A stretch of 64,000 nucleotides of DNA, from the NCBI RefSeq assembly GCF_022539405.1, contig NZ_CP054394.1, positions 2,798,501 through 2,862,500 on the forward strand, in the 5' to 3' direction. The translations under genes were made by a program, and so were the position numbers. Positions 1 to 64,000 of the stretch are shown here, piece by piece (position 1 is the first letter of the stretch; each line of letters opens with the position of its first letter). This DNA is from Natranaerofaba carboxydovora (lineage in GTDB: Bacteria > Bacillota > Natranaerobiia > Natranaerobiales > Natranaerofabaceae). The notes below the pieces were generated by a model. It was given only the letters and a program-made list of their open reading frames with translations, was not told where the DNA came from and did not search any database.

Positions 1-130
1 AAAGCAAATATATGTTTCCAATAAAGATATTCAAGCTAAAGAAAAAAATTCCTTCTTAGTTTACATAAAGCAATGAAAAGAGCAAAAAAAAGACACAATC
101 TGGCATATAATCAATGATGATATTATTTGA

Positions 131-251
131 TTTTCCACGCTAAAGTATATAAGCATGGCTTTAGTTTTTATTGCTAATACCTCTTCTATATATGAATCTT
201 AGATGTATCAATAAAAATTTTGGACAAGGGAATATACTTTAGCTTGGAAAA
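131..251. repeat. MITE-like element, family 1, copy A
   Basis: A non-coding element of about 105-120 bp. The terminal inverted repeat GCTAAAGTATAT lies at 139-150 and its complement ATATACTTTAGC at 232-243. Just outside these, TTTTCCA (131-137) pairs with TGGAAAA (245-251). The left half is strongly similar to the element at 19191-19300. It contains no open reading frame of note and lies downstream of the DUF192 gene. The whole can fold as a long hairpin. Confidence 0.75.
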
Positions 252-260
252 TGTAGACTT

Positions 261-647
261 TCAATAAATAACTAACTTCTCACCTTCCATAAGGTTATAT
301 TGTTTAATTGTCCCTGCTTTAAGTTCTAATACTTTTTCGCTTTCTTTTATATAGGGGGAGATTCTAAAAGGGGGGATATCTTCTATCATGTGAACTATGG
401 TATTGTATTCGTCCAAAAAAATCAGATCAAGGTTATAACGCATAAAAAAAGTATGAACCTGCTTACAGGGGATGATTAAGAGTCCCTTCCCCGAAGGCAG
501 GTCTTTGGTTCCAAGAAGACCTTTTAATCTTTTGAAAAAAGTGTCGGCAACTTTTATATGCGAGCTAATCAGGACTTTATTATTTTTATTGTCATTATCA
601 TTTTCATAATTATCTTTATAAATAGAAGCCATAGTATAATCAGTCAT
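261..647 (-). CDS. DUF192 family protein
   Basis: A protein of about 128 residues whose C-terminal two thirds match the DUF192 family: an RLKGLLG segment, then a hydrophobic strand, a conserved HTFFMRY block and an LIFLDE strand, ending in a short beta-rich tail. DUF192 proteins are small, often secreted or membrane-linked, and of unknown function. No signal peptide is evident here, and the first 25 residues are polar and Asn/Asp-rich. Two adjacent ATG codons (650 and 647) follow a GAGGTG site; 647 gives the better spacing. It lies downstream of, and in line with, the Tad operon and may be co-transcribed with it. Confidence 0.8.
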   Translation of the reverse strand: MTDYTMASIYKDNYENDNDNKNNKVLISSHIKVADTFFKRLKGLLGTKDLPSGKGLLIIPCKQVHTFFMRYNLDLIFLDEYNTIVHMIEDIPPFRISPYIKESEKVLELKAGTIKQYNLMEGEKLVIY

Positions 648-707
648 CATACACCTCGGTATTTATAATTTATCACCCATCAGATATCACTCATCCGATA
701 TTTGACA

Positions 708-1649
708 TTACATTGTCATCAACGTGTCTAATATCCTCAAGACCGCTGGTCCAAGCAAGATCACAAAAATTGCTGGGAATATAAAGAATACAAGGGGAAG
801 AAGCATTTTGATTGGTGCTTTCATAGCCTGCTCTTCAGCTCTTTGGCGGCGTTTTCTGCGAAACTCTTTTGCTTCAACTTTCAAAACTTTGCTGATTCCA
901 ACCCCTAACTGTTCAGCCTGGATAACAGCATTTATAAATGCTGTAAGGTCTGATATGTCCACCCTGTTTTTCAGGTCAGTAAGTGCTTCTTTTCTGCTTT
1001 TTCCCATGCTTATTTCTGATATTACTTTGTTTATCTCCACAGCCAAGGGACCTTCTCCTTCATCGGCAACTTTTTTTAGAGAAGATTCAAAGCCAAGCCC
1101 GGCCTCAACACTAACGGTTAATAGATCTAGAAATTCTGGCAGGTCTCTTTGTATTGTATCTTTTCTTTTGGTTACTTTTCTAGTTAGCCATAACCTGGGT
1201 GCTAATATTCCAAATAGCAAGATGGCAGCTACTAACCACATTGAAAGTTGAAATAATACATATAAGGCTGTAGATAAAGCTAAGCTTAAACATATTATTA
1301 AAAAATATATCACCATAAATTCTCTAAAAGTTATAGTATGTGATAAGCCTGCTGCAATAACTTCTTTTTCAAGAGCTATTAATAACTTATTTGGCAATCG
1401 TCTTTCTAGTGAATTAGTAAGTCTACTATATACAGGTAAGACTACCCGTTTGTGTATAGGAAGTTCTAGAGCTTTTTGGATAGGTGTCTTAAGTGTGTTA
1501 TCACCTGTTCCCTCTCCTGTAGTAGGTAGCTCTGCTATCTCAGATAAGCGTTCTTTTGTCTCAAGGTGTTTTCTAAATATTAATTTGTACAAGCTTAGAA
1601 AAATACCCGTAAAGCTAACAATCAAAAGTAAATACATGAAATATAACAT
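708..1649 (-). CDS. tadC: Flp pilus assembly protein TadC (type II/IV secretion F-domain)
   Basis: An inner-membrane platform protein of 313 residues. It has an N-terminal membrane segment, two central hydrophobic helices (about residues 105-155), a cytoplasmic T2SSF domain and a C-terminal membrane helix. The DLLTVSVEAGLGFESSL and AEQLGVGIS segments are typical of TadC. In Tad systems TadB and TadC form the membrane platform on which the TadA ATPase acts to extrude Flp pilin. It is the last pilus gene of the operon, 16 bp after tadB. Confidence 0.92.
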   Translation of the reverse strand: MLYFMYLLLIVSFTGIFLSLYKLIFRKHLETKERLSEIAELPTTGEGTGDNTLKTPIQKALELPIHKRVVLPVYSRLTNSLERRLPNKLLIALEKEVIAAGLSHTITFREFMVIYFLIICLSLALSTALYVLFQLSMWLVAAILLFGILAPRLWLTRKVTKRKDTIQRDLPEFLDLLTVSVEAGLGFESSLKKVADEGEGPLAVEINKVISEISMGKSRKEALTDLKNRVDISDLTAFINAVIQAEQLGVGISKVLKVEAKEFRRKRRQRAEEQAMKAPIKMLLPLVFFIFPAIFVILLGPAVLRILDTLMTM

Positions 1650-1665
1650 AATCCTTCAACCCCTC

Positions 1666-2637
1666 TCAGACCTCTATACTTACAATCTTTTTTATTACAA
1701 AAGCCCCAATAACTTGACCAACAACTGCTAGCGTAATCATAAACAATCCTCGTGGGTCAGTAAAAAGATCAAGCACATATTCGGGGTTAACTACATAGAA
1801 AAATGCCCCAATTGCAACAGGAATAAACGAGATAATAATACCTGATAGCCTTCCTTGAGCTGTCAAGGTTTTTATCTCACCTTGAATTCGAAGTCTATCT
1901 CTAATGGTATCTGCTATACTATCTAGAACCTCAGCTAAGTTTCCACCCACCTGTCGTTGAATCAAGATAGCCGTGATCATTAACTCTAAGTCTTCAGAGG
2001 CAATTCTTTTACTCATATTTTTTAGTGCTTCTTCGGTTGAGATGCCAAGCTGCATTTCTTTTACAGTATAAGAGAATTCCTGCTTTGCAGGTTCTGGACT
2101 ATCAAAGGAAACAACTTCTAAGGCTTTCATAAGGCTGTGACCTGATCTAAGTGCATTTGACATAGTTGTAAGTACTTCTCCAAGCTGTTCATTAAATAGC
2201 TTCCTTCTTTTATTAATTTTCATCTTCAAAAAGATTATCGGTAAATATAGTCCGATTACTACGCCTAGTAACAATCCGATAATTGATTGGGAAACCATGC
2301 TTCCAAAGCTACCAAACAACAGTGCAAAAACTATCAAGATGACTATAAATTCTTCCCCGCGAAGTAGTATCCCACTTTTCATCAGTTCTGCATCAAAATG
2401 CTGTCTTATCCCCTTAAGCCTATCTATTCTGGTAAAAATTTTGGCTATATCTTTTAGGCTTAGACGCAAGTTTCTTGCATCAGCTTTTAGAGGTGATTGA
2501 TCTCTTACATCGTGTTCTTCATCTTTGGTATAGGTCTCAAGTCTTTTTAATAGATCTCTTTTTGGCTTTGTAAGCACCAAATATATGTTGTAGTATATCA
2601 AAAAGACCAATAAAAATATAATAAATATATAAGTCAT
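1666..2637 (-). CDS. tadB: Flp pilus assembly protein TadB
   Basis: A 323-residue type II secretion F-family protein. An N-terminal helix is followed by a cytoplasmic linker, a hydrophobic pair at about residues 95-135, the conserved T2SSF segment (LTTMSNALRSGHSLMKAL, then QRQVGGNLAEVLD) and two C-terminal membrane helices. It forms the pilus platform together with TadC. The gene lies between tadA and tadC with about 20 bp on either side, as in canonical tad loci. Confidence 0.92.
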   Translation of the reverse strand: MTYIFIIFLLVFLIYYNIYLVLTKPKRDLLKRLETYTKDEEHDVRDQSPLKADARNLRLSLKDIAKIFTRIDRLKGIRQHFDAELMKSGILLRGEEFIVILIVFALLFGSFGSMVSQSIIGLLLGVVIGLYLPIIFLKMKINKRRKLFNEQLGEVLTTMSNALRSGHSLMKALEVVSFDSPEPAKQEFSYTVKEMQLGISTEEALKNMSKRIASEDLELMITAILIQRQVGGNLAEVLDSIADTIRDRLRIQGEIKTLTAQGRLSGIIISFIPVAIGAFFYVVNPEYVLDLFTDPRGLFMITLAVVGQVIGAFVIKKIVSIEV

Positions 2638-2657
2638 AGAGGAAATCCTCCTTGAAA

Positions 2658-4625
2658 TTACTTATCTTTTAAAGAATCCAAAAACACCTGTGCAAAACCG
2701 GTGGACTCGAAGCTTCCAATGATTTTGTTTTTAGAATCTCTACCTTCCCGCTTGAATGTAAACAGGTCCTGCATAGTAATAACATCACCTTCCATACCCT
2801 GGACTTCGCTTACCTTAACAATTTTTCTTGAGCCATCTTCGAGGCGGTCTTGCTGAACTATTAGGTCTATGGCTGAGGCAATCTGTTCCCTGATTGCTCT
2901 TATAGGCAGATCCATACCTGCCATCAAAACCATGGTTTCTAGCCTTGATAGCATATCCCTTGGAGAGTTGGCGTGTCCAGTGGTTATAGATCCATCATGC
3001 CCTGTATTCATAGCCTGAAGCATATCTAAGGCTTCGCCGCCTCTTACCTCACCTACTACAATTCTGTCAGGGCGCATTCTTAAGGAATTGCTCACAAGAT
3101 CTCTCATGGTTATAGCGCCTTTGCCCTCCATATTTGGGGGCCTTGTCTCAAGGGTTACAACGTGATCCTGGTGCAGTGAAAGTTCTGCAGCGTCCTCTAT
3201 AGTTACAATTCGCTCGTCTTTGGGAATAAATGAAGACAGTACATTCAAAGTTGTAGTTTTTCCACTTCCAGTACCACCACTAACCACAATGTTAAGTCTT
3301 TTCTTTACACAGGTTTTAAGGAAATCAGCCATTTCTGTAGACATAGAACCAAAACTTATCAAATCCTTGGCCTGTAGTGGATCTTCAGAGAATTTCCTGA
3401 TTGTCAAAGTTGGCCCCGTCAACGCTAGCGGTGGAATTATAGCATTAACCCTTGACCCATCTGGCAGTCTTGCATCCACTAGAGGTGAGCTTTCATCAAT
3501 TCGACGACCTAAAGGAGAAACAATTTTTTCTATCACATGTAGAACGTGCTGATCATCCCTAAACTTTATATCTGTTAATTTTATCTTTCCATCTTCTTCC
3601 ACATAAACCTGGTTTGGGCCATTAACCATTATTTCGGAAATATCGCTGTTTTCAATGAGGGGCGTTATAGGCCCAAATCCAAGGGCTTCATTTAATATTT
3701 CTGCCTGTATTTTTTCTCTATCTTTCATGGAGATTGAAAACCTTTTACTTTCCTCTTCTAAAAGGTTTTCAATTGTTTCTTTAACTTCTTTCTCTAAGTC
3801 TTTGTTGCTTTCAGTGTCTTTTAGGGCATCTTTGTCGATCTCGTCTATCAAGGTACGATGAAGCCTGCTCTTCAGATCCCTATGGGGGTCCTCATTAGAA
3901 CCAGTTCCGTTACTGCCTCCGGATTTGTCTTTTTTATTTGATTTTGCTAATCCATTTCCATTTGTAGTTTTTGTTCCTTCTTCTTCGGTTTCAAGGCTCA
4001 TTTCTTGTTTTTGTCTATTTAGCCTTGATAGTAATGAATAAGGTCCACGACTATTTCCCGGATGACTGTTACCATTTAATATTAGTTCTTGACTTTCTTC
4101 TTGCTTTTGGTCAGTATTATTATCCTCATCTAATTCTTCTGATTGTTTTTGTTTTGTTTTTTCTTCTATCCCAATCTCATTTTGGCGCTTTTTAGTTTCA
4201 TTATTATCACTATCATCCTCATTATCATTATCACCTTTTTTCTTGTCATCTTTAGTTTCATCTATCCCCATAATCCAAGCCCTATGGTTTTGGTTATCAG
4301 TTTTGCTTGATTTCTTGCTGCTTTTCTTTTTTTCTTTTTCTTCATTATTTTCTTCGTTTTTATTATCACTCATTTCTTTTGCATAGGAATCAGCGGAGTT
4401 AGACTTATCTTCTTCTAGCTCGTTTTCTAGGCTATCAAGCTTTTCTTCTTCATTTATCTTTTCTTCTAATTTAAATATTTGATCCATGAGTTCTTTGTAC
4501 TCTGAATATTCTTCTTTAGTTAGTTCTCTATTTTCTTTATATTGTTTGTCCCATATTTTTCTGGCATTTTGGACCAAATTGGCTTTTTCTTCTTTAATTT
4601 CTTTTAGCTTACTCATATCATCCAC
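2658..4625 (-). CDS. tadA: Tad pilus ATPase TadA/CpaF with long acidic N-terminal extension
   Basis: A 655-residue secretion ATPase. The C-terminal 400 residues are a standard CpaF/TadA core, with a Walker A motif SGGTGSGKTT near residue 447, an Asp box (TIEDAAEL), a GEVRGGEA Walker B region and a His box (TGHDGSITTGHA). It powers pilin assembly on the cytoplasmic side of the membrane. The first 245 or so residues are a low-complexity tract of Glu, Asp, Lys, Asn and Ser that is absent from ordinary CpaF proteins; it begins as a predicted coiled coil. The start follows a strong GGGGTGG site. The neighbours tadZ upstream and tadB downstream confirm the role. Confidence 0.93.
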   Translation of the reverse strand: MDDMSKLKEIKEEKANLVQNARKIWDKQYKENRELTKEEYSEYKELMDQIFKLEEKINEEEKLDSLENELEEDKSNSADSYAKEMSDNKNEENNEEKEKKKSSKKSSKTDNQNHRAWIMGIDETKDDKKKGDNDNEDDSDNNETKKRQNEIGIEEKTKQKQSEELDEDNNTDQKQEESQELILNGNSHPGNSRGPYSLLSRLNRQKQEMSLETEEEGTKTTNGNGLAKSNKKDKSGGSNGTGSNEDPHRDLKSRLHRTLIDEIDKDALKDTESNKDLEKEVKETIENLLEEESKRFSISMKDREKIQAEILNEALGFGPITPLIENSDISEIMVNGPNQVYVEEDGKIKLTDIKFRDDQHVLHVIEKIVSPLGRRIDESSPLVDARLPDGSRVNAIIPPLALTGPTLTIRKFSEDPLQAKDLISFGSMSTEMADFLKTCVKKRLNIVVSGGTGSGKTTTLNVLSSFIPKDERIVTIEDAAELSLHQDHVVTLETRPPNMEGKGAITMRDLVSNSLRMRPDRIVVGEVRGGEALDMLQAMNTGHDGSITTGHANSPRDMLSRLETMVLMAGMDLPIRAIREQIASAIDLIVQQDRLEDGSRKIVKVSEVQGMEGDVITMQDLFTFKREGRDSKNKIIGSFESTGFAQVFLDSLKDK

Positions 4626-4651
4626 CCCTTAAAAGATAGAATTGGGTGTAT

Positions 4652-5833
4652 TTATTTAATCCTCTGTTCACTCTCTATTACTCTATCTGAGAATTTTCTA
4701 AATTCACTTACTATACCGTTAACAGATGGTTCTAAGATTACAGGCACACCTCTATTTACTGCTTCCACTACGCTTTTTTCTTTATTTGGTACCCTGTAAA
4801 AAACTTTTCTATCTAGTGCATCTTGTAGATCGTCTTTTCCTACTTTGTAATACTTAGCTTCTTTGTTTACGACTAAGTTAACCTTGTCATCGGGGTAACC
4901 TAGATCATTCATTATCTTCAATGAGTTTTTGGCATTTTTGATCGATGGTAGGTCAAGGGTGGTAACCAAAAAAACCTTGTATGACTGGTCTAGAGCTGCA
5001 AGCACATGCCCTGAAAAAGCCGGTGGTGTATCTACAAGGATATATTCATAAGTTTCTGTAAGAACCCTTAGAATTTCTTCTACATGGCTTTCTGTTACAT
5101 ACTCTGCTTCTTCAGGGTTCTTTGGCGGACATAATATCTTTACCCCAGATTCTTCATGATGGACAAGAAAGCTTTCTAAGGTGTTTTTGTCTAACTCTCC
5201 AGAATAAGACAATACATCTGTAATCGTGTAAGTTGGATTTATATTAAACATTACAGGGATATTCCCAAATTGAAGATCAAGGTCTACTATCACTGTCTTT
5301 TTGTCATGAAATTTGGATAGGCTAGCTGCTAAGTTAGTTGCAAGGGTAGTTTTGCCTGTTCCTCCCTTGGCGCTAAATATAGAAAGAATCCTTGGTTTAT
5401 GTTTAATGCCTGATTTTAATAGTGCTTGGTTCATCTGCTGTTCTCTTGTCTCTTCTTCTTTTTTGACAACGTCTTTTATTGTGGAGATCAACTCATCTCC
5501 AGAAAAAGGCTTAACAAGATAATCTTTAGCTCCTGCTCTCATAGCTTTTTTCAGGTACTCAGGTTCACCTTGAACAGATATTATTATAGGAGCTACATTT
5601 GGTGCTTTTAGCGACAAACTTTCTATTGCCGTTATACCATCAACAAGAGGCATATTAATATCCATAAGAACAACATCAGGCTTTAGCTTTTCGGCGAGGG
5701 TAATGGCCTGTTCACCATTTGAGGCTTCGCCTACTACATTGATGTTTCTTTCATATTCAAAGAATCTTTTTATATTTTCTCGTGTTTCCACAATATCATC
5801 AGCTATCAATACATCTATTTTTAAATTAGCCAT
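4652..5833 (-). CDS. tadZ: TadZ/CpaE: receiver domain fused to ParA-like ATPase
   Basis: About 393 residues. The N-terminal receiver domain (about 5-125) keeps the acidic pair ADD, the phospho-acceptor Asp in VVLMDINMP (about residue 58) and the Lys of LVKPF. The C-terminal part is a MinD/ParA-type ATPase with deviant Walker A KGGTGKTT and a VDTPPAF switch II. CpaE/TadZ proteins localise the pilus machinery at the membrane. Many have degenerate receivers, whereas this one looks competent for phosphorylation. ATG 5833 sits 8 bp after AAGGAGG and is preferred over the GTG two codons upstream. Confidence 0.9.
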   Translation of the reverse strand: MANLKIDVLIADDIVETRENIKRFFEYERNINVVGEASNGEQAITLAEKLKPDVVLMDINMPLVDGITAIESLSLKAPNVAPIIISVQGEPEYLKKAMRAGAKDYLVKPFSGDELISTIKDVVKKEEETREQQMNQALLKSGIKHKPRILSIFSAKGGTGKTTLATNLAASLSKFHDKKTVIVDLDLQFGNIPVMFNINPTYTITDVLSYSGELDKNTLESFLVHHEESGVKILCPPKNPEEAEYVTESHVEEILRVLTETYEYILVDTPPAFSGHVLAALDQSYKVFLVTTLDLPSIKNAKNSLKIMNDLGYPDDKVNLVVNKEAKYYKVGKDDLQDALDRKVFYRVPNKEKSVVEAVNRGVPVILEPSVNGIVSEFRKFSDRVIESEQRIK

Positions 5834-5857
5834 TTTCACTACCTCCTTAAGACTTTT

Positions 5858-6550
5858 CTAATCTTCTTCTACTAACGGGTTTAAAAGCAACCTGATAACT
5901 CCGTTCTCTTCAGCATCTGTAAGAGATTCTGCTTCACTTGGACTTACTGCCAGGGTTACTGTAGATACTTCTTGGACAAGTTCTTGATCTTGATAAAGCA
6001 CCCGGTCACCAGCAGCCAGAACTTTTAGATCCTGTAAGATTGTTCTTGTCTCTGTGTCTTCTTGTCCCTCTTCTTGCTCTTCAAAATCTGTAGCCACTAC
6101 ATCTAACATGTCTCCTGCCTGGATAAAACCTGCTACCCCCGAGACTTCATCTACTGATACTGATATTGCACGCTTACCTTCTGGTATAGCATGAGAGAGC
6201 CTATTTACTTCTTCTTCTGGCAGGATCTTTTGTGCTAACAACACTTCTTCTCTTACCATATCTTGAATAACTGCCTCACCTAAGACTTCTTCCTTATCTG
6301 TTATGGCATCTGGGTGAATCTCTTCTTTATGGACTGATTTTGTTTCTAGATCATCTACTGTCAAGACCGTTCCGCTTGTAAGATCTCTTCTTGCTACTAC
6401 TATTTCTACTACATCTTCATGTTCTACCGAAGGGCCTTCGGTTTGGTTTTGCTTCTCAATGGCCAAAATGTACTGGTGGATAGCCAGTACAGTAACAATT
6501 GCAAGTATAAGTGATACTATTAGTCCACGGTATTTTTTTATTTTTTTCAT
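5858..6550 (-). CDS. cpaB: Flp pilus assembly protein CpaB/RcpC
   Basis: A 230-residue protein with one N-terminal membrane helix (about 10-30), then a SAF domain (about 47-110; VVARRDLTSGTVLTVDDL) and the RcpC-type C-terminal domain ending in a Val/Leu-rich strand set. CpaB is an extracytoplasmic accessory factor of Tad pili. In Gram-positives it has no outer-membrane secretin partner, and no secretin gene is present here. The middle is acidic (EEQEEGQEDTE). It lies between tadG and tadZ in the operon. Confidence 0.88.
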   Translation of the reverse strand: MKKIKKYRGLIVSLILAIVTVLAIHQYILAIEKQNQTEGPSVEHEDVVEIVVARRDLTSGTVLTVDDLETKSVHKEEIHPDAITDKEEVLGEAVIQDMVREEVLLAQKILPEEEVNRLSHAIPEGKRAISVSVDEVSGVAGFIQAGDMLDVVATDFEEQEEGQEDTETRTILQDLKVLAAGDRVLYQDQELVQEVSTVTLAVSPSEAESLTDAEENGVIRLLLNPLVEED

Positions 6551-6580
6551 CTTTTATACAACTCCTTTTTCAAAACAAGT

Positions 6581-7498
6581 TTACCTTACAAGCCTTGTAC
6601 CTCTAAGGCCAAAGTCTTTGCCATCTTCAAGTAATTCCCCATCTGAGACTTTTTCTTGGAATATACCTTCTACGACAGTGTGACCTGTGCCACCCTCTTC
6701 TTTAATCTCTTTAAGTGTAAACGCTCCAAAACCTAATATTTCAACCTCACTTCTACCACCATCGTGGTAGGAAACAATAGGAATAGTAATCTCTATGTTT
6801 CCTGTTTCATACCGATCTTCTAGGCCCTGCTTAGTTGGGTTAGCCATATTTCCTGGTTCTGTATCTATAATTTCACCTACTCTAAGCATCTCATCAAATC
6901 CATTCTCAAGGTTATCACGATAATTACTAGTCCCTGTACCGCCCAAAGCAAGCGGCTGGTAATTACCTTCATCACCATCAGCTATCTTTAACTCATAAAC
7001 ACCATAGCCTTCAAAATCATCATCTGGTATGCCAAAAGGAACAACACCAAGAAAACCAGATATCGGGACAGCCTCGGCAGCAGCTAGCCCGGTAACTTCC
7101 TGTTCATTAAACCCTATTACTCTGGCAAAAGAATAGCTTACATCTCTTTTCGCTGTAACTTCTATTTCTTTTTTTTGATTTTCATCTTCAGGCAGCAATT
7201 GGATTTCGTAATCTTCAAGTCCGTTTTGTTCTGCTATCCTTTTGGCTTCACTAATCGCAAAATCATAGTGTTCTTCTTCATACTCACCGTCGTCTCTATA
7301 TGGAAAGCTTGATGCTCCTGCAAGTGCACTTGCTTCAGCAGCAGAGACTAACCTTGCCCTTTCAATATATACAAGACCCAGATCAACTACTAAAGCTGTA
7401 AAAGCAAAGAGAACTACTATAGTTATAGCAACTAACACCGCTGAACTTCCTTTTTCTTCTTTAAATATTTTTTTGATAAGATTTTTAATTTCAGTCAT
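6581..7498 (-). CDS. tadG: TadG-like pseudopilin/Flp-associated protein
   Basis: A 305-residue protein with the TadG N-terminal signature: a short basic leader, EEKGSSAVLVA, then a hydrophobic helix (about 18-42) leading into a YIERARLVSAAEASALAGA segment. The remainder is extracytoplasmic, acidic and beta-rich. TadG proteins are minor, pilin-like components or anchors of Tad systems and usually carry a prepilin-type leader. It sits directly after tadE. The C-terminal region matches no domain I can name. Confidence 0.85.
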   Translation of the reverse strand: MTEIKNLIKKIFKEEKGSSAVLVAITIVVLFAFTALVVDLGLVYIERARLVSAAEASALAGASSFPYRDDGEYEEEHYDFAISEAKRIAEQNGLEDYEIQLLPEDENQKKEIEVTAKRDVSYSFARVIGFNEQEVTGLAAAEAVPISGFLGVVPFGIPDDDFEGYGVYELKIADGDEGNYQPLALGGTGTSNYRDNLENGFDEMLRVGEIIDTEPGNMANPTKQGLEDRYETGNIEITIPIVSYHDGGRSEVEILGFGAFTLKEIKEEGGTGHTVVEGIFQEKVSDGELLEDGKDFGLRGTRLVR

Positions 7499-7540
7499 AG
7501 TTTAATCCCACCCGTTTTTTTTGAGTAAGTTCTTCTAAGC

Positions 7541-7975
7541 TCATTCAATTCGCATAGTAGTTTCTGTCCTTAACTGGTAATATCCAGCGCCGTCATCAAG
7601 AATCATCCCAAAGAGCGGCGTTAAAAGCCTTCTGTTGTACTCTAGTTCTACTTTTAGATCATTACCCCTTATTAGCTCTTCTTCAGAATTAGGCCATACA
7701 AAAACACTCAAATTATCAGAGTCTAAAGATGGGATCCTATTTTGGATTACTTCGTTTACTTCTGCTTCTAAGTCAACACCGTGCTGGGTTGCCCTAAGTG
7801 CCCCTGCTCTAGCTCCTTCTCTAGACGCGTTATTTAGCGTCAGATGGGCAAAATATATATTGCCAAATTCAATTATCCCAAAGACCAGTAAGAGTAGGAT
7901 AGGCAGGACAAAAGCTAATTCAACTAGTGCCTGCCCGTCATCTTTTCTTAAAGTTCTTGACATTTTTTTTAGCAT
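7541..7975 (-). CDS. tadE: TadE-like minor pseudopilin
   Basis: A 144-residue protein with the TadE signature: a basic leader, then DDGQALVELAFVLPI, a hydrophobic helix (about 18-40) and the NNASREGARAGA block typical of the family. The prepilin peptidase encoded just upstream probably cleaves it near the GQALVE site. ATG 7975 lies close to AGGAG, and a second ATG four codons inside is possible. It is a minor component of the Tad pilus. Confidence 0.9.
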   Translation of the reverse strand: MLKKMSRTLRKDDGQALVELAFVLPILLLLVFGIIEFGNIYFAHLTLNNASREGARAGALRATQHGVDLEAEVNEVIQNRIPSLDSDNLSVFVWPNSEEELIRGNDLKVELEYNRRLLTPLFGMILDDGAGYYQLRTETTMRIE

Positions 7976-8054
7976 CTCTCCTGCCCCTCCTCTCTGGTTA
8001 CTTAATAAGGTTACTCAGACAAAGTTACTTTTTCATGTCTTCAGTGGCTAGAGC

Positions 8055-8489
8055 TTATAGCGCAAGGGCGATAACTGCTCCTATGGATATGGCAAGCCCA
8101 TATGGGAAATATGCTCCTCTAAGTTTCACAAAGAAATAATAATAAACTGCGATTATACCACCTATCACACCCATAGCAAGAGCTGTATAAAATACAAACT
8201 CCACTCCCTTTAATACGCCTATAGCAGTAAGAAGCTTAACATCTCCACCGCCAATGCCTCGTAGCAAAAATGGCACAAGCAAAATTACAAATCCTACTAG
8301 TCCTCCAAGCAAAGCATCATAAACACCTGGTAAACCTCCAGTCACTGCTCTGTAGCTAAGACCCAGAACTACTGCAGTAATTGTAATTTTGTTTGGTATC
8401 CGTTTTTCTTTAAGATCAAAATATAAAGCTAAAGATAGTACCAACAGCAAAAATATATCTATAATCCCTAGATCGGGAAGTAAGTTCAT
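8055..8489 (-). CDS. tadV: Prepilin peptidase, A24 family (TadV/CpaA)
   Basis: A 144-residue polytopic membrane aspartic peptidase with no N-terminal methylase domain, as is typical of TadV. The two catalytic aspartates lie in YFDLKEKRIPN and in the GxGD-type motif GIGGGDVKLL. It processes Flp, TadE and TadG leaders on the cytoplasmic face. ATG 8489 follows AAAGGAGG by 8 bp; an in-frame ATG 14 codons upstream has no such site. Confidence 0.9.
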   Translation of the reverse strand: MNLLPDLGIIDIFLLLVLSLALYFDLKEKRIPNKITITAVVLGLSYRAVTGGLPGVYDALLGGLVGFVILLVPFLLRGIGGGDVKLLTAIGVLKGVEFVFYTALAMGVIGGIIAVYYYFFVKLRGAYFPYGLAISIGAVIALAL

Positions 8490-8552
8490 TTTGGTTTCCT
8501 CCTTTATGGAGTTAATTATAATTATCATCAAAGAAGAAAAACTTACCCTACC

Positions 8553-8759
8553 CTAAAACTTTGAAACAGGCAGGGTAGCATTAAAAATTTCCTTATCTGC
8601 TACATATTCGAATAGATTAAGTACACTTTGACCAAGTAAGGTTACTCCACCAACAGCTGCTAAAACTATTAAGCCTAGGATTAGTGCATATTCTGTTAAA
8701 CCCTGTCCTCCATCATCTATCCATAATCTTCTTAGCTCTCTTTCTACCAAGTTAAGCAT
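8553..8759 (-). CDS. Flp/Fap-type pilin, copy 2
   Basis: A pilin precursor of about 68 residues. A leader rich in basic residues ends at DGGQG, followed by LTEYALILGLIVLAA, which contains the Glu-Tyr pair characteristic of Flp pilins and then a hydrophobic helix. ATG 8759 lies 9 bp after GGAAGGAG and matches the start of the neighbouring pilin (MLN...). It was probably produced by duplication with the pilin just upstream, from which it has diverged at the C-terminus. Confidence 0.88.
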   Translation of the reverse strand: MLNLVERELRRLWIDDGGQGLTEYALILGLIVLAAVGGVTLLGQSVLNLFEYVADKEIFNATLPVSKF

Positions 8760-8832
8760 ATAAATTGTCTCCTTCCCTGGTAGAGAAATTGGCCCCACCC
8801 CTTTTATGGGTAGGGCCTGTATTTTGATTAAA

Positions 8833-9006
8833 TTATTCAGGTACCTCTAAACTCTCTTCCACCTCTCCAAATATTCCTTCTAATCCTTCACCAAGCAATA
8901 GCAAAGCTCCAATAGCTACTACTGATACAAGAGCAAGAATTAATCCGTATTCAACCATTCCCTGTCCGTCTTCTTCACTCCATAATCTTTTTAGCTGGTT
9001 AAGCAT
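8833..9006 (-). CDS. Flp pilin, copy 1 (57 residues)
   Basis: A small gene ending at the TAA at 8833-8835. The protein starts MLNQLKRLWSEEDGQG, then MVEYGLILALVSVVAI, and ends in an acidic EVEESLEVPE tail. The G/MVEY cleavage context and the single 20-residue helix are those of Flp major pilins. The start has an AAGGAG site overlapping the previous G-run. It is the first gene of the pilus operon and therefore a good candidate for the major subunit. Confidence 0.87.
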   Translation of the reverse strand: MLNQLKRLWSEEDGQGMVEYGLILALVSVVAIGALLLLGEGLEGIFGEVEESLEVPE

Positions 9007-9353
9007 CTCCTTGCACCCCCTTCCAAAAATTTAGAATTAATTGCTTGTCCTACCCCGAAAACTCAGGAGACAATTATGTACCTGATTTTACAGGGGTTCT
9101 CTTTCAGGACGTCCTAGACATTTTTCGATCCTGAAAAAAGATAAAATTAACCTCTTGAAAATAATTTTGTGCTTTTATGTCTTTTGTTGTCTCTAATTGT
9201 AGAATATTTTGATAGCCTGGTCATCTAGCTAAAGCCTTAAATTAGCCCACTTAATTAGGCTCATTATTTGCTAGTCAGATCATCGTTTAATTTACCCAGC
9301 TTGATTATATATACCTATAAGGCACTTGGGACTACTGGACTAAGTAATATTTG
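9007..9353 (-). promoter_or_regulatory. Tad operon leader/promoter region
   Basis: A non-coding stretch of about 347 bp between the degU-like gene and the first pilin. It should hold the pilus promoter and 5' leader. It contains an imperfect hairpin with 8-bp arms TTTCAGGA/TCCTGAAA (9102-9136) whose loop includes GGACGTCC. No U-run follows it on either strand, so it is not a simple terminator. I cannot assign a riboswitch class or a confident -35/-10 pair. Confidence 0.4.
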
Positions 9354-10043
9354 TCAAAGCTCTACCAAACCGTTTTTGAAAGCTGTAACAACTGCTTGAG
9401 TCCTATCTGAGACATCTAGTTTCCTTAATATACTAGATACATGGTTTTTGACGGTTTTTTCGGATATCCCTAACTCTTCTGACAAATCATTGTTGCTGTA
9501 ACCTTTGGCAAGTAAACCAAGTATTTCTCTCTCTCTAATAGTAAGATCACAATCTTCTTCAGACAAATTATTACCTTTAATTAAACCGGGGGAGTTTTTG
9601 GCCAAGCGATTGAAACCACCCAGTAATTTGTGAGTAACATTAGGATGTATAAAGCAATTTCCGTTAGCTACTTCTTCAATTGCCCTAGCTAATGTTGGTG
9701 TATCCACATCTTTTAGTAAATACCCAGAAGCGCCCTCTTTAACAATCTCAAACAGGTATTCTTCATCATCATGGATCGTTAGAGCTATTATTTTGACATC
9801 TGGATATGATTCTTTGACCTCTCTAGTTGCTTCTACCCCATTTATGTAAGGCATGTTAATATCCATGAGTACCACATCAGGTTTAAGCAATTTTACTTTT
9901 TCTAGAACTTCCTCCCCATTTTGTGCCTCACCACAAACTTCTAAATTATTTTCCATGTCAATTATTTTTTTGAGGCCTGATCTAAATAAAATATGATCAT
10001 CTGCTAACAAAACCCTAATATTATTTGTCTGATTATCATTCAT
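9354..10043 (-). CDS. DegU/NarL-type response regulator, copy 1
   Basis: A 229-residue response regulator. The receiver has DD at 15-16, the acceptor Asp61 in VVLMDINMP and a Lys in LLKDVD. A linker follows, then a LuxR-type helix-turn-helix (TIREREILGLLAKGYSNND, then EKTVKNHVSSILRKL). DegU-type regulators control motility, surface and secretion genes. It overlaps the kinase gene upstream by 8 bp, so the pair is translationally coupled, and it lies immediately upstream of the Tad pilus operon on the same strand. Control of the pilus by this pair is inference. Confidence 0.92.
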   Translation of the reverse strand: MNDNQTNNIRVLLADDHILFRSGLKKIIDMENNLEVCGEAQNGEEVLEKVKLLKPDVVLMDINMPYINGVEATREVKESYPDVKIIALTIHDDEEYLFEIVKEGASGYLLKDVDTPTLARAIEEVANGNCFIHPNVTHKLLGGFNRLAKNSPGLIKGNNLSEEDCDLTIREREILGLLAKGYSNNDLSEELGISEKTVKNHVSSILRKLDVSDRTQAVVTAFKNGLVEL

Positions 10044-11247
10044 AATAAACTTCCTCCCCTTCCTCTACTCCGGGAATTGGAACCTTAATGGAAATCCTTG
10101 TCCCTTTCTGGTGCTTTGAATTTATGTTAATATCTCCTCCAAGACTCATAACCCTTTCTCTCATATTAGTAAGGCCAAATTTTTCTGACTTGATATTTTC
10201 TAATTCCCAATTAGAGTCGAAACCCTTGCCATCGTCTCTAATATTAATCTGAACCTTATCTTCTCCAAATTCAGCCTTGATCCAAAATGTTTTGGCTTCA
10301 GAATGTTTTTTGATGTTATTTAGTGCCTCCTGAACAGTTCTAAAGAGGGCAATCTCTAAGTCTCTATTAAAGCGTTGTTCTTCACCAAAAACTTTTAGCT
10401 CACCTTTTATGTTAGTATCCTCTTCAACCCCCTGTATTAATCTTCTTATAGCAGGTACAAGGCCTAAGTCATCTAAGGTCATAGGACGCAGGTCAAATAT
10501 AATCTTTCTTACGTCTTTTAGGTTTTCTCTTACCTGTGCTTTTAGTTCTGCTAGTTCTTCTTTAATGGTTTTTGGCTTCTCACCAGCGTCAATCAACTTT
10601 TCACAGTATTCGGCCCTAAAGACCATGTTAGCTAGGCTTTGGGCCGGGCCGTCATGTATCTCACGAGCGACTCTTCTTCTCTCTTCTTCCTGAGCTCTGA
10701 TTATTTTAGTACCTATATCTTTTCTTTTCTCTAGATCTTGAAGGGTCTCTTGAAGTCCGCCAAGTCCCTGGGATAAGTAAGATTCAATGACTCCAAGTTG
10801 ATTCATTATTTTTTCCGCTTTTTCTATTGTTTTCTTTAGATTTCTTAAACGCATCTCTGTTTCATTTCTTTTATGACGTATTTGGTACTCCCTTTCTTTC
10901 ATAACATTAAGTTTAGCCCTTAGGTCATTTGCCTGTTCATAGGCTTCCTTTATGTTTTTTTCTAAATATGTATCAAAGTTTTTGCTCACTTCAGCAAGTT
11001 TAAGCCTTGAGCGATAGTATTTTTTCTCTAGCTTATCTACTTCTTTTATGACCTCTGTTGTTTGATTTTTTAGCTTTATCAAATCTCTTTTTAGCTGTTC
11101 ATGTTCATTCCTAGCAGATTCAGTTATTTCAAATATCTGAACCTTTCCGTCCTGGATACTTGAGATGGTTTTTTTTAGAACCTCATCTATAGAATTAAAG
11201 TCCAGCCCTTCAATTTTATTTTTGCTGTACGCAATTTTTTCAGGCAT
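10036..11247 (-). CDS. DegS-type sensor histidine kinase, copy 1
   Basis: A 403-residue cytoplasmic kinase with no membrane segment. The N-terminal half is a long coiled coil (about 15-190), the DegS sensor region. It is followed by a HisKA_3 phospho-acceptor block RREIHDGPAQSLAN (His near residue 197), with the DVRKIIFDLRPMTLDDLGL segment after it, and an ATPase domain with IRDDGKGF and FGLTNMRERV. It should phosphorylate the overlapping DegU-like regulator. The start follows a GGAGG site. It is closely similar in layout to the kinase at 12632-13843. Confidence 0.92.
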   Translation of the reverse strand: MPEKIAYSKNKIEGLDFNSIDEVLKKTISSIQDGKVQIFEITESARNEHEQLKRDLIKLKNQTTEVIKEVDKLEKKYYRSRLKLAEVSKNFDTYLEKNIKEAYEQANDLRAKLNVMKEREYQIRHKRNETEMRLRNLKKTIEKAEKIMNQLGVIESYLSQGLGGLQETLQDLEKRKDIGTKIIRAQEEERRRVAREIHDGPAQSLANMVFRAEYCEKLIDAGEKPKTIKEELAELKAQVRENLKDVRKIIFDLRPMTLDDLGLVPAIRRLIQGVEEDTNIKGELKVFGEEQRFNRDLEIALFRTVQEALNNIKKHSEAKTFWIKAEFGEDKVQINIRDDGKGFDSNWELENIKSEKFGLTNMRERVMSLGGDININSKHQKGTRISIKVPIPGVEEGEEVYYE

Positions 11248-11351
11248 TATTAATTCCTCCGCATTTGAGACATAAATGACATAAGGCTTGATCTAATGTC
11301 ATTTTTCAATCTAAGTCGACTTTCTTCTCGCTTTTTCTTAAATACTAAACT

Positions 11352-11384
11352 AAAAAAAGACCCCAGCCAACTGTCCGGGGTCTT
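11352..11384 (-). terminator. Rho-independent terminator
   Basis: Arms AAGACCCC and GGGGTCTT enclose a 12-nt loop and, read on the minus strand, are followed by a run of seven T residues. It ends the transcript containing the small membrane protein gene at 11499-11852 and separates the two DegS/DegU modules. Confidence 0.85.
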
Positions 11385-11498
11385 AAGATTGCTTGGCATT
11401 TAGACTATTTTGATGTCTTCAAAACAAGTGACTTTTGGTCCTATAGACAAACCTTAGTGCTACGCCAAGTAATTAATAGTCCTATAGTTTTACTAGGT

Positions 11499-11852
11499 CT
11501 AGCTGTCTAGAGATCCGTTAATACACACCGTTCTATGTGGACTTTCATTTTGAATAATTTCTTTTAAAGATACATCTTCTACTCTCTCAACCACTTCTAT
11601 ACCAGGGAATTCTTCTTTTAGCTTTTGGGCCAAGTTATAATGATTATTTTGCCAAATTAGTATTAATCTTGCTGGATAAAATTTTTTTGCCGGAAGATCC
11701 AACAGTAGGCTTCTAAGTTCACCTTCTGCTTTATCAGGATCCTTAACGTAAATTACAAAAGTCCATTTTCTTTTTCTTTTGAGCTCTTCCCAAATAGTAT
11801 AAAAAAGGGCGACAAACCCGTAAATTGCAAAGAACCATATTATTATTTCCAC
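11499..11852 (-). CDS. Small single-pass membrane protein, unknown function
   Basis: A 117-residue protein with one N-terminal transmembrane helix (about 2-20) followed by a basic stop-transfer KRKRKW and a compact soluble domain of alternating strands and helices (YVKDPDKAEGELRSLL, later LAQKLKEEFPGIEVVERV). I do not recognise the family. The start is GTG, 9 bp after GGTGG. It lies between two DegS/DegU modules and may be transcribed with the upstream one, since only an inverted repeat (11867-11905) lies between. A link to the signalling is speculative. Confidence 0.7.
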   Translation of the reverse strand: MEIIIWFFAIYGFVALFYTIWEELKRKRKWTFVIYVKDPDKAEGELRSLLLDLPAKKFYPARLILIWQNNHYNLAQKLKEEFPGIEVVERVEDVSLKEIIQNESPHRTVCINGSLDS

Positions 11853-11866
11853 CAGTAAACACCACC

Positions 11867-11905
11867 TTTTTTGGGATTTGATATAATATATGAAATCCCA
11901 AAAAA
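11867..11905. repeat. Inverted repeat between degU-like copy 2 and the small membrane protein gene
   Basis: A perfect 13-bp inverted repeat TTTTTTGGGATTT / AAATCCCAAAAAA with a 13-nt loop. On the minus strand it is followed by A rather than U residues, so it is not a classical terminator. Its 3' arm runs almost into the ribosome-binding site of the downstream GTG-start gene. It may attenuate read-through or stabilise the 3' end. Confidence 0.6.
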
Positions 11906-11937
11906 AAGTGATATTAATAATTGATTATAAATTATAT

Positions 11938-12615
11938 TTACTCTATGTCCACAAGTCCAAGCTTTACAGCAGTTACAACTGCCTGGGTCCTATCTGATAC
12001 ATCTAATTTTCTAAGTACATTTGATACATGGTTTTTAACGGTTTTTTCTGATATATATAGGTTTTTTGATATTTTTTTATTGGTGTAGCCTTTCGCCATA
12101 AGCTCTAGTATTTCTTTTTCTCTTGTTGTCAATTCGTAATCTGTAACTTCAGTTCCTGTATCTTTTGATTTTGTTGCAAGCCTGTTGAACTCTCCTAAAA
12201 GCTTAGGAGTGATGCTTGGATGTATGAAGCTTTTCCCTTCAGACACCTCTCTAATTGCCTGAAGTAGAGTGGGGGTCTCAACGTCTTTAAGCAAAAAACC
12301 GGAAGCTCCACCTTTTACCGTTTCAAATAAGTATTCTTCATCTGCATGGATAGTTAATATGACTATTTTGACCTCATCATATTTTTGCTTTATTTCCTTT
12401 GTCGCATCTACTCCACTTAGAAGTGGCATATTTATATCCAAAAGAACTACATCCGGCTTCAAAAGATTTACTTTCTCCACCACTTCCTTGCCGTTTTTCG
12501 CTTCCCCACAAACAGCTATATCATTTTCTAATTCCAAAATTTTTCTTAGTCCATTTCTAAATAGTGAGTGGTCATCAGCTATTAAAACCCGTATTTTTGC
12601 ATTCTGTTCAGCCAT
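11938..12615 (-). CDS. DegU/NarL-type response regulator, copy 2
   Basis: A 225-residue paralogue of the regulator at 9354-10043. The receiver carries DD at 14-15 and acceptor Asp60 in VVLLDINMP. The LuxR-type helix-turn-helix (TTREKEILELMAKGYTNKK, then EKTVKNHVSNVLRKL) is almost identical to copy 1 through the recognition helix. It lies 16 bp after its kinase gene. The near-identical DNA-binding helices suggest overlapping target sites, with the receivers and kinases giving different inputs. Confidence 0.92.
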   Translation of the reverse strand: MAEQNAKIRVLIADDHSLFRNGLRKILELENDIAVCGEAKNGKEVVEKVNLLKPDVVLLDINMPLLSGVDATKEIKQKYDEVKIVILTIHADEEYLFETVKGGASGFLLKDVETPTLLQAIREVSEGKSFIHPSITPKLLGEFNRLATKSKDTGTEVTDYELTTREKEILELMAKGYTNKKISKNLYISEKTVKNHVSNVLRKLDVSDRTQAVVTAVKLGLVDIE

Positions 12616-12631
12616 CTACTACTCCCCTTTC

Positions 12632-13843
12632 TCAAGCTTCATGAGCTAACAATGGTACCTTAACAGATATAGTCGTTCCTTCATTATGTTTTGATTTTAT
12701 TGTTAATTCGCCCCCCAAGTTCTCAACCCTATCTTTTATGTTTTGAAGACCAAAACTATCTTTGTTTTCATTATTTTCTTTGTCAGAAGAGTTTGCTTCG
12801 TTATTATTTTCAAAACTGCTATATTTTCTATAAAGCACCTTGTCTGGATCAAAACCTTTTCCATCATCTCTAACATTGACAAGAACTTTTTCATCCTGAA
12901 ACTGGACCTTTGTCCAAATTCCAGAGGCACAGGCATGTTTTTTGACGTTGTTAAGTGCTTCCTGCACTATCCTAAAAAGAGCTACCTCAAGGTTTCTTGA
13001 CATTCTTTTCTCTTCACCAAATACCACTAACTCAATTTCAATCTGTTCTTCTTCTTTGATATCACTGATTAACCTTCTTAAGGCAGGAACAAGACCAAGG
13101 TCATCTAACGTCATAGGCCTTAAATCAAAAATTATCTTTCTTACGTCCTGAAGGCTTCTTCTAACCATTTGTTTAAGTTCTGCTAATTCTTGTTTTACCT
13201 TGGTAACATCACTATCTAGTAGCCTTTCACAGTACTCGGCCCTAAGGACCACATTTGCTAACCCTTGCGCAGGTCCATCATGAATATCTCTTGCAACCCG
13301 CCTTCTTTCTTCTTCCTGAGCTTTTACTATCTTTAGGCCAAGCTCTTGTTTTTGCTGTAGGTTTTCTAGTGTTTCTCCTAAGTCCTGAAATCCCTCTGCA
13401 AGGAAGTTTTTTATTACTCCTAGCTGACTTACCACATTCTCCGCTTTTTCTACTGTCTTTTCTAGTCCTTTAAGCCTTCTTTCTAAATCATCCCTTTTCT
13501 TTCTCATTTCATTTTCTCTGTCTCTAAGCACCAATAGTTTTGCGTTTATTTTGCTTGCATTTTCGTAAGCTTCTTTAATCGCTTCTTCAGAGTATTTATA
13601 AAAGTTCTTACTAACCATGGCAAGCTTTTGCCTTGCTTTTTTGCTCTCGGTTTCAAGTTTATCCACTTCGTCTATTACTTCACTGGTTTTTTCTTTAATC
13701 TCTTCTAATTCATTTTTAACGTTATCGTATTCTTTTCTTGCTGTTTCAGCAATGTCAAATATGTTATCTCTACCCTCATCTATACTTTTCAGGGTTTTGG
13801 TCAAAATTTCGTCTATTTTATTGGGATCAAAGCCCTCTTTCAT
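12632..13843 (-). CDS. DegS-type sensor histidine kinase, copy 2
   Basis: A 403-residue cytoplasmic kinase, paralogous to 10036-11247: a coiled-coil sensor half, the phospho-acceptor block RRVARDIHDGPAQGLAN, and an ATPase domain with VRDDGKGFDPDK. Relative to copy 1 it carries an Asn/Glu/Ser-rich insertion (SSFENNNEANSSDKENNEN) between the DDGKGF motif and the FGLQNIKDRV motif, near the ATP lid. It forms a two-gene operon with the regulator downstream. It is transcribed divergently from the amidase gene at 14122. Confidence 0.92.
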   Translation of the reverse strand: MKEGFDPNKIDEILTKTLKSIDEGRDNIFDIAETARKEYDNVKNELEEIKEKTSEVIDEVDKLETESKKARQKLAMVSKNFYKYSEEAIKEAYENASKINAKLLVLRDRENEMRKKRDDLERRLKGLEKTVEKAENVVSQLGVIKNFLAEGFQDLGETLENLQQKQELGLKIVKAQEEERRRVARDIHDGPAQGLANVVLRAEYCERLLDSDVTKVKQELAELKQMVRRSLQDVRKIIFDLRPMTLDDLGLVPALRRLISDIKEEEQIEIELVVFGEEKRMSRNLEVALFRIVQEALNNVKKHACASGIWTKVQFQDEKVLVNVRDDGKGFDPDKVLYRKYSSFENNNEANSSDKENNENKDSFGLQNIKDRVENLGGELTIKSKHNEGTTISVKVPLLAHEA

Positions 13844-14121
13844 TTTTTAGATCCCCCCACTACAAGAAATAAGCAAAATCTACTACTTAATCCCCTTGTT
13901 TAATGATTTTTTGGATCTATCTCAAAATTTAGCAGTTTCAAAATGTTGTAATAAAATTGTAATTCTCTTCTAAATTCGTCATTATTCTTTAAATTTCCTT
14001 CATTTTCGAAAGGAGAATTAGCTTATATGTAAATTTGATTAACTGACAAAGGACAATAGGCATATCTTAAATATAAAAGCACGATAAAATTCAAATCAAA
14101 AGTAAAACTGGAGTGTTACAG

Positions 14122-15057
14122 ATGAGAACTCCCCTTTTAACAAATATCTGGCATCAAGCCCTTGATTTAGAACAAAAAAAGCCTGTCTCAAGGATAAACA
14201 TGGACTTTTATAACCCGAATCACGCAGAAATCAATTTAGCTGATAACATGGAAATGCCAAATCCTAACTTGATATCTTTTGCCATCCCAAAAGCTCGTTT
14301 GAACATGCCGCCTCTCTCTTTGGAACCTATAGACGGTATAATAAGGGATGTAAAAATCGAGGAAGATTCTAATGATCCTAATCATTTAAAAGGTACAATA
14401 AACACTGAACATTCTATACTATGTCATATAAAAGAAGAAAAAGGCATGCCCCATAGGGTTACCCTTGAATTTGATAGAAAAGTATTTTCAAAGTACCTAA
14501 AAGAAAAAGTTATACTAATTGACCCTGGACATGGAGGTAAAGACACCGGAGGTATTAGCCCGGTAGGCTTAATGGAAAAAGACGTGGTTCTTGACTTTTC
14601 GAAGAGATTAAAGAAGTATCTAGATTACTGGCAGGCAGAAGGGATTTATACCAGGGAAAGGGACGTAAATGTCCCTCAAAAAGATCGAACCAGAATCATA
14701 AAAGAAAATAATCCTGATCTTATTATCTCTCTTCACACTGGCACAGGAACAGTTGGGGAAGTGTTAGGACCAAGGGCAAAGTTTTTTGTGGACGGTGAAA
14801 AAAAAGGAAAAGAAACTGCTAATAATATCTATATGCCATATGCAAATAGGCTACCATTCCCAGAAAGAGAAGTAGTAAAGAGCAGTTCAAAGTTGTTGTC
14901 AGTTTTTCCAGAGAGAAGCATTATCATGGAAGTATCAAATATTTCGAGCAGATTAGAGGAAGGCTGGCTAAGAGACTACGGCTTTGTGGAAGATATGGTT
15001 AGAGGACTTGTTGTAGGAATTAAAAATCATTTTTCTAAAAGTTCACAGAAGCTTTAG
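14122..15057 (+). CDS. N-acetylmuramoyl-L-alanine amidase (Amidase_3 family)
   Basis: A protein of about 311 residues with a C-terminal zinc amidase domain: LIDPGHGGKDTG (first Zn His), MEKDVVL (Zn Glu), ISLHTGTG (second Zn His) and IMEVSNIS (catalytic Glu). These enzymes cleave the bond between MurNAc and the peptide stem. The first 120 or so residues are a novel-looking beta-rich part with no signal peptide, so the site of action is unclear; a role in sporulation or germination is possible given the flippase next door. ATG 14122 lies 8 bp after GGAG, preferred to the GTG at 14113. Its 3' end overlaps the convergent spoVB-like gene by 15 bp. Confidence 0.8.
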   Translation: MRTPLLTNIWHQALDLEQKKPVSRINMDFYNPNHAEINLADNMEMPNPNLISFAIPKARLNMPPLSLEPIDGIIRDVKIEEDSNDPNHLKGTINTEHSILCHIKEEKGMPHRVTLEFDRKVFSKYLKEKVILIDPGHGGKDTGGISPVGLMEKDVVLDFSKRLKKYLDYWQAEGIYTRERDVNVPQKDRTRIIKENNPDLIISLHTGTGTVGEVLGPRAKFFVDGEKKGKETANNIYMPYANRLPFPEREVVKSSSKLLSVFPERSIIMEVSNISSRLEEGWLRDYGFVEDMVRGLVVGIKNHFSKSSQKL

Positions 15058-16656
15058 GGTTTTTAGTATGCGTACCAACATGTCCCCTACCTTTGGAATT
15101 ACTAGCAGATCTTCTTCCTCTATCCCTCTAAATATGAGAAGGGTTAAAAAATAGACAATACCAGCAATTGATACTTTTAAGATGAAATTTAAGGCATCTA
15201 CAGCAAAGAAAGTATCTATTACCATGTCAAACCTTATTAAAAAAACAGCCATAACAGCTGAAGCTATTAGAGGTTTAAAACCAGTTTTGAAAAAATTAAT
15301 TGACAATTTTTTTAACTTTATTAGGTCCTTAATATTTAAAATAGAAGCTAAAAAAAATCCAGACCCAGTTCCTATGGCCGCTCCAAGGATACCGAGGGGC
15401 GGGTAAGCTGTAAGGTTGTAGTTAAGGATAAAGTTCAAAATCGCCCCAATAAACAGGTTAATAACAGGTTTAGGATAATACCCGAGGCCTTGAAGCATAA
15501 AGGAAGTAACCTGGTGCAAACACAAAAACAGTGACGCAAATGCCATAACCCTAAGGGGACCTCCCGCTTCATAGTAGCCAAACATAAGCTCGGTCATCTC
15601 ATAAGCCAGTAAGAAAATTCCAACAGAGGTAGGTATGCCTATTATCAGGGTTAGTCTAAGGGCTTTTTCTATATTGTTTTTGATTTTTTGGTGGTATCCT
15701 TTGACCTGATAAGTCGATAGTACAGGTATAAGACTTGTGCCAAGGGCAAGGGTGACAATTGTCGGAAGGCTTATAAGCCTTAAGGCCATCCCTGAGAGAT
15801 GGCCATACAAGCTTGTAGCTTCAGAGACACTATAACCAATTAATTGTAGCCTTTTGGGGACTACTGCCGCATCAACTGTCTGCATAAGAGGCATTACAAG
15901 AGCACCTAGAGAAAAAGGCACTGCAATTTTTAACAGGCGAAATAAAGTGCTTCCACTTTTTATGACACTTTTTATAAAAATCCTAGACAAAAATAAAATA
16001 AGTACAAAGCTGATGCCTTTTTCTCTGACAAAAAGAAAAATTAACAATACAAGGCCAAAAAAAGCACCAGTAACAGCTCCCAAAGTTGCCCCTGCAGCAC
16101 CATACATTGGCCCGGCCTGGCTATATAAATAACCAAAAAAAAGCATGGTAAACACTCTTATAAACTGCTCTGTCACCTGAGAAATTGCTGTAGGGGTCAT
16201 TAAATGTAGCCCCTGAAAATACCCTCTAAAACCTGACATTATAGAGACAAAGAAAATAGCAGGTGATATTATCTTTAGCGAATACATCACCCTGTAATCA
16301 CCAAGAATATTAACAGATATGAATTCGGCGCCTACATATAAAATAATACTAAATATTATTCCGGTAACACTTAAAGCAGATAGAGCCGTACAAAAAACTA
16401 TTTTTTCTTCTTCAAAGTTTTTTGAGGCTCTTTTTTCGGATACAAGTTTACTTATCGCTACGGGAAATCCGGCTACAGCTAGTATTAACAAAAGACTATA
16501 AATAGGATAGGCCATTTCATAAAGTCCTATACCCTCTTCTCCTATAATTCTAGCAAGAGGCATGCGATAAAAGGCACCTAAGAGCTTACTTATAGTTCCT
16601 GCAAGCATCAAAACAAGTGCTCCTCTAGCAAAGCTTTCTCTTTTCATTGGCATCAC
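15043..16656 (-). CDS. spoVB: SpoVB-like MurJ/MOP-superfamily flippase
   Basis: A 537-residue polytopic protein with about 14 membrane helices and the family start ARGALVLMLAGTISKLLGAFYR. It belongs to the polysaccharide/lipid-II exporter (MOP) superfamily; SpoVB members act in spore cortex formation by moving lipid-linked precursors. A distinct MurJ is encoded at 46570-48129, which supports a specialised sporulation role here. Its start overlaps the end of the upstream cyclodeaminase-like gene by one base. Confidence 0.85.
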   Translation of the reverse strand: MMPMKRESFARGALVLMLAGTISKLLGAFYRMPLARIIGEEGIGLYEMAYPIYSLLLILAVAGFPVAISKLVSEKRASKNFEEEKIVFCTALSALSVTGIIFSIILYVGAEFISVNILGDYRVMYSLKIISPAIFFVSIMSGFRGYFQGLHLMTPTAISQVTEQFIRVFTMLFFGYLYSQAGPMYGAAGATLGAVTGAFFGLVLLIFLFVREKGISFVLILFLSRIFIKSVIKSGSTLFRLLKIAVPFSLGALVMPLMQTVDAAVVPKRLQLIGYSVSEATSLYGHLSGMALRLISLPTIVTLALGTSLIPVLSTYQVKGYHQKIKNNIEKALRLTLIIGIPTSVGIFLLAYEMTELMFGYYEAGGPLRVMAFASLFLCLHQVTSFMLQGLGYYPKPVINLFIGAILNFILNYNLTAYPPLGILGAAIGTGSGFFLASILNIKDLIKLKKLSINFFKTGFKPLIASAVMAVFLIRFDMVIDTFFAVDALNFILKVSIAGIVYFLTLLIFRGIEEEDLLVIPKVGDMLVRILKTLKLL

Positions 16657-17249
16657 TACTCTTCTAATATTTTTTCTTCAATGCTCTCAAGTATCTTCTC
16701 AAAATTTTTTTCCCCTACTTTTATAAGCTTTTGTCTTTCTTCCAAAGCAAAAGAATACAGTTCTCCTCTTTCTAGATCTTCCAGGTTGATCTTCACACAG
16801 GCTAGACTTCCCATCAGTGAAGCTTTTGTTTTATGCACCCCAGCATACAATGCTGTAGTAAATTGGCTGTTTAATATATTTAGTCCAATATTGTCATCAA
16901 CTTTAGTAATAATTTCTAAAATATTATTGCACTTTTGAGCTATTAGGATGGGTATGACCACTGTTTCTTTTGTAACAGTTTCCTTGGGTTTTGACTTTGC
17001 CCTAATTATCCTGTACGCTTCATCTACAACATCCATTAATTCTTCTTTAATATTAAAAATTCTTTCAATGTTTTTTTTAAGTTCTAATTTATCTTCGTCT
17101 TTTTTTTCTTTATAAAGGTTTTTCAAGTATGCAAGTAATAAAGAAGCGGCCAGGGCACCTGTCAATGCTAAAGAACTTTCACTGCTCGGATAGGTGGACT
17201 CATCTGACAGTATTTCATTATATTCTTTGAGGGACTTATCCAAATACAT
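16656..17249 (-). CDS. Cyclodeaminase/cyclohydrolase (FTCD_C-like) family protein
   Basis: A 197-residue all-helical protein resembling formiminotetrahydrofolate cyclodeaminase or FchA-type methenyl-THF cyclohydrolase. An N-terminal SLALTGALAASLLLAYLKN block occupies the place of the family's P-G-G-G-S-x-A-A-L motif, and an LNSQFTTALYAGVHKTKAS block sits toward the C-terminus. The glycine-rich motif is degraded to SSESS, so catalytic activity is doubtful. It is coupled to the spoVB-like gene by a one-base overlap. Confidence 0.6.
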   Translation of the reverse strand: MYLDKSLKEYNEILSDESTYPSSESSLALTGALAASLLLAYLKNLYKEKKDEDKLELKKNIERIFNIKEELMDVVDEAYRIIRAKSKPKETVTKETVVIPILIAQKCNNILEIITKVDDNIGLNILNSQFTTALYAGVHKTKASLMGSLACVKINLEDLERGELYSFALEERQKLIKVGEKNFEKILESIEEKILEE

Positions 17250-17354
17250 TCATTAACCCCCTTGGCATATAAATATAGAATAGACTAACCAGTTGTCTAA
17301 AAATATCCGTTTCTTTACATTGATATGAAATAAAATATTGTTAATTACTACAAA

Positions 17355-17382
17355 TAAAAAAACCGCCAATTTTAGGGCGGTT
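17355..17382 (-). terminator. Rho-independent terminator after metK
   Basis: Arms AACCGCC and GGCGGTT enclose a short A/T loop, and on the minus strand a run of T residues follows. It lies about 95 bp beyond the metK stop codon and ends that transcript. Confidence 0.85.
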
Positions 17383-17474
17383 AATTAAATCATTTAAAAA
17401 CACTGTACTTTTTGATACTTTTGTAAATAAACTTTTGATAGAAGCACAAATTTAGGTTAAAAATGGCCTATTTT

Positions 17475-18659
17475 TTAGGCATCACTTTTTAATATATCTT
17501 TTTTGTCAGTTCTCTCCCAGGGAACATCCAAATCAACTCTTCCCATATGTCCATAACTTGCAAGCTGTCTATATATAGGTCTTCTTAAACCTAAGTTTTC
17601 TATTATGGCAGCAGGTCTCAAATCAAAATGTTTTCTTACAAGCTCTTCGATTTTTTCTTCAGCAATCTTATTTGTGTTAAAAGTTTCAACAAATACGCTT
17701 ACCGGGTTGGCGACACCAATAGCATACGAAACCTGAAGTTCACACTTGTCGGCAAGACCTGCAGCGACTATATTCTTTGCCACATATCTTGCAGCATAAG
17801 CAGCTGATCTATCTACTTTAGTAGGGTCTTTGCCGGAGAAAGCACCTCCACCATGCCTTGAAAATCCTCCATAAGTATCCACTATTATCTTTCTACCTGT
17901 CAGGCCTGCATCTCCCTGAGGCCCCCCTGTCACAAATCTCCCTGTAGGGTTGATAAGAATCTTGGTCTTATCATCAATCAATTCCTCTGGAAGAACCGGG
18001 GTAATAACCTGTTCTCTAACTCCTTTGTGAAGCTCGTCTTCGGTTACGCTAGAGCTGTGCTGGGTAGAAACAACGATAGCATCAATTCTCTTAGGGTTTC
18101 CATTATCATATTCTATCGTAACCTGGCTTTTGCCATCTGGTCTAAGATAATCTAAGATGTTTTCTTTTCTAACTTTGGCCAAACGTTTGGTCAGCCTGTG
18201 AGCAAAATCTATGGGCATTGGAAGCATGCTATCAGTTTCGTTGGTTGCAAAACCAAACATCATTCCCTGATCACCCGCTCCAATTGCTTCGATCTCTTCT
18301 TCTGAAAGTTCTCCTTCTCTTGCTTCTAATGCCTTGTCTACACCCATAGCAATATCAGGTGATTGCTCATCAATTGATGTAAGTACTCCGCATGTTTCCC
18401 CATCGAAGCCATATTTGGCCCTGGTATAACCTATGTCCAAAATCGTCTGTCTTACAATCTTTGGTATATCTACATAGCAGCTAGTTGTTATTTCCCCTGC
18501 AACAAGAACAAGACCAGTAGTTACACTTGTTTCTGCAGCCACCCTCGCTCCTGGATCCTCTTTTAAAATTTCATCGAGGATAGAATCAGAAATTTGATCT
18601 GCCAATTTGTCCGGATGTCCTTCAGTTACCGATTCTGAAGTAAAAAATTTATTACTCAA
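17475..18659 (-). CDS. metK: S-adenosylmethionine synthetase
   Basis: A 394-residue full-length MetK that makes SAM from methionine and ATP. Signatures: [20 protein letters not shown] at the N-terminus (ATP site His and Asp), the [10 protein letters not shown] hexapeptide loop near residue 125, and the P-loop-like [16 protein letters not shown]. The ATG start follows GGTAAGGAAATTTG. The gap to the upstream fabZ is 58 bp and holds no SAM riboswitch, unlike many metK genes of this phylum. Confidence 0.97.
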
Positions 18660-18717
18660 ATTTCCTTACCTCCAGTCTATTGTTTTATTAACTAATATTA
18701 TACAGCTATTTGCCCTG

Positions 18718-19143
18718 CTATTGCAAAGCGAATGTAAGTTCACTACTCACAGCTTTTTCGCCGTTAACTGTACAAACACCCTCTCCCTTGCCTACAGGCC
18801 CCTTTAGCCTGGTTAGTTCTACTTCCAAAGTTAACACATCTCCTGGCACCACCTGGCGCCTAAATTTCACCTTATCCATACCTCCAAACAACACAAGTTT
18901 TCCTTTGTTGTCCGGAACAGTAAGTATTGTTACTGCTCCTACCTGGGCTAGTGCTTCCACAATTAACACCCCGGGCATCACAGGTTTCTCCGGGAAATGT
19001 CCCTGGAAAAAAGGCTCATTCACAGTGACATTTTTTACCCCTTTGGCCCATTTGCCGGGCTCATATTCTTCTATCCTGTCGATTAATAAAAAAGGATAGC
19101 GGTGAGGAATTATACTTTTTATCTCATCAATGTTTAGTCCCAA
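18718..19143 (-). CDS. fabZ: 3-hydroxyacyl-ACP dehydratase FabZ
   Basis: A 141-residue hot-dog fold dehydratase of type II fatty acid synthesis. It has the family start [14 protein letters not shown], the catalytic His in [15 protein letters not shown] and the catalytic Glu in [12 protein letters not shown]. The length is normal. It stands apart from other fab genes here, just upstream of metK. The start follows GAGGAGG. Confidence 0.96.
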
Positions 19144-19190
19144 CTATAAAACCTCCTCTTATTCTTTTAATTTATTTCGGCAAAACACGT

Positions 19191-19300
19191 TGTTTAACAC
19201 GCTAAAGTATATAAACATAGCTTTTGTTTTATATTGTTAATACATCTTGATGAATAAGCAGATAGATTAGGCTATGGGAATATACTTTAGCTGTTAAACA
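19191..19300. repeat. MITE-like element, family 1, copy B
   Basis: A second copy of the element at 131-251. The terminal inverted repeat GCTAAAGTATAT is at 19201-19212 and its complement at 19280-19291. Outer arms TGTTTAACA (19191-19199) and TGTTAAACA (19292-19300) pair with one another yet differ from the outer arms of copy A. Its edge lies one base from the stop codon of the HesB-like selenoprotein gene. Confidence 0.75.
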
Positions 19301-19301
19301 T

Positions 19302-19613
19302 TTAGATTCCTCTAGCTATAAGTTGTTTAAAAATCCAAAAACCTTTGATATCAATTATTATGCCGCGTTCTTCACTGTGTGGTTTTATGTTTTCTGAGAT
19401 AAATACATCTGTCCCTTCGATATTTTTCTTAAGGTATTCAGTTTCTTTCTCCAAGTCTGGCGCACCGACCTGAACCTCAGGTCCATAGGCAGTACCGCAT
19501 CATCCCCCACCAAGTTTAACTATGCCAACGGTTAAGGAATCAATAGACTTTCTGTTTATATATTCTAATGCTCCTGGCTCTATATCAACTTTAATATCTC
19601 TTGTATCTCCCAC
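19302..19613 (-). CDS. HesB-like selenoprotein (CC/Se motif family), UGA at 19500-19502 read as Sec
   Basis: A 103-residue product if the in-frame TGA, codon 38, is read as selenocysteine. The local sequence is KLGGG-U-CGTAYGPEVQVG, and the gene closes with GFWIFKQLIARGI then TAA. This is the small HesB/IscA-like family that occurs with either Cys or Sec before the CG pair. The start is GTG 19613, about 10 bp after a GGGGGG run; no ATG is in frame. After the TGA come 16 nt, then a hairpin with 7-bp arms. The gene sits between sfsA and fabZ and between two dispersed repeats. Function in the family is unproven; an Fe-S or redox role is assumed. Confidence 0.9.
19467..19483 (-). promoter_or_regulatory. 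SECIS-like hairpin of the HesB-like selenoprotein
   Basis: Read on the minus strand, GACCTGA-GGT-TCAGGTC forms a perfect 7-bp stem with a GGT loop, starting 17 nt after the UGA. Bacterial SECIS elements lie immediately downstream of UGA inside the coding sequence, with a G in the apical loop, as here. Selenoprotein synthesis genes (selA-D) are not in the window. Confidence 0.75.
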
Positions 19614-19643
19614 AAGTATAACCCCCCTTCTTCATTTGTACAA

Positions 19644-19658
19644 TATATACAGTATATA
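19644..19658. promoter_or_regulatory. Palindrome in the HesB-like selenoprotein promoter
   Basis: The sequence TATATAC-A-GTATATA is a perfect 7-bp inverted repeat about an A, 30 bp upstream of the GTG start. It could be an operator or part of an AT-rich -10 region. No regulator is identified. Confidence 0.35.
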
Positions 19659-19663
19659 ATGCT

Positions 19664-19774
19664 GATTTAACTGCAAAAGTCATGCGAACAAAGTTTGGTT
19701 TTAATTGCAAAACATCTTGATGAGAAAATAGGAAAACTGAGTTTTATGTAAATGGACTTTTTGCTCTAGAATCA
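19664..19774. repeat. Dispersed inverted-repeat element, family 2, full-length copy
   Basis: About 111 bp bounded by imperfect terminal inverted repeats: GATTTAACTGCAAAAGTC at the left and, on the other strand, GATTCTAGAGCAAAAAGTC at the right. The left end continues into CATGCGAACAAAGTTT, matching the copies near 36.2 and 56.3 kb. It fills the space between the HesB-like gene and sfsA. Confidence 0.6.
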
Positions 19775-19781
19775 AGTATTC

Positions 19782-20522
19782 TTACAGTTTGACCGGCAAG
19801 CTATCTCCCCACTTAATTCCCTCGGGAGTAACTTTGACAAAATACGCCAAAATTTCCGCTCCTTTTTCATCAAGCTTTACAAGGCTTTTACTAAATTCAG
19901 GGTCCATCTCCCAGTTAGGCGAAAACTCTTTGGCATCATCCCTTTGCACCAAAAACACTACAAAAGACATATATCCTTCGTCTACAGCTTCTGCTAATTC
20001 ATCTAAGTGTCTTTTGCCTCGAGAAGTGGGCGCATCGGGAAAAAGAGCTGTATTTTCTTTTACCAGGGTTACTGACTTACATTCAACAAGGGCTTTATAA
20101 TCTCCTTTTTGACCTTCTTTTCTAAGGCCAAACTCTAAGTCAAATTTCCCACTCTTGTATTTAGGTTCTCTTCTTAATAATTTTGCTTCCTCTAGAGGTG
20201 GGATATAATTATTTAACACAGCTTTTTCAAAAATTTTGTTTGGCAGTCTACTATCTAAGGATACCCATTTACCCTTATATTTAACTAAATAAAGATCAAA
20301 AGCTGTTTTTCTTGAAGAATTAAGAGGGGCAGGTTGTACCATAACCTCTGCCCCTTCTGTTAAAAGCTCTTTCATTCTGCCTGAATTAGGCACATGACAT
20401 AGCGTCTTATTATTAGAATTGTCATTTGAAGAATAATCTTTTATTGCAACCTCACAGACAAATCTATTCACTCGTCTAACAAACCTACCTTTAATTAATT
20501 TAACATCAAATGGATAAAACAT
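19782..20522 (-). CDS. sfsA: Sugar fermentation stimulation protein SfsA
   Basis: A 246-residue full-length SfsA family protein: an RVNRFVCEV OB-like start, CHVPNSGRMKELL, VECKSVTLV (nuclease-like core) and FPDAPTSRGKRHLDEL. SfsA proteins bind DNA and have a restriction-enzyme-like core; the physiological role is poorly known. The gene stands alone, with a repeat element just beyond its 3' end. Confidence 0.95.
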   Translation of the reverse strand: MFYPFDVKLIKGRFVRRVNRFVCEVAIKDYSSNDNSNNKTLCHVPNSGRMKELLTEGAEVMVQPAPLNSSRKTAFDLYLVKYKGKWVSLDSRLPNKIFEKAVLNNYIPPLEEAKLLRREPKYKSGKFDLEFGLRKEGQKGDYKALVECKSVTLVKENTALFPDAPTSRGKRHLDELAEAVDEGYMSFVVFLVQRDDAKEFSPNWEMDPEFSKSLVKLDEKGAEILAYFVKVTPEGIKWGDSLPVKL

Positions 20523-20564
20523 TCGAAATTGTCTCCTGTCAAAAGGTTTCTATACTATAGATTT

Positions 20565-21932
20565 CTATACTGAAAAGATTTCTTTTTTTAGTACTTTTTC
20601 TAAATCTTCTAGTGTATTACACTCAAACATGTTTACGTATTCCTGAAAAGCACTTATCTGAGGGACATCCTCCCATTTATCTGCTGGAACCGGGTTTAGC
20701 CAGACGATATTTTTAACTTTCCTGTCTAGCTCTTTTAGTTTTGATTTGGCACGATCAAGGCCTGAACTCATACCATCGCTTAATATTATCACAGTGGTAT
20801 CTGGCCTTAATATATATTCCCACTTTTCTTCTAAAGTTGCCAAGGATACACCAAGATCGGTAGCTCCTCCCCATTCAGCACTGCTATTTACAAGATCTGT
20901 GATTGATTTTTCAAAATTGTCTTTTTGCTTTAGCCAGTCTGTAATTCTTTCTATGTCTTCGCTGAATATAAAACCCTCAATCTTTCTGACAGCACTTCCA
21001 AGCCCGTAAATGAACTGAAGCAAAAAGGACGTATATCTTGCCATAGAACCTGAGACATCACAGATAACAAGCAAAGAAGGTTTACTTTTTCTTTTTTCTT
21101 TGTAGCTTATATTAAACATCGTACCGCCGTAGGAGATATTTTGCCTGATAGTTTTTCTCATATCAAGACGGGCCGCTTTCTTTGTTCTCTTGTATCTTCT
21201 AGAGATCCTGTTCATCATTTTCTTAATTAAAGAATACATAACCCTTCTAGCTTTGGGCAGGTCTTTGTCTGTTAAATCTTTTAAGTCCTTTTGACTTATC
21301 TTAGCGGATGAAGAAGAACCACTTCCATTATCCTTACTTTTTATCTCATCTCTAATTGTATCAAGCTCTTCGTCCCCTGTATCCTGAATCATATCAGTTG
21401 GTAGGTTATCTCTAAGGTTTTCTTCCCATCTATTAAGAGAACTCCTTACCATATTTTCAATTATAGGTCTAAAGTTTTCGTCTACATTTTGTCCATGTTC
21501 AGTTTGCTCGAGAACATTTCTAATCTGCTCTTTATACTTTTCTTCCATATTTGCATAGGTTAGTTTTTGGTCCTCGTCTAATTCTAATGGATCTCCCATA
21601 AATTGAAGGTCTTCAGTGGCCTCTTCTATCTGGGCATTTTTCTCTTCAATTTTGGCATTTCTCTCCTCTTGCATTTGAGATTTTTGCTCTGGTAGTTGAA
21701 AAAAGTACTCAAAAGCATCTTCAAAGATACCTTCCTTATCTTTTTCTTTTAGAAGGGTACATTTAAGGGAATATTTAAATTCCTCTTTGTCCGTTATATC
21801 AGCTTCGTTTAATGCATTAAAGACATCTATAACTTCACTTGTACTTACCCTTACACCAAGGGATCTGAGTAAGCTTGCAAATTTTATTAAAGATGTTTGT
21901 AGACTTCTCTCTTCAACAGTATTATCGCTCAT
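20565..21932 (-). CDS. VWA (CoxE-like) domain protein
   Basis: About 455 residues. The first half is helical and very acidic (a Glu/Gln-rich stretch at about 105-140). The C-terminal half is a von Willebrand A domain with an intact metal-ion site: DVSGSMARYTS, a Thr in GGATDLG and LSDGMSSG. Such proteins work with MoxR-type AAA ATPases in maturing or remodelling partner proteins. The partner here is encoded 20 bp upstream. ATG 21932 lies after a GGGGGA site; an ATG five codons upstream is less well placed. Confidence 0.85.
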   Translation of the reverse strand: MSDNTVEERSLQTSLIKFASLLRSLGVRVSTSEVIDVFNALNEADITDKEEFKYSLKCTLLKEKDKEGIFEDAFEYFFQLPEQKSQMQEERNAKIEEKNAQIEEATEDLQFMGDPLELDEDQKLTYANMEEKYKEQIRNVLEQTEHGQNVDENFRPIIENMVRSSLNRWEENLRDNLPTDMIQDTGDEELDTIRDEIKSKDNGSGSSSSAKISQKDLKDLTDKDLPKARRVMYSLIKKMMNRISRRYKRTKKAARLDMRKTIRQNISYGGTMFNISYKEKRKSKPSLLVICDVSGSMARYTSFLLQFIYGLGSAVRKIEGFIFSEDIERITDWLKQKDNFEKSITDLVNSSAEWGGATDLGVSLATLEEKWEYILRPDTTVIILSDGMSSGLDRAKSKLKELDRKVKNIVWLNPVPADKWEDVPQISAFQEYVNMFECNTLEDLEKVLKKEIFSV

Positions 21933-21952
21933 AAAATCATCCCCCAAAGCCC

Positions 21953-22834
21953 TTATTCACGTACATTGGCACACAGCGCATCGGCACCAATATTCTCATT
22001 AAAATGATCAATATCTTCTTTTGTTTTTAATAGCAGGTTAATTGTACTCTTTACGAGTTCAGGATCAAGCTTACTTGCATCTAAAGCTACAAGAGCCCTG
22101 GTCCAGTCGAGGGTTTCTGCAATAGATGGTTTCTTTCTAATTTCATTGTCATCTCTGATAATTTTAAGGGCTTTTGCAACCTGCTCTGTAAGTTTTTCTT
22201 CAATTCCAGGAACTTTTGAAGATATAATCTCTTTTTCTTTTTCTACTGTAGGATAATTCAAGTAAAGATAGATACAGCGTCTTTTTAACCCATCTGATAG
22301 TTCTCTTTCGTTATTGCTTGTCAAAACAACTATTGGAATCTCACCAGCCTGAATTGTGCCAAGTTCAGGTACTGATACGGTGAAGTCGCTAAGAACTTCA
22401 AGCAAAAATGCTTCAAATTCTTCATCAGTCTTATCTATCTCATCGATCAATAATACTGGAGCTTTATTTGATCTGATTGCTTTTAACAGAGGCCTTTCTA
22501 ATAAATATTCTTCGCTGAAAAGATCATCTTCTAATACATCTTCACTTACATTATCCTGTTTTAACTGAATTTTCAGAAGTTGTTTTTGATAGTTCCACTC
22601 ATATAATGCTTTATTTTCGTCTAGTCCTTCATAACACTGAAGCCTTATTAACTCAGTATCAAAAATATTTGCAAGTACTTTGCTGATCTCTGTCTTACCA
22701 ACCCCTGCATCACCTTCTAATAAAAGAGGTTTGTTTAACTTTAGCGCTAGATATACTGTCGTCAAAATCTCTTTATCTGCAACATATTTTTCCTTTCTAA
22801 ATCCTTTCGCCAATTCATCAACTGAAATTTTCAC
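21953..22834 (-). CDS. MoxR-family AAA ATPase
   Basis: A 293-residue AAA+ ATPase with Walker A LEGDAGVGKTEISK (about residue 40), Walker B VLLIDEIDKTDEEFE, a sensor 1 segment VVLTSNNEREL and an arginine-finger region GLKRRCIYL. It pairs with the VWA protein downstream as in CoxD/CoxE and MoxR/VWA systems. The substrate is not evident from the neighbours. The two genes form a short operon. Confidence 0.9.
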   Translation of the reverse strand: MKISVDELAKGFRKEKYVADKEILTTVYLALKLNKPLLLEGDAGVGKTEISKVLANIFDTELIRLQCYEGLDENKALYEWNYQKQLLKIQLKQDNVSEDVLEDDLFSEEYLLERPLLKAIRSNKAPVLLIDEIDKTDEEFEAFLLEVLSDFTVSVPELGTIQAGEIPIVVLTSNNERELSDGLKRRCIYLYLNYPTVEKEKEIISSKVPGIEEKLTEQVAKALKIIRDDNEIRKKPSIAETLDWTRALVALDASKLDPELVKSTINLLLKTKEDIDHFNENIGADALCANVRE

Positions 22835-22982
22835 TATGAATCTCCCCTTAGTTAAAATTTTTCTAAGTTAATTTTAATTACATTTTACACTATGAAAAAA
22901 TTTAACACAGTGACTTAACTCACACTTTATTATAAATCACCAGATCAGTAAAGGCTTGTTAGATAACTTCAATAAAAGTTTA

Positions 22983-23030
22983 ACAACAAAAAACGACCAG
23001 TTCAAAGTACATACCTTGAGCCGGTCGTTT
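22983..23030 (-). terminator. Rho-independent terminator
   Basis: A long hairpin with outer arms AAACGACC and GGTCGTTT and a further paired inner segment, followed on the minus strand by a T-run. It ends the transcript of the small gene at 23086-23292. Confidence 0.85.
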
Positions 23031-23085
23031 GTTATGTTCCGCCTTTCACTTTCCTGTGCATATGAAAAAGTTTCATATGTCACCC

Positions 23086-23292
23086 CTAGTTGTAGAATTC
23101 TTTCTTTTCTTCACCTTTGCCGTTCTTTGCTAGTATCGGTTCTTTTTGATACTTTTTAACAGCTTCCATGTCCTCGTCGATCTCCATTATTCTTACCAAA
23201 AGATCCATTCTATTACTTCCCTTTGAGTTCAAAAACTCTTCATACAAGCTTTCTTTCGCTGTCTTAAGCGCTTTTAGGTGTGTGCGTCTCAT
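23086..23292 (-). CDS. Small helical protein of unknown function (68 residues)
   Basis: A short protein that is helical in character and highly charged (MRRTHLKALKTAKESLYEE, later MDLLVRIMEIDEDMEAVKKY), with a Lys/Glu-rich tail. It has an excellent AAGGAGGGG site 5 bp before ATG and its own terminator, so it is very likely real. It is not a Spo0E-like phosphatase: the SQxLD motif is missing. No family is recognised. Confidence 0.7.
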   Translation of the reverse strand: MRRTHLKALKTAKESLYEEFLNSKGSNRMDLLVRIMEIDEDMEAVKKYQKEPILAKNGKGEEKKEFYN

Positions 23293-23600
23293 ATTTGCCC
23301 CTCCTTTGTATAACTATTGTGTAGGTAACTCCTCATATTCGCAGCTAAATAGCCGAGTATTATTAGTGAAGAATTTCACTTTGATAATCTAATACTATTA
23401 TAACTCTAGCCATTCTACTTGTAAACCCCTTTTTAAAACTTTTTAAAAATTTTTTACTATACCTAAATATTATTCTTAAGCAAAATTCCGTGATTATGCG
23501 TAATTTAAGCAATTTTCTAAATTTAAAAATTTTTATAAGAAGTTTCAAAGCGACCTGTATGTGAAAATACATAAATATCAGATCGCTTTGAAGCTTTGTT
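23293..23600. other. AT-rich intergenic region
   Basis: About 308 bp with no supported gene. It holds the promoter of the 68-residue protein and, at 23544-23592, the hairpin beyond cheW. The rest is very AT-rich and gives only low-quality short reading frames. Confidence 0.6.
23544..23592 (-). terminator. Hairpin downstream of the chemotaxis operon
   Basis: Arms TTCAAAGCGA and TCGCTTTGAA form a perfect 10-bp stem about 10 bp beyond the cheW stop codon. An AT-rich tract with several T residues follows on the minus strand. It probably ends the operon transcript. Confidence 0.7.
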
Positions 23601-24155
23601 TTAATTAACCTCTTCACTGTCCATTTTGTTAATTTCCTGGACCTTTGCTAATTCTTCAAATGAAATCACTCTGTATGGATCTAGAAGCAGTATAATTTTG
23701 TCATCGGTTTTAGCCATCCCTTTTAGGTGTTCTGTTTTAATATCTTCTGCAAATTCTTTGTCAACTACCTGGATATCTTCTGTATCAAAACTTACAATAT
23801 CCGATACTCTATCTACAATCAAGCCCATGGTTTTGTTTTCTACTTCAACAACTATAACCACGGTGAAATTATCATATTCTACCTCGGGCAGGTTAAATTT
23901 TTTCCTTAAATCAATCTGTGGAATAACCTTGCCTCGAAAATTTATAACACCGTTTATTACAGGATTAGTATTAAATACCCTGGTTGGCTTGTGGTAACGA
24001 ATGATTTCTTGTACCAGTAATATGTCTATACCGTATTCCTCTTCTCCTACTGTAAAAGTCACAAACTGGTTTTCCCTAGATACATTTAAAAGCTGTTGGT
24101 TTAGGATATTAAGTGTATTGTCGCCCCATTTACTACCTTTATCACCATTTGCCAT
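23601..24155 (-). CDS. cheW: Chemotaxis coupling protein CheW
   Basis: A 184-residue protein with a standard CheW fold: FTVGEEEYGIDILLVQEI, PVINGVINFRGKVIPQIDLR and the VDRVSDIV segment near the C-terminus. It links receptors to CheA at the membrane. An extra N-terminal stretch of about 30 residues and a short acidic tail are present. It is the last gene of the che operon, after the receptor gene. Confidence 0.95.
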   Translation of the reverse strand: MANGDKGSKWGDNTLNILNQQLLNVSRENQFVTFTVGEEEYGIDILLVQEIIRYHKPTRVFNTNPVINGVINFRGKVIPQIDLRKKFNLPEVEYDNFTVVIVVEVENKTMGLIVDRVSDIVSFDTEDIQVVDKEFAEDIKTEHLKGMAKTDDKIILLLDPYRVISFEELAKVQEINKMDSEEVN

Positions 24156-24173
24156 ATAAATCCCCTCTCCTAA

Positions 24174-25931
24174 TTAAAACTTGTCAAAGTCATCTTCATC
24201 AAAATCATCAAAATCATCTTCGCTAAAAAGATCCGAATCTTCTCCGGAGGCTGCTTCTTTTTGGCCATCACCTGTTCTGTTTTTATCCTTATTATGCTTT
24301 GGCTGTGTCTTCTTGTCTTTATCTCCTGAGTCTTTTAAGTTATTTTTCTTTTGATTTGATTTTTGAAGGCCGCCTTTTTCTTCAAGTTTAAAATAGTCTA
24401 CAAGTTTCTTAAGTTCTTCTGCTTCACTGTTCATGGACTCGCTTGAACTTGCAATTTCTTCAACCAAGGATGAGTTCTGCTGTGTCACCTGGTTTAACTC
24501 TTCTATTGCATTTTGGACATCCCTTGCAGAAGTAGATTGTTCATTCATAGAAGCTGCTATTTCACCAACTATATCGTTTACTTTTTGAGTATTGTTTACA
24601 ATCTCACCAAGAACATTTTTAGTCTCATCCATCAGCTTGTTACCACGGTCAACCCTTTCTATACTTCCGCCTATAAGCTTTTCTATCTCCTGGGCAGAGT
24701 CCGCTGTTCTTCTTGCAAGATTTCTTACTTCTGCTGCAACCACGGCAAAGCCTCTGCCCTGTTCCCCTGCTCTTGCAGCTTCAACTGCGGCATTTAGGGC
24801 TAAGAGGTTAGTCTGAAATGCTATGTCATTTACTTTCTCAATTATCTCTGATATTTCCTGGCTGCTATTTGTTATCTCCTGCATTGCTTCGCCCATTTCT
24901 TCAACAACTTTTTCGCTGTTTTTCACTGAACTCATAGTTTCTTCAGATATTTTGTCAGCCTCTTTGGTATTACTTGAAGTGTTTTGTAAATATGAGGTCA
25001 TCTCCTGGATAGTTGAAGATATCTCCTCAAGAGAAGACGCCTGCTCTTCAGTCCTCTGGGATAGGTCCTGGTTTCCTTCGGATATCTCCTCGGTTGCGTT
25101 GGTTACTGTTTCTGTAGAGTTTCTAACATTTGATATAATATCGTGAAGCTGTGCAATAAATGCATTAAACCAGTAAGCAAGATCACCTAGTTCATCTCTA
25201 GATTTAACTTCGATTCTGGTAGTAAGGTCTCCACCTTCTTCTGCAGTTGTCTTTAAGAAATCTACAACTTGTCCAAGAGGTCTACTGATAACTCTGTTGA
25301 TTACAAATACAGCTACCATACCAAATATTACAGCTGTAATAAGGCCTCCAACGATCCAGCGATCCGCTGTTTGTTCCTGCTCCTGTGCTAAGGCTAGCGA
25401 TTCTTCCTGCTGTTCTTCGAGTTGTAATGATAATTCGTCCAATAGTTCTCTAATTTCGTTAAGATGAGCCTGGGTCTCCTCTTGATATATCTCTAATCCT
25501 TCTTCTTGAACCTCTTCACTGTCAATACCATATTCATCAATCATGTCATTGATTTCGACGGCTGTGTTATGTAGCCCTTCATGAGGTTCTTCTATTTCTC
25601 TAAAAGTCTGTTGAAATTCGGACGGTGTTTCTTGAAACCCTTCTGAATCAAGGGTCTGGTAATACCACCTACCAAAACTACACTGGTTATGATCTAACTC
25701 TCCGTCAAATTCTTCTTCAGCAATAAAAACGTCTGCAAGCTCATTAACCCATTGCAAGTGATCCACTTCACCCTGAGTAGCAGTTATTATAGTTTCCATT
25801 TGGCCGATTGCATCCTGGTTTGCATCCTGGACATTATCAAGCATTGTCATGCTGATATAACCTACTACAAGCATCATTATCAAAATTACTCCAAATCCAG
25901 CTAAAAGCTTATTTCTTACACTAAAACGCAT
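24174..25931 (-). CDS. Methyl-accepting chemotaxis protein with extracytoplasmic CZB-like zinc-binding domain
   Basis: A 585-residue receptor with TM1 at about 10-32 and TM2 at about 193-213, then a HAMP domain and a signalling domain whose hairpin tip reads [21 protein letters not shown]. The extracytoplasmic part (33-190) contains VDHLQW, then [11 protein letters not shown] and PHEGLHN, the His/Cys pattern of CZB zinc-binding domains. CZB modules are usually described in cytoplasmic proteins. The C-terminus is a charged tail ending in Asp/Phe-rich repeats with no CheR-docking pentapeptide of the enteric type. It lies in the che operon between cheB and cheW. Confidence 0.9.
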
Positions 25932-25969
25932 AATAATTTCCTCCCATCCATTATGTCTAGATAAACAAA

Positions 25970-27034
25970 TTAGTTTTCCTTAACATAATTCATAATTGCT
26001 CCTGAAATTTTTTCTAAAGGTAAAACTTTTTTAACACCTCCTAATTTGATAGCCTGTTTTGGCATCCCAAAAACCACAGATGTCTCTTCATCCTGAGCTA
26101 TAGTATGACATCCATTATCATACATCTCTTTAATGCCCTTTGCCCCGTCATCTACCATACCAGTTAGAATAATTCCCATGCTATTTGGGGATGCATTTTC
26201 CGCTAGCGAATAAAAAGCTTTGTCTATCGAAGGTCTATGGCTTCTTACCGGAGGTTCTTGATTTAATTCAATATAGTAATTGGAACCTCTTTTTTTGACC
26301 AGCAGATGGTAATTCCCTGGCGCAATATAGCATACACCATTTACTATTTGCTCCCTATCTTCTGCTTCTTTTACTTTCATAGAGCAGATAGTATCTAAAG
26401 ATTTGGCAAAAGATGCTGTAAATCCTGATGGCATATGAACAACTGCAATTATTCCCGGGAGATTTGCGGGCAGAGGTTGTAAGATATTTTTTATAGCAAC
26501 TGTTCCACCTGTTGAGGCACCCATACAAATTATTTTGTCGGTACTTGTCAGCATAGTATCTGAGGTTTCTTTCTTTGGTTTATCTTCCATTTGGCTTTTT
26601 CTTGTTATTTTACTTAACTCTTTTATATTTGCTTTAGCAGCACTTTTTACCTTGTGTATTATTTGTTCTGATAACTCATTAATCCCGGTTTCTATGCCAA
26701 CTTCAGGCTTTGTAACAAAGTCAAAAGCTCCAAGCTCTAAAGCTTTTAAGGTTACCTCTGAGCTTTTTTTAGCTTTTGCACTTACTACAACTACAGGTAA
26801 TGGATATGCTTTCATAAGTTTTTTTAAAAATGTAAGCCCGTCCATCCTAGGCATCTGTAAATCCAGGGTTATTACATCAGGCCTTTGTTTTTTAATTTCT
26901 TTGATTGCATATATCGGGTCGATGACTGCGCCTATAACCTCTATACCTGGCTCCTTATCAAATATTCTTTTCAAGACATTTCTTACTAAAGCCGAGTCAT
27001 CAATAATTAAAACCTTAATATTTTTATCCCCCAC
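25970..27034 (-). CDS. cheB: Chemotaxis response regulator protein-glutamate methylesterase CheB
   Basis: A 354-residue protein with an N-terminal receiver (DDSALVRN, acceptor Asp in [13 protein letters not shown]) and a C-terminal methylesterase with catalytic Ser in MGASTGG, His in VVHMPSGF and Asp in GMVDDGAKG. It demethylates or deamidates receptors when phosphorylated by CheA. It lies between cheD and the receptor gene. Confidence 0.96.
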
Positions 27035-27090
27035 TTGAATCTAAGGCCTCCTTCGCTTTACATTTAACTTGTAATTAACTTACAATAAAA

Positions 27091-27687
27091 CTAATCAAAC
27101 AAGGTAACATCTCCACTTTCTGCCCTGTCTTTTTTCATCCTTTGGAAAAATCTCTTATCCCTTTTTACAGCTTCTTCAACACTTGTTCCATATGTTATTT
27201 TCTTAACATAGATTGTAAAAGTTTCTGGATAAAAAAATAGCTTTCTACCAACATTTTTACCAACATCGCTAGATACCACGGGTATATTTTCCATCTTTAA
27301 AAATGTCCTGGTAAATTCAATATTTGATTTTGATACATTACCCATAGAAGTCGTGTTATTTAATACTTTCCCACCACCAAAAACTTTGGCTTTAATCCTG
27401 GTCTTCTCTGCTCCACGCTTTAACATTTCATTTATTAAAATTTCCATTGAGTACATGCCATAACGGGCATCTTCACTAACAAGTAGCTCTTCAGTAGATA
27501 TTTTACCTGGGAGCATAAAATGATTCATCCCAGAAACCTTTGCCTTTGGATCATGAAGGCATACAGAAACACAAGATCCAAGAAGTGTAGATATAACAGC
27601 ATTTTCTTTTCTGTTTACTGCCACGTATTCACCAGCAAATATTTCATAAACCATCCTACCAAGTCTGTTATTAAACTGTTTTCTCAT
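27091..27687 (-). CDS. cheD: Chemoreceptor glutamine deamidase CheD
   Basis: A 198-residue protein with the CheD catalytic Cys in LLGSCVSVCLHD and His in MNHFMLPG, plus the KVFGGGKV and SDVGKNVGRKLFF blocks. CheD deamidates receptor glutamines and, in organisms with CheC, is bound by it; no cheC gene is seen here. ATG 27687 sits 7 bp after GGAAGG and is preferred to the GTG two codons upstream. Confidence 0.94.
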   Translation of the reverse strand: MRKQFNNRLGRMVYEIFAGEYVAVNRKENAVISTLLGSCVSVCLHDPKAKVSGMNHFMLPGKISTEELLVSEDARYGMYSMEILINEMLKRGAEKTRIKAKVFGGGKVLNNTTSMGNVSKSNIEFTRTFLKMENIPVVSSDVGKNVGRKLFFYPETFTIYVKKITYGTSVEEAVKRDKRFFQRMKKDRAESGDVTLFD

Positions 27688-27713
27688 TACCACACCTTCC
27701 TAACGTCCATCTT

Positions 27714-28595
27714 CTAATGACCTTTTTGGTAAATTGTATGTTCAAGCAATCTCCAGTTTTCATTTCCCGGTTCCCTTACGTTAATAGATTCAGAATGCCC
27801 AAGACACAAGATCCCACCGGGTATAAGATGATTATCAAAGTTTTTTAAGATTCTATTTTGAGTTTTTTTGTCAAAATATATAAACACATTTCTACAAAAG
27901 ATTATATGAAAAGGATCTCCTATTGGATATTCTTCTTTACCTGCAAGGTTTATACGTTTAAAAGATACTAAGCTTTTTATCTCATCTTTAACCTTGAACT
28001 TTCCTTCATTAGGTCCCGTCCCCAGGTGAAAGTAGCGTTTTAGAAGTTTGTAGGGCACTCCCATAACTTCATCCTTTGAGTATATCCCATTCCTTGCTTT
28101 CTTTAGAACTTCAAGGTTAATATCCGAGGCAAGGATTTTTATATTCCAATCTTTGCGATTTTGTTTGAAATAATAATGCAAAAACATAGCAAGTGTATAA
28201 GGTTCTTCCCCGGTAGAACATCCTGCCGACCAAACCCTTATTGTATTATCTATACTTCCTTCTTCTCTTAGATCTTCCAAATATTTAAAGTAGTTAAAAT
28301 AAAGAAATTTGAAATGGCGAGGTTCTCGAAAAAATTTTGTCACGTTTGTAGTTATCAGGTTAAAAACTATATCAAGTTCGCCCTCTGCAGTTTCTAGATA
28401 ATTAAGATAATCTTTAAATGATGTAAAGCTAAGTTCCCTTAATCTTTTTTTTAACCTTGAAACTACAAGGGCTTTTTTTGACTGGGTAAGGTTAACACCT
28501 ATATTGTCATACACCATTTTACGTATGAATTCAAATTCTTCCTGACTAAGCTCTGATTTGTCAGCATTTTCATAAGAATTTTCCTTAGAAGTCAT
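27714..28595 (-). CDS. cheR: Chemotaxis protein methyltransferase CheR
   Basis: A 293-residue protein with an N-terminal helical CheR domain and a C-terminal SAM-binding domain: RVWSAGCSTGEEPYTLAM, LASDINLEVL and IIFCRNVFIYFD. It methylates receptor glutamates. The gene lies between cheA and cheD. Confidence 0.96.
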   Translation of the reverse strand: MTSKENSYENADKSELSQEEFEFIRKMVYDNIGVNLTQSKKALVVSRLKKRLRELSFTSFKDYLNYLETAEGELDIVFNLITTNVTKFFREPRHFKFLYFNYFKYLEDLREEGSIDNTIRVWSAGCSTGEEPYTLAMFLHYYFKQNRKDWNIKILASDINLEVLKKARNGIYSKDEVMGVPYKLLKRYFHLGTGPNEGKFKVKDEIKSLVSFKRINLAGKEEYPIGDPFHIIFCRNVFIYFDKKTQNRILKNFDNHLIPGGILCLGHSESINVREPGNENWRLLEHTIYQKGH

Positions 28596-28640
28596 TATAT
28601 TCCACTCTTTCCTATGATAACTATTTTACAAAACTTATAA

Positions 28641-30896
28641 TCAAAGTGTTGAGTATTCACTAAACTGGTCATAATTTAGTTTCTTTCTTAACATCCTAAA
28701 TATAGAAGGCACATCAAGAATAATCGCCACATTCCCATCTCCAAGGATGGTAACACCAGCGATGCCCTCTACCTGCCCAAGGTTTTCTTTCAGACTCTTA
28801 ATCACAATTTGTTCCTGTCCCAAAATTTCATCTACCATCAAAGCGAGTTTTTTATTGCCATCTTTTAATATAATACATATTGCATCTTCTATATTTCTGT
28901 AGTCAGGTTCAATATCTATTAGTTGATATAATTTAGCAAAAGGTATATACTCATTTCTCATATGAAGTATCCAGCCTTTGTTTTCTGCTCTGTTAAAATC
29001 TTTTTGGCCAGGGTTTATGAACTCTCCAATTGCAGTCATAGGTAATATATAACGTTCACTTCCAATCCTAATCATCATTCCATCTATAATCGCAAGGGTA
29101 AGGGGGAGTTTTAGGGAAAATTTGGTTCCTTTCCCTTCTGTTGAAAAAACATCTATGCTTCCTCTTAAGTTTTTGATATTCGTATTAACTACATCCAAGC
29201 CTACACCTCTTCCGGAGAGGTCTGTGACTTCGTCCGTAGTGGAAAATCCTGGCATGAAAATCAAATCAAAAATCTCCGCCTCGCTTAGCTCCTGCTCTTC
29301 AGTAATAAGCCCTTTATTTAGAGCTTTTTGATAGATTTTATTTTTGTTAATCCCTTTGCCATCGTCCTCAATCTCTATCACAATATTTCCTTCCTGGTGA
29401 TAAGCGTTTAATGTTACAGTTGCTCTTCTGTCTTTGCCTTCTTTTTCTCTTTCCTCGGGAAGTTCAATTCCATGGTCTATACTGTTTCTTATAAGATGTT
29501 TTAGAGGATCTGTGATCTGTTCTATTACTTTTTTGTCAAGTTCAGTATCCCGACCTTCTACTTTTATGTCTACTTCTTTGCCGCCTTTATGAGCTATATC
29601 CCTGGCCATCTTCTGCATCCTCAAAAAAGTTCCCCCGATAGGTATCATACTTGCCTCTAAGACTTCTTCCTGAACCTGTCTTATAAGTTTGTCAACCTCC
29701 TGGAATGAGTTATTTATTTCTTCATGAATAGAATTATCTTCGTCGGCAAGCCTGTTGACAAGTTCTTTCACCCTTGACTGAGCTATTAGAAGTTCAGCTA
29801 TGTGATTTAGTATCCCTTCTAGTTTTGAAGTGCTTACTCTTATTGTATCTGTCACCTGAGATTTAGGCTCTTCTGCTTTTGATGATGAGCCAGCAGCTTC
29901 TTTTGAGGCAGTTTCTTCTTCTTTTGAAGCACCAACTTCTTTCTTTGCGTCATCCTGTTTGGGCTTTTCTGGTTGTTTCTCCGGTTTTTTGGCTTGAATA
30001 TCATCTCGAGAAGTTAAACCTTTTTCTTCGCCGATTTTCTTTTGTTTTGCTAGGATCTGATCTATGTTTTCATTAGTAGCTATCCCACGTTCTAAGAATA
30101 CTTCCTTTGTTTCCTCTGAGTTATCAAACCAAAATCCAATTTCATCAGTAATCTCCTCAACTTGTATGTCATTTTCATCTATTACAAATATAAATATATC
30201 TTCTATCTCTTGTTTTTGTTTGTCTGATTCTAAGAAAACCCACCAAAATATATCCAGTTTTTCAGGCTCTAAGTTTTGAAGGGTAGGTAAGCTTGACTTG
30301 TTTGCATGAGAAGCTATTACTTTCCCATATTCTTCAAACTCAACAAAAAACATTAAAGGGTCTGTACCTGTTTCAAATATATCTCTTTCAAATTTCATCT
30401 TTATAAGATAATAGTGTATGTCATCATTAGATTGGCTCTTAATCTCTTCTTTTTCACTACTTACACTTAGTATTTCGTCACTTTCTCCACTACCATTACC
30501 ACTAGTATTTTGAGATGATTTGTCATAGTCTTCCAGGGCTTTTATCAGGTCGTCAATCTCTTGTTTGTAGTTCTCGCCATGTACGTCTCCCGTTGAAAGC
30601 ATTTTGTTCATCAGCTCAGTCCCAGCAAATATCAAATTAAAAGCTTCCTCAGGCAATGTTTCACCTGAGCTTCTTACCTCTTCTAATATGCTTTCAAGAT
30701 AGTGAGATATATTTTGAAATACATCTGCTTCTACAAGGCCCGCACCACCTTTTATGGTATGCATGGCACGAAACACCTGATCAATTATTTCTGCGTTTCC
30801 CGGATCTTTTTCTAGTTCTAAAAGACCTTCTTCTGCCATTTCAAGATTTTCACTAGTTTCTTCGATAAAGGTTTGTAAAAGTTCACCTTCAGACAT
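28641..30896 (-). CDS. cheA: Chemotaxis histidine kinase CheA
   Basis: About 751 residues. In order: an HPt domain with phospho-His in RAMHTIKGGAGLV (near residue 48), a low-conservation middle with an acidic, Lys/Glu/Ala-rich linker (about 300-350), a dimerisation domain, a HATPase (LIRNSIDHGIE, DDGKGI, GRGVGLDVV) and a CheW-like P5 domain at the end. The segment at 140-270 is beta-rich and may be the P2 response-regulator docking domain. ATG 30896 lies 11 bp after GGAAGGAG; the GTG three codons upstream is too close to it. Confidence 0.94.
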   Translation of the reverse strand: MSEGELLQTFIEETSENLEMAEEGLLELEKDPGNAEIIDQVFRAMHTIKGGAGLVEADVFQNISHYLESILEEVRSSGETLPEEAFNLIFAGTELMNKMLSTGDVHGENYKQEIDDLIKALEDYDKSSQNTSGNGSGESDEILSVSSEKEEIKSQSNDDIHYYLIKMKFERDIFETGTDPLMFFVEFEEYGKVIASHANKSSLPTLQNLEPEKLDIFWWVFLESDKQKQEIEDIFIFVIDENDIQVEEITDEIGFWFDNSEETKEVFLERGIATNENIDQILAKQKKIGEEKGLTSRDDIQAKKPEKQPEKPKQDDAKKEVGASKEEETASKEAAGSSSKAEEPKSQVTDTIRVSTSKLEGILNHIAELLIAQSRVKELVNRLADEDNSIHEEINNSFQEVDKLIRQVQEEVLEASMIPIGGTFLRMQKMARDIAHKGGKEVDIKVEGRDTELDKKVIEQITDPLKHLIRNSIDHGIELPEEREKEGKDRRATVTLNAYHQEGNIVIEIEDDGKGINKNKIYQKALNKGLITEEQELSEAEIFDLIFMPGFSTTDEVTDLSGRGVGLDVVNTNIKNLRGSIDVFSTEGKGTKFSLKLPLTLAIIDGMMIRIGSERYILPMTAIGEFINPGQKDFNRAENKGWILHMRNEYIPFAKLYQLIDIEPDYRNIEDAICIILKDGNKKLALMVDEILGQEQIVIKSLKENLGQVEGIAGVTILGDGNVAIILDVPSIFRMLRKKLNYDQFSEYSTL

Positions 30897-30938
30897 ACCA
30901 TCCACCGCTCCTTCCAGTTCAAGCTTATATGCTGGCAG

Positions 30939-31322
30939 CTATTTGACAAATTTTTTAACTACTCCAATCAGTTGATCTGGTTGGAAAGGCTTAACAAGCC
31001 AGCCAGCAGCTCCAGCCTTCTTCCCTTCCATTTTCATATTTTCCTGGGACTCGGTTGTCAAAACCAGAATAGGGATAAATTTAAAGTCCGGGTTTTTCTT
31101 AACTTCTTTGATAAATCCAATTCCATCTAATCTAGGCATATTTATATCAGCTATTATCATTGCAGGACGTTTCCCTTTTGATTTTAGGTCTTCTAGCTTG
31201 TCAAGCCCGTCCTGACCATCATTGGCAGCCACAACCTCATAGCCCTGTTTTTCCAAAGTATACTTCAGTGAGGCTCTTATAGTATTAGAATCATCTACAA
31301 CAAAGACTAACTTATTACTCAT
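30939..31322 (-). CDS. cheY: Chemotaxis response regulator CheY
   Basis: A single-domain receiver of 127 residues with DD in FVVDDSN, acceptor Asp in MIIADINMPRLDG, the switch Thr in VLTTES and Lys in LVKPFQ. It is presumably the output of CheA to the flagellar motor or another motility apparatus. ATG 31322 follows GAAGGAGG, a site inside the last codons of the STAS gene, so the two are closely coupled. Confidence 0.93.
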   Translation of the reverse strand: MSNKLVFVVDDSNTIRASLKYTLEKQGYEVVAANDGQDGLDKLEDLKSKGKRPAMIIADINMPRLDGIGFIKEVKKNPDFKFIPILVLTTESQENMKMEGKKAGAAGWLVKPFQPDQLIGVVKKFVK

Positions 31323-31326
31323 AAAA

Positions 31327-31608
31327 TTATTGTCCTCCTTCACATAAATAGTAGGCAGCACCCGATAATTCTAGCATTCGCTGTAATGTATCAGAGGGAT
31401 TTTGTAATATAAACTCTTTTCCTTCTTTTTTTAATGTCAGATAAAATGATAATAAAAGCTGCAATCCAGCTGCATCTATATCGCTAGTTTCAGAGGCATC
31501 AACATAAACTTTCATCTCTTCTGGACCCATATTATCCAAAGAACTTATCATTTTCTCCTTTTCATCTGCCACAACATGAACAGATAGATACTCAGGTAAT
31601 TTGTACAA
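31327..31608 (-). CDS. STAS-domain protein in the che operon
   Basis: A 93-residue protein of the SpoIIAA-like STAS fold. The position of the regulatory Ser in anti-anti-sigma factors (D-S-S-G) is DAAG here, so regulation by phosphorylation at that site is not possible. Similar STAS proteins with Ala or Thr at this position occur in other chemotaxis loci. The start is TTG after AAAGGAG. It lies between a coiled-coil protein gene and cheY. Confidence 0.8.
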   Translation of the reverse strand: MYKLPEYLSVHVVADEKEKMISSLDNMGPEEMKVYVDASETSDIDAAGLQLLLSFYLTLKKEGKEFILQNPSDTLQRMLELSGAAYYLCEGGQ

Positions 31609-31640
31609 TATTAATGCTCCTTTCTACAAAAACTAATCAT

Positions 31641-31674
31641 GATTCTACTGCAAAAAGCTTATTAAAACAAAGTT
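31641..31674. repeat. Dispersed repeat family 2, partial copy
   Basis: GATTCTACTGCAAAAAGC followed by TTATTAAAACAAAGTT resembles the end of the family 2 elements near 19.7, 36.2, 51.9 and 56.3 kb. It overlaps the last codons of the coiled-coil gene. The match is the weakest of the set. Confidence 0.4.
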
Positions 31675-33512
31675 AAATCTCCACCCTCACTTCCTGCTTC
31701 TACTTCTACACCGCTTTCTTCATAGACATCCTGGGCTTTAATTCTTTCTCCCCTGGTTGTAAGGTAGTTAATTATTTCATTTAAGTTTTCTTTTGATATT
31801 TCCCATTCTTCTAAACCACATTCTAAAAGCAGTTCATCCCTTAGCTCCTGTATATCTTCTTTTAAAGAGTAGATCTCTTTTTTTGTTTCATTTAGTTTGT
31901 TCGAAAAATCCTCTCCTCTTTCAAGGACCTGTAAGGCCTTGTCCACTTCTTGCAGCAAAAGATCACTGGAGTTTCCAAGGGTTCTAACAGTGTTTGATAT
32001 TAAATTCTCCAAAGTATCTACTCTTTCCTTATCCTCTCGTAAAGAATTATTAATATTTCCAATAGTTGTTTTATTATAATTTAACAAATACTCGAACTTG
32101 TTGAGTGATTCTTCTAATTGTTTGTTTAAGCTAGTTATTTGATCGCAGCTTTCATTGACCACTCTGCTGGTATCCTCAGTCACACCTGTCACTTCTTTAT
32201 TGAAGTGACTTTTCTCTAAGTCTAACCTTGCTAGTTCAATCCTTGTATAAACAGCAAACTTCTTTAAAAAGTTCACTTCAAACTTTATTTCATCTGTTTT
32301 AGAGTTAAGTATTTTCATGTTTTCATAAAATTCGCTGTCTACACCCTGAAAGTTGTTAATCTCCTTTTCAAACCCTACGAGCTCCTTTTCGAACTGATCT
32401 ATAAATAAATGAATGTCATTAAATATATCCTTAATGACATTTTGCTCTCTCAGGTATCCAGATCCACCTAAGAAGTCTGTAATTATGCTTCCTTCTTCTT
32501 TTATCTCAAGTATCTTCTCCCTTATTTTTTCAACCGGGGCATTCAACTCTTTATAGGCCTTAATAAAATTTTCTTCTATGTTTGTTATCAGTTCCTCAGA
32601 TAGCTGTAGGATCTGAAATGCAAAGGTAATTTTGTCAAGTTCATAATTTTTTTTGTCATTTGGATTATTATCATCATTTTCGATTAATTCTTCCAGGTTT
32701 TTGTGGCCATCACCTAAACACTTAACCAAGTTCTCTAACCCCTGTCTAAGTATATCCTGGTGCTGAATTGAGCTCATCATTTTTGCTATAGGTTCTATTG
32801 CTTCTTCTATGCTCTCCTTTTGGTCTTTTAGCAAAAAAATCACCTGTTCTAAAGAATCATAGAGGTCTGAAAATAATTTATTTATCTTATCTTTACTTTT
32901 AGATTGAATCTCTTCAGTTAATTCAACTATATTACTCACATTATCTTTAAAGCTCTCTTCCCATTTTCTTAGCTGATCAATAACTTTTATAATCTCTTTG
33001 TATTTTTGATCCATTTTCTTAGAAAGTTCTATTATTTCATCAGTGATTGTAACAAAGCTTTTACCTTTATCTCCAAGTTTAGCACCATAAATAATTGCAT
33101 TTAATGAGGTAATCTCAACATCGTCAACCTTTGTTTCTATTTTCTTGATATTTTTGTACAGCTGATCAATTCCATCTTCAGTCTGTTCATTATAAAATTT
33201 GTCTAAAGTCTCTTTTATACTACCTTCTTGCAAAAATACATCCTCTAATTTATGTAGACTCTTTTTGATATATTCCAATATCTCCCCCACAGTTGCCCCA
33301 TCTTCATTAAAATCACTAGAATCATCTTCAAAGAAGTAATTAATCAAAATATCCATTTCACTTAATGTTATCTCTATCTCCTCTTCAACTTTTGGGAGCT
33401 TATCATAAACAGAAGTATACAAATCTTCTAATTCATCTATGTAGTTTTCAATATCTTTTTCTATCTTTATAAAATTATCTTTGTACTTATCTAACTCATA
33501 ATTTATTTGCAT
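31662..33512 (-). CDS. Large coiled-coil protein at the head of the che operon
   Basis: About 616 residues, almost entirely helical, acidic and soluble, with no membrane segment. Residues about 60-240 read like a receptor-type helical hairpin (TSLNAIIYGAKLGDKGKSF resembles the N-A-A-I-E-A-A-x-A-G-x-x-G-x-G-F tip of methyl-accepting proteins). Near residues 245-262 is MMSSIQHQDILRQGLENL, which has the D-x-x-x-Q spacing of the CheZ active site. The C-terminal half is further coiled coil. First gene of the che operon; ATG 33512 is preferred on spacing, but the GGGGCGG site is not decisive. Likely a cytoplasmic chemotaxis component; exact function unknown. Confidence 0.7.
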   Translation of the reverse strand: MQINYELDKYKDNFIKIEKDIENYIDELEDLYTSVYDKLPKVEEEIEITLSEMDILINYFFEDDSSDFNEDGATVGEILEYIKKSLHKLEDVFLQEGSIKETLDKFYNEQTEDGIDQLYKNIKKIETKVDDVEITSLNAIIYGAKLGDKGKSFVTITDEIIELSKKMDQKYKEIIKVIDQLRKWEESFKDNVSNIVELTEEIQSKSKDKINKLFSDLYDSLEQVIFLLKDQKESIEEAIEPIAKMMSSIQHQDILRQGLENLVKCLGDGHKNLEELIENDDNNPNDKKNYELDKITFAFQILQLSEELITNIEENFIKAYKELNAPVEKIREKILEIKEEGSIITDFLGGSGYLREQNVIKDIFNDIHLFIDQFEKELVGFEKEINNFQGVDSEFYENMKILNSKTDEIKFEVNFLKKFAVYTRIELARLDLEKSHFNKEVTGVTEDTSRVVNESCDQITSLNKQLEESLNKFEYLLNYNKTTIGNINNSLREDKERVDTLENLISNTVRTLGNSSDLLLQEVDKALQVLERGEDFSNKLNETKKEIYSLKEDIQELRDELLLECGLEEWEISKENLNEIINYLTTRGERIKAQDVYEESGVEVEAGSEGGDLTLF

Positions 33513-33530
33513 GCACAGACACCGCCCCAA

Positions 33531-33947
33531 AAATTATAATCAATGCCACAACGTGATAATTAAGCACTATAAACCATTATGGAATTAGTGGTAATGATAA
33601 TCATTAATGCAGTATAGGCAGAAAAAGAACCCCTTAAAAGAGGGCTGACCTCATCCATCACACGCTAACTCATTTTTAAGCTTAGTAGCATTATGATCAA
33701 AATCAAATCTATTTTGAAGTGTTCTCACATTCACTAAAAACATTCATCACAAGACCTTTAAACAAGTCCTAGTAAAATATACCCATAAAAACTGGATATT
33801 TTATTACATTATACCATGTGTTGTCACAATTTTATATAATTTTTTTATATAATTTTCAGTATAAATAAATCATGCTAATTAAGAAAAAGGTCCTAATGAC
33901 AGGACGTCTTTAGTTTTGTTCCAAAATCAGCATTTTACGTGTCAAAG
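33531..33947. promoter_or_regulatory. Intergenic region: che operon promoter side and splB terminator
   Basis: About 417 bp without a supported gene. The part next to 33530 should hold the che operon promoter, although I could not fix a -35/-10 pair. The terminator of the spore photoproduct lyase gene lies at 33884-33905. The remainder is AT-rich with no clear repeat. Confidence 0.5.
33884..33905 (-). terminator. Rho-independent terminator after splB
   Basis: GTCCT-AATGAC-AGGAC hairpin, followed on the minus strand by CC and a short T-run. It lies about 45 bp past the splB stop codon. Confidence 0.7.
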
Positions 33948-34961
33948 TCAAACAAAGTATAATATTTTTTCGTTAGAAAAGATTTTATCTATCCTATCAT
34001 AAAAAAATTTTTTAATCTCTGACATAGTTTCTGGTGGATAAATGTATTTGCCATAGCCAAATTGTCCGTATTTAAATCTACGATCCTTTTCTTCCATTGG
34101 AAGGTCATTTTCAGGGAAGGTTTCGTTTATAAGGTTCTTTGCTTTAGTTGTGTAACGGTGGGTGATTAATTCGAAAGAAATCTCAGCATCATCTCCTATT
34201 TTGTCTCTTAACTGTAGAAGTAGTTCTTCATAATCTTTTTTCCAACCGGGGTAAGTTATTATAGGGGCAATGAGAAAGCCTACAGGATATCCCACATTAG
34301 CTAATTTAGAAGAAGCCTCTACTCTTTTGTTTAGTAAGGGAGTATTCTCTTCATATTTGTTGATAACATATTCTGTGTTTAGACTATACCTGATTTCAGT
34401 GCTTTTGTTGTGATCTATTCCAAGTAAAGAATCCACATCGGTAAATTTAGTAGCAAATCTAAATTTGCCAAGAGGCTCTTTTCCAAAATATTTTATACTT
34501 TCTTTTAAGTTTCCGGTAAGGTCCTCTACTGGCAGTGGATCAGATGTAGCCGCTCCTTCAAAGATGGTTTCTTCGGGTGAGCGCTCGTCTATATACTTTT
34601 GAGCTTTGGCAAGAATCTCATCTATATTAACATAAGTTCTGATATATGGTCTTTTTCCAAGGTTAGTGTTTAGATAACAGTATCTACACATACCAGGACA
34701 GCTTGTTGCTATAGGAAGCTGATAATGAGCTGAAGGTTTACAGGTTTGAAATTTTGTAGATCTTCTTATTCCAACTACCAGGGTCTTTTTTGATTCTCTA
34801 TAGATTTCTTCTTTGTCATCTCCCGGGATACCTCTAACTCCCTGGGGGCTACTTATAATGTTTACAGGTACATCCCTATCTTCAAATATTTTTTTGATCT
34901 TTTTTGCATTATCGTATTTCAAAGCTGCTTCTTCGATGAAAACTCTTTTAAAATTATACAT
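33948..34961 (-). CDS. splB: Spore photoproduct lyase
   Basis: A 337-residue radical SAM enzyme that repairs the thymine dimer specific to spore DNA on germination. The [4Fe-4S] motif CPGMCRYC (CxxxCxxC) is followed by YLNTNLGKRPYIRTYVN. The C-terminal region GQFGYGKYIYP is typical; the conserved Cys of SplB is expected further N-terminal to the cluster, in the QTCKPSAHYQ area. Length matches the family. It supports an endospore-forming host. Confidence 0.95.
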   Translation of the reverse strand: MYNFKRVFIEEAALKYDNAKKIKKIFEDRDVPVNIISSPQGVRGIPGDDKEEIYRESKKTLVVGIRRSTKFQTCKPSAHYQLPIATSCPGMCRYCYLNTNLGKRPYIRTYVNIDEILAKAQKYIDERSPEETIFEGAATSDPLPVEDLTGNLKESIKYFGKEPLGKFRFATKFTDVDSLLGIDHNKSTEIRYSLNTEYVINKYEENTPLLNKRVEASSKLANVGYPVGFLIAPIITYPGWKKDYEELLLQLRDKIGDDAEISFELITHRYTTKAKNLINETFPENDLPMEEKDRRFKYGQFGYGKYIYPPETMSEIKKFFYDRIDKIFSNEKILYFV

Positions 34962-34995
34962 AATAACACCTGCAGCTCTCCTTTGTTTGTTTTTG

Positions 34996-36054
34996 TTATT
35001 TCCACGTACTCATTAGTTTTCCGGTTTTCTTATTTATGTAGGATGTCAGGTCAAGTAACCTCTTTGAATACGCCCACTCATTATCATACCACCCACAAAC
35101 CTTTATTAGATTTTCTCCAGAAACGTCTGTCAAAAGACCGTCGACGATACAGGAAGCTTCAGATCCTTTGTAATCACTAGATACCAGGGGGGTATAATTT
35201 ATGTCAAGTATACCTTCAAAACCTTCTGCCCTCTCCTCTAGAATTCTGTTGACCTCTTCTCTATCCGTTTCTTTTCTTACAAAACAGGTCAAGTCAATCA
35301 TACTAACTGTAGGAGTTGGAACCCTTATTGCAAAGCCTTCCACTTTTCCTTTAAGAAGAGGAAGGACTTTTGAAACAGCTTTTGCAGCACCTGTAGTTGT
35401 AGGTATAATTGATTCGGCTGCTGCCCTTGCCCTTCTTAAATCCTCATGAGTTAGATCTAAAAGCCTCTGGTCATTTGTATACGAATGTATAGTTGTCATA
35501 TAAGAACTTACTACACCGAACTCTTCATTAATCACTTTCAATAGAGGGGAGATAGCATTTGTAGTACAACTAGAGTTAGAAATAATAAAATCACTAAAAG
35601 GATCAAACTCTTCCTCATTAACACCCATCACAATTGTTACATCTTCATCCTTTGCAGGAGCTGAGATAAGAACCCTTTTGGCTCCGGCTTTGAGGTGAGC
35701 TTTAGCACCTTCTCTGTCTCTAAATTTACCGGTTGCTTCCAAAACTAAATCTATATTTAGGTTATCCCAGGGCAGGTTCTCTGGCTTTTCTTCATTAAAA
35801 ATTTTAATTTCTTTGTAATCATCATCTATTAGCAAACTATCGTACTCTTTTTCATCATTCTCTAATGCTTTTACTTTTCCCGGGTAAGTTCCATACATGG
35901 AATCATATTTAAATAAATGAGATATGGTCTTTGTTTTTGCCAGATCATTTATTGCTTTTACTTTAATTTCTTTTTTGTTTTTATCTAAAAGGCAATTTCG
36001 CAAAAACAACCTGCCAATACGTCCAAAACCATTAATAGCTACATTGTATGACAA
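34996..36054 (-). CDS. gap: Glyceraldehyde-3-phosphate dehydrogenase, type I
   Basis: A 352-residue enzyme of central glycolysis with NAD-binding start INGFGRIGRLFLRN, catalytic Cys in SNSSCTTN, substrate-binding TTTGAAKAV and C-terminal WYDNEWAYSKR. It is slightly longer than the usual 335 residues owing to an acidic stretch at about 65-90. The start is TTG (sequence MSYNVAING) 9 bp after GGAGG. No pgk or tpi follows, so it is not in a glycolytic operon. Confidence 0.96.
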   Translation of the reverse strand: MSYNVAINGFGRIGRLFLRNCLLDKNKKEIKVKAINDLAKTKTISHLFKYDSMYGTYPGKVKALENDEKEYDSLLIDDDYKEIKIFNEEKPENLPWDNLNIDLVLEATGKFRDREGAKAHLKAGAKRVLISAPAKDEDVTIVMGVNEEEFDPFSDFIISNSSCTTNAISPLLKVINEEFGVVSSYMTTIHSYTNDQRLLDLTHEDLRRARAAAESIIPTTTGAAKAVSKVLPLLKGKVEGFAIRVPTPTVSMIDLTCFVRKETDREEVNRILEERAEGFEGILDINYTPLVSSDYKGSEASCIVDGLLTDVSGENLIKVCGWYDNEWAYSKRLLDLTSYINKKTGKLMSTWK

Positions 36055-36143
36055 CGCAAAATACCTCCGTTTAATTTTTTATTATTTTTCTACACCAAAA
36101 AAACATTTATCCCCCTTTTAGCACATACAAAAAAAGGCATAAA

Positions 36144-36171
36144 AAAATTGGCCCTCTATAAAGGCCTATTG
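36144..36171 (-). terminator. Rho-independent terminator
   Basis: Minus-strand GGCC...GGCC hairpin with a T7 tract after it, about 55 bp beyond the stop of the gene ending at 36225. It ends that transcript ahead of gap. Confidence 0.75.
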
Positions 36172-36179
36172 CAAATAAT

Positions 36180-36218
36180 GATTCTGATGCAAAAAGTCAT
36201 ATGAACAATGTTTTTTTT
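36180..36218. repeat. Dispersed repeat family 2, end fragment
   Basis: GATTCTGATGCAAAAAGTC followed by ATATGAACAATGTTTT, nearly the same as the sequence at 56251-56292. It lies directly beyond the stop codon of the gene ending at 36225. Only one end of the element is present. Confidence 0.55.
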
Positions 36219-36224
36219 AAAAAA

Positions 36225-37829
36225 TCAATAATCAAATTCTTCCGGGTTAATCCTAAGGTCATAACCATGTTTTAAGTTTTGCGCTGCCATTTGCAGACTT
36301 TTATTTACTATCCCTTGAATAAAGGGATGATTTTCTACTTCTTTCTTTTCCTCAAGATAGTAAAGAGCTAGCATTATCACCCTATACATCTTAGTTCGCC
36401 CTTTTCTTAACTCAAAGTCTGCCATCAAACGAAGTGCTTTGATATAGAAGTCTAGTCTTGGTTTAATAAGATTGTCAACAAACTTTTGATAAATTTCCTC
36501 TTGATCAGCAGAAGTTGATAGTACTATCAGTTTTTTTGATTTTTTTGACTTATATAACATATCTGATGCAAGATCATAAACGTAGGGATGATGTACAAAC
36601 CAATCCCAAAAATCTTTGTATTCATGAAGTTTTTTAAGTTCTTTCCATAATTTATTATTTGATTCTCCACTCTCAAAAATTTTAGAATATTTATCAAATT
36701 CGGGGTTATAAGGCTCTGGACTAGTCCAATCTTCTGAAAGAAAGTTTCGCCAGAAAGAAAACTCCATAGGCTTATTTGACCCAGTTTCAGTAGTCTTACT
36801 TATAGCGTTCTTTAGTAATGCCTTTGCATATTCGGGATCATTACTGATCAGGGAATTGTCCCTTCTAAAATCAGCCATGATTTTTTTAAATTCGCTTATT
36901 GTTATCCGGTATATCCCCCAGCAATCATTTAACCCTTCATTAATATTACTAAGAAAATTTATTAGACAAATCCCACCTTTGTCCTCACCCCAGCGAAGAG
37001 CTAACCAAATAGCTCTATTCCCACGTCCATCTAATTTTGATACGGCAGCCTGATAAATTTCACCGGTTTTAAATCCTTCAATTTCCTTTTCATTGGAAGC
37101 TTTAACGCCTTTTGATTTTAATTTTTTTATCTCTTCATTGATAAGTGGGTAAAATTCTTCTCTATCTTCTTTATCTAAAAGCTCTTCTAAGGCAGAGTAT
37201 GCCAATGGGGTAGCGTTATCTCCTAGTCCTTTAATAGCTTCATTTGCAATCTCGTACTCATCTAACTGTGCTAATACTTTTAGCAAGGTTACAGCCTTCT
37301 CATCCCCGGTTTTGGCCATTTCCTGAACAAGAGTGCTTTGAACCTCCGGAGAAAAATCGGATATCTCCATCAAAAACTGCGGTATCGCCTCGAGGTTTTG
37401 AGTAATTTCAGTAAAAAGGGATTCCCTGGCATCTTTTAATGCTTTTTCCGGATCACTAAAAACTTCCTCATGGGGAAGTTCAGCTGGCTCTAACCCATAA
37501 TAGTCCAGCACTTTTAGGATATAATTTTTATTTTTATCTGGAATTTTGGAATCAAAGGCAAGGCTTATGAGCTTTTCTCCTATATTTTCATCATCTACCT
37601 CTAAGAGCATGAGAAGCTGACTCAAAATTGAAGCCTCTTTTGTTTCGGCATCTTTTAGACGATCTAATATAACAGGAACTGCATGTCTTTCCATTCCAAA
37701 AATTTTTTTAATTATATTATCACGTTTCCTATAATTTTTTTTATTAGTAACAAGTTGATCCAAAAGCTTGCTCACTTCGTGCCTATATAAAAATGTATAA
37801 TCAACGTTCTCCTGCACATTCTTTTCCAT
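36225..37829 (-). CDS. Helical-repeat (HEAT-like) protein of unknown function
   Basis: A 534-residue soluble, helix-rich protein. The first 250 or so residues are a series of about 35-residue helical pairs (LVQEMAKTGDEKAVTLLKVLAQL, cited here in part, is one), as in HEAT/PBS-lyase-type scaffolds. The C-terminal half is Trp/Tyr/Lys-rich and resembles no domain I can name. It is transcribed alone, with a good AGGAGG site and its own terminator. Such scaffolds often mediate protein-protein contacts; a partner cannot be guessed from the neighbours. Confidence 0.6.
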   Translation of the reverse strand: MEKNVQENVDYTFLYRHEVSKLLDQLVTNKKNYRKRDNIIKKIFGMERHAVPVILDRLKDAETKEASILSQLLMLLEVDDENIGEKLISLAFDSKIPDKNKNYILKVLDYYGLEPAELPHEEVFSDPEKALKDARESLFTEITQNLEAIPQFLMEISDFSPEVQSTLVQEMAKTGDEKAVTLLKVLAQLDEYEIANEAIKGLGDNATPLAYSALEELLDKEDREEFYPLINEEIKKLKSKGVKASNEKEIEGFKTGEIYQAAVSKLDGRGNRAIWLALRWGEDKGGICLINFLSNINEGLNDCWGIYRITISEFKKIMADFRRDNSLISNDPEYAKALLKNAISKTTETGSNKPMEFSFWRNFLSEDWTSPEPYNPEFDKYSKIFESGESNNKLWKELKKLHEYKDFWDWFVHHPYVYDLASDMLYKSKKSKKLIVLSTSADQEEIYQKFVDNLIKPRLDFYIKALRLMADFELRKGRTKMYRVIMLALYYLEEKKEVENHPFIQGIVNKSLQMAAQNLKHGYDLRINPEEFDY

Positions 37830-38017
37830 ATAAAAGTCATCCTCCTCTAGGAAAGATACTAAGCTACAAAAAACAAATTCCCTTAGTAATTTAACTTTAC
37901 TACAAGCCAGTAGACTATGTCAAATAATTTACAATATTTGGCCCCTCTATTATACTCTTGCCTGTGATAAAATTTTACTCGTAAACGTCTTACTAGCAGC
38001 CAGGAGGAATAAGTACT

Positions 38018-38965
38018 ATGGATTTAATCACACATACAATTGTCGGTACTGCCACATACAGGGTCTTTACAGGCCAAGAACTGAGTTTTGAGGATCCCTT
38101 CTTAATTGCTACCATGGTAGGAGCCTCCCTCCCTGATATTGATATAGCAACCCATCTTTTTGGGGATGTGCCATACTTCAAATATCACCGCGGGGCAACT
38201 CATTCAATCCTTGGTACAATAATACTTTCACTGGTAGTAGGAGGCGGACTATCATTTATATTTGATGTATCTTTTTTTGCTCTTTTTTCTTTTACTCTTC
38301 TTGGATGTGCGACCCATGTGATGTTAGATACCCTTAACTCCTATGGTGCTAAACTATTTTGGCCCTTCTCTGATAAAAGGACAACTCTGAACCTTCTTGT
38401 ATTCATTGAACCTTTTATGATAGCGTTACTATTAGCTGTTATTATGTTCAACAGTTTTATTGATGGTGGTAGAGCTATATTGTTATTTATATTAGTCTTA
38501 CTTTATTTTCTATTTAGATATTTTTCAAAATTAATGCTAAAAAGAATGTTAACAAAAAAATTTCCAAGGCAGAGTTTTGATAAGGTGGTTATTGTCCCTG
38601 CCTTTGCAAGCATATTCCACTGGGATTATATCCTTGAAAACAATAAAGAAGTTATTCTTGGTAGAACCACATTAATGTTAAAGGATTTTGAGATCAAAAA
38701 AAGATTAAAAAAAGAAGCACCTTCTAAAATAGTCAAAAAAGCTCTTTTAACAAAAGTAGGCAAGTTTTTCGCTGATTTCACCCCTCATTATTATATCAAG
38801 CATGAAAAGATTAAGGACAAGCATTTAGTTAAATTTATTGATCTTAGGTATTTGGTCAAAGAAGGTTTTGTTAACTCTGCAGAGGTAATCATAAGTGAAA
38901 AGGGAAAGGTTATGGAAGCTTTCTTTCAGCCTTATTCTGAGAATCGAAAGATCCCAATCAATTGA
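38018..38965 (+). CDS. YdjM/DUF457-family membrane-bound metal-dependent hydrolase
   Basis: A 315-residue protein with three or four membrane helices in the first 170 residues and the family motif HRGATHSI, preceded by LPDIDIATH and followed by HVMLDTLNSYG. The conserved His and Asp residues suggest a metal site, although no substrate is known for the family. The C-terminal 140 residues form a soluble basic domain. ATG follows AGGAGG by 9 bp. Confidence 0.85.
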   Translation: MDLITHTIVGTATYRVFTGQELSFEDPFLIATMVGASLPDIDIATHLFGDVPYFKYHRGATHSILGTIILSLVVGGGLSFIFDVSFFALFSFTLLGCATHVMLDTLNSYGAKLFWPFSDKRTTLNLLVFIEPFMIALLLAVIMFNSFIDGGRAILLFILVLLYFLFRYFSKLMLKRMLTKKFPRQSFDKVVIVPAFASIFHWDYILENNKEVILGRTTLMLKDFEIKKRLKKEAPSKIVKKALLTKVGKFFADFTPHYYIKHEKIKDKHLVKFIDLRYLVKEGFVNSAEVIISEKGKVMEAFFQPYSENRKIPIN

Positions 38966-38993
38966 TAAATGATTGTTCGATAGGTAAGCAAAT

Positions 38994-39043
38994 AGCAGAG
39001 GCAAGGTCAAAAAAAACAGGATGTTTTGGACCTTTCCTCTGCT
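38994..39043. terminator. Bidirectional terminator
   Basis: A hairpin with arms AGCAGAGG-CAAGGTC and GACCTTTCCTCTGCT between the convergent genes ending at 38965 (+) and 39068 (-). A-rich and T-rich loop segments extend it. It can serve both strands. Confidence 0.75.
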
Positions 39044-39067
39044 GTATACAAAACATAACTTGTTAGG

Positions 39068-40135
39068 CTACTCCACTGTAACTTTGTCTTCTTCTACAAC
39101 ATTTATCCATGTCTGCCCCGGGTAGAGATTTATTTCATCACCATTTTCGTCGTAAAACTTGGTTTTGGCCTCTTCGCATTCTTTTTCCCAGGTTATTGGA
39201 ATCATCTCACCTTTTGATATATACATGCCTTCGCCGTTTCCTACAAGATCTATGTCACGGCGTCCCTCATCATCTATTGTGCGAGAGTTAGCGTACTGGA
39301 TAATTATATTAGACGCTTTTACTTCTTGATCATGTTCTCTGTCTAAGTGAGGTTCATTATCGACTTTTCTAAGATAAACCCCCTCATCCTCCTGATATTC
39401 ATAATTAATAACATTAAAATTAGACCCATAATTTATTTGTACTTCACTAACTTCTTCACTGGAATTTGACATGCTTTCTTCATCTCTGAAGTCTAGTAAC
39501 CCTTCTCTCTCTCCATCTTCACTATACCCCCTAGAATCTGCAGAATCAACTAACTGGGATATTTCTGTATAAACATTATATGGAGCGCCTCTATCATCAC
39601 TTCTCCAAAAACCTGCATGACGAAACTCATTTAGGCTAGAAAGTCCAATTCTGTTTATTTCATTTAATGCAGCCTGATGACCGCCTACATGTACATAGTA
39701 AGAATCATTCTCTAAAGCTAATGTTATAAAATCCAATCTTGCAGAACGGACATTCCCTATATCCCCCGGAACATCTTTGTTAAATAAGGCAAGAAGCCTT
39801 GTATGAGAACCTTCTACTCTGAGCTCGTAAACAACACATGCTTCTGATATGCCTGAATGAGGTCTTTCATCTGACGAGTTTCCGTATGTAACAAGTATAG
39901 GTCGTGAAAGGACATCATATTCGTGGTCTTCTTCTGCTCCACAAAAGTGACATTCTATAGCATCTAAATTAACATCTTTATCCTCTTTTGGTTCTTCTTT
40001 TTCTACCTCTTTATCAGGCTCTTTTTCTTTATCTGTTTCTTCTTCACCCCCGCAGCCTGCTATAGACCATGTAAAAATTAATGCAAAAACAAACAAAGTA
40101 AATATTAAGTAAAGCCTATTTGAATATTTTGCCAA
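39068..40135 (-). CDS. DUF3048 lipoprotein (YerB-like)
   Basis: A 355-residue protein with an N-terminal signal ending in a lipobox (WSIAGCGG), then a Glu/Lys/Asp-rich spacer and the DUF3048 region: RPILVTYGNSSDERPHSGIS, YELRVEGSHTRLLALF and GDIGNVRSARLDF. YerB-like lipoproteins face outward and are of uncertain function. A CHFCG motif (two Cys) lies in the spacer segment at about residue 62. It stands alone. Confidence 0.88.
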   Translation of the reverse strand: MAKYSNRLYLIFTLFVFALIFTWSIAGCGGEEETDKEKEPDKEVEKEEPKEDKDVNLDAIECHFCGAEEDHEYDVLSRPILVTYGNSSDERPHSGISEACVVYELRVEGSHTRLLALFNKDVPGDIGNVRSARLDFITLALENDSYYVHVGGHQAALNEINRIGLSSLNEFRHAGFWRSDDRGAPYNVYTEISQLVDSADSRGYSEDGEREGLLDFRDEESMSNSSEEVSEVQINYGSNFNVINYEYQEDEGVYLRKVDNEPHLDREHDQEVKASNIIIQYANSRTIDDEGRRDIDLVGNGEGMYISKGEMIPITWEKECEEAKTKFYDENGDEINLYPGQTWINVVEEDKVTVE

Positions 40136-40304
40136 TATTTAACACCTCCACAATTTAACCTACCTCTATTCTTATTCAACTTATTTTGTTAAAATCCTAT
40201 TTAGAAAAAGATTTTTCTTTAGATTATTTTGCTAAAGGTTTTGGACCTTCTAATGAAGAATATATTAACTAATAATGGGGCAGGAGGGAGGGAGAGAGAT
40301 CATC

Positions 40305-40529
40305 ATGGATAAGTTTGTTGATGCCTTAGGTGAGATGTGCCCTATACCCATCATCAAAGCTGAAAAAGCATTAAGAAAGCTTGGGCCAAAAGACACAGTC
40401 GTATTAGAAACAGACCATAGCTGCTCAATTCAAAGTGTCACCAAGCATTTCGAAGAAAAATATAATTATTCCTGCAGTATAGAGGAAATAGATGTTGGTA
40501 TATGGCACATCAAAATAACCAAAGCTTAA
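40305..40529 (+). CDS. TusA-family sulfur (selenium) carrier protein
   Basis: A 74-residue protein with the TusA signature Cys-Pro-x-Pro (GEMCPIPIIKAEKAL) and a standard beta-alpha-beta-alpha-beta-beta fold. TusA-like proteins carry persulfide, and some partner with YedE transporters in selenium metabolism. ATG 40305 follows a GGAGGGAGGGAG run; an ATG ten codons upstream reads through that run and is unlikely. It lies convergent to a LysR gene and near a YedE gene. Confidence 0.9.
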   Translation: MDKFVDALGEMCPIPIIKAEKALRKLGPKDTVVLETDHSCSIQSVTKHFEEKYNYSCSIEEIDVGIWHIKITKA

Positions 40530-40573
40530 AAGCTATGGTTATTAAAAACTATAACATAATATAACTTAAAATG

Positions 40574-41500
40574 TTAACAAAAGCCTCTTTCATCTGAAAT
40601 TAATAAATCAAAAAATTGTTTAGTAATTCCTTCTGATATGTCCTTAGGCTTATAAACCATTGTAAATGTATGCGGGAAATTAACATCTTGTAATTTTATA
40701 ATTTTTAGGGTTTTGTGTCGAATCTCTTTCTTGATTGCCATCCTTGGCAAAAATGAAAGGCCCTTATCTGCAGATACAGCAGAAATAATAGATGAGATAT
40801 TATTAATTTCAAGAACTACGTTCAAGTCTTTTAATGAAATATTTTGATCAGCTAAGTTTTTTTCTATGGTAGCCCTTATACCTGAACCCTTTTCTTTCAA
40901 TATCAAGTTATATTTAGCCAGTTCTGAGACGGTGATGTGGTCCCTATCTATCCATGGTTCTTTATATGGAGCTACAAGTTCAATATAGTCATTTCCAAGG
41001 CGTTTTAAGGCCAAGCCTTCGTTCGTCAGTTTTTTTCTTAACTCGGAGCTAATTGGACCTTCTATAAGGCCCATTTGAACATTGCCATCTAGTACCTGGT
41101 TGATAACCTCAGGTGAGTTATAAACATCTAGATCAATTTCATTTTTGGGGTATTTTTCCTTAAAAATATAAATACTGCACGGCACAGCATAACCACCAAT
41201 AGTATTTGATGCTGCTACTTTTAACGTCTCTTGGTTAGAGCTAGCTAGATCATTTATTTTTGATTCTATATTAGAAAGTATATTTAGAAGTCTTCCTCCT
41301 TCTAGGTATAATATTTCGCCGGCAGGAGTTAAGCTAACACCTTTTGTAGTTCGATTTAGAAGAGGAGTCTTAAAGTACTTCTCTAAATAATTAATCTGTG
41401 AACTAAGAGCAGGTTGACTGAGATGAAGCTCCCTAGAAGCTTTTGTAATGCTTCCTTCTTCAACAACGACCATAAAAGCTCTTATAGTTTCTAGGTTCAT
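40574..41500 (-). CDS. LysR-family regulator (selenium-metabolism type, likely)
   Basis: A 308-residue LysR regulator: N-terminal winged helix (MNLETIRAFMVVVEEGSIT, ASRELHLSQPALSSQINYLE) and a periplasmic-binding-like effector domain. It is transcribed divergently from the YedE-type transporter gene with 46 bp between the starts, the typical setting for control of that gene. ATG 41500 follows AAGGAGG by 7 bp; the longer frame would run through the shared promoter. A specific LysR group goes with yedE/tusA in selenoprotein-making bacteria, and membership is inferred from position. Confidence 0.88.
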   Translation of the reverse strand: MNLETIRAFMVVVEEGSITKASRELHLSQPALSSQINYLEKYFKTPLLNRTTKGVSLTPAGEILYLEGGRLLNILSNIESKINDLASSNQETLKVAASNTIGGYAVPCSIYIFKEKYPKNEIDLDVYNSPEVINQVLDGNVQMGLIEGPISSELRKKLTNEGLALKRLGNDYIELVAPYKEPWIDRDHITVSELAKYNLILKEKGSGIRATIEKNLADQNISLKDLNVVLEINNISSIISAVSADKGLSFLPRMAIKKEIRHKTLKIIKLQDVNFPHTFTMVYKPKDISEGITKQFFDLLISDERGFC

Positions 41501-41546
41501 GGATGTTACCTCCTTAATAATAAAAAGTACAAAGGAGAGTTGTTTT

Positions 41547-42674
41547 TTGAAAACACTCAAGGAAAACAAAGCCACAAATTCTAAAAAAGCTCTAATTTAT
41601 ATTATAACAGCTATAATCTTTTATTTCATAGCAAAATATAATTATATTATATTTTTTGGCATTTTGCTTGGTTATACCATGCAAAAATCAAGGTTTTGTT
41701 TTACTGCTGCTTTTCGTGATTTATTTCTCATAGGAAACACCAGCTTGTTTCGTGGACTAATAATAATTCTATTCTTAAAAACTCCTCTCTTCGCATTAAT
41801 ATATCAATATTCTAGCAGCAGCTTCAACCTATCACCTGTTGGGCTATGGACTATAATTGGAGCAGTTTTGTTTAGCATGGGAATGGTTATTGCAGGCGCT
41901 TGTGTAACTGGTAGCATGGTTAGATTAGGAGAAGGCTACATTATGCAGCAATTTTCTTTACTTGGTATACTTCTTGGCTCGGTCTTTGGAGCATTTCATG
42001 TTTCTTTCTTTGAAAGAAAGTTTATGTTTGGTCCAGTTTTTATCCCAGAATACCTAAATTTAACTTTTGTTGTATTAATCCAACTTTTTATTTTGGCAGG
42101 GTTGTTTATAATCTCTCTTTGGCTAGAAAGAGGCAAAGAAGCTTTAAGTATTAGTGCTATCAAAAATTCACTAATATTTTCATTCCCAAAAGATCCATGT
42201 AAAAAATTCTGGCCTTATAATATGGGTGCGATATTTATTGTAGTTATCATGTCTATAATGTTCTTATTATACGGCACCCCCTGGGGCATTACTACCTCTT
42301 TAACCCATCTTGCCGGCGGTATAGCAGGACTTTTTGGAATTGACATCTCTAATTGGAGTTTTTTTGGTTATGAAAGTTTATTTGCCCATCCATTGATTCT
42401 TGTTAATTTAGGGATTATCCTAGGTTCATTTTTGAGTTCCTTTTCTTCATCTGAATTTAGAATTAGAAAGCCAAGATCGTATAAATTCATTATTTCAGGG
42501 TTAATGGGCGGAATATTAATGGGTTATGGTGCCAGGCTTGCTGAGGGCTGCAATATTGGTGCTCTAATAAGTGCTATACCTTCTTTTTCCCTTCATGGCT
42601 GGGTATTTATGTTTTCTTCATTTATTGGAGCTTATATAGGAAGTAAAATTTTACTATCCTATTTAATTGAATAA
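41547..42674 (+). CDS. yedE: YedE/YeeE-family transporter (putative selenium metabolism membrane protein)
   Basis: About 375 residues, with about ten membrane helices. Conserved family motifs: QKSRFCFTAAFRD, GMVIAGACVTGSMVRLGEG and, in the second repeat, GYGARLAEGCNIGALIS, each with a Cys in a Gly-rich loop. YeeE/YedE proteins move thiosulfate or a reduced sulfur or selenium species in concert with a TusA protein; one is encoded 1 kb away. The start is TTG 41547, 9 bp after AAAGGAG; longer frames run into the LysR gene. A terminator follows at 42832-42871. Confidence 0.85.
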   Translation: MKTLKENKATNSKKALIYIITAIIFYFIAKYNYIIFFGILLGYTMQKSRFCFTAAFRDLFLIGNTSLFRGLIIILFLKTPLFALIYQYSSSSFNLSPVGLWTIIGAVLFSMGMVIAGACVTGSMVRLGEGYIMQQFSLLGILLGSVFGAFHVSFFERKFMFGPVFIPEYLNLTFVVLIQLFILAGLFIISLWLERGKEALSISAIKNSLIFSFPKDPCKKFWPYNMGAIFIVVIMSIMFLLYGTPWGITTSLTHLAGGIAGLFGIDISNWSFFGYESLFAHPLILVNLGIILGSFLSSFSSSEFRIRKPRSYKFIISGLMGGILMGYGARLAEGCNIGALISAIPSFSLHGWVFMFSSFIGAYIGSKILLSYLIE

Positions 42675-43130
42675 TATTTACCAACACCATTTTACCAAAC
42701 TTTCACACAATAATTCAAAAAAAAATGTTACAGAATTATTACAGACAATTCAATAGTGAAAACAATAACATTTTGTTATAACTCTTTCTTATTGTTATAT
42801 AAGTTCTTTATTGAAGCATTTTTTTAACTGTGCTCCAGAACGCCTATACCACAGGGGTTTTGGAGCTTTTTGCATTAATTTAACCCTTTCAATACCTTCC
42901 GCGCTTGTTCTTGATACCCCTTTCACAACAATCATTTAGCGGTTATAATATAGATAAATGTTATAAAAGTTCAATTTTCTATCGAAAAATACTTTTGTTT
43001 GTAACATTTAGAAATTGGACTCCAATAAAAAGTTAGAACCAGTTAAGTTAATTGTTAATCAATAACCTTGCAGTAACCTTGTTAGAATTTTTTTTAAATA
43101 CAAAAAATTAAGTTATGGGGGTGGATAGAG
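42675..43130. promoter_or_regulatory. Intergenic region ahead of the split-Soret selenocytochrome gene
   Basis: About 456 bp without a gene. It holds a small perfect palindrome ATAACA-TTT-TGTTAT (42765-42779), the terminator at 42832-42871 and then about 250 bp that should contain the promoter and leader of the cytochrome gene. I could not fix a promoter. The last bases provide a GGGGGTGG ribosome site. Confidence 0.5.
42832..42871 (+). terminator. Rho-independent terminator after yedE
   Basis: Arms GCTCCA and TGGAGC with further inner pairing (AA/TT, CC/GG), followed by TTTTT. It separates yedE transcription from the cytochrome gene. Confidence 0.8.
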
Positions 43131-43967
43131 TTGAGTAAACTCAACAGAAAGAAGTTTCTTAAAACTGGCGGACTTTCGCTAGCAGCACTTGCTTTTGCAC
43201 CAACAATTGGAGGTTGTGGTAAAGATACCCCAGCAGCTGATCCTGCTGACGAGAAGGAAATTGATGTTCCTGAGTATCCTTTTGAAGGTCTAGTTAAGAT
43301 TGATGACCTTGACTATGTTAAGCAGCGTGCATGGGATGGATACAAAGAAGGTGGATGAGGCTACGGTGCTGCCGAAGGGACCTTCGGCATACTAGCAGAA
43401 GAAGTAGGATATCCGTTTGACCAGATTGCAACAAAAATGTTCTGGCCTTTTAGAGGAGGACTTAGCGGTTGGGGATCGATCTGTGGTGCAATACCACCAG
43501 CAGCAGCTTTCTTAGCAGCTATTGCTGAACCAGATGATCACATGGATCTAACCCAGGAGTTAATGGCATGGTATCAGCAGTTCCCATTCCCTGAGACTCA
43601 GCTTGGCGACACAGGGGAGCTACCACAGACACCTGTTAATTCTAGTCTATGTCACGTATCCATCACAAAGTGGATGGTTTATGCCAACAAAGAACATGGC
43701 ATGGATATTGAAAGTAGAGGAGATGATAGAAGAGGAGATAGATGTGCTGGACTAACTGCTGACGTTGCTGCTTATACTATCGAAATGATGAATAAGTTTA
43801 TCGATGGTGAGTTTGAAGTAGTACACACTCCTGCTGAAGTAAGAGATGACTGCATGGCTTGTCATGATGATACCGGTGGTAATCACGACTATGCTGCACA
43901 TGGGCAAGAAGACTGCACTGAGTGTCACACTGATAAGTGGGAAGACTACACAGAAGATCATCCATAA
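43131..43967 (+). CDS. Split-Soret-type dihaem cytochrome c with selenocysteine (UGA at 43356-43358)
   Basis: 278 residues if the in-frame TGA, codon 76, is read as Sec. The two halves are exactly in frame and the stretch between has no other stop. N-terminus: RKKFLKTGGLSLAALAFAP, a Tat-like leader, then IGGC, a lipobox-like Cys. Around the TGA: KEGG-U-GYGAAEGTFGIL, where split-Soret/C_GCAxxG_C_C proteins have Cys, and downstream GGLSGWGSICGA. Two haem c motifs, CMACH and CTECH, lie near the C-terminus. The start is TTG, 6 bp after GGGGGTGG. In Desulfovibrio the family binds two haems and an Fe-S centre; the Sec probably replaces a cluster or redox Cys. Terminator follows. Confidence 0.9.
43371..43388 (+). 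promoter_or_regulatory. SECIS-like hairpin of the split-Soret selenocytochrome
   Basis: GCCGAAGG-GA-CCTTCGGC, an almost perfect palindrome; realistic folding gives a 7-bp stem GCCGAAG/CTTCGGC with loop GGAC. It starts 13 nt after the UGA, so the apical G lies about 20 nt downstream, inside the range for bacterial SECIS elements. Confidence 0.75.
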
Positions 43968-44036
43968 AAAAAGTGCCACGAAAAAACTAAATATCGTGAC
44001 ACAAAACAAATAAACAAATATATAACATCTTACCCC

Positions 44037-44068
44037 ATAACCGGAAGGTCCCCACACCTTCCGGTTAT
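44037..44068. terminator. Terminator between the selenocytochrome and thiI
   Basis: Perfect 12-bp stem ATAACCGGAAGG/CCTTCCGGTTAT with loop TCCCCACA, followed on the plus strand by TATTTTG. It lies between convergent genes and probably ends the cytochrome transcript; it may also serve thiI. Confidence 0.88.
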
Positions 44069-44160
44069 TATTTTGCCTATTCACATTATATTATAAAATA
44101 GCTTTAAGTAAAAGTGTATTAGGGAATCCCCTGTTTTTATGTCAGAAAAACCTGCCAAAA

Positions 44161-45366
44161 TTATAACTTGAATTCAAGCTCTTCTTTTTCTTCGTAAGGC
44201 AAAAATATTTCCACATCCATCTCTTTTATAGATTCATTAATAAGCTCTTCTATGTTTAATCTTTCTTCTTCTTTTTGTAAAGCATTGATTTTGGGTCTTG
44301 TTTCTGGTTTTTTGGGTAAGAATAGAGTACAGCAGTCTTCATAAGGTCTTGTCGAAATAGAGAAAGTATCAATTTTTTTAGAAAGGTCTGTTATCTCCTG
44401 TTTGTCTAAGCAGGCAACGGGTCTAATCACAGGGATATCTACAACGTTACTTATTGCGTTGATACTTTCTAGGGTTTGGCTTGCCACCTGACCAACATTT
44501 TCTCCAGTTATTATTGCCTGGGCTTTTTCTTTTTTGGCTACTTCTTGTGCAATTCTATACATGTAACGACGCATAATCGTTACCCTCATCCTAGCATTTA
44601 CTTTTTCTTGAATAGCTTTTTGGATTTGGGTGAAATAGTTTGTGTATAATTTGAATCTACCTCCATGTTTACAAATTTCCTTTGCTATATCTTTTACTTT
44701 TTCTACAGAACGTTCACTGGTAAAAGGTGGGCTTGTAAAATGAAGGCCAATAACCTCAATTCCCCTCTTCATTGCAAGATATCCTGCAACAGGGCTATCT
44801 ATCCCTCCAGAAAGAAGAAGTATGCCTTTGTTTGTCACCCCTACAGGTAACCCTTTTGGGCCATCGATCGCCCTTGAATAAATAAATGCACCATTTTCCC
44901 TAATTTCCACATTTATTGTCACATCAGGATTTTTTACATCAACTTCTAAGTTATCCACATTGGTTAGAATATGTGTACCCAAAATCTGATTCATCTCCAT
45001 AGAGTCTTTATGAAACTTTTTGTGGGATCTTTTACAATCAATTTTAAAGCTCATTCCTGGCTTGTAAGAATCTTTTAATACCTGCAAGGATATGTCTTTT
45101 ATTTTTTCTACGTCTAGCGGTGCCAAGACCGCAGGACTTACTGACACAATCCCAAAAACCTTGCTAAGTCTATCTGACACTTCATCTGCATCTTCTTTGG
45201 TTCCTTTAAGTTCGACATATATTCGACCGTACGTTTTATTTATTTTTCTTTTATCCAACCCTTTTAAAGAGTTATTTATATTAGTGACTAACCTATCTTC
45301 GAATTCCGATCTGTTTTTTCCTTTTAGGCTAATTTCACCATATCTAACTAACATATAATCAAACAT
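44161..45366 (-). CDS. thiI: tRNA 4-thiouridine synthetase ThiI
   Basis: A 401-residue protein with an N-terminal ferredoxin-like and THUMP RNA-binding region, then a PP-loop adenylation domain (LLSGGIDSPVAGYLAMKRG). It lacks the C-terminal rhodanese domain found in enterics, as is usual in Firmicutes, where a dedicated cysteine desulfurase supplies sulfur. That desulfurase gene is next upstream. ATG 45366 lies 8 bp after AAGGAG; the GTG three codons upstream overlaps the desulfurase stop. Confidence 0.93.
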   Translation of the reverse strand: MFDYMLVRYGEISLKGKNRSEFEDRLVTNINNSLKGLDKRKINKTYGRIYVELKGTKEDADEVSDRLSKVFGIVSVSPAVLAPLDVEKIKDISLQVLKDSYKPGMSFKIDCKRSHKKFHKDSMEMNQILGTHILTNVDNLEVDVKNPDVTINVEIRENGAFIYSRAIDGPKGLPVGVTNKGILLLSGGIDSPVAGYLAMKRGIEVIGLHFTSPPFTSERSVEKVKDIAKEICKHGGRFKLYTNYFTQIQKAIQEKVNARMRVTIMRRYMYRIAQEVAKKEKAQAIITGENVGQVASQTLESINAISNVVDIPVIRPVACLDKQEITDLSKKIDTFSISTRPYEDCCTLFLPKKPETRPKINALQKEEERLNIEELINESIKEMDVEIFLPYEEKEELEFKL

Positions 45367-45371
45367 TTTAT

Positions 45372-46526
45372 TCACTCCTTAGTAAACTTTTCAAGCTCCA
45401 TGGCCACCTCAACAACTTTTTTTGAGGCCTGCTCTATCTCATCTAGACTATTAAAGTAGCTTAAACTAAATCTTATTACCCCCTCCTGGTAATCATCAGA
45501 TAACCCTATTGATTCTAGTACAGGGCTTTTATCTTTTTTCCTAGAAGCACAGGCAGAACCTGTGGAAACATATACTCCTTTTTCTTCTAAGGCACGCAGC
45601 AAAACTTCCCCTTCAAAGTTTCTAAACCCAAGGCTAAGGATGTGGGAAGAACCTTCTCTAAGGCCTGGACCTATAAGTTTTGCTTCGTTATAATTCTCTA
45701 AGATGTTATTGCAAAGCTTTTCTTTTTTTTCGTACAAAGCATCTTCCTTTGATTTATAGTATTTATAGTTTAACTCCAGGGCTTTACCCAGCCCTAATAT
45801 TCCAGGTACATTTTCGGTTCCACTTCTTAAGTTAAACTCCTGCCCACCACCAAACATAAGAGGTGTAAGGAAGGTACCTTTTCTTATATAAAGCCCACCA
45901 ATCCCTTTTGGGGCATGAAACTTGTGCCCACTAAAGGAAAGAAGGTGTACCCCTAAGTCTTCTGGTATAACAGGTAGTTTCAGTAGACCTTGAACTGCAT
46001 CTGTGTGAAAAAAAGCATGATGACCTTCCTGCTGTAATATCTCACCGATCTCTTTTAGGGGCTGTATGGTCCCTATTTCATTATTCACATACTGTATAGT
46101 TATCAGTATAGTATCATCACGAAGAGATTTTTTTAGTTCTTCTAAATTTACCCTTCCTGTTTCATCAACAGGGAGGTAAGTAATATCAAATCCTTCTTTT
46201 TCAAGCTGTCTAGCCGCATTTAATACAGATGGGTGTTCTACTTGTGAGGTTATTATATGCGTTCCCTCTTTTTGGTACCTTCTTGCCACACCAAAAATCG
46301 CTAAATTATTTGATTCTGTTCCCCCTGAGGTAAATATAATCTCACCGTCTTTAACTCCCATTAATTTTTTTAATAGGTCTCTTACTTCATCTATCTTTTT
46401 TTCTGCTCTGATACCGTAGCCATGAAGTGAACTTGGGTTGCCAAATTCTTCAGTTAAAGCTTTATAGACCACCTTGCCAATCTGTTCTTTTACAGGTGTA
46501 GTAGCACTATTGTCTAAATATATCAT
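45372..46526 (-). CDS. Cysteine desulfurase (NifS/IscS-like)
   Basis: A 384-residue PLP enzyme: LDNSATTPVKE start, TSGGTESNNLAI, PLP-binding Lys in SFSGHKFHAPKG and active-site Cys in STGSACASRKK. It moves sulfur from cysteine to acceptors. Its position 5 bp before thiI shows that it most likely feeds tRNA thiolation, like NifZ with ThiI in Bacillus. It could also serve selenium, as some NifS-like enzymes do, but nothing in the sequence says so. Confidence 0.94.
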   Translation of the reverse strand: MIYLDNSATTPVKEQIGKVVYKALTEEFGNPSSLHGYGIRAEKKIDEVRDLLKKLMGVKDGEIIFTSGGTESNNLAIFGVARRYQKEGTHIITSQVEHPSVLNAARQLEKEGFDITYLPVDETGRVNLEELKKSLRDDTILITIQYVNNEIGTIQPLKEIGEILQQEGHHAFFHTDAVQGLLKLPVIPEDLGVHLLSFSGHKFHAPKGIGGLYIRKGTFLTPLMFGGGQEFNLRSGTENVPGILGLGKALELNYKYYKSKEDALYEKKEKLCNNILENYNEAKLIGPGLREGSSHILSLGFRNFEGEVLLRALEEKGVYVSTGSACASRKKDKSPVLESIGLSDDYQEGVIRFSLSYFNSLDEIEQASKKVVEVAMELEKFTKE

Positions 46527-46569
46527 TATGTATCAAACTCCTTCATGCATTAGAATCCTTCATTAAGAG

Positions 46570-48129
46570 TTACTGTCTTTTCAGGTATCTAAAAATTAAT
46601 CCTTGTAAATAGTTTAGCTCACTAGATCCTAGAAGTTTTGCCACGATACCATAGATCAAAAACCCGATTAAAGACATAAATCCAACTTTCCCTGTTATCC
46701 CAAAAAAAGTTTCAGGAAAAGCACCCTCTATTAAAAAAAGCCCAAAATATAGCCATGTCCCCATAAAGATTGCTGATGTAAGAATTTTTGAAAGGCTAAT
46801 TATATACTCATAAAAACCAAAAGGACCAATGTTTCTTCTAAGTCCCCATAATAAGACAAGAGTACCTGAGAATACGGCAATACTTGTGGCAAGAGCAAGC
46901 CCTCCGTGACCTAAAGGCCCAATAAAAGTTAGATTTAGTATTATGTTGACAGCCACAGTAAATACAGTTACCAAAATAGGTGTTCTAGTATCCTGTTTTG
47001 AGTAAAAAGTTCTCTTTAATATTTCATTTAGAGAAATAGCTAGCATCCCAAAAGAATAAAAAAACAGTGCTATGGCCGTTCGATTTGTCGCATGTTCATC
47101 AAACTGACCCCGTTCAAATAAAAGAAAAATTACTTCTTCTCTAAAAAAAATTGTCAAAATCATTATAGGTAATATTATAAAAGTAATGGCCGACAGGCTT
47201 TGGCGTAGTAACCTTTTTAGATCATTATAATTATGTTGATTAGCAAATTTGCTCATGGATGGATACACCGCAGTTACTATTGCTAGTACAAAAATTCCGT
47301 GAGGAAGAATAAAAACTTTACTTGCAAAGTTTAGTGCCGAAACACTACCTTCCGCTAAGTTTGAAGCTAGCATCCTATCTATCATTTCATTAATCTGAAT
47401 CACTGCATTTCCAAGCAGAATTGGAAGTACAAGGTAGAGGCTTTTTTTGATCTTTGGATGACTTATATCCATTCCTTTAAGTACAGGAACCCTTAGCTTA
47501 TACAGCTTTGGTAGTAGCACCCAAAAGTTCATTGAAAATCCTATAAGCGTTCCCACTGTAACACCAACTATCCCAAAAGATGATCCTAGTGCAACAATAG
47601 AAAAGATTATAATTATATTTTGAAAGATTCCAACTGATGCAGGGGTATGAAAATCATTATTATAGTTAAGTATCCCTTTAGTAACGCCACCAGCACCTAA
47701 GAAAACTATCACAGGCATCATGATTCTAGTTAAAAGGATCGTAAGTTCTCTTATTTCACCAGTAAACCCAGGGGCCATTACACTAACAATAGCCGGTGCA
47801 AACATAACACCAATCAACGCTAAAAAAATAGAAATAAATAAAATTATCTTAAAAAATGTAGCTACAAAAGTGTCTCTTTCCCTATAATCATTATTCTCAT
47901 CTAATTCTGAATACAAGGGTATAAATGTAGTAACTATAGCCGCTCCAACAGAGGCAAATAAAAGGTTTGGGATTAAAGTAGCAATAAGATAAGCATCTGT
48001 TTCAAAGCTTGCTCCAAAAACCCCGGCTAAAGCAACGTCCCTAAACAATCCAAAAACTTTACTAAATACCGAAAGTACTACTATTATAAATGCAGCTTTG
48101 AATGTATTACTCCCCTCCAATTCCTTCAC
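46570..48129 (-). CDS. murJ: Lipid II flippase MurJ/MviN
   Basis: A 519-residue polytopic MOP-superfamily protein with about 14 membrane helices. Typical features are KVFGLFRDVALAGVFGAS at the start and the GGVTKGILNYNNDFHTPA segment. It exports lipid-linked peptidoglycan precursor. The frame opens with GTG 48129 overlapping the CCA-like gene by 23 bp; TTG 48120 is better spaced from AAGGAG and may be the true start. Confidence 0.92.
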   Translation of the reverse strand: MKELEGSNTFKAAFIIVVLSVFSKVFGLFRDVALAGVFGASFETDAYLIATLIPNLLFASVGAAIVTTFIPLYSELDENNDYRERDTFVATFFKIILFISIFLALIGVMFAPAIVSVMAPGFTGEIRELTILLTRIMMPVIVFLGAGGVTKGILNYNNDFHTPASVGIFQNIIIIFSIVALGSSFGIVGVTVGTLIGFSMNFWVLLPKLYKLRVPVLKGMDISHPKIKKSLYLVLPILLGNAVIQINEMIDRMLASNLAEGSVSALNFASKVFILPHGIFVLAIVTAVYPSMSKFANQHNYNDLKRLLRQSLSAITFIILPIMILTIFFREEVIFLLFERGQFDEHATNRTAIALFFYSFGMLAISLNEILKRTFYSKQDTRTPILVTVFTVAVNIILNLTFIGPLGHGGLALATSIAVFSGTLVLLWGLRRNIGPFGFYEYIISLSKILTSAIFMGTWLYFGLFLIEGAFPETFFGITGKVGFMSLIGFLIYGIVAKLLGSSELNYLQGLIFRYLKRQ

Positions 48130-49530
48130 ACTCCTTAAGTTTACTTATGGCTTTTTGGCCGAGTTTTTTTATATCTTTTTCGCTTTTATCATTTTTGTCA
48201 GGAGGGGCTTTTGTCAGTTTAATCAAAAGATCTAAGTGTACTTCTTTTATAAACTCTTTTAACCACGGCCCCGGCTTTTTGTCTAAATATGATAGAATAA
48301 ATTTACCATCTATCTCTTTTCTGATTAACTTAAGTTTTTCATTTAGATTTTCGCACATTTTCTTTCTTCTATAAAAATCTTCAGAATTAAAATATTGTTT
48401 ACCTTTATAAGAGAGTTTGTCAAAAGAGAGTTTACCAAAAATTTGCCCAACAATAAAGAAAATCTCTTCTTCTTTTGTTTCTGGTGTTTTTTCTAGGTAA
48501 GATTTTGCCGTTTGATATAATAGGTCCTTATCAGATGAACCTCTTAAATAAAACTCTGTATATTTTTTATGTTTTTTTAATACCGGAAAATAACTGTTAT
48601 AATCGTTTATAAACCTGCTAAATTCAGTCTTTTCTTTGTCTATATAAAGAGCATTCCACCAGATGAGCCATTTTAAAAAGGTTATATCTTCTTCTTTAAT
48701 TAACTCATTTTTTAAAACATCTATCAACCCTGAAAGCTGGTTTTCAACTTTTAATAAATAATCTTCACTTATCCTTTGACCTTGATCTGATAGATTAAGA
48801 TTATTAAAAGGGAAAATGATTGACCATATACCAAGCTTTGTCATTTTATTTAAAATAAGAAATTTATAAATATCTCCACTATTAGTTTCACTTTTAGCTT
48901 CATTATCTGCTATGCCATTTTCTAATATCACAAAAAGCTCTTGATAAATTCTTTCTGGCGAAACATTTTTTAGTTTATCTTTATGTTTTTCCATCAACCC
49001 ATACAAACTATCAACAGGAGAAAACCCTCTGCTGATAAACCTAAAACCCCTTATTATCCTGACGGGATCATCCTCAAAGATTGATTTGTTACAAACAGGT
49101 CTTAATATTCTATCTTTAATATCACTTATTCCTTTATAGGGATCAATAAAATCTTCGTCTTTAACTTTATTTTTTAAAAAAAATTTTGTAGGCAAAGCCA
49201 CAGCATTTATAGTAAAATCTCTATTAGATAGATCATTAATTAAACTATTACTTTCTATTTTGGACAAATCAAACTGAAATTTATTACTTTTGTCTAAAAA
49301 GTATATCCCCCGATAATAATCTCTTTCTTTATCAAGGCAAATAATTGTAGCTCCTTTTCTTTTGAAGCTACTTAATACCTCAAAAAAATCATCGGGGTGG
49401 ATTAAAAAATCGTAATCTTTAACTTTTTTTTTAATATAATATCTCTATTAGCTCCACCGACAATATAACTTTTTTCGATAATAGGTATATCCTTAATCAA
49501 TTCAGTTACTTTTTGATCTATCTTATACAC
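48107..49530 (-). CDS. cca: CCA tRNA nucleotidyltransferase/poly(A) polymerase family, frameshifted at an A9 run
   Basis: The reading frame from GTG 49530 (after GGTGAGG) encodes IPIIEKSYIVGGANRDII, the nucleotide-binding GGxxRD motif, then hits nine A residues (49424-49432 on this strand as T) and stops at 49402-49404. A -1 shift at A-AAA-AAG restores VKDYDFLIHPDDF with the DxD catalytic pair, and then SNRDFTINAVALP and 370 more residues with no stop. So one full enzyme needs one base more in the A-run, or slippage. The enzyme adds or repairs tRNA 3' CCA ends. The C-terminal half is unusually long and divergent. It lies upstream of murJ. Confidence 0.75.
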
Positions 49531-49656
49531 CAACCTCACCCCATAAGTTAACAATATAAGAGTTCCTAAACTAAGAATTCCTTATAATATTTAACTATTT
49601 AATGTCTTTTAAGTCAACAGCTATTAAAAGAAAGCTATTAAAAGAGAGGTGTAAAA

Positions 49657-50865
49657 ATGGAGATTAATCCAAATACCAACACCATACAGTTAAAAAACAC
49701 CTCGTCTCTGATAAAAAACCTGTTTAGGCCAGGAAGTACTGTTAAAGCTTTTGTCAAAAAAACTTCTGGTGAAAATGTGATTATTAGTGTATCAAATAAT
49801 ACTTTTAGAGTAAAATCGATGGTTAATCTTGATGAAGGATCCTGGATTAAAGGAAAAGTTTTTTTGGATAAGAATGGTACTGTAAACCTTAAGCTTCTCG
49901 AAACATTAAGTCCTGAAGACCAGGTAAGATTACAGGCTGAAGATTTTGTAGCAAGAAACTCTCTAAATCAACTTCCTGGAGCAAAGAAGTTGGTAGAAGC
50001 TTTTTTGGGGCAAAATTTGAACCCAAGTGCGGATATGATAAAAAACCTTGCACCTCTAACAAAAAATCTATCAGAAAATCAGATAAAAGCTATCCTTTGG
50101 CTTTTGTCCAATAACTTGACCGCTAACGGACAAAATTTGGATGGCGCCCTCAATTATCTACAACTACAAGAAAATTTTGCTGGAAACTTGCAGGGCACAC
50201 AGGGAACATGGTTGCAATATGACAGCGAACTTGCTAATATGTTGACTTTAAACCTTTTTGGCAGCGGCAGTGAAAAGAATTCCTTAAATTTTAATCAAAT
50301 TAAAGATATCTTTAATATATTTGTTAGTGGAGATGGTGCCAATAAATTTCTTGAGGAGTATATTTCACTTTTAAGTAAAGGAAAGAGCAGCGAATTAGAA
50401 CTACTTAGCCTAACCACTTTATTGCAAAAACTAAATATAAAAAGTTCCCATGAAAATTTACCATTCTTTTGGGGTGTTTTTTTCTTAAATTTCGCCGGAG
50501 GACAAAGGCCTGTAGAATTTTTGTTGTCTAGAAGATTTATTAAACACGATAAAAAATCTAAAGGAAAAGAATACAGTTCAGCATATAACCTGGGGCTATA
50601 TCTACACCCTCCAAACCTTGGACAGATGGTTATCAGGTTCTTTTATACCCCGCCAGTTCTATCTCTAAAATTTAATTTAGATAATACTGATACATTAAAT
50701 TTTTTAAAAAGTAATATAAACTTCCTAAAGAAAAGTGAAGGCTTTAAAAAAATTCAGTTAGCTAAAATAGAATTTGAAGAAACTGATATAGACACCGTGA
50801 AAAAGGCAAGAAAAATTTTAAACACTGCATATAACCCTTTTGGCGTTTTGGATATTAAAGCATAG
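49657..50865 (+). CDS. FliK-like/hook-length-type protein
   Basis: A 402-residue soluble protein. The first 100 residues are beta-rich (GSTVKAFVKKTSGENVIISV), the middle is helical and Asn/Leu-rich, and the C-terminal 150 residues (LGLYLHPPNLGQMVIRFFY onward) resemble the FliK C-terminal fold. In Firmicutes a FliK-like gene commonly precedes the small flhB2-like gene, as here (12 bp apart). A family name beyond this is uncertain. Confidence 0.6.
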   Translation: MEINPNTNTIQLKNTSSLIKNLFRPGSTVKAFVKKTSGENVIISVSNNTFRVKSMVNLDEGSWIKGKVFLDKNGTVNLKLLETLSPEDQVRLQAEDFVARNSLNQLPGAKKLVEAFLGQNLNPSADMIKNLAPLTKNLSENQIKAILWLLSNNLTANGQNLDGALNYLQLQENFAGNLQGTQGTWLQYDSELANMLTLNLFGSGSEKNSLNFNQIKDIFNIFVSGDGANKFLEEYISLLSKGKSSELELLSLTTLLQKLNIKSSHENLPFFWGVFFLNFAGGQRPVEFLLSRRFIKHDKKSKGKEYSSAYNLGLYLHPPNLGQMVIRFFYTPPVLSLKFNLDNTDTLNFLKSNINFLKKSEGFKKIQLAKIEFEETDIDTVKKARKILNTAYNPFGVLDIKA

Positions 50866-50877
50866 GCAGGTGATATA

Positions 50878-51189
50878 ATGACAGATAATAATAAACATAA
50901 AGATAATCATTCTAAAATAGAATACAATGGCCTTAAAAAAGCTATCGCCCTTGGTTATCATGATGAAGATGCTGCTCCAAAAGTACTCGCCTCAGGTAAA
51001 GGAAAGACTGCCGAAAAAATTTTAGAAATAGCAAAAGAAGAAGGAATTCATATTTATAAAGATGAGGACTTAGCAGAAAGCTTAAAGGACCTTGATATAG
51101 GTGAAAATATACCATTTGAGCTTTATCAGGCTGTAGCAGAAGTGCTTGCTTTTGTCTATAGGATGGATGAAGATAAATCTTATCCATAA
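50878..51189 (+). CDS. FlhB C-terminal-like protein (FlhB2/EscU-YscU family)
   Basis: A 103-residue protein equal to the cytoplasmic domain of FlhB after its autocleavage site: AIALGYHDEDAAPKVLASGKG, then IHIYKDEDLAESL and PFELYQAVAEVLAFVY. It starts after the N-P-T-H cleavage motif, so no self-cleavage is possible. Such stand-alone FlhB2 proteins are known in Firmicutes. No other flagellar export gene is in the window. Confidence 0.88.
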   Translation: MTDNNKHKDNHSKIEYNGLKKAIALGYHDEDAAPKVLASGKGKTAEKILEIAKEEGIHIYKDEDLAESLKDLDIGENIPFELYQAVAEVLAFVYRMDEDKSYP

Positions 51190-51194
51190 GTTAT

Positions 51195-51214
51195 CCCCAG
51201 GTTATCCCCTGGGG
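51195..51214 (+). terminator. Hairpin between flhB2-like gene and spoIIM-like gene
   Basis: CCCCAGG/CCTGGGG stem with loop TTATCC, flanked by outer GGATAA/TTATCC partners. The T-tract afterwards is short (TCTTT), so it may attenuate rather than stop transcription into the next gene. Confidence 0.5.
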
Positions 51215-51255
51215 TATGTGGATAATCTTTGAAAAACTAACCGGGAGGGAAAGTA

Positions 51256-51858
51256 TTGAAATATTTCTCACTAATCTTAGAAAATAAAAACTGGTTAATA
51301 TTAGCTACAGTTGTTTTTTTTGGAGCTCTAATATTAGCTTCCATAGGTGCAGTAATATTACCTGATTTTACTTTAAATTTATTTTCACAGTTTTTCAGTG
51401 ATATACAGGATATTGGGGATAAAATCTTTGATGCAAATCCTATATGGGGCACATGGCAGCTTTTCATAAATAACTTAAGAGCATCACTAGTATTTATTGT
51501 TGGCGGCTTTATCCTTGCAATACCAACATTTATTGGCCTAGCGCTAAATGGTGGGGCAATTGGCGCCCTTGGGGTGATATCCACATTAGATGGAATTAAT
51601 CCACTTCTTTTTCTTTTGGCAATAATACCCCACGGCATTATCGAAATACCGGCAATATTAATTAGTGGTGGGCTGGGCTTGAGGTTAGGAAGTGAAATTA
51701 TAAATCCCCGAGAAAATATGTCAAGGCTATATAATCTTAAGATTAATTTGCTGTTAGTTATTAAAACTCTTCCTATAATAGTTGTTTTACTTTTTATAGC
51801 AGCAATTATCGAAATCTTTATTACGCCAAATTTGTTAAATTTATTTGTTGATTTTTAA
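51256..51858 (+). CDS. SpoIIM/DUF95-family membrane protein
   Basis: A 200-residue protein with about five membrane helices. Family features: NNLRASLVFIVGGFILAIPT, LNGGAIGALGV, and IPHGIIEIPAILISGGLGL. SpoIIM takes part in forespore engulfment by membrane-associated peptidoglycan degradation; the wider DUF95 family also includes non-sporulation members. The start is TTG after GGGAGGG. An inverted repeat lies just beyond the stop. Confidence 0.88.
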   Translation: MKYFSLILENKNWLILATVVFFGALILASIGAVILPDFTLNLFSQFFSDIQDIGDKIFDANPIWGTWQLFINNLRASLVFIVGGFILAIPTFIGLALNGGAIGALGVISTLDGINPLLFLLAIIPHGIIEIPAILISGGLGLRLGSEIINPRENMSRLYNLKINLLLVIKTLPIIVVLLFIAAIIEIFITPNLLNLFVDF

Positions 51859-51860
51859 AA

Positions 51861-51926
51861 TTGTTCTGGTGCAAAAAGTCTATTCACATAAATATAGTGT
51901 TCATAGGCTTTTTGCACCAGAATCAA
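51861..51926. repeat. Dispersed repeat family 2, compact palindromic copy
   Basis: Perfect 15-bp inverted repeats TTCTGGTGCAAAAAG (51864-51878) and its complement (51908-51922) surround a 29-nt centre containing ATAAATATAGTGTTCAT. It lies between convergent genes and could act as a terminator as well as being a repeat copy. Confidence 0.65.
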
Positions 51927-51956
51927 AATTAAATTTGCATCTATTAGTGCCGAACG

Positions 51957-54900
51957 TTATTTTTGTATAATGAATATTTCTTTTGTGTCTTCATCGTAAT
52001 TAACTTCAGCACCTAAAGATTCATTAATAAATCTAAGCGGTACCATTGTCCTGTCATTTTTTATTTCTGGTTCAACATCAAGTTCAAATTGTTCACCATT
52101 TAATTCAACTGTTTTGTCTCCTAAGTATAACTTAATTTGTTTATCATCATATAAAATCTCTACCTCTTCTGTATCTTCATCATATTTCACCTGAGAATCC
52201 AGTGATTCTGCTATAAACCTTACAGGAACCATGGTTCGATCGTTCTTTAGGTAGGGTGGGGAGTCTAGCTCCAAAAGTTCATCTTCTAAATAAAACTGAT
52301 CTCTGTCTATCACAAAATATATAAGTTTTTCACCTTCAGATAAAAAGTCTTCTGGAGGCTCTAAGTCCTTAAATTTTTCTATATCAAAATCGTGTTCTTG
52401 ATATTCAAAAGGTTCTTCTATATCCCATCCTTTATCACTTAAATCTATTTCTTCAATCTTAAATTCTTCTTCAAAATCTAAGACATCGCTGTACTCCTGT
52501 CTTACAACATCCCAGGACATAAATACATGTCTAGGCTCTAATTTGCCAAAGTACTCAAATTCTTCGTCACCTTCAAAAGTCGCTTCTACAGGAATCCAAC
52601 CGTATCCTTCAAGGTAAAATTCCGCCCAGGCATGAAATTGTCCTTCGCTCTCGCCGGTTAAATAGTATCCCGATAGTCTTCTTGCAGGGATGTCACTAGC
52701 CCTAGCTAATGCAACAAATAGATCTGAGTAATCAGCACATACCCCCTCGCCATCTTCTAAGGCACGAGTAGCACCAACATTTCCTGGTGGAACATACTCC
52801 ATATGATCCTGGACCCACCTAAATATTAGTTTAGCTTTTTCTAGAGGATTGTCTTCATCACCAACTATTTCCCGTGCCTGTTCTTCAATTCGTGATTCCT
52901 GAGGATCACTCATCAGGCTTGAAGAAGTGAAAGTTTGATAGAGCTCTGACTCTTCATCATAAGGTTCAGGCGAGATTTTATCTATATCAAACTCTATCCC
53001 AAAGCTAACAACAGTATTTTCAGCTCTTATCTCCCACTGTTCTCCAGGGGGTAACTGTTCGTTTTCAAATTTTATTTTTTCATTTCCAGGTAAGGTTTCC
53101 TGGCTATCTTGGAATTCGTTAGGCCATGGGTCTATATGACTATCATATAAGAATTGATATCTACCGTGCTCAACTACCGCCGGTGTCTTAAACATTAAAT
53201 TAGATACTTTTTCATCAGCATTATTTTTTAAATTAAAGATTTCTTCTAATCTATAAACATTTGGGTCTTTTAATTCATAGTAGTCTTCTTTTTCCCATCC
53301 TAGATAGGGTATTTCATAAGAATCAAATTTGATCACGCCTTCTTTGGTTCCAAGGTAAAGGCTAGTTGGCTCTTTAAAGCTAACAGCCAAATCAGTAGAA
53401 GCTGATTGGAGCTGTTCCACTTCATTCCAGGTTTCCCCTTTTGTATTGGTGAAATAAACCCCGCTCTCCAAACCAACAAACAAATTACCTGGCATATCAG
53501 GCTTTTGCTTTAAAGTATGAACCGTAGGGAAAAATTTATCCTCTCCTCCAATTTGATAAGATATTCCTTCATTTTTTCTTGTTAAGGTTTGGCCTCCATC
53601 ATCTGAATAAAATATTCCCTGGCTATAAGTACCTATCCAAAACTCGTCTTTGTCTAATGGATTTACCGAAATTTCTGTAGGGGCTATATCCTCATCTGTC
53701 CCATCTAATTGTTCAAAATTACCTCCGTTATCTTCGCTTTTATATAATTCATTATGGCTAGTAGCATATATCACCAGTTCATCTTTCGCGTAAGAGTACA
53801 CAATATCTAGGTTAGAGGTATAAAGATCATAATCTCCAGCCTTTTCCCAGGTTTTGTCTTCTGAGAATACATAAATCCCGTTTTTTGTACCAGCCCAAAT
53901 TTCTTTAGGGTTTAGTGGATTAACTGTCAAATCGATAATGCCACTATCTAAATCTTGTGTTGAGATTTCTTTCCAATCTTCTCCCCAATCAAAAGTATAT
54001 TTAATTTTATCTTCTTCGATCACATGTAATACTTCGCCTTTATCTGGTATGTCATCAAAGATGTCATCAAAGTTAATATCTTTGTCTAAGAAATCTATAT
54101 CATACCCATAACTTGTTAAAAACAGCTCTTCTGGCGAACCATCAAAAACTCTATCCCAATTGTCTCCTTTGTTCTCACTCATATAAAGACCATTTTCTGT
54201 TATTGCCATTAAGTGGTCTCTTTTTTTATTTGATGCTTTAATATCTGTTATATGTGCACTTATCCCATCATTAAGATAATCGTAATCACTTAACTCATCG
54301 TTTAACTTTATCACTCCATTGTTTGCTGTTGCAAGATAAATCTCCCCGCTTTGTGAGGGGTGATGGATTATCTGCAGTACTTCTAACTCTGGCAGATTAT
54401 CAATAGGTGAAAGCCAGCTTTCACCAAGGTTATGCGATCGTAAAATACCCTGATCAGAAGTCCCTGCAAAGATTTGGCTTGGATTAGTTAAGTCTATCCA
54501 TATATCTTCAACTTTTGAGCCCAAAGCTCCAGTTGAAGTCCACCTTGGACTTATATCTCCTGCATTACCTGTACGATATATCCCATAAGAAGTGCCCACA
54601 AAAATCAAATTATTGTCAAATGGATTTGCCTCTATGGCAAGGATACTTCCGGGTAAATCCTCTCCGATATTTCTCCAGTTCTCTCCTCTATTGGTAGTAA
54701 TAAACAAGCCGTCATCTTCTGTTCCAACATAAATCTGACTAGAATCTTGCCTATATATTTTTACTTCTAAAGCCGGGCTAGGAGTCTGTTTTAGCTTATC
54801 AAATGACTCTCCACCATCTTCTGAAATATATATGCCATCATCTGTCCCTACAACTAGCATATCTCTATCAAAAGGCGAAAAATCCATGGCATACACTTCT

Positions 54901-55307
54901 TCTGTACCGAGTTCATCTATTAGATGCTCCCAGTTATCTCCTTGATCATACGACTTGTAGATTCCGTCTTCTCCACCAACAAAAACTACACCTCGCCTGT
55001 GTGGATGAAATTTTACTACGTTAAGTGAATCTTGAGAGAAACCATATCCGAACCAATTATTACCCTGGTTACTGCTTTTAAATAATCCCCATGGGGTTGT
55101 AGCAAACATTCTTTCAGAATTGTAAGGATCCACTTCTACTGAAGTAATTTTACCTCCGGCAGGCCCCGAGGTTTCTACCCATTGATTAATCTTCCAACCT
55201 TCTTCTTCACCTTTAACTTCACTAATATACAGACCAAAAAATAAAAAGGCAATCAATATGTAGGGTAATAAATTCTTTTTTTCAAAATAATAATTTTCAT
55301 GTTTCAC
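51957..55307 (-). CDS. Large surface protein: beta-propeller repeats, transglutaminase-like and copper-amine-oxidase-N domains
   Basis: 1116 residues. A signal-type N-terminus (LLPYILIAFLFFGLYISEVKG) is followed by about ten sortilin/BNR-type propeller repeats (about 40-670) with Gly-x-Tyr/x-Ser-x-D-x-G-x-x-W units such as GIYKSYDQGDNWEHL. Then a transglutaminase-like domain (about 800-900): Cys in GVCADYSDLF, His in GQFHAWAEFY and, where most have Asp, VEATFEGD. It ends with two copper amine oxidase N-terminal stalk modules, each with NDRTMVPxRFI. The start overlaps the upstream LysR stop by 4 bp (ATGA). Cell-surface localisation is inferred. Confidence 0.8.
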   Translation of the reverse strand: MKHENYYFEKKNLLPYILIAFLFFGLYISEVKGEEEGWKINQWVETSGPAGGKITSVEVDPYNSERMFATTPWGLFKSSNQGNNWFGYGFSQDSLNVVKFHPHRRGVVFVGGEDGIYKSYDQGDNWEHLIDELGTEEVYAMDFSPFDRDMLVVGTDDGIYISEDGGESFDKLKQTPSPALEVKIYRQDSSQIYVGTEDDGLFITTNRGENWRNIGEDLPGSILAIEANPFDNNLIFVGTSYGIYRTGNAGDISPRWTSTGALGSKVEDIWIDLTNPSQIFAGTSDQGILRSHNLGESWLSPIDNLPELEVLQIIHHPSQSGEIYLATANNGVIKLNDELSDYDYLNDGISAHITDIKASNKKRDHLMAITENGLYMSENKGDNWDRVFDGSPEELFLTSYGYDIDFLDKDINFDDIFDDIPDKGEVLHVIEEDKIKYTFDWGEDWKEISTQDLDSGIIDLTVNPLNPKEIWAGTKNGIYVFSEDKTWEKAGDYDLYTSNLDIVYSYAKDELVIYATSHNELYKSEDNGGNFEQLDGTDEDIAPTEISVNPLDKDEFWIGTYSQGIFYSDDGGQTLTRKNEGISYQIGGEDKFFPTVHTLKQKPDMPGNLFVGLESGVYFTNTKGETWNEVEQLQSASTDLAVSFKEPTSLYLGTKEGVIKFDSYEIPYLGWEKEDYYELKDPNVYRLEEIFNLKNNADEKVSNLMFKTPAVVEHGRYQFLYDSHIDPWPNEFQDSQETLPGNEKIKFENEQLPPGEQWEIRAENTVVSFGIEFDIDKISPEPYDEESELYQTFTSSSLMSDPQESRIEEQAREIVGDEDNPLEKAKLIFRWVQDHMEYVPPGNVGATRALEDGEGVCADYSDLFVALARASDIPARRLSGYYLTGESEGQFHAWAEFYLEGYGWIPVEATFEGDEEFEYFGKLEPRHVFMSWDVVRQEYSDVLDFEEEFKIEEIDLSDKGWDIEEPFEYQEHDFDIEKFKDLEPPEDFLSEGEKLIYFVIDRDQFYLEDELLELDSPPYLKNDRTMVPVRFIAESLDSQVKYDEDTEEVEILYDDKQIKLYLGDKTVELNGEQFELDVEPEIKNDRTMVPLRFINESLGAEVNYDEDTKEIFIIQK

Positions 55308-56218
55308 CTATAGCCCTCCAGCTTATCTTCATTTTCAATATAATCTAATAGTTTTTCACAAGTTGGAGACAAAACTCTTCCTTTGTGATAAATACTATAA
55401 AATTCACGCTTAAAATCAATACCTTTTATTTTGTATTTTAATAAACTGTCCTCTTCACTAAGACAATGCCTAGAAAGAATTGACACTCCAAATCCTTCCT
55501 TGACAAAGCTTTTTACACTTTCTATGCTGTCAACTTCTAAAATTATATTTAAGGAGTTTATGTCTTTTTTAAATTCTTTTTGTAGATAATCTTCAAAGGT
55601 TTTGAGGGTTGCAGAGCCTCCACGCCTTATTATAAAAGGCATGTCCACAATCTTTTCAAGTTGTATTTCGCTATTATTATCTGCAATATTTTTTAATTTT
55701 GAATTGTTAGGTGAAATCAAAATAAGTTCATCATCCTGGAAATAAATATTTTCTATCTTATCAGATGTATACTTTTTACCAACAAAGCCCAGGTCAGCTT
55801 CATAATTTAATATTTTGTCGTATACGTCATCCGAGTTGGAAATGGAAATTTCAAATTTAACTTCGGGGTATCTTACGTTGAATTTCTTTAATAAGGAGGG
55901 AAGTAAGTAGTTTCCAGGAGTTTGACTGGCAATAATTTTAACAGTTCCTTTAATTTGATCTTTGTATTCTTGAAAACTTTCCCTTGCTCTCTTCATTAAA
56001 TCTAGTACATCTAAAGCATAAGGATAGAAATTTTCACCTGCAGGTGTCAAAACAACTTTCCTACCTCTCCTCTCAAATAAAGATAGACCTAAATCTTTCT
56101 CTAACTGAAAAATATGGGAGCTTACAGTTGGTTGAGTTAAAAAAAGTTCCTGTGCAGCCTTTGAAAAATTCCCCGTTCTACAAATGCTGACAAAAACTTC
56201 TAGCTGGCGAAAATCCAA
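55304..56218 (-). CDS. LysR-family transcriptional regulator
   Basis: A 304-residue regulator with an N-terminal winged helix (MDFRQLEVFVSICRTGNFS, AAQELFLTQPTVSSHIFQLE) and a periplasmic-binding-like effector domain. The start is TTG after GGAGG. It is coupled by a 4-bp overlap to the large surface-protein gene downstream, unusual for LysR genes, which are generally divergent from their target. The regulated gene is not obvious. Confidence 0.9.
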   Translation of the reverse strand: MDFRQLEVFVSICRTGNFSKAAQELFLTQPTVSSHIFQLEKDLGLSLFERRGRKVVLTPAGENFYPYALDVLDLMKRARESFQEYKDQIKGTVKIIASQTPGNYLLPSLLKKFNVRYPEVKFEISISNSDDVYDKILNYEADLGFVGKKYTSDKIENIYFQDDELILISPNNSKLKNIADNNSEIQLEKIVDMPFIIRRGGSATLKTFEDYLQKEFKKDINSLNIILEVDSIESVKSFVKEGFGVSILSRHCLSEEDSLLKYKIKGIDFKREFYSIYHKGRVLSPTCEKLLDYIENEDKLEGYR

Positions 56219-56250
56219 AAGAACTCCTCCATTGAAATTACTTAAGATTT

Positions 56251-56292
56251 AAAAACAAAACTTTGTTCATATGACTTTTTGGCACCAGAATC
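56251..56292. repeat. Dispersed repeat family 2, end fragment
   Basis: On the minus strand, GATTCTGGTGCCAAAAAGTC followed by ATATGAACAAAGTTTTG, the best match to the fragment at 36180-36218. It lies in the 5' region of the LysR gene and may affect its promoter. Confidence 0.55.
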
Positions 56293-56370
56293 ATATACTA
56301 TGTCTTATTATATAACAAATCGACAAAGATTTCCATATCTTTTGCTTTTTATTTGTAATAATACTTAAAT

Positions 56371-57321
56371 TTAATAATAACCATTTGTAACAAACAGTAT
56401 GGCACCTAACCCCAGTCCCGCACTTATGGCATAAATAAACAAAACCGTCTGTTTGTGGCTCAACCCTAATCTTAGCAACCTGTGATGCAAGTGATCACCA
56501 TCTGCCTGAAAAATAGGTTTATGACATTTGAACCTGCGCACTATAGCAAAACATGTATCAAAAATTGGAACTCCTAAAATTAAAACTGGTATCATGAAAG
56601 TAATCAAAGTAACACTCTTTAAAAGACCCATTACCGATATACCTGCAACAACGAACCCTAAAAATAATGCACCACAATCCCCTAAAAAAATCTTCGCCGG
56701 GTGAAAATTATGAGGGAAAAATCCGATTACACCACCCAAAAGGGCAAGGCTTACCAAAGCAATTAAAGGCTGTCCAGTTTTTAGTGCTACAAGGGCAAAA
56801 ATAAACAAAGCTATCCCCGTAACCCCTGAGGCAAGTCCATCAAGACCATCTATAAGGTTGACCGCATTACTAACTCCCACCAGCCAAAAGATAGTAACTG
56901 GTATGCTCAAAACACCTAAATATATTAACCCTTCAAAAGGTGCTGAAAGATAAATGACCTGGCTTCCAAAGGCTACAAAAATTAAAGCAGCTATAATCTG
57001 TCCTAACAGCTTATATATTGGTCTTATGTTATAAATATCATCTATTATACCTACAAACAAAATAACAAGTCCACCCATTATCAAACCCATTAATGATATA
57101 AGTTCATCAAATGGTAGGTAAATCAAAAGGCTAATAATAAACGCAAGAAATATTGCAACTCCACCTAACCGGGGCATTATTTTTTTATGTACTTTTCTTT
57201 CACTCGGTTCATCAACTGCACCTACTTTGAAAGATAAATATTTTACTAAAGGTGTTAAACAAAAACTAATAAGAACCCCCGTTAAAAAAACCTTTATTAT
57301 TAGCAAGGTTGAGATCTCCAT
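56371..57321 (-). CDS. tagO: Undecaprenyl-phosphate GlcNAc-1-phosphate transferase (TagO/WecA family)
   Basis: A 316-residue GT4-type membrane transferase with about ten helices. It has the catalytic motif regions GIIDDIYNIRPIYKL, NLIDGLDGLASG, FLGDCGALFLGF and DGDHLHHRLLRLGLS. It starts wall polymer or secondary polymer synthesis by placing a sugar phosphate on the lipid carrier. It fits the other locus members (LCP, TagA-like, CsaB). The ATG follows GGAGG. Confidence 0.93.
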   Translation of the reverse strand: MEISTLLIIKVFLTGVLISFCLTPLVKYLSFKVGAVDEPSERKVHKKIMPRLGGVAIFLAFIISLLIYLPFDELISLMGLIMGGLVILFVGIIDDIYNIRPIYKLLGQIIAALIFVAFGSQVIYLSAPFEGLIYLGVLSIPVTIFWLVGVSNAVNLIDGLDGLASGVTGIALFIFALVALKTGQPLIALVSLALLGGVIGFFPHNFHPAKIFLGDCGALFLGFVVAGISVMGLLKSVTLITFMIPVLILGVPIFDTCFAIVRRFKCHKPIFQADGDHLHHRLLRLGLSHKQTVLFIYAISAGLGLGAILFVTNGYY

Positions 57322-57359
57322 TTTTGATTACCTCCGTTACTAAAGAAATTAACGTTATA

Positions 57360-58295
57360 TTATATCAATTCATCAATAGTTTCTCTAGCTTCATTTTTGT
57401 CAACTTCATAATACCACAAACCATTGATCACTTTACTCTCACCGTCTAAAACCTCTGTTGACATGTCATCCCAATTCACCTGAAAAAAGGATGTACTTAA
57501 AGATAATATTTCAGATATTTTGAAGTCCATCACCACATTATCTGCAACTTCATCAGCTAGTCTTCTTACTTTGAATACATTACCGGGTCTCATCACTTCA
57601 TTAGCCATTTCTTTTAGAAATTTTTGCTGTCTCTGAACTCTTCCAATGTCCGCATCAGCACCTCCGCGCCACCTTACATAACCGAGTGCGTCTTTACCAT
57701 CTAAAACTTGTTTCCCTTCATCTAAGTCCACTATAACTTCATCAAGCGCATCATCGTAGTAATACATATCCTGTTCAACATGCATCTGGACTCCACCAAC
57801 AATATCAACCACATTTTGAAACCCATCAAAGTTTACTCTTACATAATTATGAATGTTTATATCCAAAAAGTCCTGCAAGGTTTCTTTAAGGTAGCTAGCT
57901 CCTCCATAAGCATAAGCGTGATTAATCCTCTCATAACCTCTTCCTGGTAGTTTTACCCTGGTATCCCTTGGTATAGATACAAGACCGACTTCTTTAGTAC
58001 TGCTATCATATCTTGCAAGCATAATAGTATCTGACCTAGCATTTCCTTCGTCACTATCTACACCAATTAGAAGTACATTTAATACAGAATCATCAATAAT
58101 GTCATCAACATCTTCTTCACCATTTAGGGAACCATTCTCCTTCTTGTCTTCAGCACTTGAACCATTTTTTTCATCTAATGGCTCATATATAATGCCATGC
58201 AAATCAAATACAGAATATGCTAAATAAAACAATAATAATACACCAATAACTGCTCCAAAAGCAGCTATATATTTATAGTTAAGAAATTTTTTCAT
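57360..58295 (-). CDS. LytR-CpsA-Psr (LCP) family ligase
   Basis: A 311-residue protein with one N-terminal membrane helix (about 10-30), an acidic Asn/Gly/Glu/Asp-rich linker and an LCP domain: LLIGVDSDEGNARSDTIMLA, SIPRDTRVKLPG, VDFDGF-type strand and YVRWRGGADADIGRVQRQQ. LCP enzymes transfer lipid-linked polymers to peptidoglycan outside the cell. Its gene is placed next to tagO. Confidence 0.94.
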   Translation of the reverse strand: MKKFLNYKYIAAFGAVIGVLLLFYLAYSVFDLHGIIYEPLDEKNGSSAEDKKENGSLNGEEDVDDIIDDSVLNVLLIGVDSDEGNARSDTIMLARYDSSTKEVGLVSIPRDTRVKLPGRGYERINHAYAYGGASYLKETLQDFLDINIHNYVRVNFDGFQNVVDIVGGVQMHVEQDMYYYDDALDEVIVDLDEGKQVLDGKDALGYVRWRGGADADIGRVQRQQKFLKEMANEVMRPGNVFKVRRLADEVADNVVMDFKISEILSLSTSFFQVNWDDMSTEVLDGESKVINGLWYYEVDKNEARETIDELI

Positions 58296-58445
58296 ATTTC
58301 ACACTCCATCTTGTTTTTTAGACGAAAAATTTTATAATAAGTTACGGATAATACGGCAAAAAATTGCTGTTTCAGAATATATAATTCTAAATTTAGGGCT
58401 TGTTATCCTTTTTAAAAAATTTCCCTATAGTAGCACAACATTACA

Positions 58446-59174
58446 TTATCCGTTTAATTTTTCTTTAATTACTTTCATAATAAATATTGGCAAAGCTCTT
58501 ATTCGCCATATTCTTTTAGGCTCTTGAATCAGCCGATAAAGCCATTCTAAATAGAGTTTTTGCATTATAACTGGAGCTCTTTTCTTTTCTCCAACAAGAA
58601 CATCAAAGCTGCCACCGACCCCTATCCCAAGCGAAAAGTTCAATTTATCTTGATTTTTGGCCAACCATCTCTCCTGTCTAGGCGAACCCATACCAACTAA
58701 TAGGACGTCATATTCTTGTTCTTTCAACTCATCTATAATCTTTTTTTCTTCTTTTTCATCAAAATAACCGTGATGAGTTTTGATACTAATTCCTGGATAA
58801 TCATTGATTAATTTTACTTCTACTTTTTTGGCAACTTCTTTAGAGCCGCCAAGGAAGTAAAACCTATATTCCCTTTGATTTCCTAATTCTAACAAGGATT
58901 TTACAAGATCTACGCCTGCAACCCTTTCTTTTAGACTATTATTCAGTATTTTTGAGGCTAGAATTACTCCTGCTCCATCAGGCACCACCAGGTCAGCATC
59001 TTTGATAATTTCTTTGAATTCAGGGTCTTTGTCAGCATAAAGAATTATTTCTGAGTTAGGGGTAACTACGGTTTTATTCATGCCGTTCTCTATAAAGTTT
59101 TTGCTTATATTTATGGCCTCTTTGTAATCAACATTATCTATCGGTACACCTAAGATTTGAACTTTATCAGTCAT
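58446..59174 (-). CDS. tagA: WecG/TagA/CpsF-family glycosyltransferase
   Basis: A 242-residue GT26 enzyme with KTVVTPNSEIILYA near the start, VPDGAGVILASK, FYFLGGSKEVA and GMGSPRQERWLAKN, then a hydrophobic C-terminal patch rich in Arg for membrane binding. In wall teichoic acid synthesis TagA adds ManNAc to the GlcNAc lipid; a similar second step is inferred here. ATG 59174 fits the AGGTGA site; CsaB overlaps it by 8 bp. Confidence 0.93.
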   Translation of the reverse strand: MTDKVQILGVPIDNVDYKEAINISKNFIENGMNKTVVTPNSEIILYADKDPEFKEIIKDADLVVPDGAGVILASKILNNSLKERVAGVDLVKSLLELGNQREYRFYFLGGSKEVAKKVEVKLINDYPGISIKTHHGYFDEKEEKKIIDELKEQEYDVLLVGMGSPRQERWLAKNQDKLNFSLGIGVGGSFDVLVGEKKRAPVIMQKLYLEWLYRLIQEPKRIWRIRALPIFIMKVIKEKLNG

Positions 59175-60285
59175 TTTCATCACCTATTAAGTTTATTGCC
59201 AGATCGATATTCTCTGCGGCTCTTTCTCTAATTAACTCTTTTTGATATTTTATTTCTTTTTTGATATAAGTTTTTTCTTGCAGATATCTTTCTATGTTTT
59301 CAAAGCTTGAATTATAATCTAAGCTATCAATATCGCTTATAGAATCAAGCTCTAGCTGCTCCAAAAAAGCATCTACTTTTGGGTCATAAGAAATACCTAA
59401 CGGCAAAGTGTTTCCAATAGCAGAAAAAATAAGCGAGTGAAGCCTTACTCCAATCAAAATATCCATCTCAGAGATAATCCCTAAAACCTCTTCAGGAGTG
59501 TAATTATTTTTTATCATCTTAGCTTCTAAGTTATTTTCCTCTGCTTTTTTCATTGCATACTGGCTTATTTCCAAATCATCTAGGTGTTTAAAGGGAATAA
59601 ATATGATATTATATTCTGGATAATTTTCTTTTATTTCTTTTAACAGCTTAATAAGTGAGTCTATATACTTATTATCTTTCCATGGCCTAATAGAAACTCC
59701 AAGACAAAAACCATTTTCAGTAAAAGAAGTTAAGGATTCATTTGATAAAATTTCTTCGATTTTAGACTTGTCATTGGGATATAACAGATAGGCAAGGTCT
59801 GCTGTATAATGGATATCTTTTTTTACTCCAAGACTTTCTAAAAATAACTTTGACTTTTCATCTCTTACAGAAATAGCATCAACTCTATTTAATGTATATT
59901 TTATTGCCTTTTTAAAAAACACACTATTAACAGGCCCAACGCCCTGTGCACAAAAGAATACAGGAACTCTAAGGATTTTTGCAAGGGCTATTATACCCAA
60001 ATAATACGGGATTGTCTTTTTGCCTGTCACATCTTGTAGAAGGCTACCCCCACCACTGATTAATAGGTCTGCAGATTTTAGTTCCTTTATAATATTTTTT
60101 ATATCAGTCTTAGACATAGCATCTATTTCATAAGCTGAAGAAGTTTTTGCTGGATTATTAGAGATTACGACAGGCTTAAAGTCCTTTATTCTTTTATTAA
60201 GCTCTTTTAGTAATACAGCAATCAGTGCCTCGTCACCTATGTTATCCGAGCCGTAATAACCTGAAAAGACGACTTTTGTAGTCAT
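59167..60285 (-). CDS. csaB: Polysaccharide pyruvyl transferase CsaB
   Basis: A 372-residue protein: FSGYYGSDNIGDEALIAVLL, LISGGGSLLQDVTGKKTIPYYL, AQGVGPV and GVRLHSLIFSAIG. CsaB adds pyruvate ketals to the secondary wall polymer so that SLH-domain surface proteins can bind. No SLH-domain protein is encoded in the window. ATG 60285 lies inside the end of the DUF5693 gene and has a weak GGTGG site; 14 codons upstream is another start, less similar to the family. Confidence 0.93.
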   Translation of the reverse strand: MTTKVVFSGYYGSDNIGDEALIAVLLKELNKRIKDFKPVVISNNPAKTSSAYEIDAMSKTDIKNIIKELKSADLLISGGGSLLQDVTGKKTIPYYLGIIALAKILRVPVFFCAQGVGPVNSVFFKKAIKYTLNRVDAISVRDEKSKLFLESLGVKKDIHYTADLAYLLYPNDKSKIEEILSNESLTSFTENGFCLGVSIRPWKDNKYIDSLIKLLKEIKENYPEYNIIFIPFKHLDDLEISQYAMKKAEENNLEAKMIKNNYTPEEVLGIISEMDILIGVRLHSLIFSAIGNTLPLGISYDPKVDAFLEQLELDSISDIDSLDYNSSFENIERYLQEKTYIKKEIKYQKELIRERAAENIDLAINLIGDEND

Positions 60286-62131
60286 ATTCCATCCACCTTC
60301 TATAAGCATATACAAGGCCTGTTCCAAGGATAAGGCCTAAAGCTGCTCCAAATATTTCTCTTGCAAAAGATACCATTATTGGTGTGTGAACATGGGCAAA
60401 ACTGTTTATTGTATTTATTGGACCCATTAGTCCAATTAGAACCAACCAGATATATTTTTTGTCTTTTAGTGTCAGGTAAATCCCTATAAATAACAGAGGA
60501 TAACCAAACAAAAATGATTTAAACCTGGGGCGGATTTGAAATATACTTTCAAGGTAGTTTCTTACTTCTATCTCAAAATCACTAACTGCGATCAGAGGGT
60601 CATTGCCCGCCCTGGTCAAAAACACTCCTACAACAGATATTACTAACAATCCAAGTATTATATGCTTTAATAAAATCGGGCTGTTAAACAATTTATAAAA
60701 ACTTTTCATGAGTTTATCAATATTTTTATATTGGAGGTAAAATAAATATATAAATCCAATAACAAAAGGTAAAATAAGTGCTAGTCTCACACCTCTAAAC
60801 ATATTCACCTGTAATAAATAACTGCTATCTAAAAGTACTCCCTGTAAAGTCACGCCACCCAAAAGGGCTATAAGCATTGAAAAACCAAATAGTAAAAGGG
60901 TGTTTTTATAACTTTGGTCTCTAGAGTTAGAATTATATATATAATTTAACAGCCACACCGGCGTCAGTACAGCAATTGCAAAGGCAGCAAGGGCATATAT
61001 TAAATTTATTTTTAATGTATAAGTTGTTAACAGTAATAGCATCCCTGCCACAAAAAGAGGTATAGGTAATTTTTTGTTGAAATTTCCTGAATAAAAGCTT
61101 ATATAAGCGGTCAATGAAACCATAATTAAATATCTAAGCAGTGTCATCCCCCCTATAAACTCAAAAGGGGAGGAGCTGCCTAGATAATATCCACTGTCCT
61201 GCAGGTTAGCAGTTAAGTCATTTAAAAAGTGCAGGGTTTCTTCTCCTTCCTCAAAAGGCTTTAGGTACAATACCCTGACATTTCTCTCTTCTACAGCTCT
61301 TGTAAACTGTCTTAGGGCACCATCGATCTCAAGAGAGTCAAGGGTTGCATCCCTGGTGCTGTGAACTCTGACCATATTATTATAATTCATATTTTGTGCA
61401 AGCATATCACTGCCATCTTGAGTTGCCACAAAAGGTTCTATATACCCAAACTTAATCTGATTTTCCATAAGAAAACTAGCCAGAGCTTCAATTTCATCAG
61501 GATAGCCTACTATTTCTTCTCCAGAAAAAATTATCGTATCAAACTCAGGAAGTTCACTTTTTAACCGATTAAACTTGTCCAAAGAACTATCATCAGGTAT
61601 CCTTGGTACAAAGCCAAGCCCACTTTCTTGTATATTATCTATTGCTTCTTTTGAGTATAGTATAGGTTCATCTATTAATTCTTCTCCTTCTTCGGAAATC
61701 ATTATCACATTATCATAAAATTCTACTTCATCATTAAACTCAGGATCTTCACTAATTACATTGTATATCTGTGTCCTTAGTCCTTCGTTTTCTATTAATA
61801 AGTAAACATTATCTCTATTTATAGGAAAATCAACATTTTCAAATCCTGCCCCTGCAACTTCCTTGTAAAATGTCAGTTCATCACCCTGTATAGAAATTAT
61901 CTCCCCATCGCTTTCTAGATCACTTAAACTTGACATATCCAAAGCTACAGAAGTAAGGCCAGAGTCTTTTAAACTGGGAAGCTTGTCAATTTGTTCTTCT
62001 GATTTTAAAGAATCATAATCCATTACCAAATCAACAGCTTTATTTTGACTTTCTATGCTGTGTTTAGTAAAACCAAGATAAAGCGCTATTATTAAACCTA
62101 GAAAAATCAGTATTTTAAAACCAGTTTTCAT
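60242..62131 (-). CDS. DUF5693 membrane protein
   Basis: A 629-residue protein with one N-terminal helix, an extracytoplasmic domain (about 25-320) and a C-terminal block of about nine membrane helices. It has the layout of DUF5693 proteins that are found next to CsaB in Firmicutes. The function is unknown; a role in presenting or exporting the wall polymer for pyruvylation is guessed from context. It overlaps csaB by 44 bp, so the two are translationally coupled. Confidence 0.85.
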   Translation of the reverse strand: MKTGFKILIFLGLIIALYLGFTKHSIESQNKAVDLVMDYDSLKSEEQIDKLPSLKDSGLTSVALDMSSLSDLESDGEIISIQGDELTFYKEVAGAGFENVDFPINRDNVYLLIENEGLRTQIYNVISEDPEFNDEVEFYDNVIMISEEGEELIDEPILYSKEAIDNIQESGLGFVPRIPDDSSLDKFNRLKSELPEFDTIIFSGEEIVGYPDEIEALASFLMENQIKFGYIEPFVATQDGSDMLAQNMNYNNMVRVHSTRDATLDSLEIDGALRQFTRAVEERNVRVLYLKPFEEGEETLHFLNDLTANLQDSGYYLGSSSPFEFIGGMTLLRYLIMVSLTAYISFYSGNFNKKLPIPLFVAGMLLLLTTYTLKINLIYALAAFAIAVLTPVWLLNYIYNSNSRDQSYKNTLLLFGFSMLIALLGGVTLQGVLLDSSYLLQVNMFRGVRLALILPFVIGFIYLFYLQYKNIDKLMKSFYKLFNSPILLKHIILGLLVISVVGVFLTRAGNDPLIAVSDFEIEVRNYLESIFQIRPRFKSFLFGYPLLFIGIYLTLKDKKYIWLVLIGLMGPINTINSFAHVHTPIMVSFAREIFGAALGLILGTGLVYAYRRWMEYDYKSRLFRLLRLG

Positions 62132-62245
62132 ATAATGAGTACTCCTTTAGTAAGCTTTTCTAAGCAGCTGAAATTAGGCCTGTCTATATAATTTTAACCT
62201 ACACCTTATCGTTATAGCAAGTAAAATAAAAGTAAATTAAAATCT

Positions 62246-62791
62246 CTAATCCCTCTCCTTTTCGTACTCTCCTCTAACCATTAAAATCATGTAGGTGTCT
62301 GCTTCTACCCCTCTTCCATCAGCCCTTGGCACTAGCAGATGATGATTGAGGGGTACATCATCACCCTCTCTAAGGTCAACCCCTTTAGTCAAATCAGATA
62401 TCCCACCTGAGTCTGAGTCCATTATCACACCTTCACCTGTTCTAGAAATTATCTCTGCACTCTCCCCAGCGATCAATCTTTCGTCTTCTTCTAGTTCTAC
62501 TATTTCAAACACATCAAAGCTCTTTCCTTCTTCTACTTCTTCGCCTTCTTCTCCATCTATATCAGGTTCTTCAGCTTCTTCTTTATCTAACTCTTCTCTA
62601 TCAATATACTCACCTATCATCTCTTCAAAATTCTCTTCCAACTCTGGGATTAAAACTTCATCAATATAGCTTTTAGTTAGTAAAGGGTCATCCTCTGAAC
62701 CAGGCTCACCGTATGTACCTCCTAGCACAACCTGCCAGGCAAATATAACCAGAATCACTGTTAGGCCTAAAACTGTGATCACTCTTTTCAA
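62246..62791 (-). CDS. Secreted acidic protein of unknown function
   Basis: A 181-residue protein with an N-terminal signal or anchor (VITVLGLTVILVIFAWQVV) and a highly acidic middle (EEAEEPDIDGEEGEEVEEG). The C-terminal 80 residues are beta-rich (FEIVELEEDERLIAGESA). The start is TTG after GGGAGGGAGC. It precedes the DUF5693/csaB genes and may belong to the surface locus. I do not recognise a family. Confidence 0.7.
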   Translation of the reverse strand: MKRVITVLGLTVILVIFAWQVVLGGTYGEPGSEDDPLLTKSYIDEVLIPELEENFEEMIGEYIDREELDKEEAEEPDIDGEEGEEVEEGKSFDVFEIVELEEDERLIAGESAEIISRTGEGVIMDSDSGGISDLTKGVDLREGDDVPLNHHLLVPRADGRGVEADTYMILMVRGEYEKERD

Positions 62792-62877
62792 AATAGCTCC
62801 CTCCCGAACTTTGTTTAGGTTAATTTTACGTCAAAAAAAGCAAAAACTCAAGGAAACAGCCAATATTTAGCCGCCCA

Positions 62878-63942
62878 TTATTTGACATAAAAGGGGTTGA
62901 TTATAATCCAGTTTTTATGTTTTTTGTGAGATAAGTGCAAATTATAAGTTCCCTTTTTTAAGTATAATTTTTCCTCTACAGGTAATTTGAAAATTTGGAT
63001 CCCTTCATAAGACTCAATTAATAGACTCGCTGACTTATCTTTCCTCCCACCATCAAACCCTACAAATAAATCATACCTTCCCTGGGGAACAAAATCTCCT
63101 GGAAGATAAATATTATCTTTGTTATCTTTGAGGTATACTAAAAGTCCATCACCTTTTTCTATTCTATCATAGCAAATGTATAAGTTTCCTTTTTTTATTG
63201 CTTTTAATAAAGCTTCTCTTGCATTTTTTACATCGTTATTTTTTTTAAACTCATGCAGGGGAGTATCTAAATAAATATAATTATTACCGCTGCTAAATAA
63301 ATATTTATAGCTTAATATTTTAAACTTAAAAGGTCCCACCTTAAATATTGGAGCATGTGCGTCTGAGCCGATAATTCCTGTTACTTTTTTCTTTTTGGTA
63401 AGTTCCTTCCATTTTGCATAAGATTTTGGATTTGGAGATCTGATATAAGCCAGGTCATTGATAAAATTAGCATACACAGCATGTAATAAGGTTTTAGCAC
63501 CGTCCCTCCATTCCGAAGAGTAATTCGATACTTCCATCCCATCGAACCCCTCAAGGTCAAAATCCGTCCAGGGAAAAGTACGTCCGTTATTAACAAGGGG
63601 CGAACCATTTTCGTAAGGATGTGCAATTATTCCAATGCCACCTTTTTCTTTTACTTCACTGATAATTTCTTTTGGGTTTTCTTCGTTATTTTGGATAACT
63701 TCATCTAACCCGAGTACCAAATAATGATTTTTGACTCGATTGACTTCTTGTCCTACCAAAACCAAAGTATCACCATAAAAGCCTTCAAGGCCCATTTCTT
63801 TTCCTCTTAAATGTTCATGATCATTTATCACTATAAAGTCTAGCCCGGCTTTATTCGCATCCTCTGCTATCTCCTCTATCGATGACGTACCATCGGAAAG
63901 GTTTGAGTGTATGTGTATGTTACCTCTAGCAATATATTTCAA
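62878..63942 (-). CDS. PHP-domain metal-dependent phosphoesterase (CehA/McbA-like)
   Basis: A 354-residue protein with a PHP fold: GNIHIHSNLSDGTSS (first metal His pair), VINDHEH, GIIAHPYENG and GSDAHAP. The family includes phosphoesterases and other metal hydrolases. The C-terminal 100 residues are beta-rich. The start is TTG after GAGAGGTGA; the same frame is open to the window edge, so a longer N-terminus is not excluded. Its substrate is unknown; the adjacent surface locus suggests a wall-linked role but does not prove it. Confidence 0.85.
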   Translation of the reverse strand: MKYIARGNIHIHSNLSDGTSSIEEIAEDANKAGLDFIVINDHEHLRGKEMGLEGFYGDTLVLVGQEVNRVKNHYLVLGLDEVIQNNEENPKEIISEVKEKGGIGIIAHPYENGSPLVNNGRTFPWTDFDLEGFDGMEVSNYSSEWRDGAKTLLHAVYANFINDLAYIRSPNPKSYAKWKELTKKKKVTGIIGSDAHAPIFKVGPFKFKILSYKYLFSSGNNYIYLDTPLHEFKKNNDVKNAREALLKAIKKGNLYICYDRIEKGDGLLVYLKDNKDNIYLPGDFVPQGRYDLFVGFDGGRKDKSASLLIESYEGIQIFKLPVEEKLYLKKGTYNLHLSHKKHKNWIIINPFYVK

Positions 63943-64000
63943 AGTGTCACCTCTCCCACAAATAAGTTTTTTATCTTCGACGATTACATAGGTCAGCGTA

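Follow-up and report, generated by a model that had tools for sequence, protein, structure and literature searches.

A predicted CC/Se motif family selenoprotein with probable distant kinship to HesB/IscA, encoded across an in-frame TGA in Natranaerofaba carboxydovora

The window analysed here, a stretch of 64,000 nucleotides from the anaerobic bacterium Natranaerofaba carboxydovora, contains on its minus strand a reading frame (19302 to 19613) that is interrupted by one TGA, and the question raised by this locus is whether the TGA is a stop or a selenocysteine (Sec) codon and to which protein family the product belongs. The frame opens with GTG (19613-19611), reaches the TGA at codon 38 (19502-19500), continues directly with Cys39 and ends with TAA (19304-19302). 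With TGA read as Sec it codes for 103 residues followed by the stop, and the 104-codon gene described in an earlier note is thus exact in its coordinates. A Shine-Dalgarno-like sequence, AAGGGGGG, was recognized by eye 8 nucleotides 5' of the GTG on the same strand (19622 to 19629). Promoter-like sites were about equally frequent in the native and the shuffled sequence (5 versus 3.3), and an Rfam search of window positions 15000 to 24000 gave no match. No standard-code ORF of at least 80 amino acids is present on the minus strand at this locus, and it was fair to remark, as the earlier note did, that neither half of the gene would be called by length. Open frames of at least 37 codons before and at least 65 codons after a TGA are moderately rare (10 of the 2277 TGA triplets in the window). 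The gene is flanked upstream by sfsA (19782 to 20522; TIGR00230, 184 bits) and downstream by fabZ (18718 to 19143; NF000582, 190.4 bits), both on the minus strand. At 20565-22834, also on the minus strand, a gene for a VWA-domain protein is paired with one for an AAA ATPase; the two are MadC/MadB-like and both score below the respective cut-offs.

An open frame and a hairpin are by themselves not rare, and it is therefore family homology across the TGA that decides whether the observation is real. The alignment with the CC/Se motif family proposed in the earlier note, with UGA read as Sec, gave a clear answer. The read-through protein matches the NCBIfam model NF041239, 'CC/Se motif family (seleno)protein' (Moor_selen_rel), with 58.2 bits (E 6.6e-16; curated cut-off 40 bits) over profile positions 1-90 of 91, which is nearly full length, and this was its sole NCBIfam match at E <= 1. 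Since such a match might derive from the upstream residues, an independent family model was built from 41 relatives, with the window protein left out, and the two parts were scored separately. The full protein reached 62.1 bits, the 37 residues before the TGA 11.3 bits and the 65 residues after it 34.7 bits, whereas the best of 2000 shuffles each gave 6.4 bits for the full protein and 6.1 bits for the downstream part. Homology is thus found on both sides of the TGA, which aligns with TGA or Cys in the family members, and the earlier note was right to propose a selenoprotein gene concealed by a UGA within its frame. Codon 38 almost certainly encodes Sec, and we are highly confident that the gene is a predicted selenoprotein of the CC/Se motif family, which it resembles in its score, its length, the Sec at the motif column and the position of its SECIS.

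This family is already catalogued but little studied, and the gene described here is a new member. In the table of a 2026 review, NF041239 is listed with the motif CxxU as a 'hypothetical protein predicted in Moorella thermoacetica' (PMC13188914). Within our literature search, the family name or the model number was found in no paper other than that review. The family occurs in 31 of the 101 genomes searched, including N. carboxydovora itself, with 56 matches, most of them with a single in-frame TGA; 54 were kept, the two left out being a near-copy from genome G052 and one from G079 that matched weakly. Both genomes listed as belonging to the same order (G001 and G002) are among the 31, and their orthologues, as well as one relative from G040, carry TGA at the same place as the window gene. 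These four genes, all with TGA, group together with support 97/95 in a tree of 52 of the 54 sequences (rows shorter than 85 residues and duplicates dropped), in which the columns are few and many other forks are unresolved. The 53 relatives are 15-39% identical to the window protein, and the family is too divergent for searches at the identity level, so that no match was obtained when 84,980 genomes were searched in this way with the window protein.

Four CC/Se genes are present in the genome of N. carboxydovora, three with TGA (the window gene included) and one Cys-only with CC. The three paralogues of the window gene (L009, L008 and L010, at G000:C1 381634, 498169 and 2615040) lie near an alanine racemase, an ATP-grasp protein and a sortase. 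Among the members from other genomes, L071 (G046:C37:53694-53924) and L074 (G079:C15:79738-79962) have two adjacent TGA codons, a possible double-Sec motif (UU), with a hairpin downstream.

The perfect hairpin reported in the earlier note, with 7 bp and a GGT loop, is present at 19467 to 19483 on the minus strand (GACCTGA-GGT-TCAGGTC). Its stem begins at nucleotide 17 past the TGA, and 23 nucleotides separate the TGA from the loop. The bacterial SECIS model, as quoted in PMC13188914, has a loop of 3-9 nucleotides, a stem of 4-16 bp, a spacing of 16-37 nucleotides, a G within the first two loop positions and an energy <= -7.5, and the SECIS-like hairpin agrees with every value quoted there (3-nucleotide GGT loop, 7 bp, spacing 23, -8.6 kcal/mol). 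The RNA fold over 58 nucleotides has z = -1.3, and 24 of 200 dinucleotide shuffles fold as well. Watson-Crick stems of this length are found in the allowed zone of 9 of 2276 TGA triplets of the window, or of 110 when G-U pairs are counted. The shape of the hairpin alone is weak evidence for a SECIS. The stem stands out when the peptide is recoded synonymously: seven Watson-Crick pairs were reached in 0.49% of 20000 recodings (4.25% with G-U pairs), and a fold as stable in 0.8% of 3000.

In most relatives the hairpin loop also begins 23 nucleotides past the TGA, in the context CCTRC-CGTGTNY-GYRGG or a variant of it. The window hairpin, with its 7-bp stem and GGT loop, departs from this form, lacking the family base pairs and having a shorter loop, while its distance from the TGA is the same. 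Covariation was analysed in 28 of 41 Sec members, the window gene included, selected by a rule based on the protein only (Pro at Sec+7, Val at Sec+9). The family helix was paired in 91.1% of cases and four of its six pairs had changed on both sides. Cells changed on both sides numbered 22, compared to 5.5 in shuffles, which leave relatedness in (none of 500 shuffles as high), and the covariation score was 0.354, compared to 0 to 0.08 for slid controls, which remove relatedness. A DNA pattern derived from the family SECIS was run over the contig collection, some of whose genomes are also in the set of 101, and matched 43 times, in 42 stretches. Full-length read-through ORFs of the family, each of at least 49 bits, accounted for 41 of the 43; of the other two, one lies in an ORF that is short and broken (20.9 bits), the other in a Streptomyces stretch without family match. 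Two rows of the 43 (L136 and L141) were dropped to give the set of 41 proteins.

The earlier note had made its reading depend on Sec machinery in the genome, and all components were found: selA (584.7 bits), selB (376.6 bits), selD (401 bits), whose own frame contains a TGA, and tRNA-Sec (70.3 bits) with the anticodon TCA. UGA 38 would be decoded by SelB and Sec-tRNA(TCA), aided by the hairpin 17 nucleotides downstream. It had also been proposed that the genome uses Sec in at least two proteins, counting the cytochrome gene at 43131. More than one such gene is indeed present, but the figure was an underestimate, as the three CC/Se genes, selD and the gene at 43131 all carry an in-frame TGA. 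The latter (43131-43967, plus strand) is a split-Soret cytochrome c gene with its TGA in GGUGYGAAEG; it matches NF047622 with 147 bits, below the cut-off of 400, and weakly matches C-GCAxxG-C-C (TIGR01909). A literature search found no paper joining the terms 'split-Soret cytochrome' and 'selenoprotein'. The cytochrome gene adjoins one for a YedE/FdhT-like membrane protein (41448-42674, plus strand; NF033796, 180 bits, below the cut-off of 350), whose family is linked to selenium metabolism.

The product had been named a HesB-like selenoprotein of the CC/Se family, of which the CC/Se part stands. The name merges two families, however: HesB-like (TIGR01911, motif UxGP) and CC/Se (NF041239, CxxU) are separate entries with separate models in the table of PMC13188914. 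A profile search of the genome with TIGR01911 gave no match, and the UxGP motif is absent at Sec38, where the window protein reads U38-C-G-T. Similarly, the Pfam HesB family (PF01521) matches neither the window protein nor, at E <= 0.001, any other protein of the genome. Within the family, weak matches were obtained with PF01521 in 18 of the 54 members at E <= 1 (best E 0.0016) and with TIGR01911 in 3 of the 54. The 54-member CC/Se alignment was compared by hhalign to 22 of the 26 TIGR01911 matches (17 HesB-like and 5 IscA-like by eye). The two profiles aligned over 80 columns at 96.1% with a score of 49.6, and their Sec columns coincided, whereas the reversed control gave 1.0% (score 13.9) and none of 40 column shuffles scored above 14.5.

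A sequence search of solved structures gave no match for the window protein and only chance-level matches for the family profile. An AlphaFold model of the window protein was considered beside the profiles (41 relatives as alignment; pLDDT 84.6, pTM 0.72). The best PDB matches of this predicted model in Foldseek were SufA (2d2a, E 2.1e-4) and IscA (1r94, E 5.2e-4). In a second structure comparison IscA 1s98 scored Z 8.0 over 84 residues at 3.1 A, a Z of about 8 being called borderline by the tool, and the ten best rows, with Z from 8.0 to 4.5, were all of HesB type, among them IscA, SufA, DsrR and YneR, the next row having Z 3.5. The structural Z alone is borderline, and the kinship with HesB/IscA is taken as likely because sequence profile and fold agree. 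Profile and predicted structure together make it likely that the window protein folds like HesB/IscA, and the CC/Se and TIGR01911 HesB-like families look like distant kin; it is in this sense, of distant kinship and fold, that 'HesB-like' survives. We claim no priority for this link. In such a fold Sec38 would occupy the position of the HesB/IscA superfamily's first conserved Cys.

The window protein contains one Sec and one Cys in all, the adjacent Sec38 and Cys39, and so fails the CxxU motif listed for NF041239 in PMC13188914. Among 90 distinct members, 78 have U at the motif column; of the remaining 12, CC is present in 10 and missing from 2. Another Cys or Sec lies within 4 residues of Sec in 63 of the 78 Sec members, at -3 (27), +1 (19), +3 (12), -1 (3), +4 (1) or both -1 and +3 (1), and with Cys at -3 in just 27 and at +1 in 19, CxxU does not define the family. 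No partner Cys is found within 5 residues in the remaining 15, including the paralogue L008 of N. carboxydovora, and a Sec-Cys pair can therefore not be essential to the whole family. In most members Sec would pair with a nearby thiol, as a selenenylsulfide or a soft ligand pair.

The neighbourhood of 40 CC/Se loci, taken from the set picked by the SECIS pattern, was scanned. The strongest recurrent neighbour was a gene for a thioredoxin-fold protein, downstream and on the same strand, at 12 of the 40 loci; Pfam confirmed the fold in three examples, one of which is adjoined by a DsbD_TM gene. No thioredoxin gene is adjacent to the window gene, which sits between sfsA and fabZ, or among the listed neighbours of its three paralogues. 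The thioredoxin-fold and DsbD_TM neighbours of some loci suggest thiol redox chemistry. The Sec38-Cys39 pair would act as a reversible selenenylsulfide, probably re-reduced by thioredoxin, or as a soft metal/chalcogen-binding site. As Sec38 and Cys39 are the only chalcogens present, such a role is favoured over that of a classical Fe-S scaffold, although we put the redox or chalcogen/metal role itself at no better than even.

Other readings of the locus were weighed against these results. The TGA could be a genuine stop where a Cys codon once stood, with the remainder a pseudogene remnant, and the Cys-only family member of the genome could take over the function. Decay is nevertheless very improbable: the 65 codons past the TGA are open and family-like, G001, G002 and many others share a TGA in that column, a hairpin occupies the SECIS site of the family and the Sec machinery is complete. 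Equally improbable is that the protein is a true HesB-like selenoprotein of TIGR01911. It shares with that family the alignment of Sec with Sec at a profile kinship of 96%, the order of helix and strands and the size, and its predicted fold is IscA/SufA-like, but it differs in its C-terminus and in lacking UxGP at Sec38 and any match to the model, in the genome or, for the protein itself, at E <= 1, and the two families are catalogued apart in the table of PMC13188914.

A further alternative is a functional variant of the preferred CC/Se selenoprotein reading, namely that the protein is an A-type Fe-S or metal carrier whose dimer binds a cluster or a soft metal via Sec-Cys pairs. Its predicted fold is that of the A-type carriers IscA and SufA of PF01521 (2d2a, 1s98, 1x0g), and because no Pfam HesB/IscA gene was found in the genome, that role might be vacant. 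A C-terminal CxC provides the defining ligands of IscA-type scaffolds. The window protein lacks this CxC and a PF01521 match, and has Sec instead of the first Cys; with two adjacent chalcogens and no CxC, it would probably not build Fe-S clusters in the classical way. Moreover, in 11 of the 78 Sec members the whole protein contains just one chalcogen, and a missing IscA is not known to need replacement. We consider the carrier role unlikely, though far less so than decay of the gene.

Returning to the reading of the gene as a CC/Se selenoprotein, we tentatively suggest, as a possibility well short of probable, that CC/Se is a Sec-specialised branch of HesB/IscA that has lost Fe-S scaffolding, in which a nearly invariant Sec and a wandering partner thiol (CxxU, UC, UxxC, CU) may serve as a redox or metal/chalcogen relay, and that the four paralogues of N. 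carboxydovora may replace the missing IscA/HesB. A covarying SECIS at a fixed distance makes CC/Se members findable from DNA alone, given that 41 of the 43 sequences matched by the pattern were family genes of full length, and the likely fold gives a reason to treat this unexplained family as a relative of HesB/IscA.

Follow-up and report, generated by a model that had tools for sequence, protein, structure and literature searches.

Split-Soret cytochrome c from Desulfovibrio desulfuricans ATCC 27774 (PDB 1h21; NCBIfam model NF047622) has two C-terminal CxxCH haems and four conserved non-haem cysteine positions; its structure has been solved, but we know of no established function for it. Four conserved cysteine positions also characterize the C-GCAxxG-C-C family (PF09719; TIGR01909, described as a '(seleno)protein'), whose short PF09719 members retain all four cysteines and have no haems. 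A 2026 review of prokaryotic selenoproteins includes C-GCAxxG-C-C forms 1 and 2, ExtKL and an octahaem cytochrome (PMC13188914). The word Soret is absent from this review, and its C-GCAxxG-C-C selenoproteins are known by PF09719 and an accession alone (WP_012158890.1 and MGD8741185.1), so one of them may be a split-Soret relative. The ExtKL and octahaem tetrathionate-reductase-family proteins place selenocysteine (Sec) in a c-type cytochrome, as proposed here, but fall under different protein families and domain models (PMC13188914, PMC1914089). An earlier note on the DNA studied here had considered Sec beside c-type haems to be unusual; these listed selenoproteins show that it is not unique.

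A second group of described systems concerns transport. According to the available portions of the two papers, YeeE (TsuA) and its TusA-type partner YeeD (TsuB) carry out thiosulfate import and decomposition (PMC11073785), while SoxT members are sulfur importers and a YedE-like protein has been linked to selenium transport in Methanococcus (PMC11582611). The locus described below resembles both in having a YeeE/YedE transporter that adjoins a TusA-type partner, and it differs from both, as described in those portions, by the presence of a cytochrome.

We analysed a 64,000-nucleotide stretch of the Natranaerofaba carboxydovora genome (the window), in which two open reading frames, 43131-43358 and 43437-43967, are parted by a single TGA. 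The earlier note had joined them into one split-Soret dihaem cytochrome gene with an internal Sec codon, and the coordinates and the read-through frame agree with that proposal. The gene's features are as follows.

43118..43125, + strand: probable ribosome-binding site GGGGGTGG upstream of the TTG start, from sequence
43131..43967, + strand: gene for a Sec-containing dihaem cytochrome of split-Soret type, 278 aa including U76, from a TTG start to a TAA stop
43131..43220, + strand: predicted signal peptide, Tat-like NRKKFLK and lipobox-like IGGC (C29), from the sequence and its relatives
43356..43358, + strand: TGA, very probably the codon of selenocysteine 76, in the column of the first C-GCAxxG-C-C cysteine
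43370..43389, + strand: bacterial SECIS-type hairpin, 8-bp stem, GGAC loop
43482..43484, + strand: C118 codon; this second non-haem Cys, within SICGA, is conserved in 58/58 homologues
43650..43655, + strand: codons of C174 (58/58) and H175 (probable distal haem ligand, 56/58)
43743..43745, + strand: codon of C205, fourth conserved non-haem Cys, 58/58 homologues
43851..43865, + strand: haem c motif CMACH (C241-H245), from sequence and homologue alignment
43914..43928, + strand: haem c motif CTECH (C262-H266), from sequence and homologue alignment
44037..44068, + strand: intrinsic terminator downstream of the cytochrome gene

Translation of the frame from 43131 to 43967 yields a single internal TGA, at codon 76, and no other stop, and both CxxCH motifs lie downstream of it. 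The window has five TGA-joined frames in which each side spans at least 60 codons. Two of them were checked: this frame alone proved to be a gene, and the longest of the others (706-1731) was set aside for lack of a family match.

The product is a relative of 1h21 by sequence (phmmer, E = 1.7e-30) and by fold, which bears out the proposed split-Soret identity. Its AlphaFold model (mean pLDDT 73, pTM 0.74) retrieved 1h21 as the sole significant match in a fold search (E = 3e-11), and the split-Soret trait of two CxxCH motifs with a further conserved histidine is present. NF047622 was the top NCBIfam match (6e-43), although the score of 147.2 bits lies below the cut-off of 400 of this narrow equivalog model; the product also departs from the D. 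desulfuricans protein in having Sec for Cys. The Pfam family PF09719 was matched at 45.4 bits against a cut-off of 27, with one of the four conserved cysteine positions occupied by Sec, while TIGR01909 was missed (22 versus 47.4 bits) and, unlike classic C-GCAxxG-C-C members, the protein has haems. Among the PF09719 matches listed, none with an internal stop was found.

We then compared 58 distinct homologous sequences, with relatives drawn from genomes of the window's phylum. The earlier note had anticipated Cys or Sec at position 76, and the column contains nothing else: 38 sequences have Cys and 20 have UGA, while C118, C174 and C205 are invariant. The UGA is shared by a paralogue in the same genome (45% identical) and by the closest relative, from genome G002 (55%); protein similarity runs on past the TGA into the downstream part, and UGA occupies the same column in other families of the phylum. 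In a tree computed without the U76 column, 11 UGA genes, the window's included, group in a single deep all-Sec clade with full support; the other nine are scattered, and at least five changes between Sec and Cys are required. Because 11 of the 20 UGA genes belong to one clade, the 20 are not independent events. The paralogue (L022/L072; G000:C1:1874785-1875612) has no YedE-TusA at its side; its neighbours are a response regulator gene and one resembling a sensor kinase. One genome (L082, G210) has a tandem array of four Cys-form split-Soret genes within about 4.3 kb. A gene inside the window's Sec clade (L009, JAGUZX010000115.1) comes from a record titled as a Desulfovibrio MAG; a phylum search around its genome returned the window's phylum, and the title is probably wrong.

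The SECIS-like hairpin that had been noted at 43371-43388, 13 nt after the TGA, is real, extendable and common to most of the UGA genes. Its strands GCCGAAG (43371-43377) and CTTCGGC (43382-43388) enclose a GGAC loop that begins 19 nt past the UGA and, as in bacterial SECIS elements, contains G; the stem extends to 8 bp. The loop starts 18-20 nt past the UGA in 15 of the 20 UGA genes (14 directly and L078 from its fold), while the Cys genes have no hairpin at the corresponding place. L081 is able to form the same stem (GCCGAC-GGUCU-GUUCGGC), although the programs picked another fold. Over the 47 nt after the codon, UGA genes have a mean folding energy of -15.2 kcal/mol and Cys genes one of -7.9 kcal/mol (Mann-Whitney P = 4.6e-8, a value made optimistic by near-copies among the genes). 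In a 15-row alignment, which leaves out L080 (a near-copy of L077), L030, L079 and two genes of L075, the stem shows compensating changes with a covariation score above those of all 500 shuffles, and sliding the stem partner lowered the paired cells from 78% to at most 60%. L030, L079 and the two genes of L075 have a hairpin further downstream with an AGUU loop. An Rfam scan of the cytochrome gene gave no meaningful match, and coverage of bacterial SECIS elements is not expected there.

The genome contains selA, selB, selC (tRNA-Sec) and selD, the four genes that the earlier note had named for a check. Its selD (G000:C1:464891-465826, L038) likewise carries an in-frame TGA, downstream of which lies a GTAAGTCC-GGA-GGACTTAC hairpin, and so counts as a second Sec gene; the GGAC loop of the window gene and its paralogue resembles this GGA loop. 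All 15 genomes with UGA forms have tRNA-Sec and three genomes without it carry Cys forms, a test that is weak but consistent since 22 of the 25 Cys genomes also have tRNA-Sec. Two or three above-cut-off tRNA-Sec genes are found in several genomes (G309, G345, G385, G381, G284, G234, G369, G034 and G004).

The predicted Sec76 replaces the first of the four conserved cysteines of the C-GCAxxG-C-C domain. In the 58-homologue alignment, two rows have Ser in place of His175. The UGA relatives L014 and L081 have lost both CxxCH motifs and H175 but keep U and the three cysteines, and the short PF09719 proteins have all four cysteines with no haems; therefore, Sec belongs to the C-GCAxxG-C-C site and not to the haems. 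The earlier suggestion of a Sec ligand or redox residue by the haems is thus redirected to the four-cysteine site, and its haem-ligand part was dropped as unlikely.

For the possible Tat lipoprotein export that had been suggested, the signs are mixed. A lipobox-like IGGC is present, most relatives have SRRKFL, and the first Arg of the Tat-like motif is kept in 57 of 58 homologues; the window protein has R-K rather than R-R. The same genome encodes TatC and ResB, and a tatC gene neighbours the cytochrome gene at five of the Sec loci and at one of the Cys loci.

Just upstream of the cytochrome gene lie the YeeE/YedE, LysR and TusA-like genes of the window.

40275..40529, + strand: TusA/YedF-like sulfurtransferase, a conserved neighbour
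40574..41575, - strand: LysR-type regulator, grouped with L074's PF03466/PF00126 protein; the gene probably starts near 41500
41448..42674, + strand: YeeE/YedE-family sulfur transporter (PF04143), a conserved neighbour; exact start uncertain
42832..42873, + strand: strong terminator-like hairpin and T-run between the transporter and cytochrome genes (-21.4 kcal/mol)

The trio of YedE, TusA and LysR genes, which the earlier note had not mentioned, recurs next to the cytochrome gene at 7 of the 10 loci of the all-Sec clade; of 21 Cys loci taken as a control, 8 have it. Three members of the all-Sec clade, namely the paralogue and those of G002 and G369, have no such cluster, and the partnership is therefore not obligatory. 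In L078, L081 and L077, two half-genes make up the YeeE/YedE transporter, and tusA lies between the half-genes in L081 and L087.

In the limited literature collection covered, we found no paper that joins a split-Soret cytochrome with selenocysteine and no description of the cytochrome-YedE-TusA-LysR cluster. Catalogues of selenoproteins already include C-GCAxxG-C-C proteins and other cytochromes; what appears to be new is the Sec split-Soret form and, more so, the gene cluster.

On balance, the best overall explanation is that the locus encodes a Sec-decoded, exported dihaem cytochrome with a selenol/thiol site and a link to sulfur-species uptake. The sequence comparisons give strong support to the structure of the gene and to the Sec assignment, while we infer the export, cofactor and substrate of the product. 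Under this mechanism, 43131-43967 would be one selenoprotein gene in which SelB and tRNA-Sec, under the direction of the 43370-43389 hairpin, insert Sec at the UGA at 43356. Its product would be exported, probably in folded form via Tat and with a lipid anchor, and two bis-His c-type haems would be attached outside the membrane. Sec76 with C118, C174 and C205 would form a selenol/thiol redox centre, to or from which the haem pair would supply or remove electrons. A labile Fe-S cluster of the kind reportedly proposed for split-Soret cytochrome c may be bound there too. Judging by the conserved neighbours, the site would act on extracytoplasmic sulfur species (thiosulfate, polysulfide or similar, and possibly selenium species), from which the sulfur would then be imported by the YeeE/YedE-type transporter and passed to the TusA protein.

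The first step of this mechanism, decoding of the UGA at 43356 as Sec, is almost certainly correct when weighed against its alternatives. One alternative is that the TGA is a real stop, in a pseudogene, through an error in the sequence, or as the end of a truncated product of 75 residues followed by an independent downstream frame. In its favour, gene callers would give two frames, and an internal ATG is available at 43437. Yet no ribosome-binding site lies upstream of that ATG, the downstream part has no signal peptide and hence would have no haem attachment, and neither the continued protein similarity nor the recurrence of TGA in the same column of 20 homologues, the paralogue among them, and in other families of the phylum fits a stop, which makes this reading very improbable. 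It is just as hard to credit that UGA specifies a residue other than Sec, whether Cys or Trp under an altered genetic code or one inserted by near-cognate read-through. Homologues do have Cys at the position, but UGA is an ordinary terminating codon for 12 of the 48 frames of at least 150 aa in the window, the Sec machinery is complete, the hairpin is specific to UGA genes, and UGA forms are confined to genomes with tRNA-Sec.

The chemistry and the role of the site are less certain. Sec76, C118, C174 and C205 probably constitute a redox-active four-residue Sec/Cys site. Alternatively, Sec76 could be mainly a selenolate ligand of an Fe-S cluster that performs electron transfer only, and not a catalytic selenol. 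Abreu et al. in 2003 reportedly observed an EPR-visible Fe-S centre in split-Soret cytochrome c that was lost in the crystal, and the 1h21 structure reportedly has no such cluster, which counts against a ligand role. In its favour are the invariance of the four Cys/Sec positions, the title of PDB entry 1h21 ('a novel iron centre') and a possible Tat export that suits cofactor insertion in the cytoplasm. The repeated Sec/Cys changes on the tree, however, suit the general rule that Sec substitutes for redox-active Cys (PMC1794560), and we regard the ligand-only role as unlikely. For the redox-active site, a partnership with sulfur-species transport has about even chances, and the cytochrome would carry out a redox reaction of sulfur (or selenium) species outside the cytoplasm that is linked to the YeeE/YedE uptake route. 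Instead, the cytochrome could serve arsenate, nitrate or oxidative-stress chemistry, with the sulfur-transport genes merely frequent neighbours: one Sec split-Soret gene (L076, G080) adjoins an ArrA/ArrB-like molybdoenzyme with a TorD-like chaperone, another UGA member (L086) lies beside a CoA-disulfide-reductase/DsrP-like set, and D. desulfuricans ssc responds to NO. The presence of YedE, TusA and LysR together in 15 of 31 loci examined, in the Sec clade and among Cys loci alike, leaves such another role plausible but doubtful. Against the overall explanation stand the terminator-like hairpin between the transporter and cytochrome genes, the R-K of the window protein's Tat motif, and the lack of a phenotype in split-Soret mutants of D. 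alaskensis (PMC4215793).

Returning to the preferred link with sulfur uptake, a more speculative extension is a widespread, as yet unnamed uptake module. Its exported dihaem cytochrome, with a selenol/thiol site, would do the outside redox step for YeeE/YedE and TusA, and Sec would sit at, and perhaps be a ligand in, a four-residue Fe-S-type site. That many lineages have Sec for the first cysteine of the site suggests that the protein does its work there. The gene group is at risk of annotation as two broken pieces, and its conserved YedE-TusA-LysR(-TatC) neighbourhood provides a concrete, testable lead to function.
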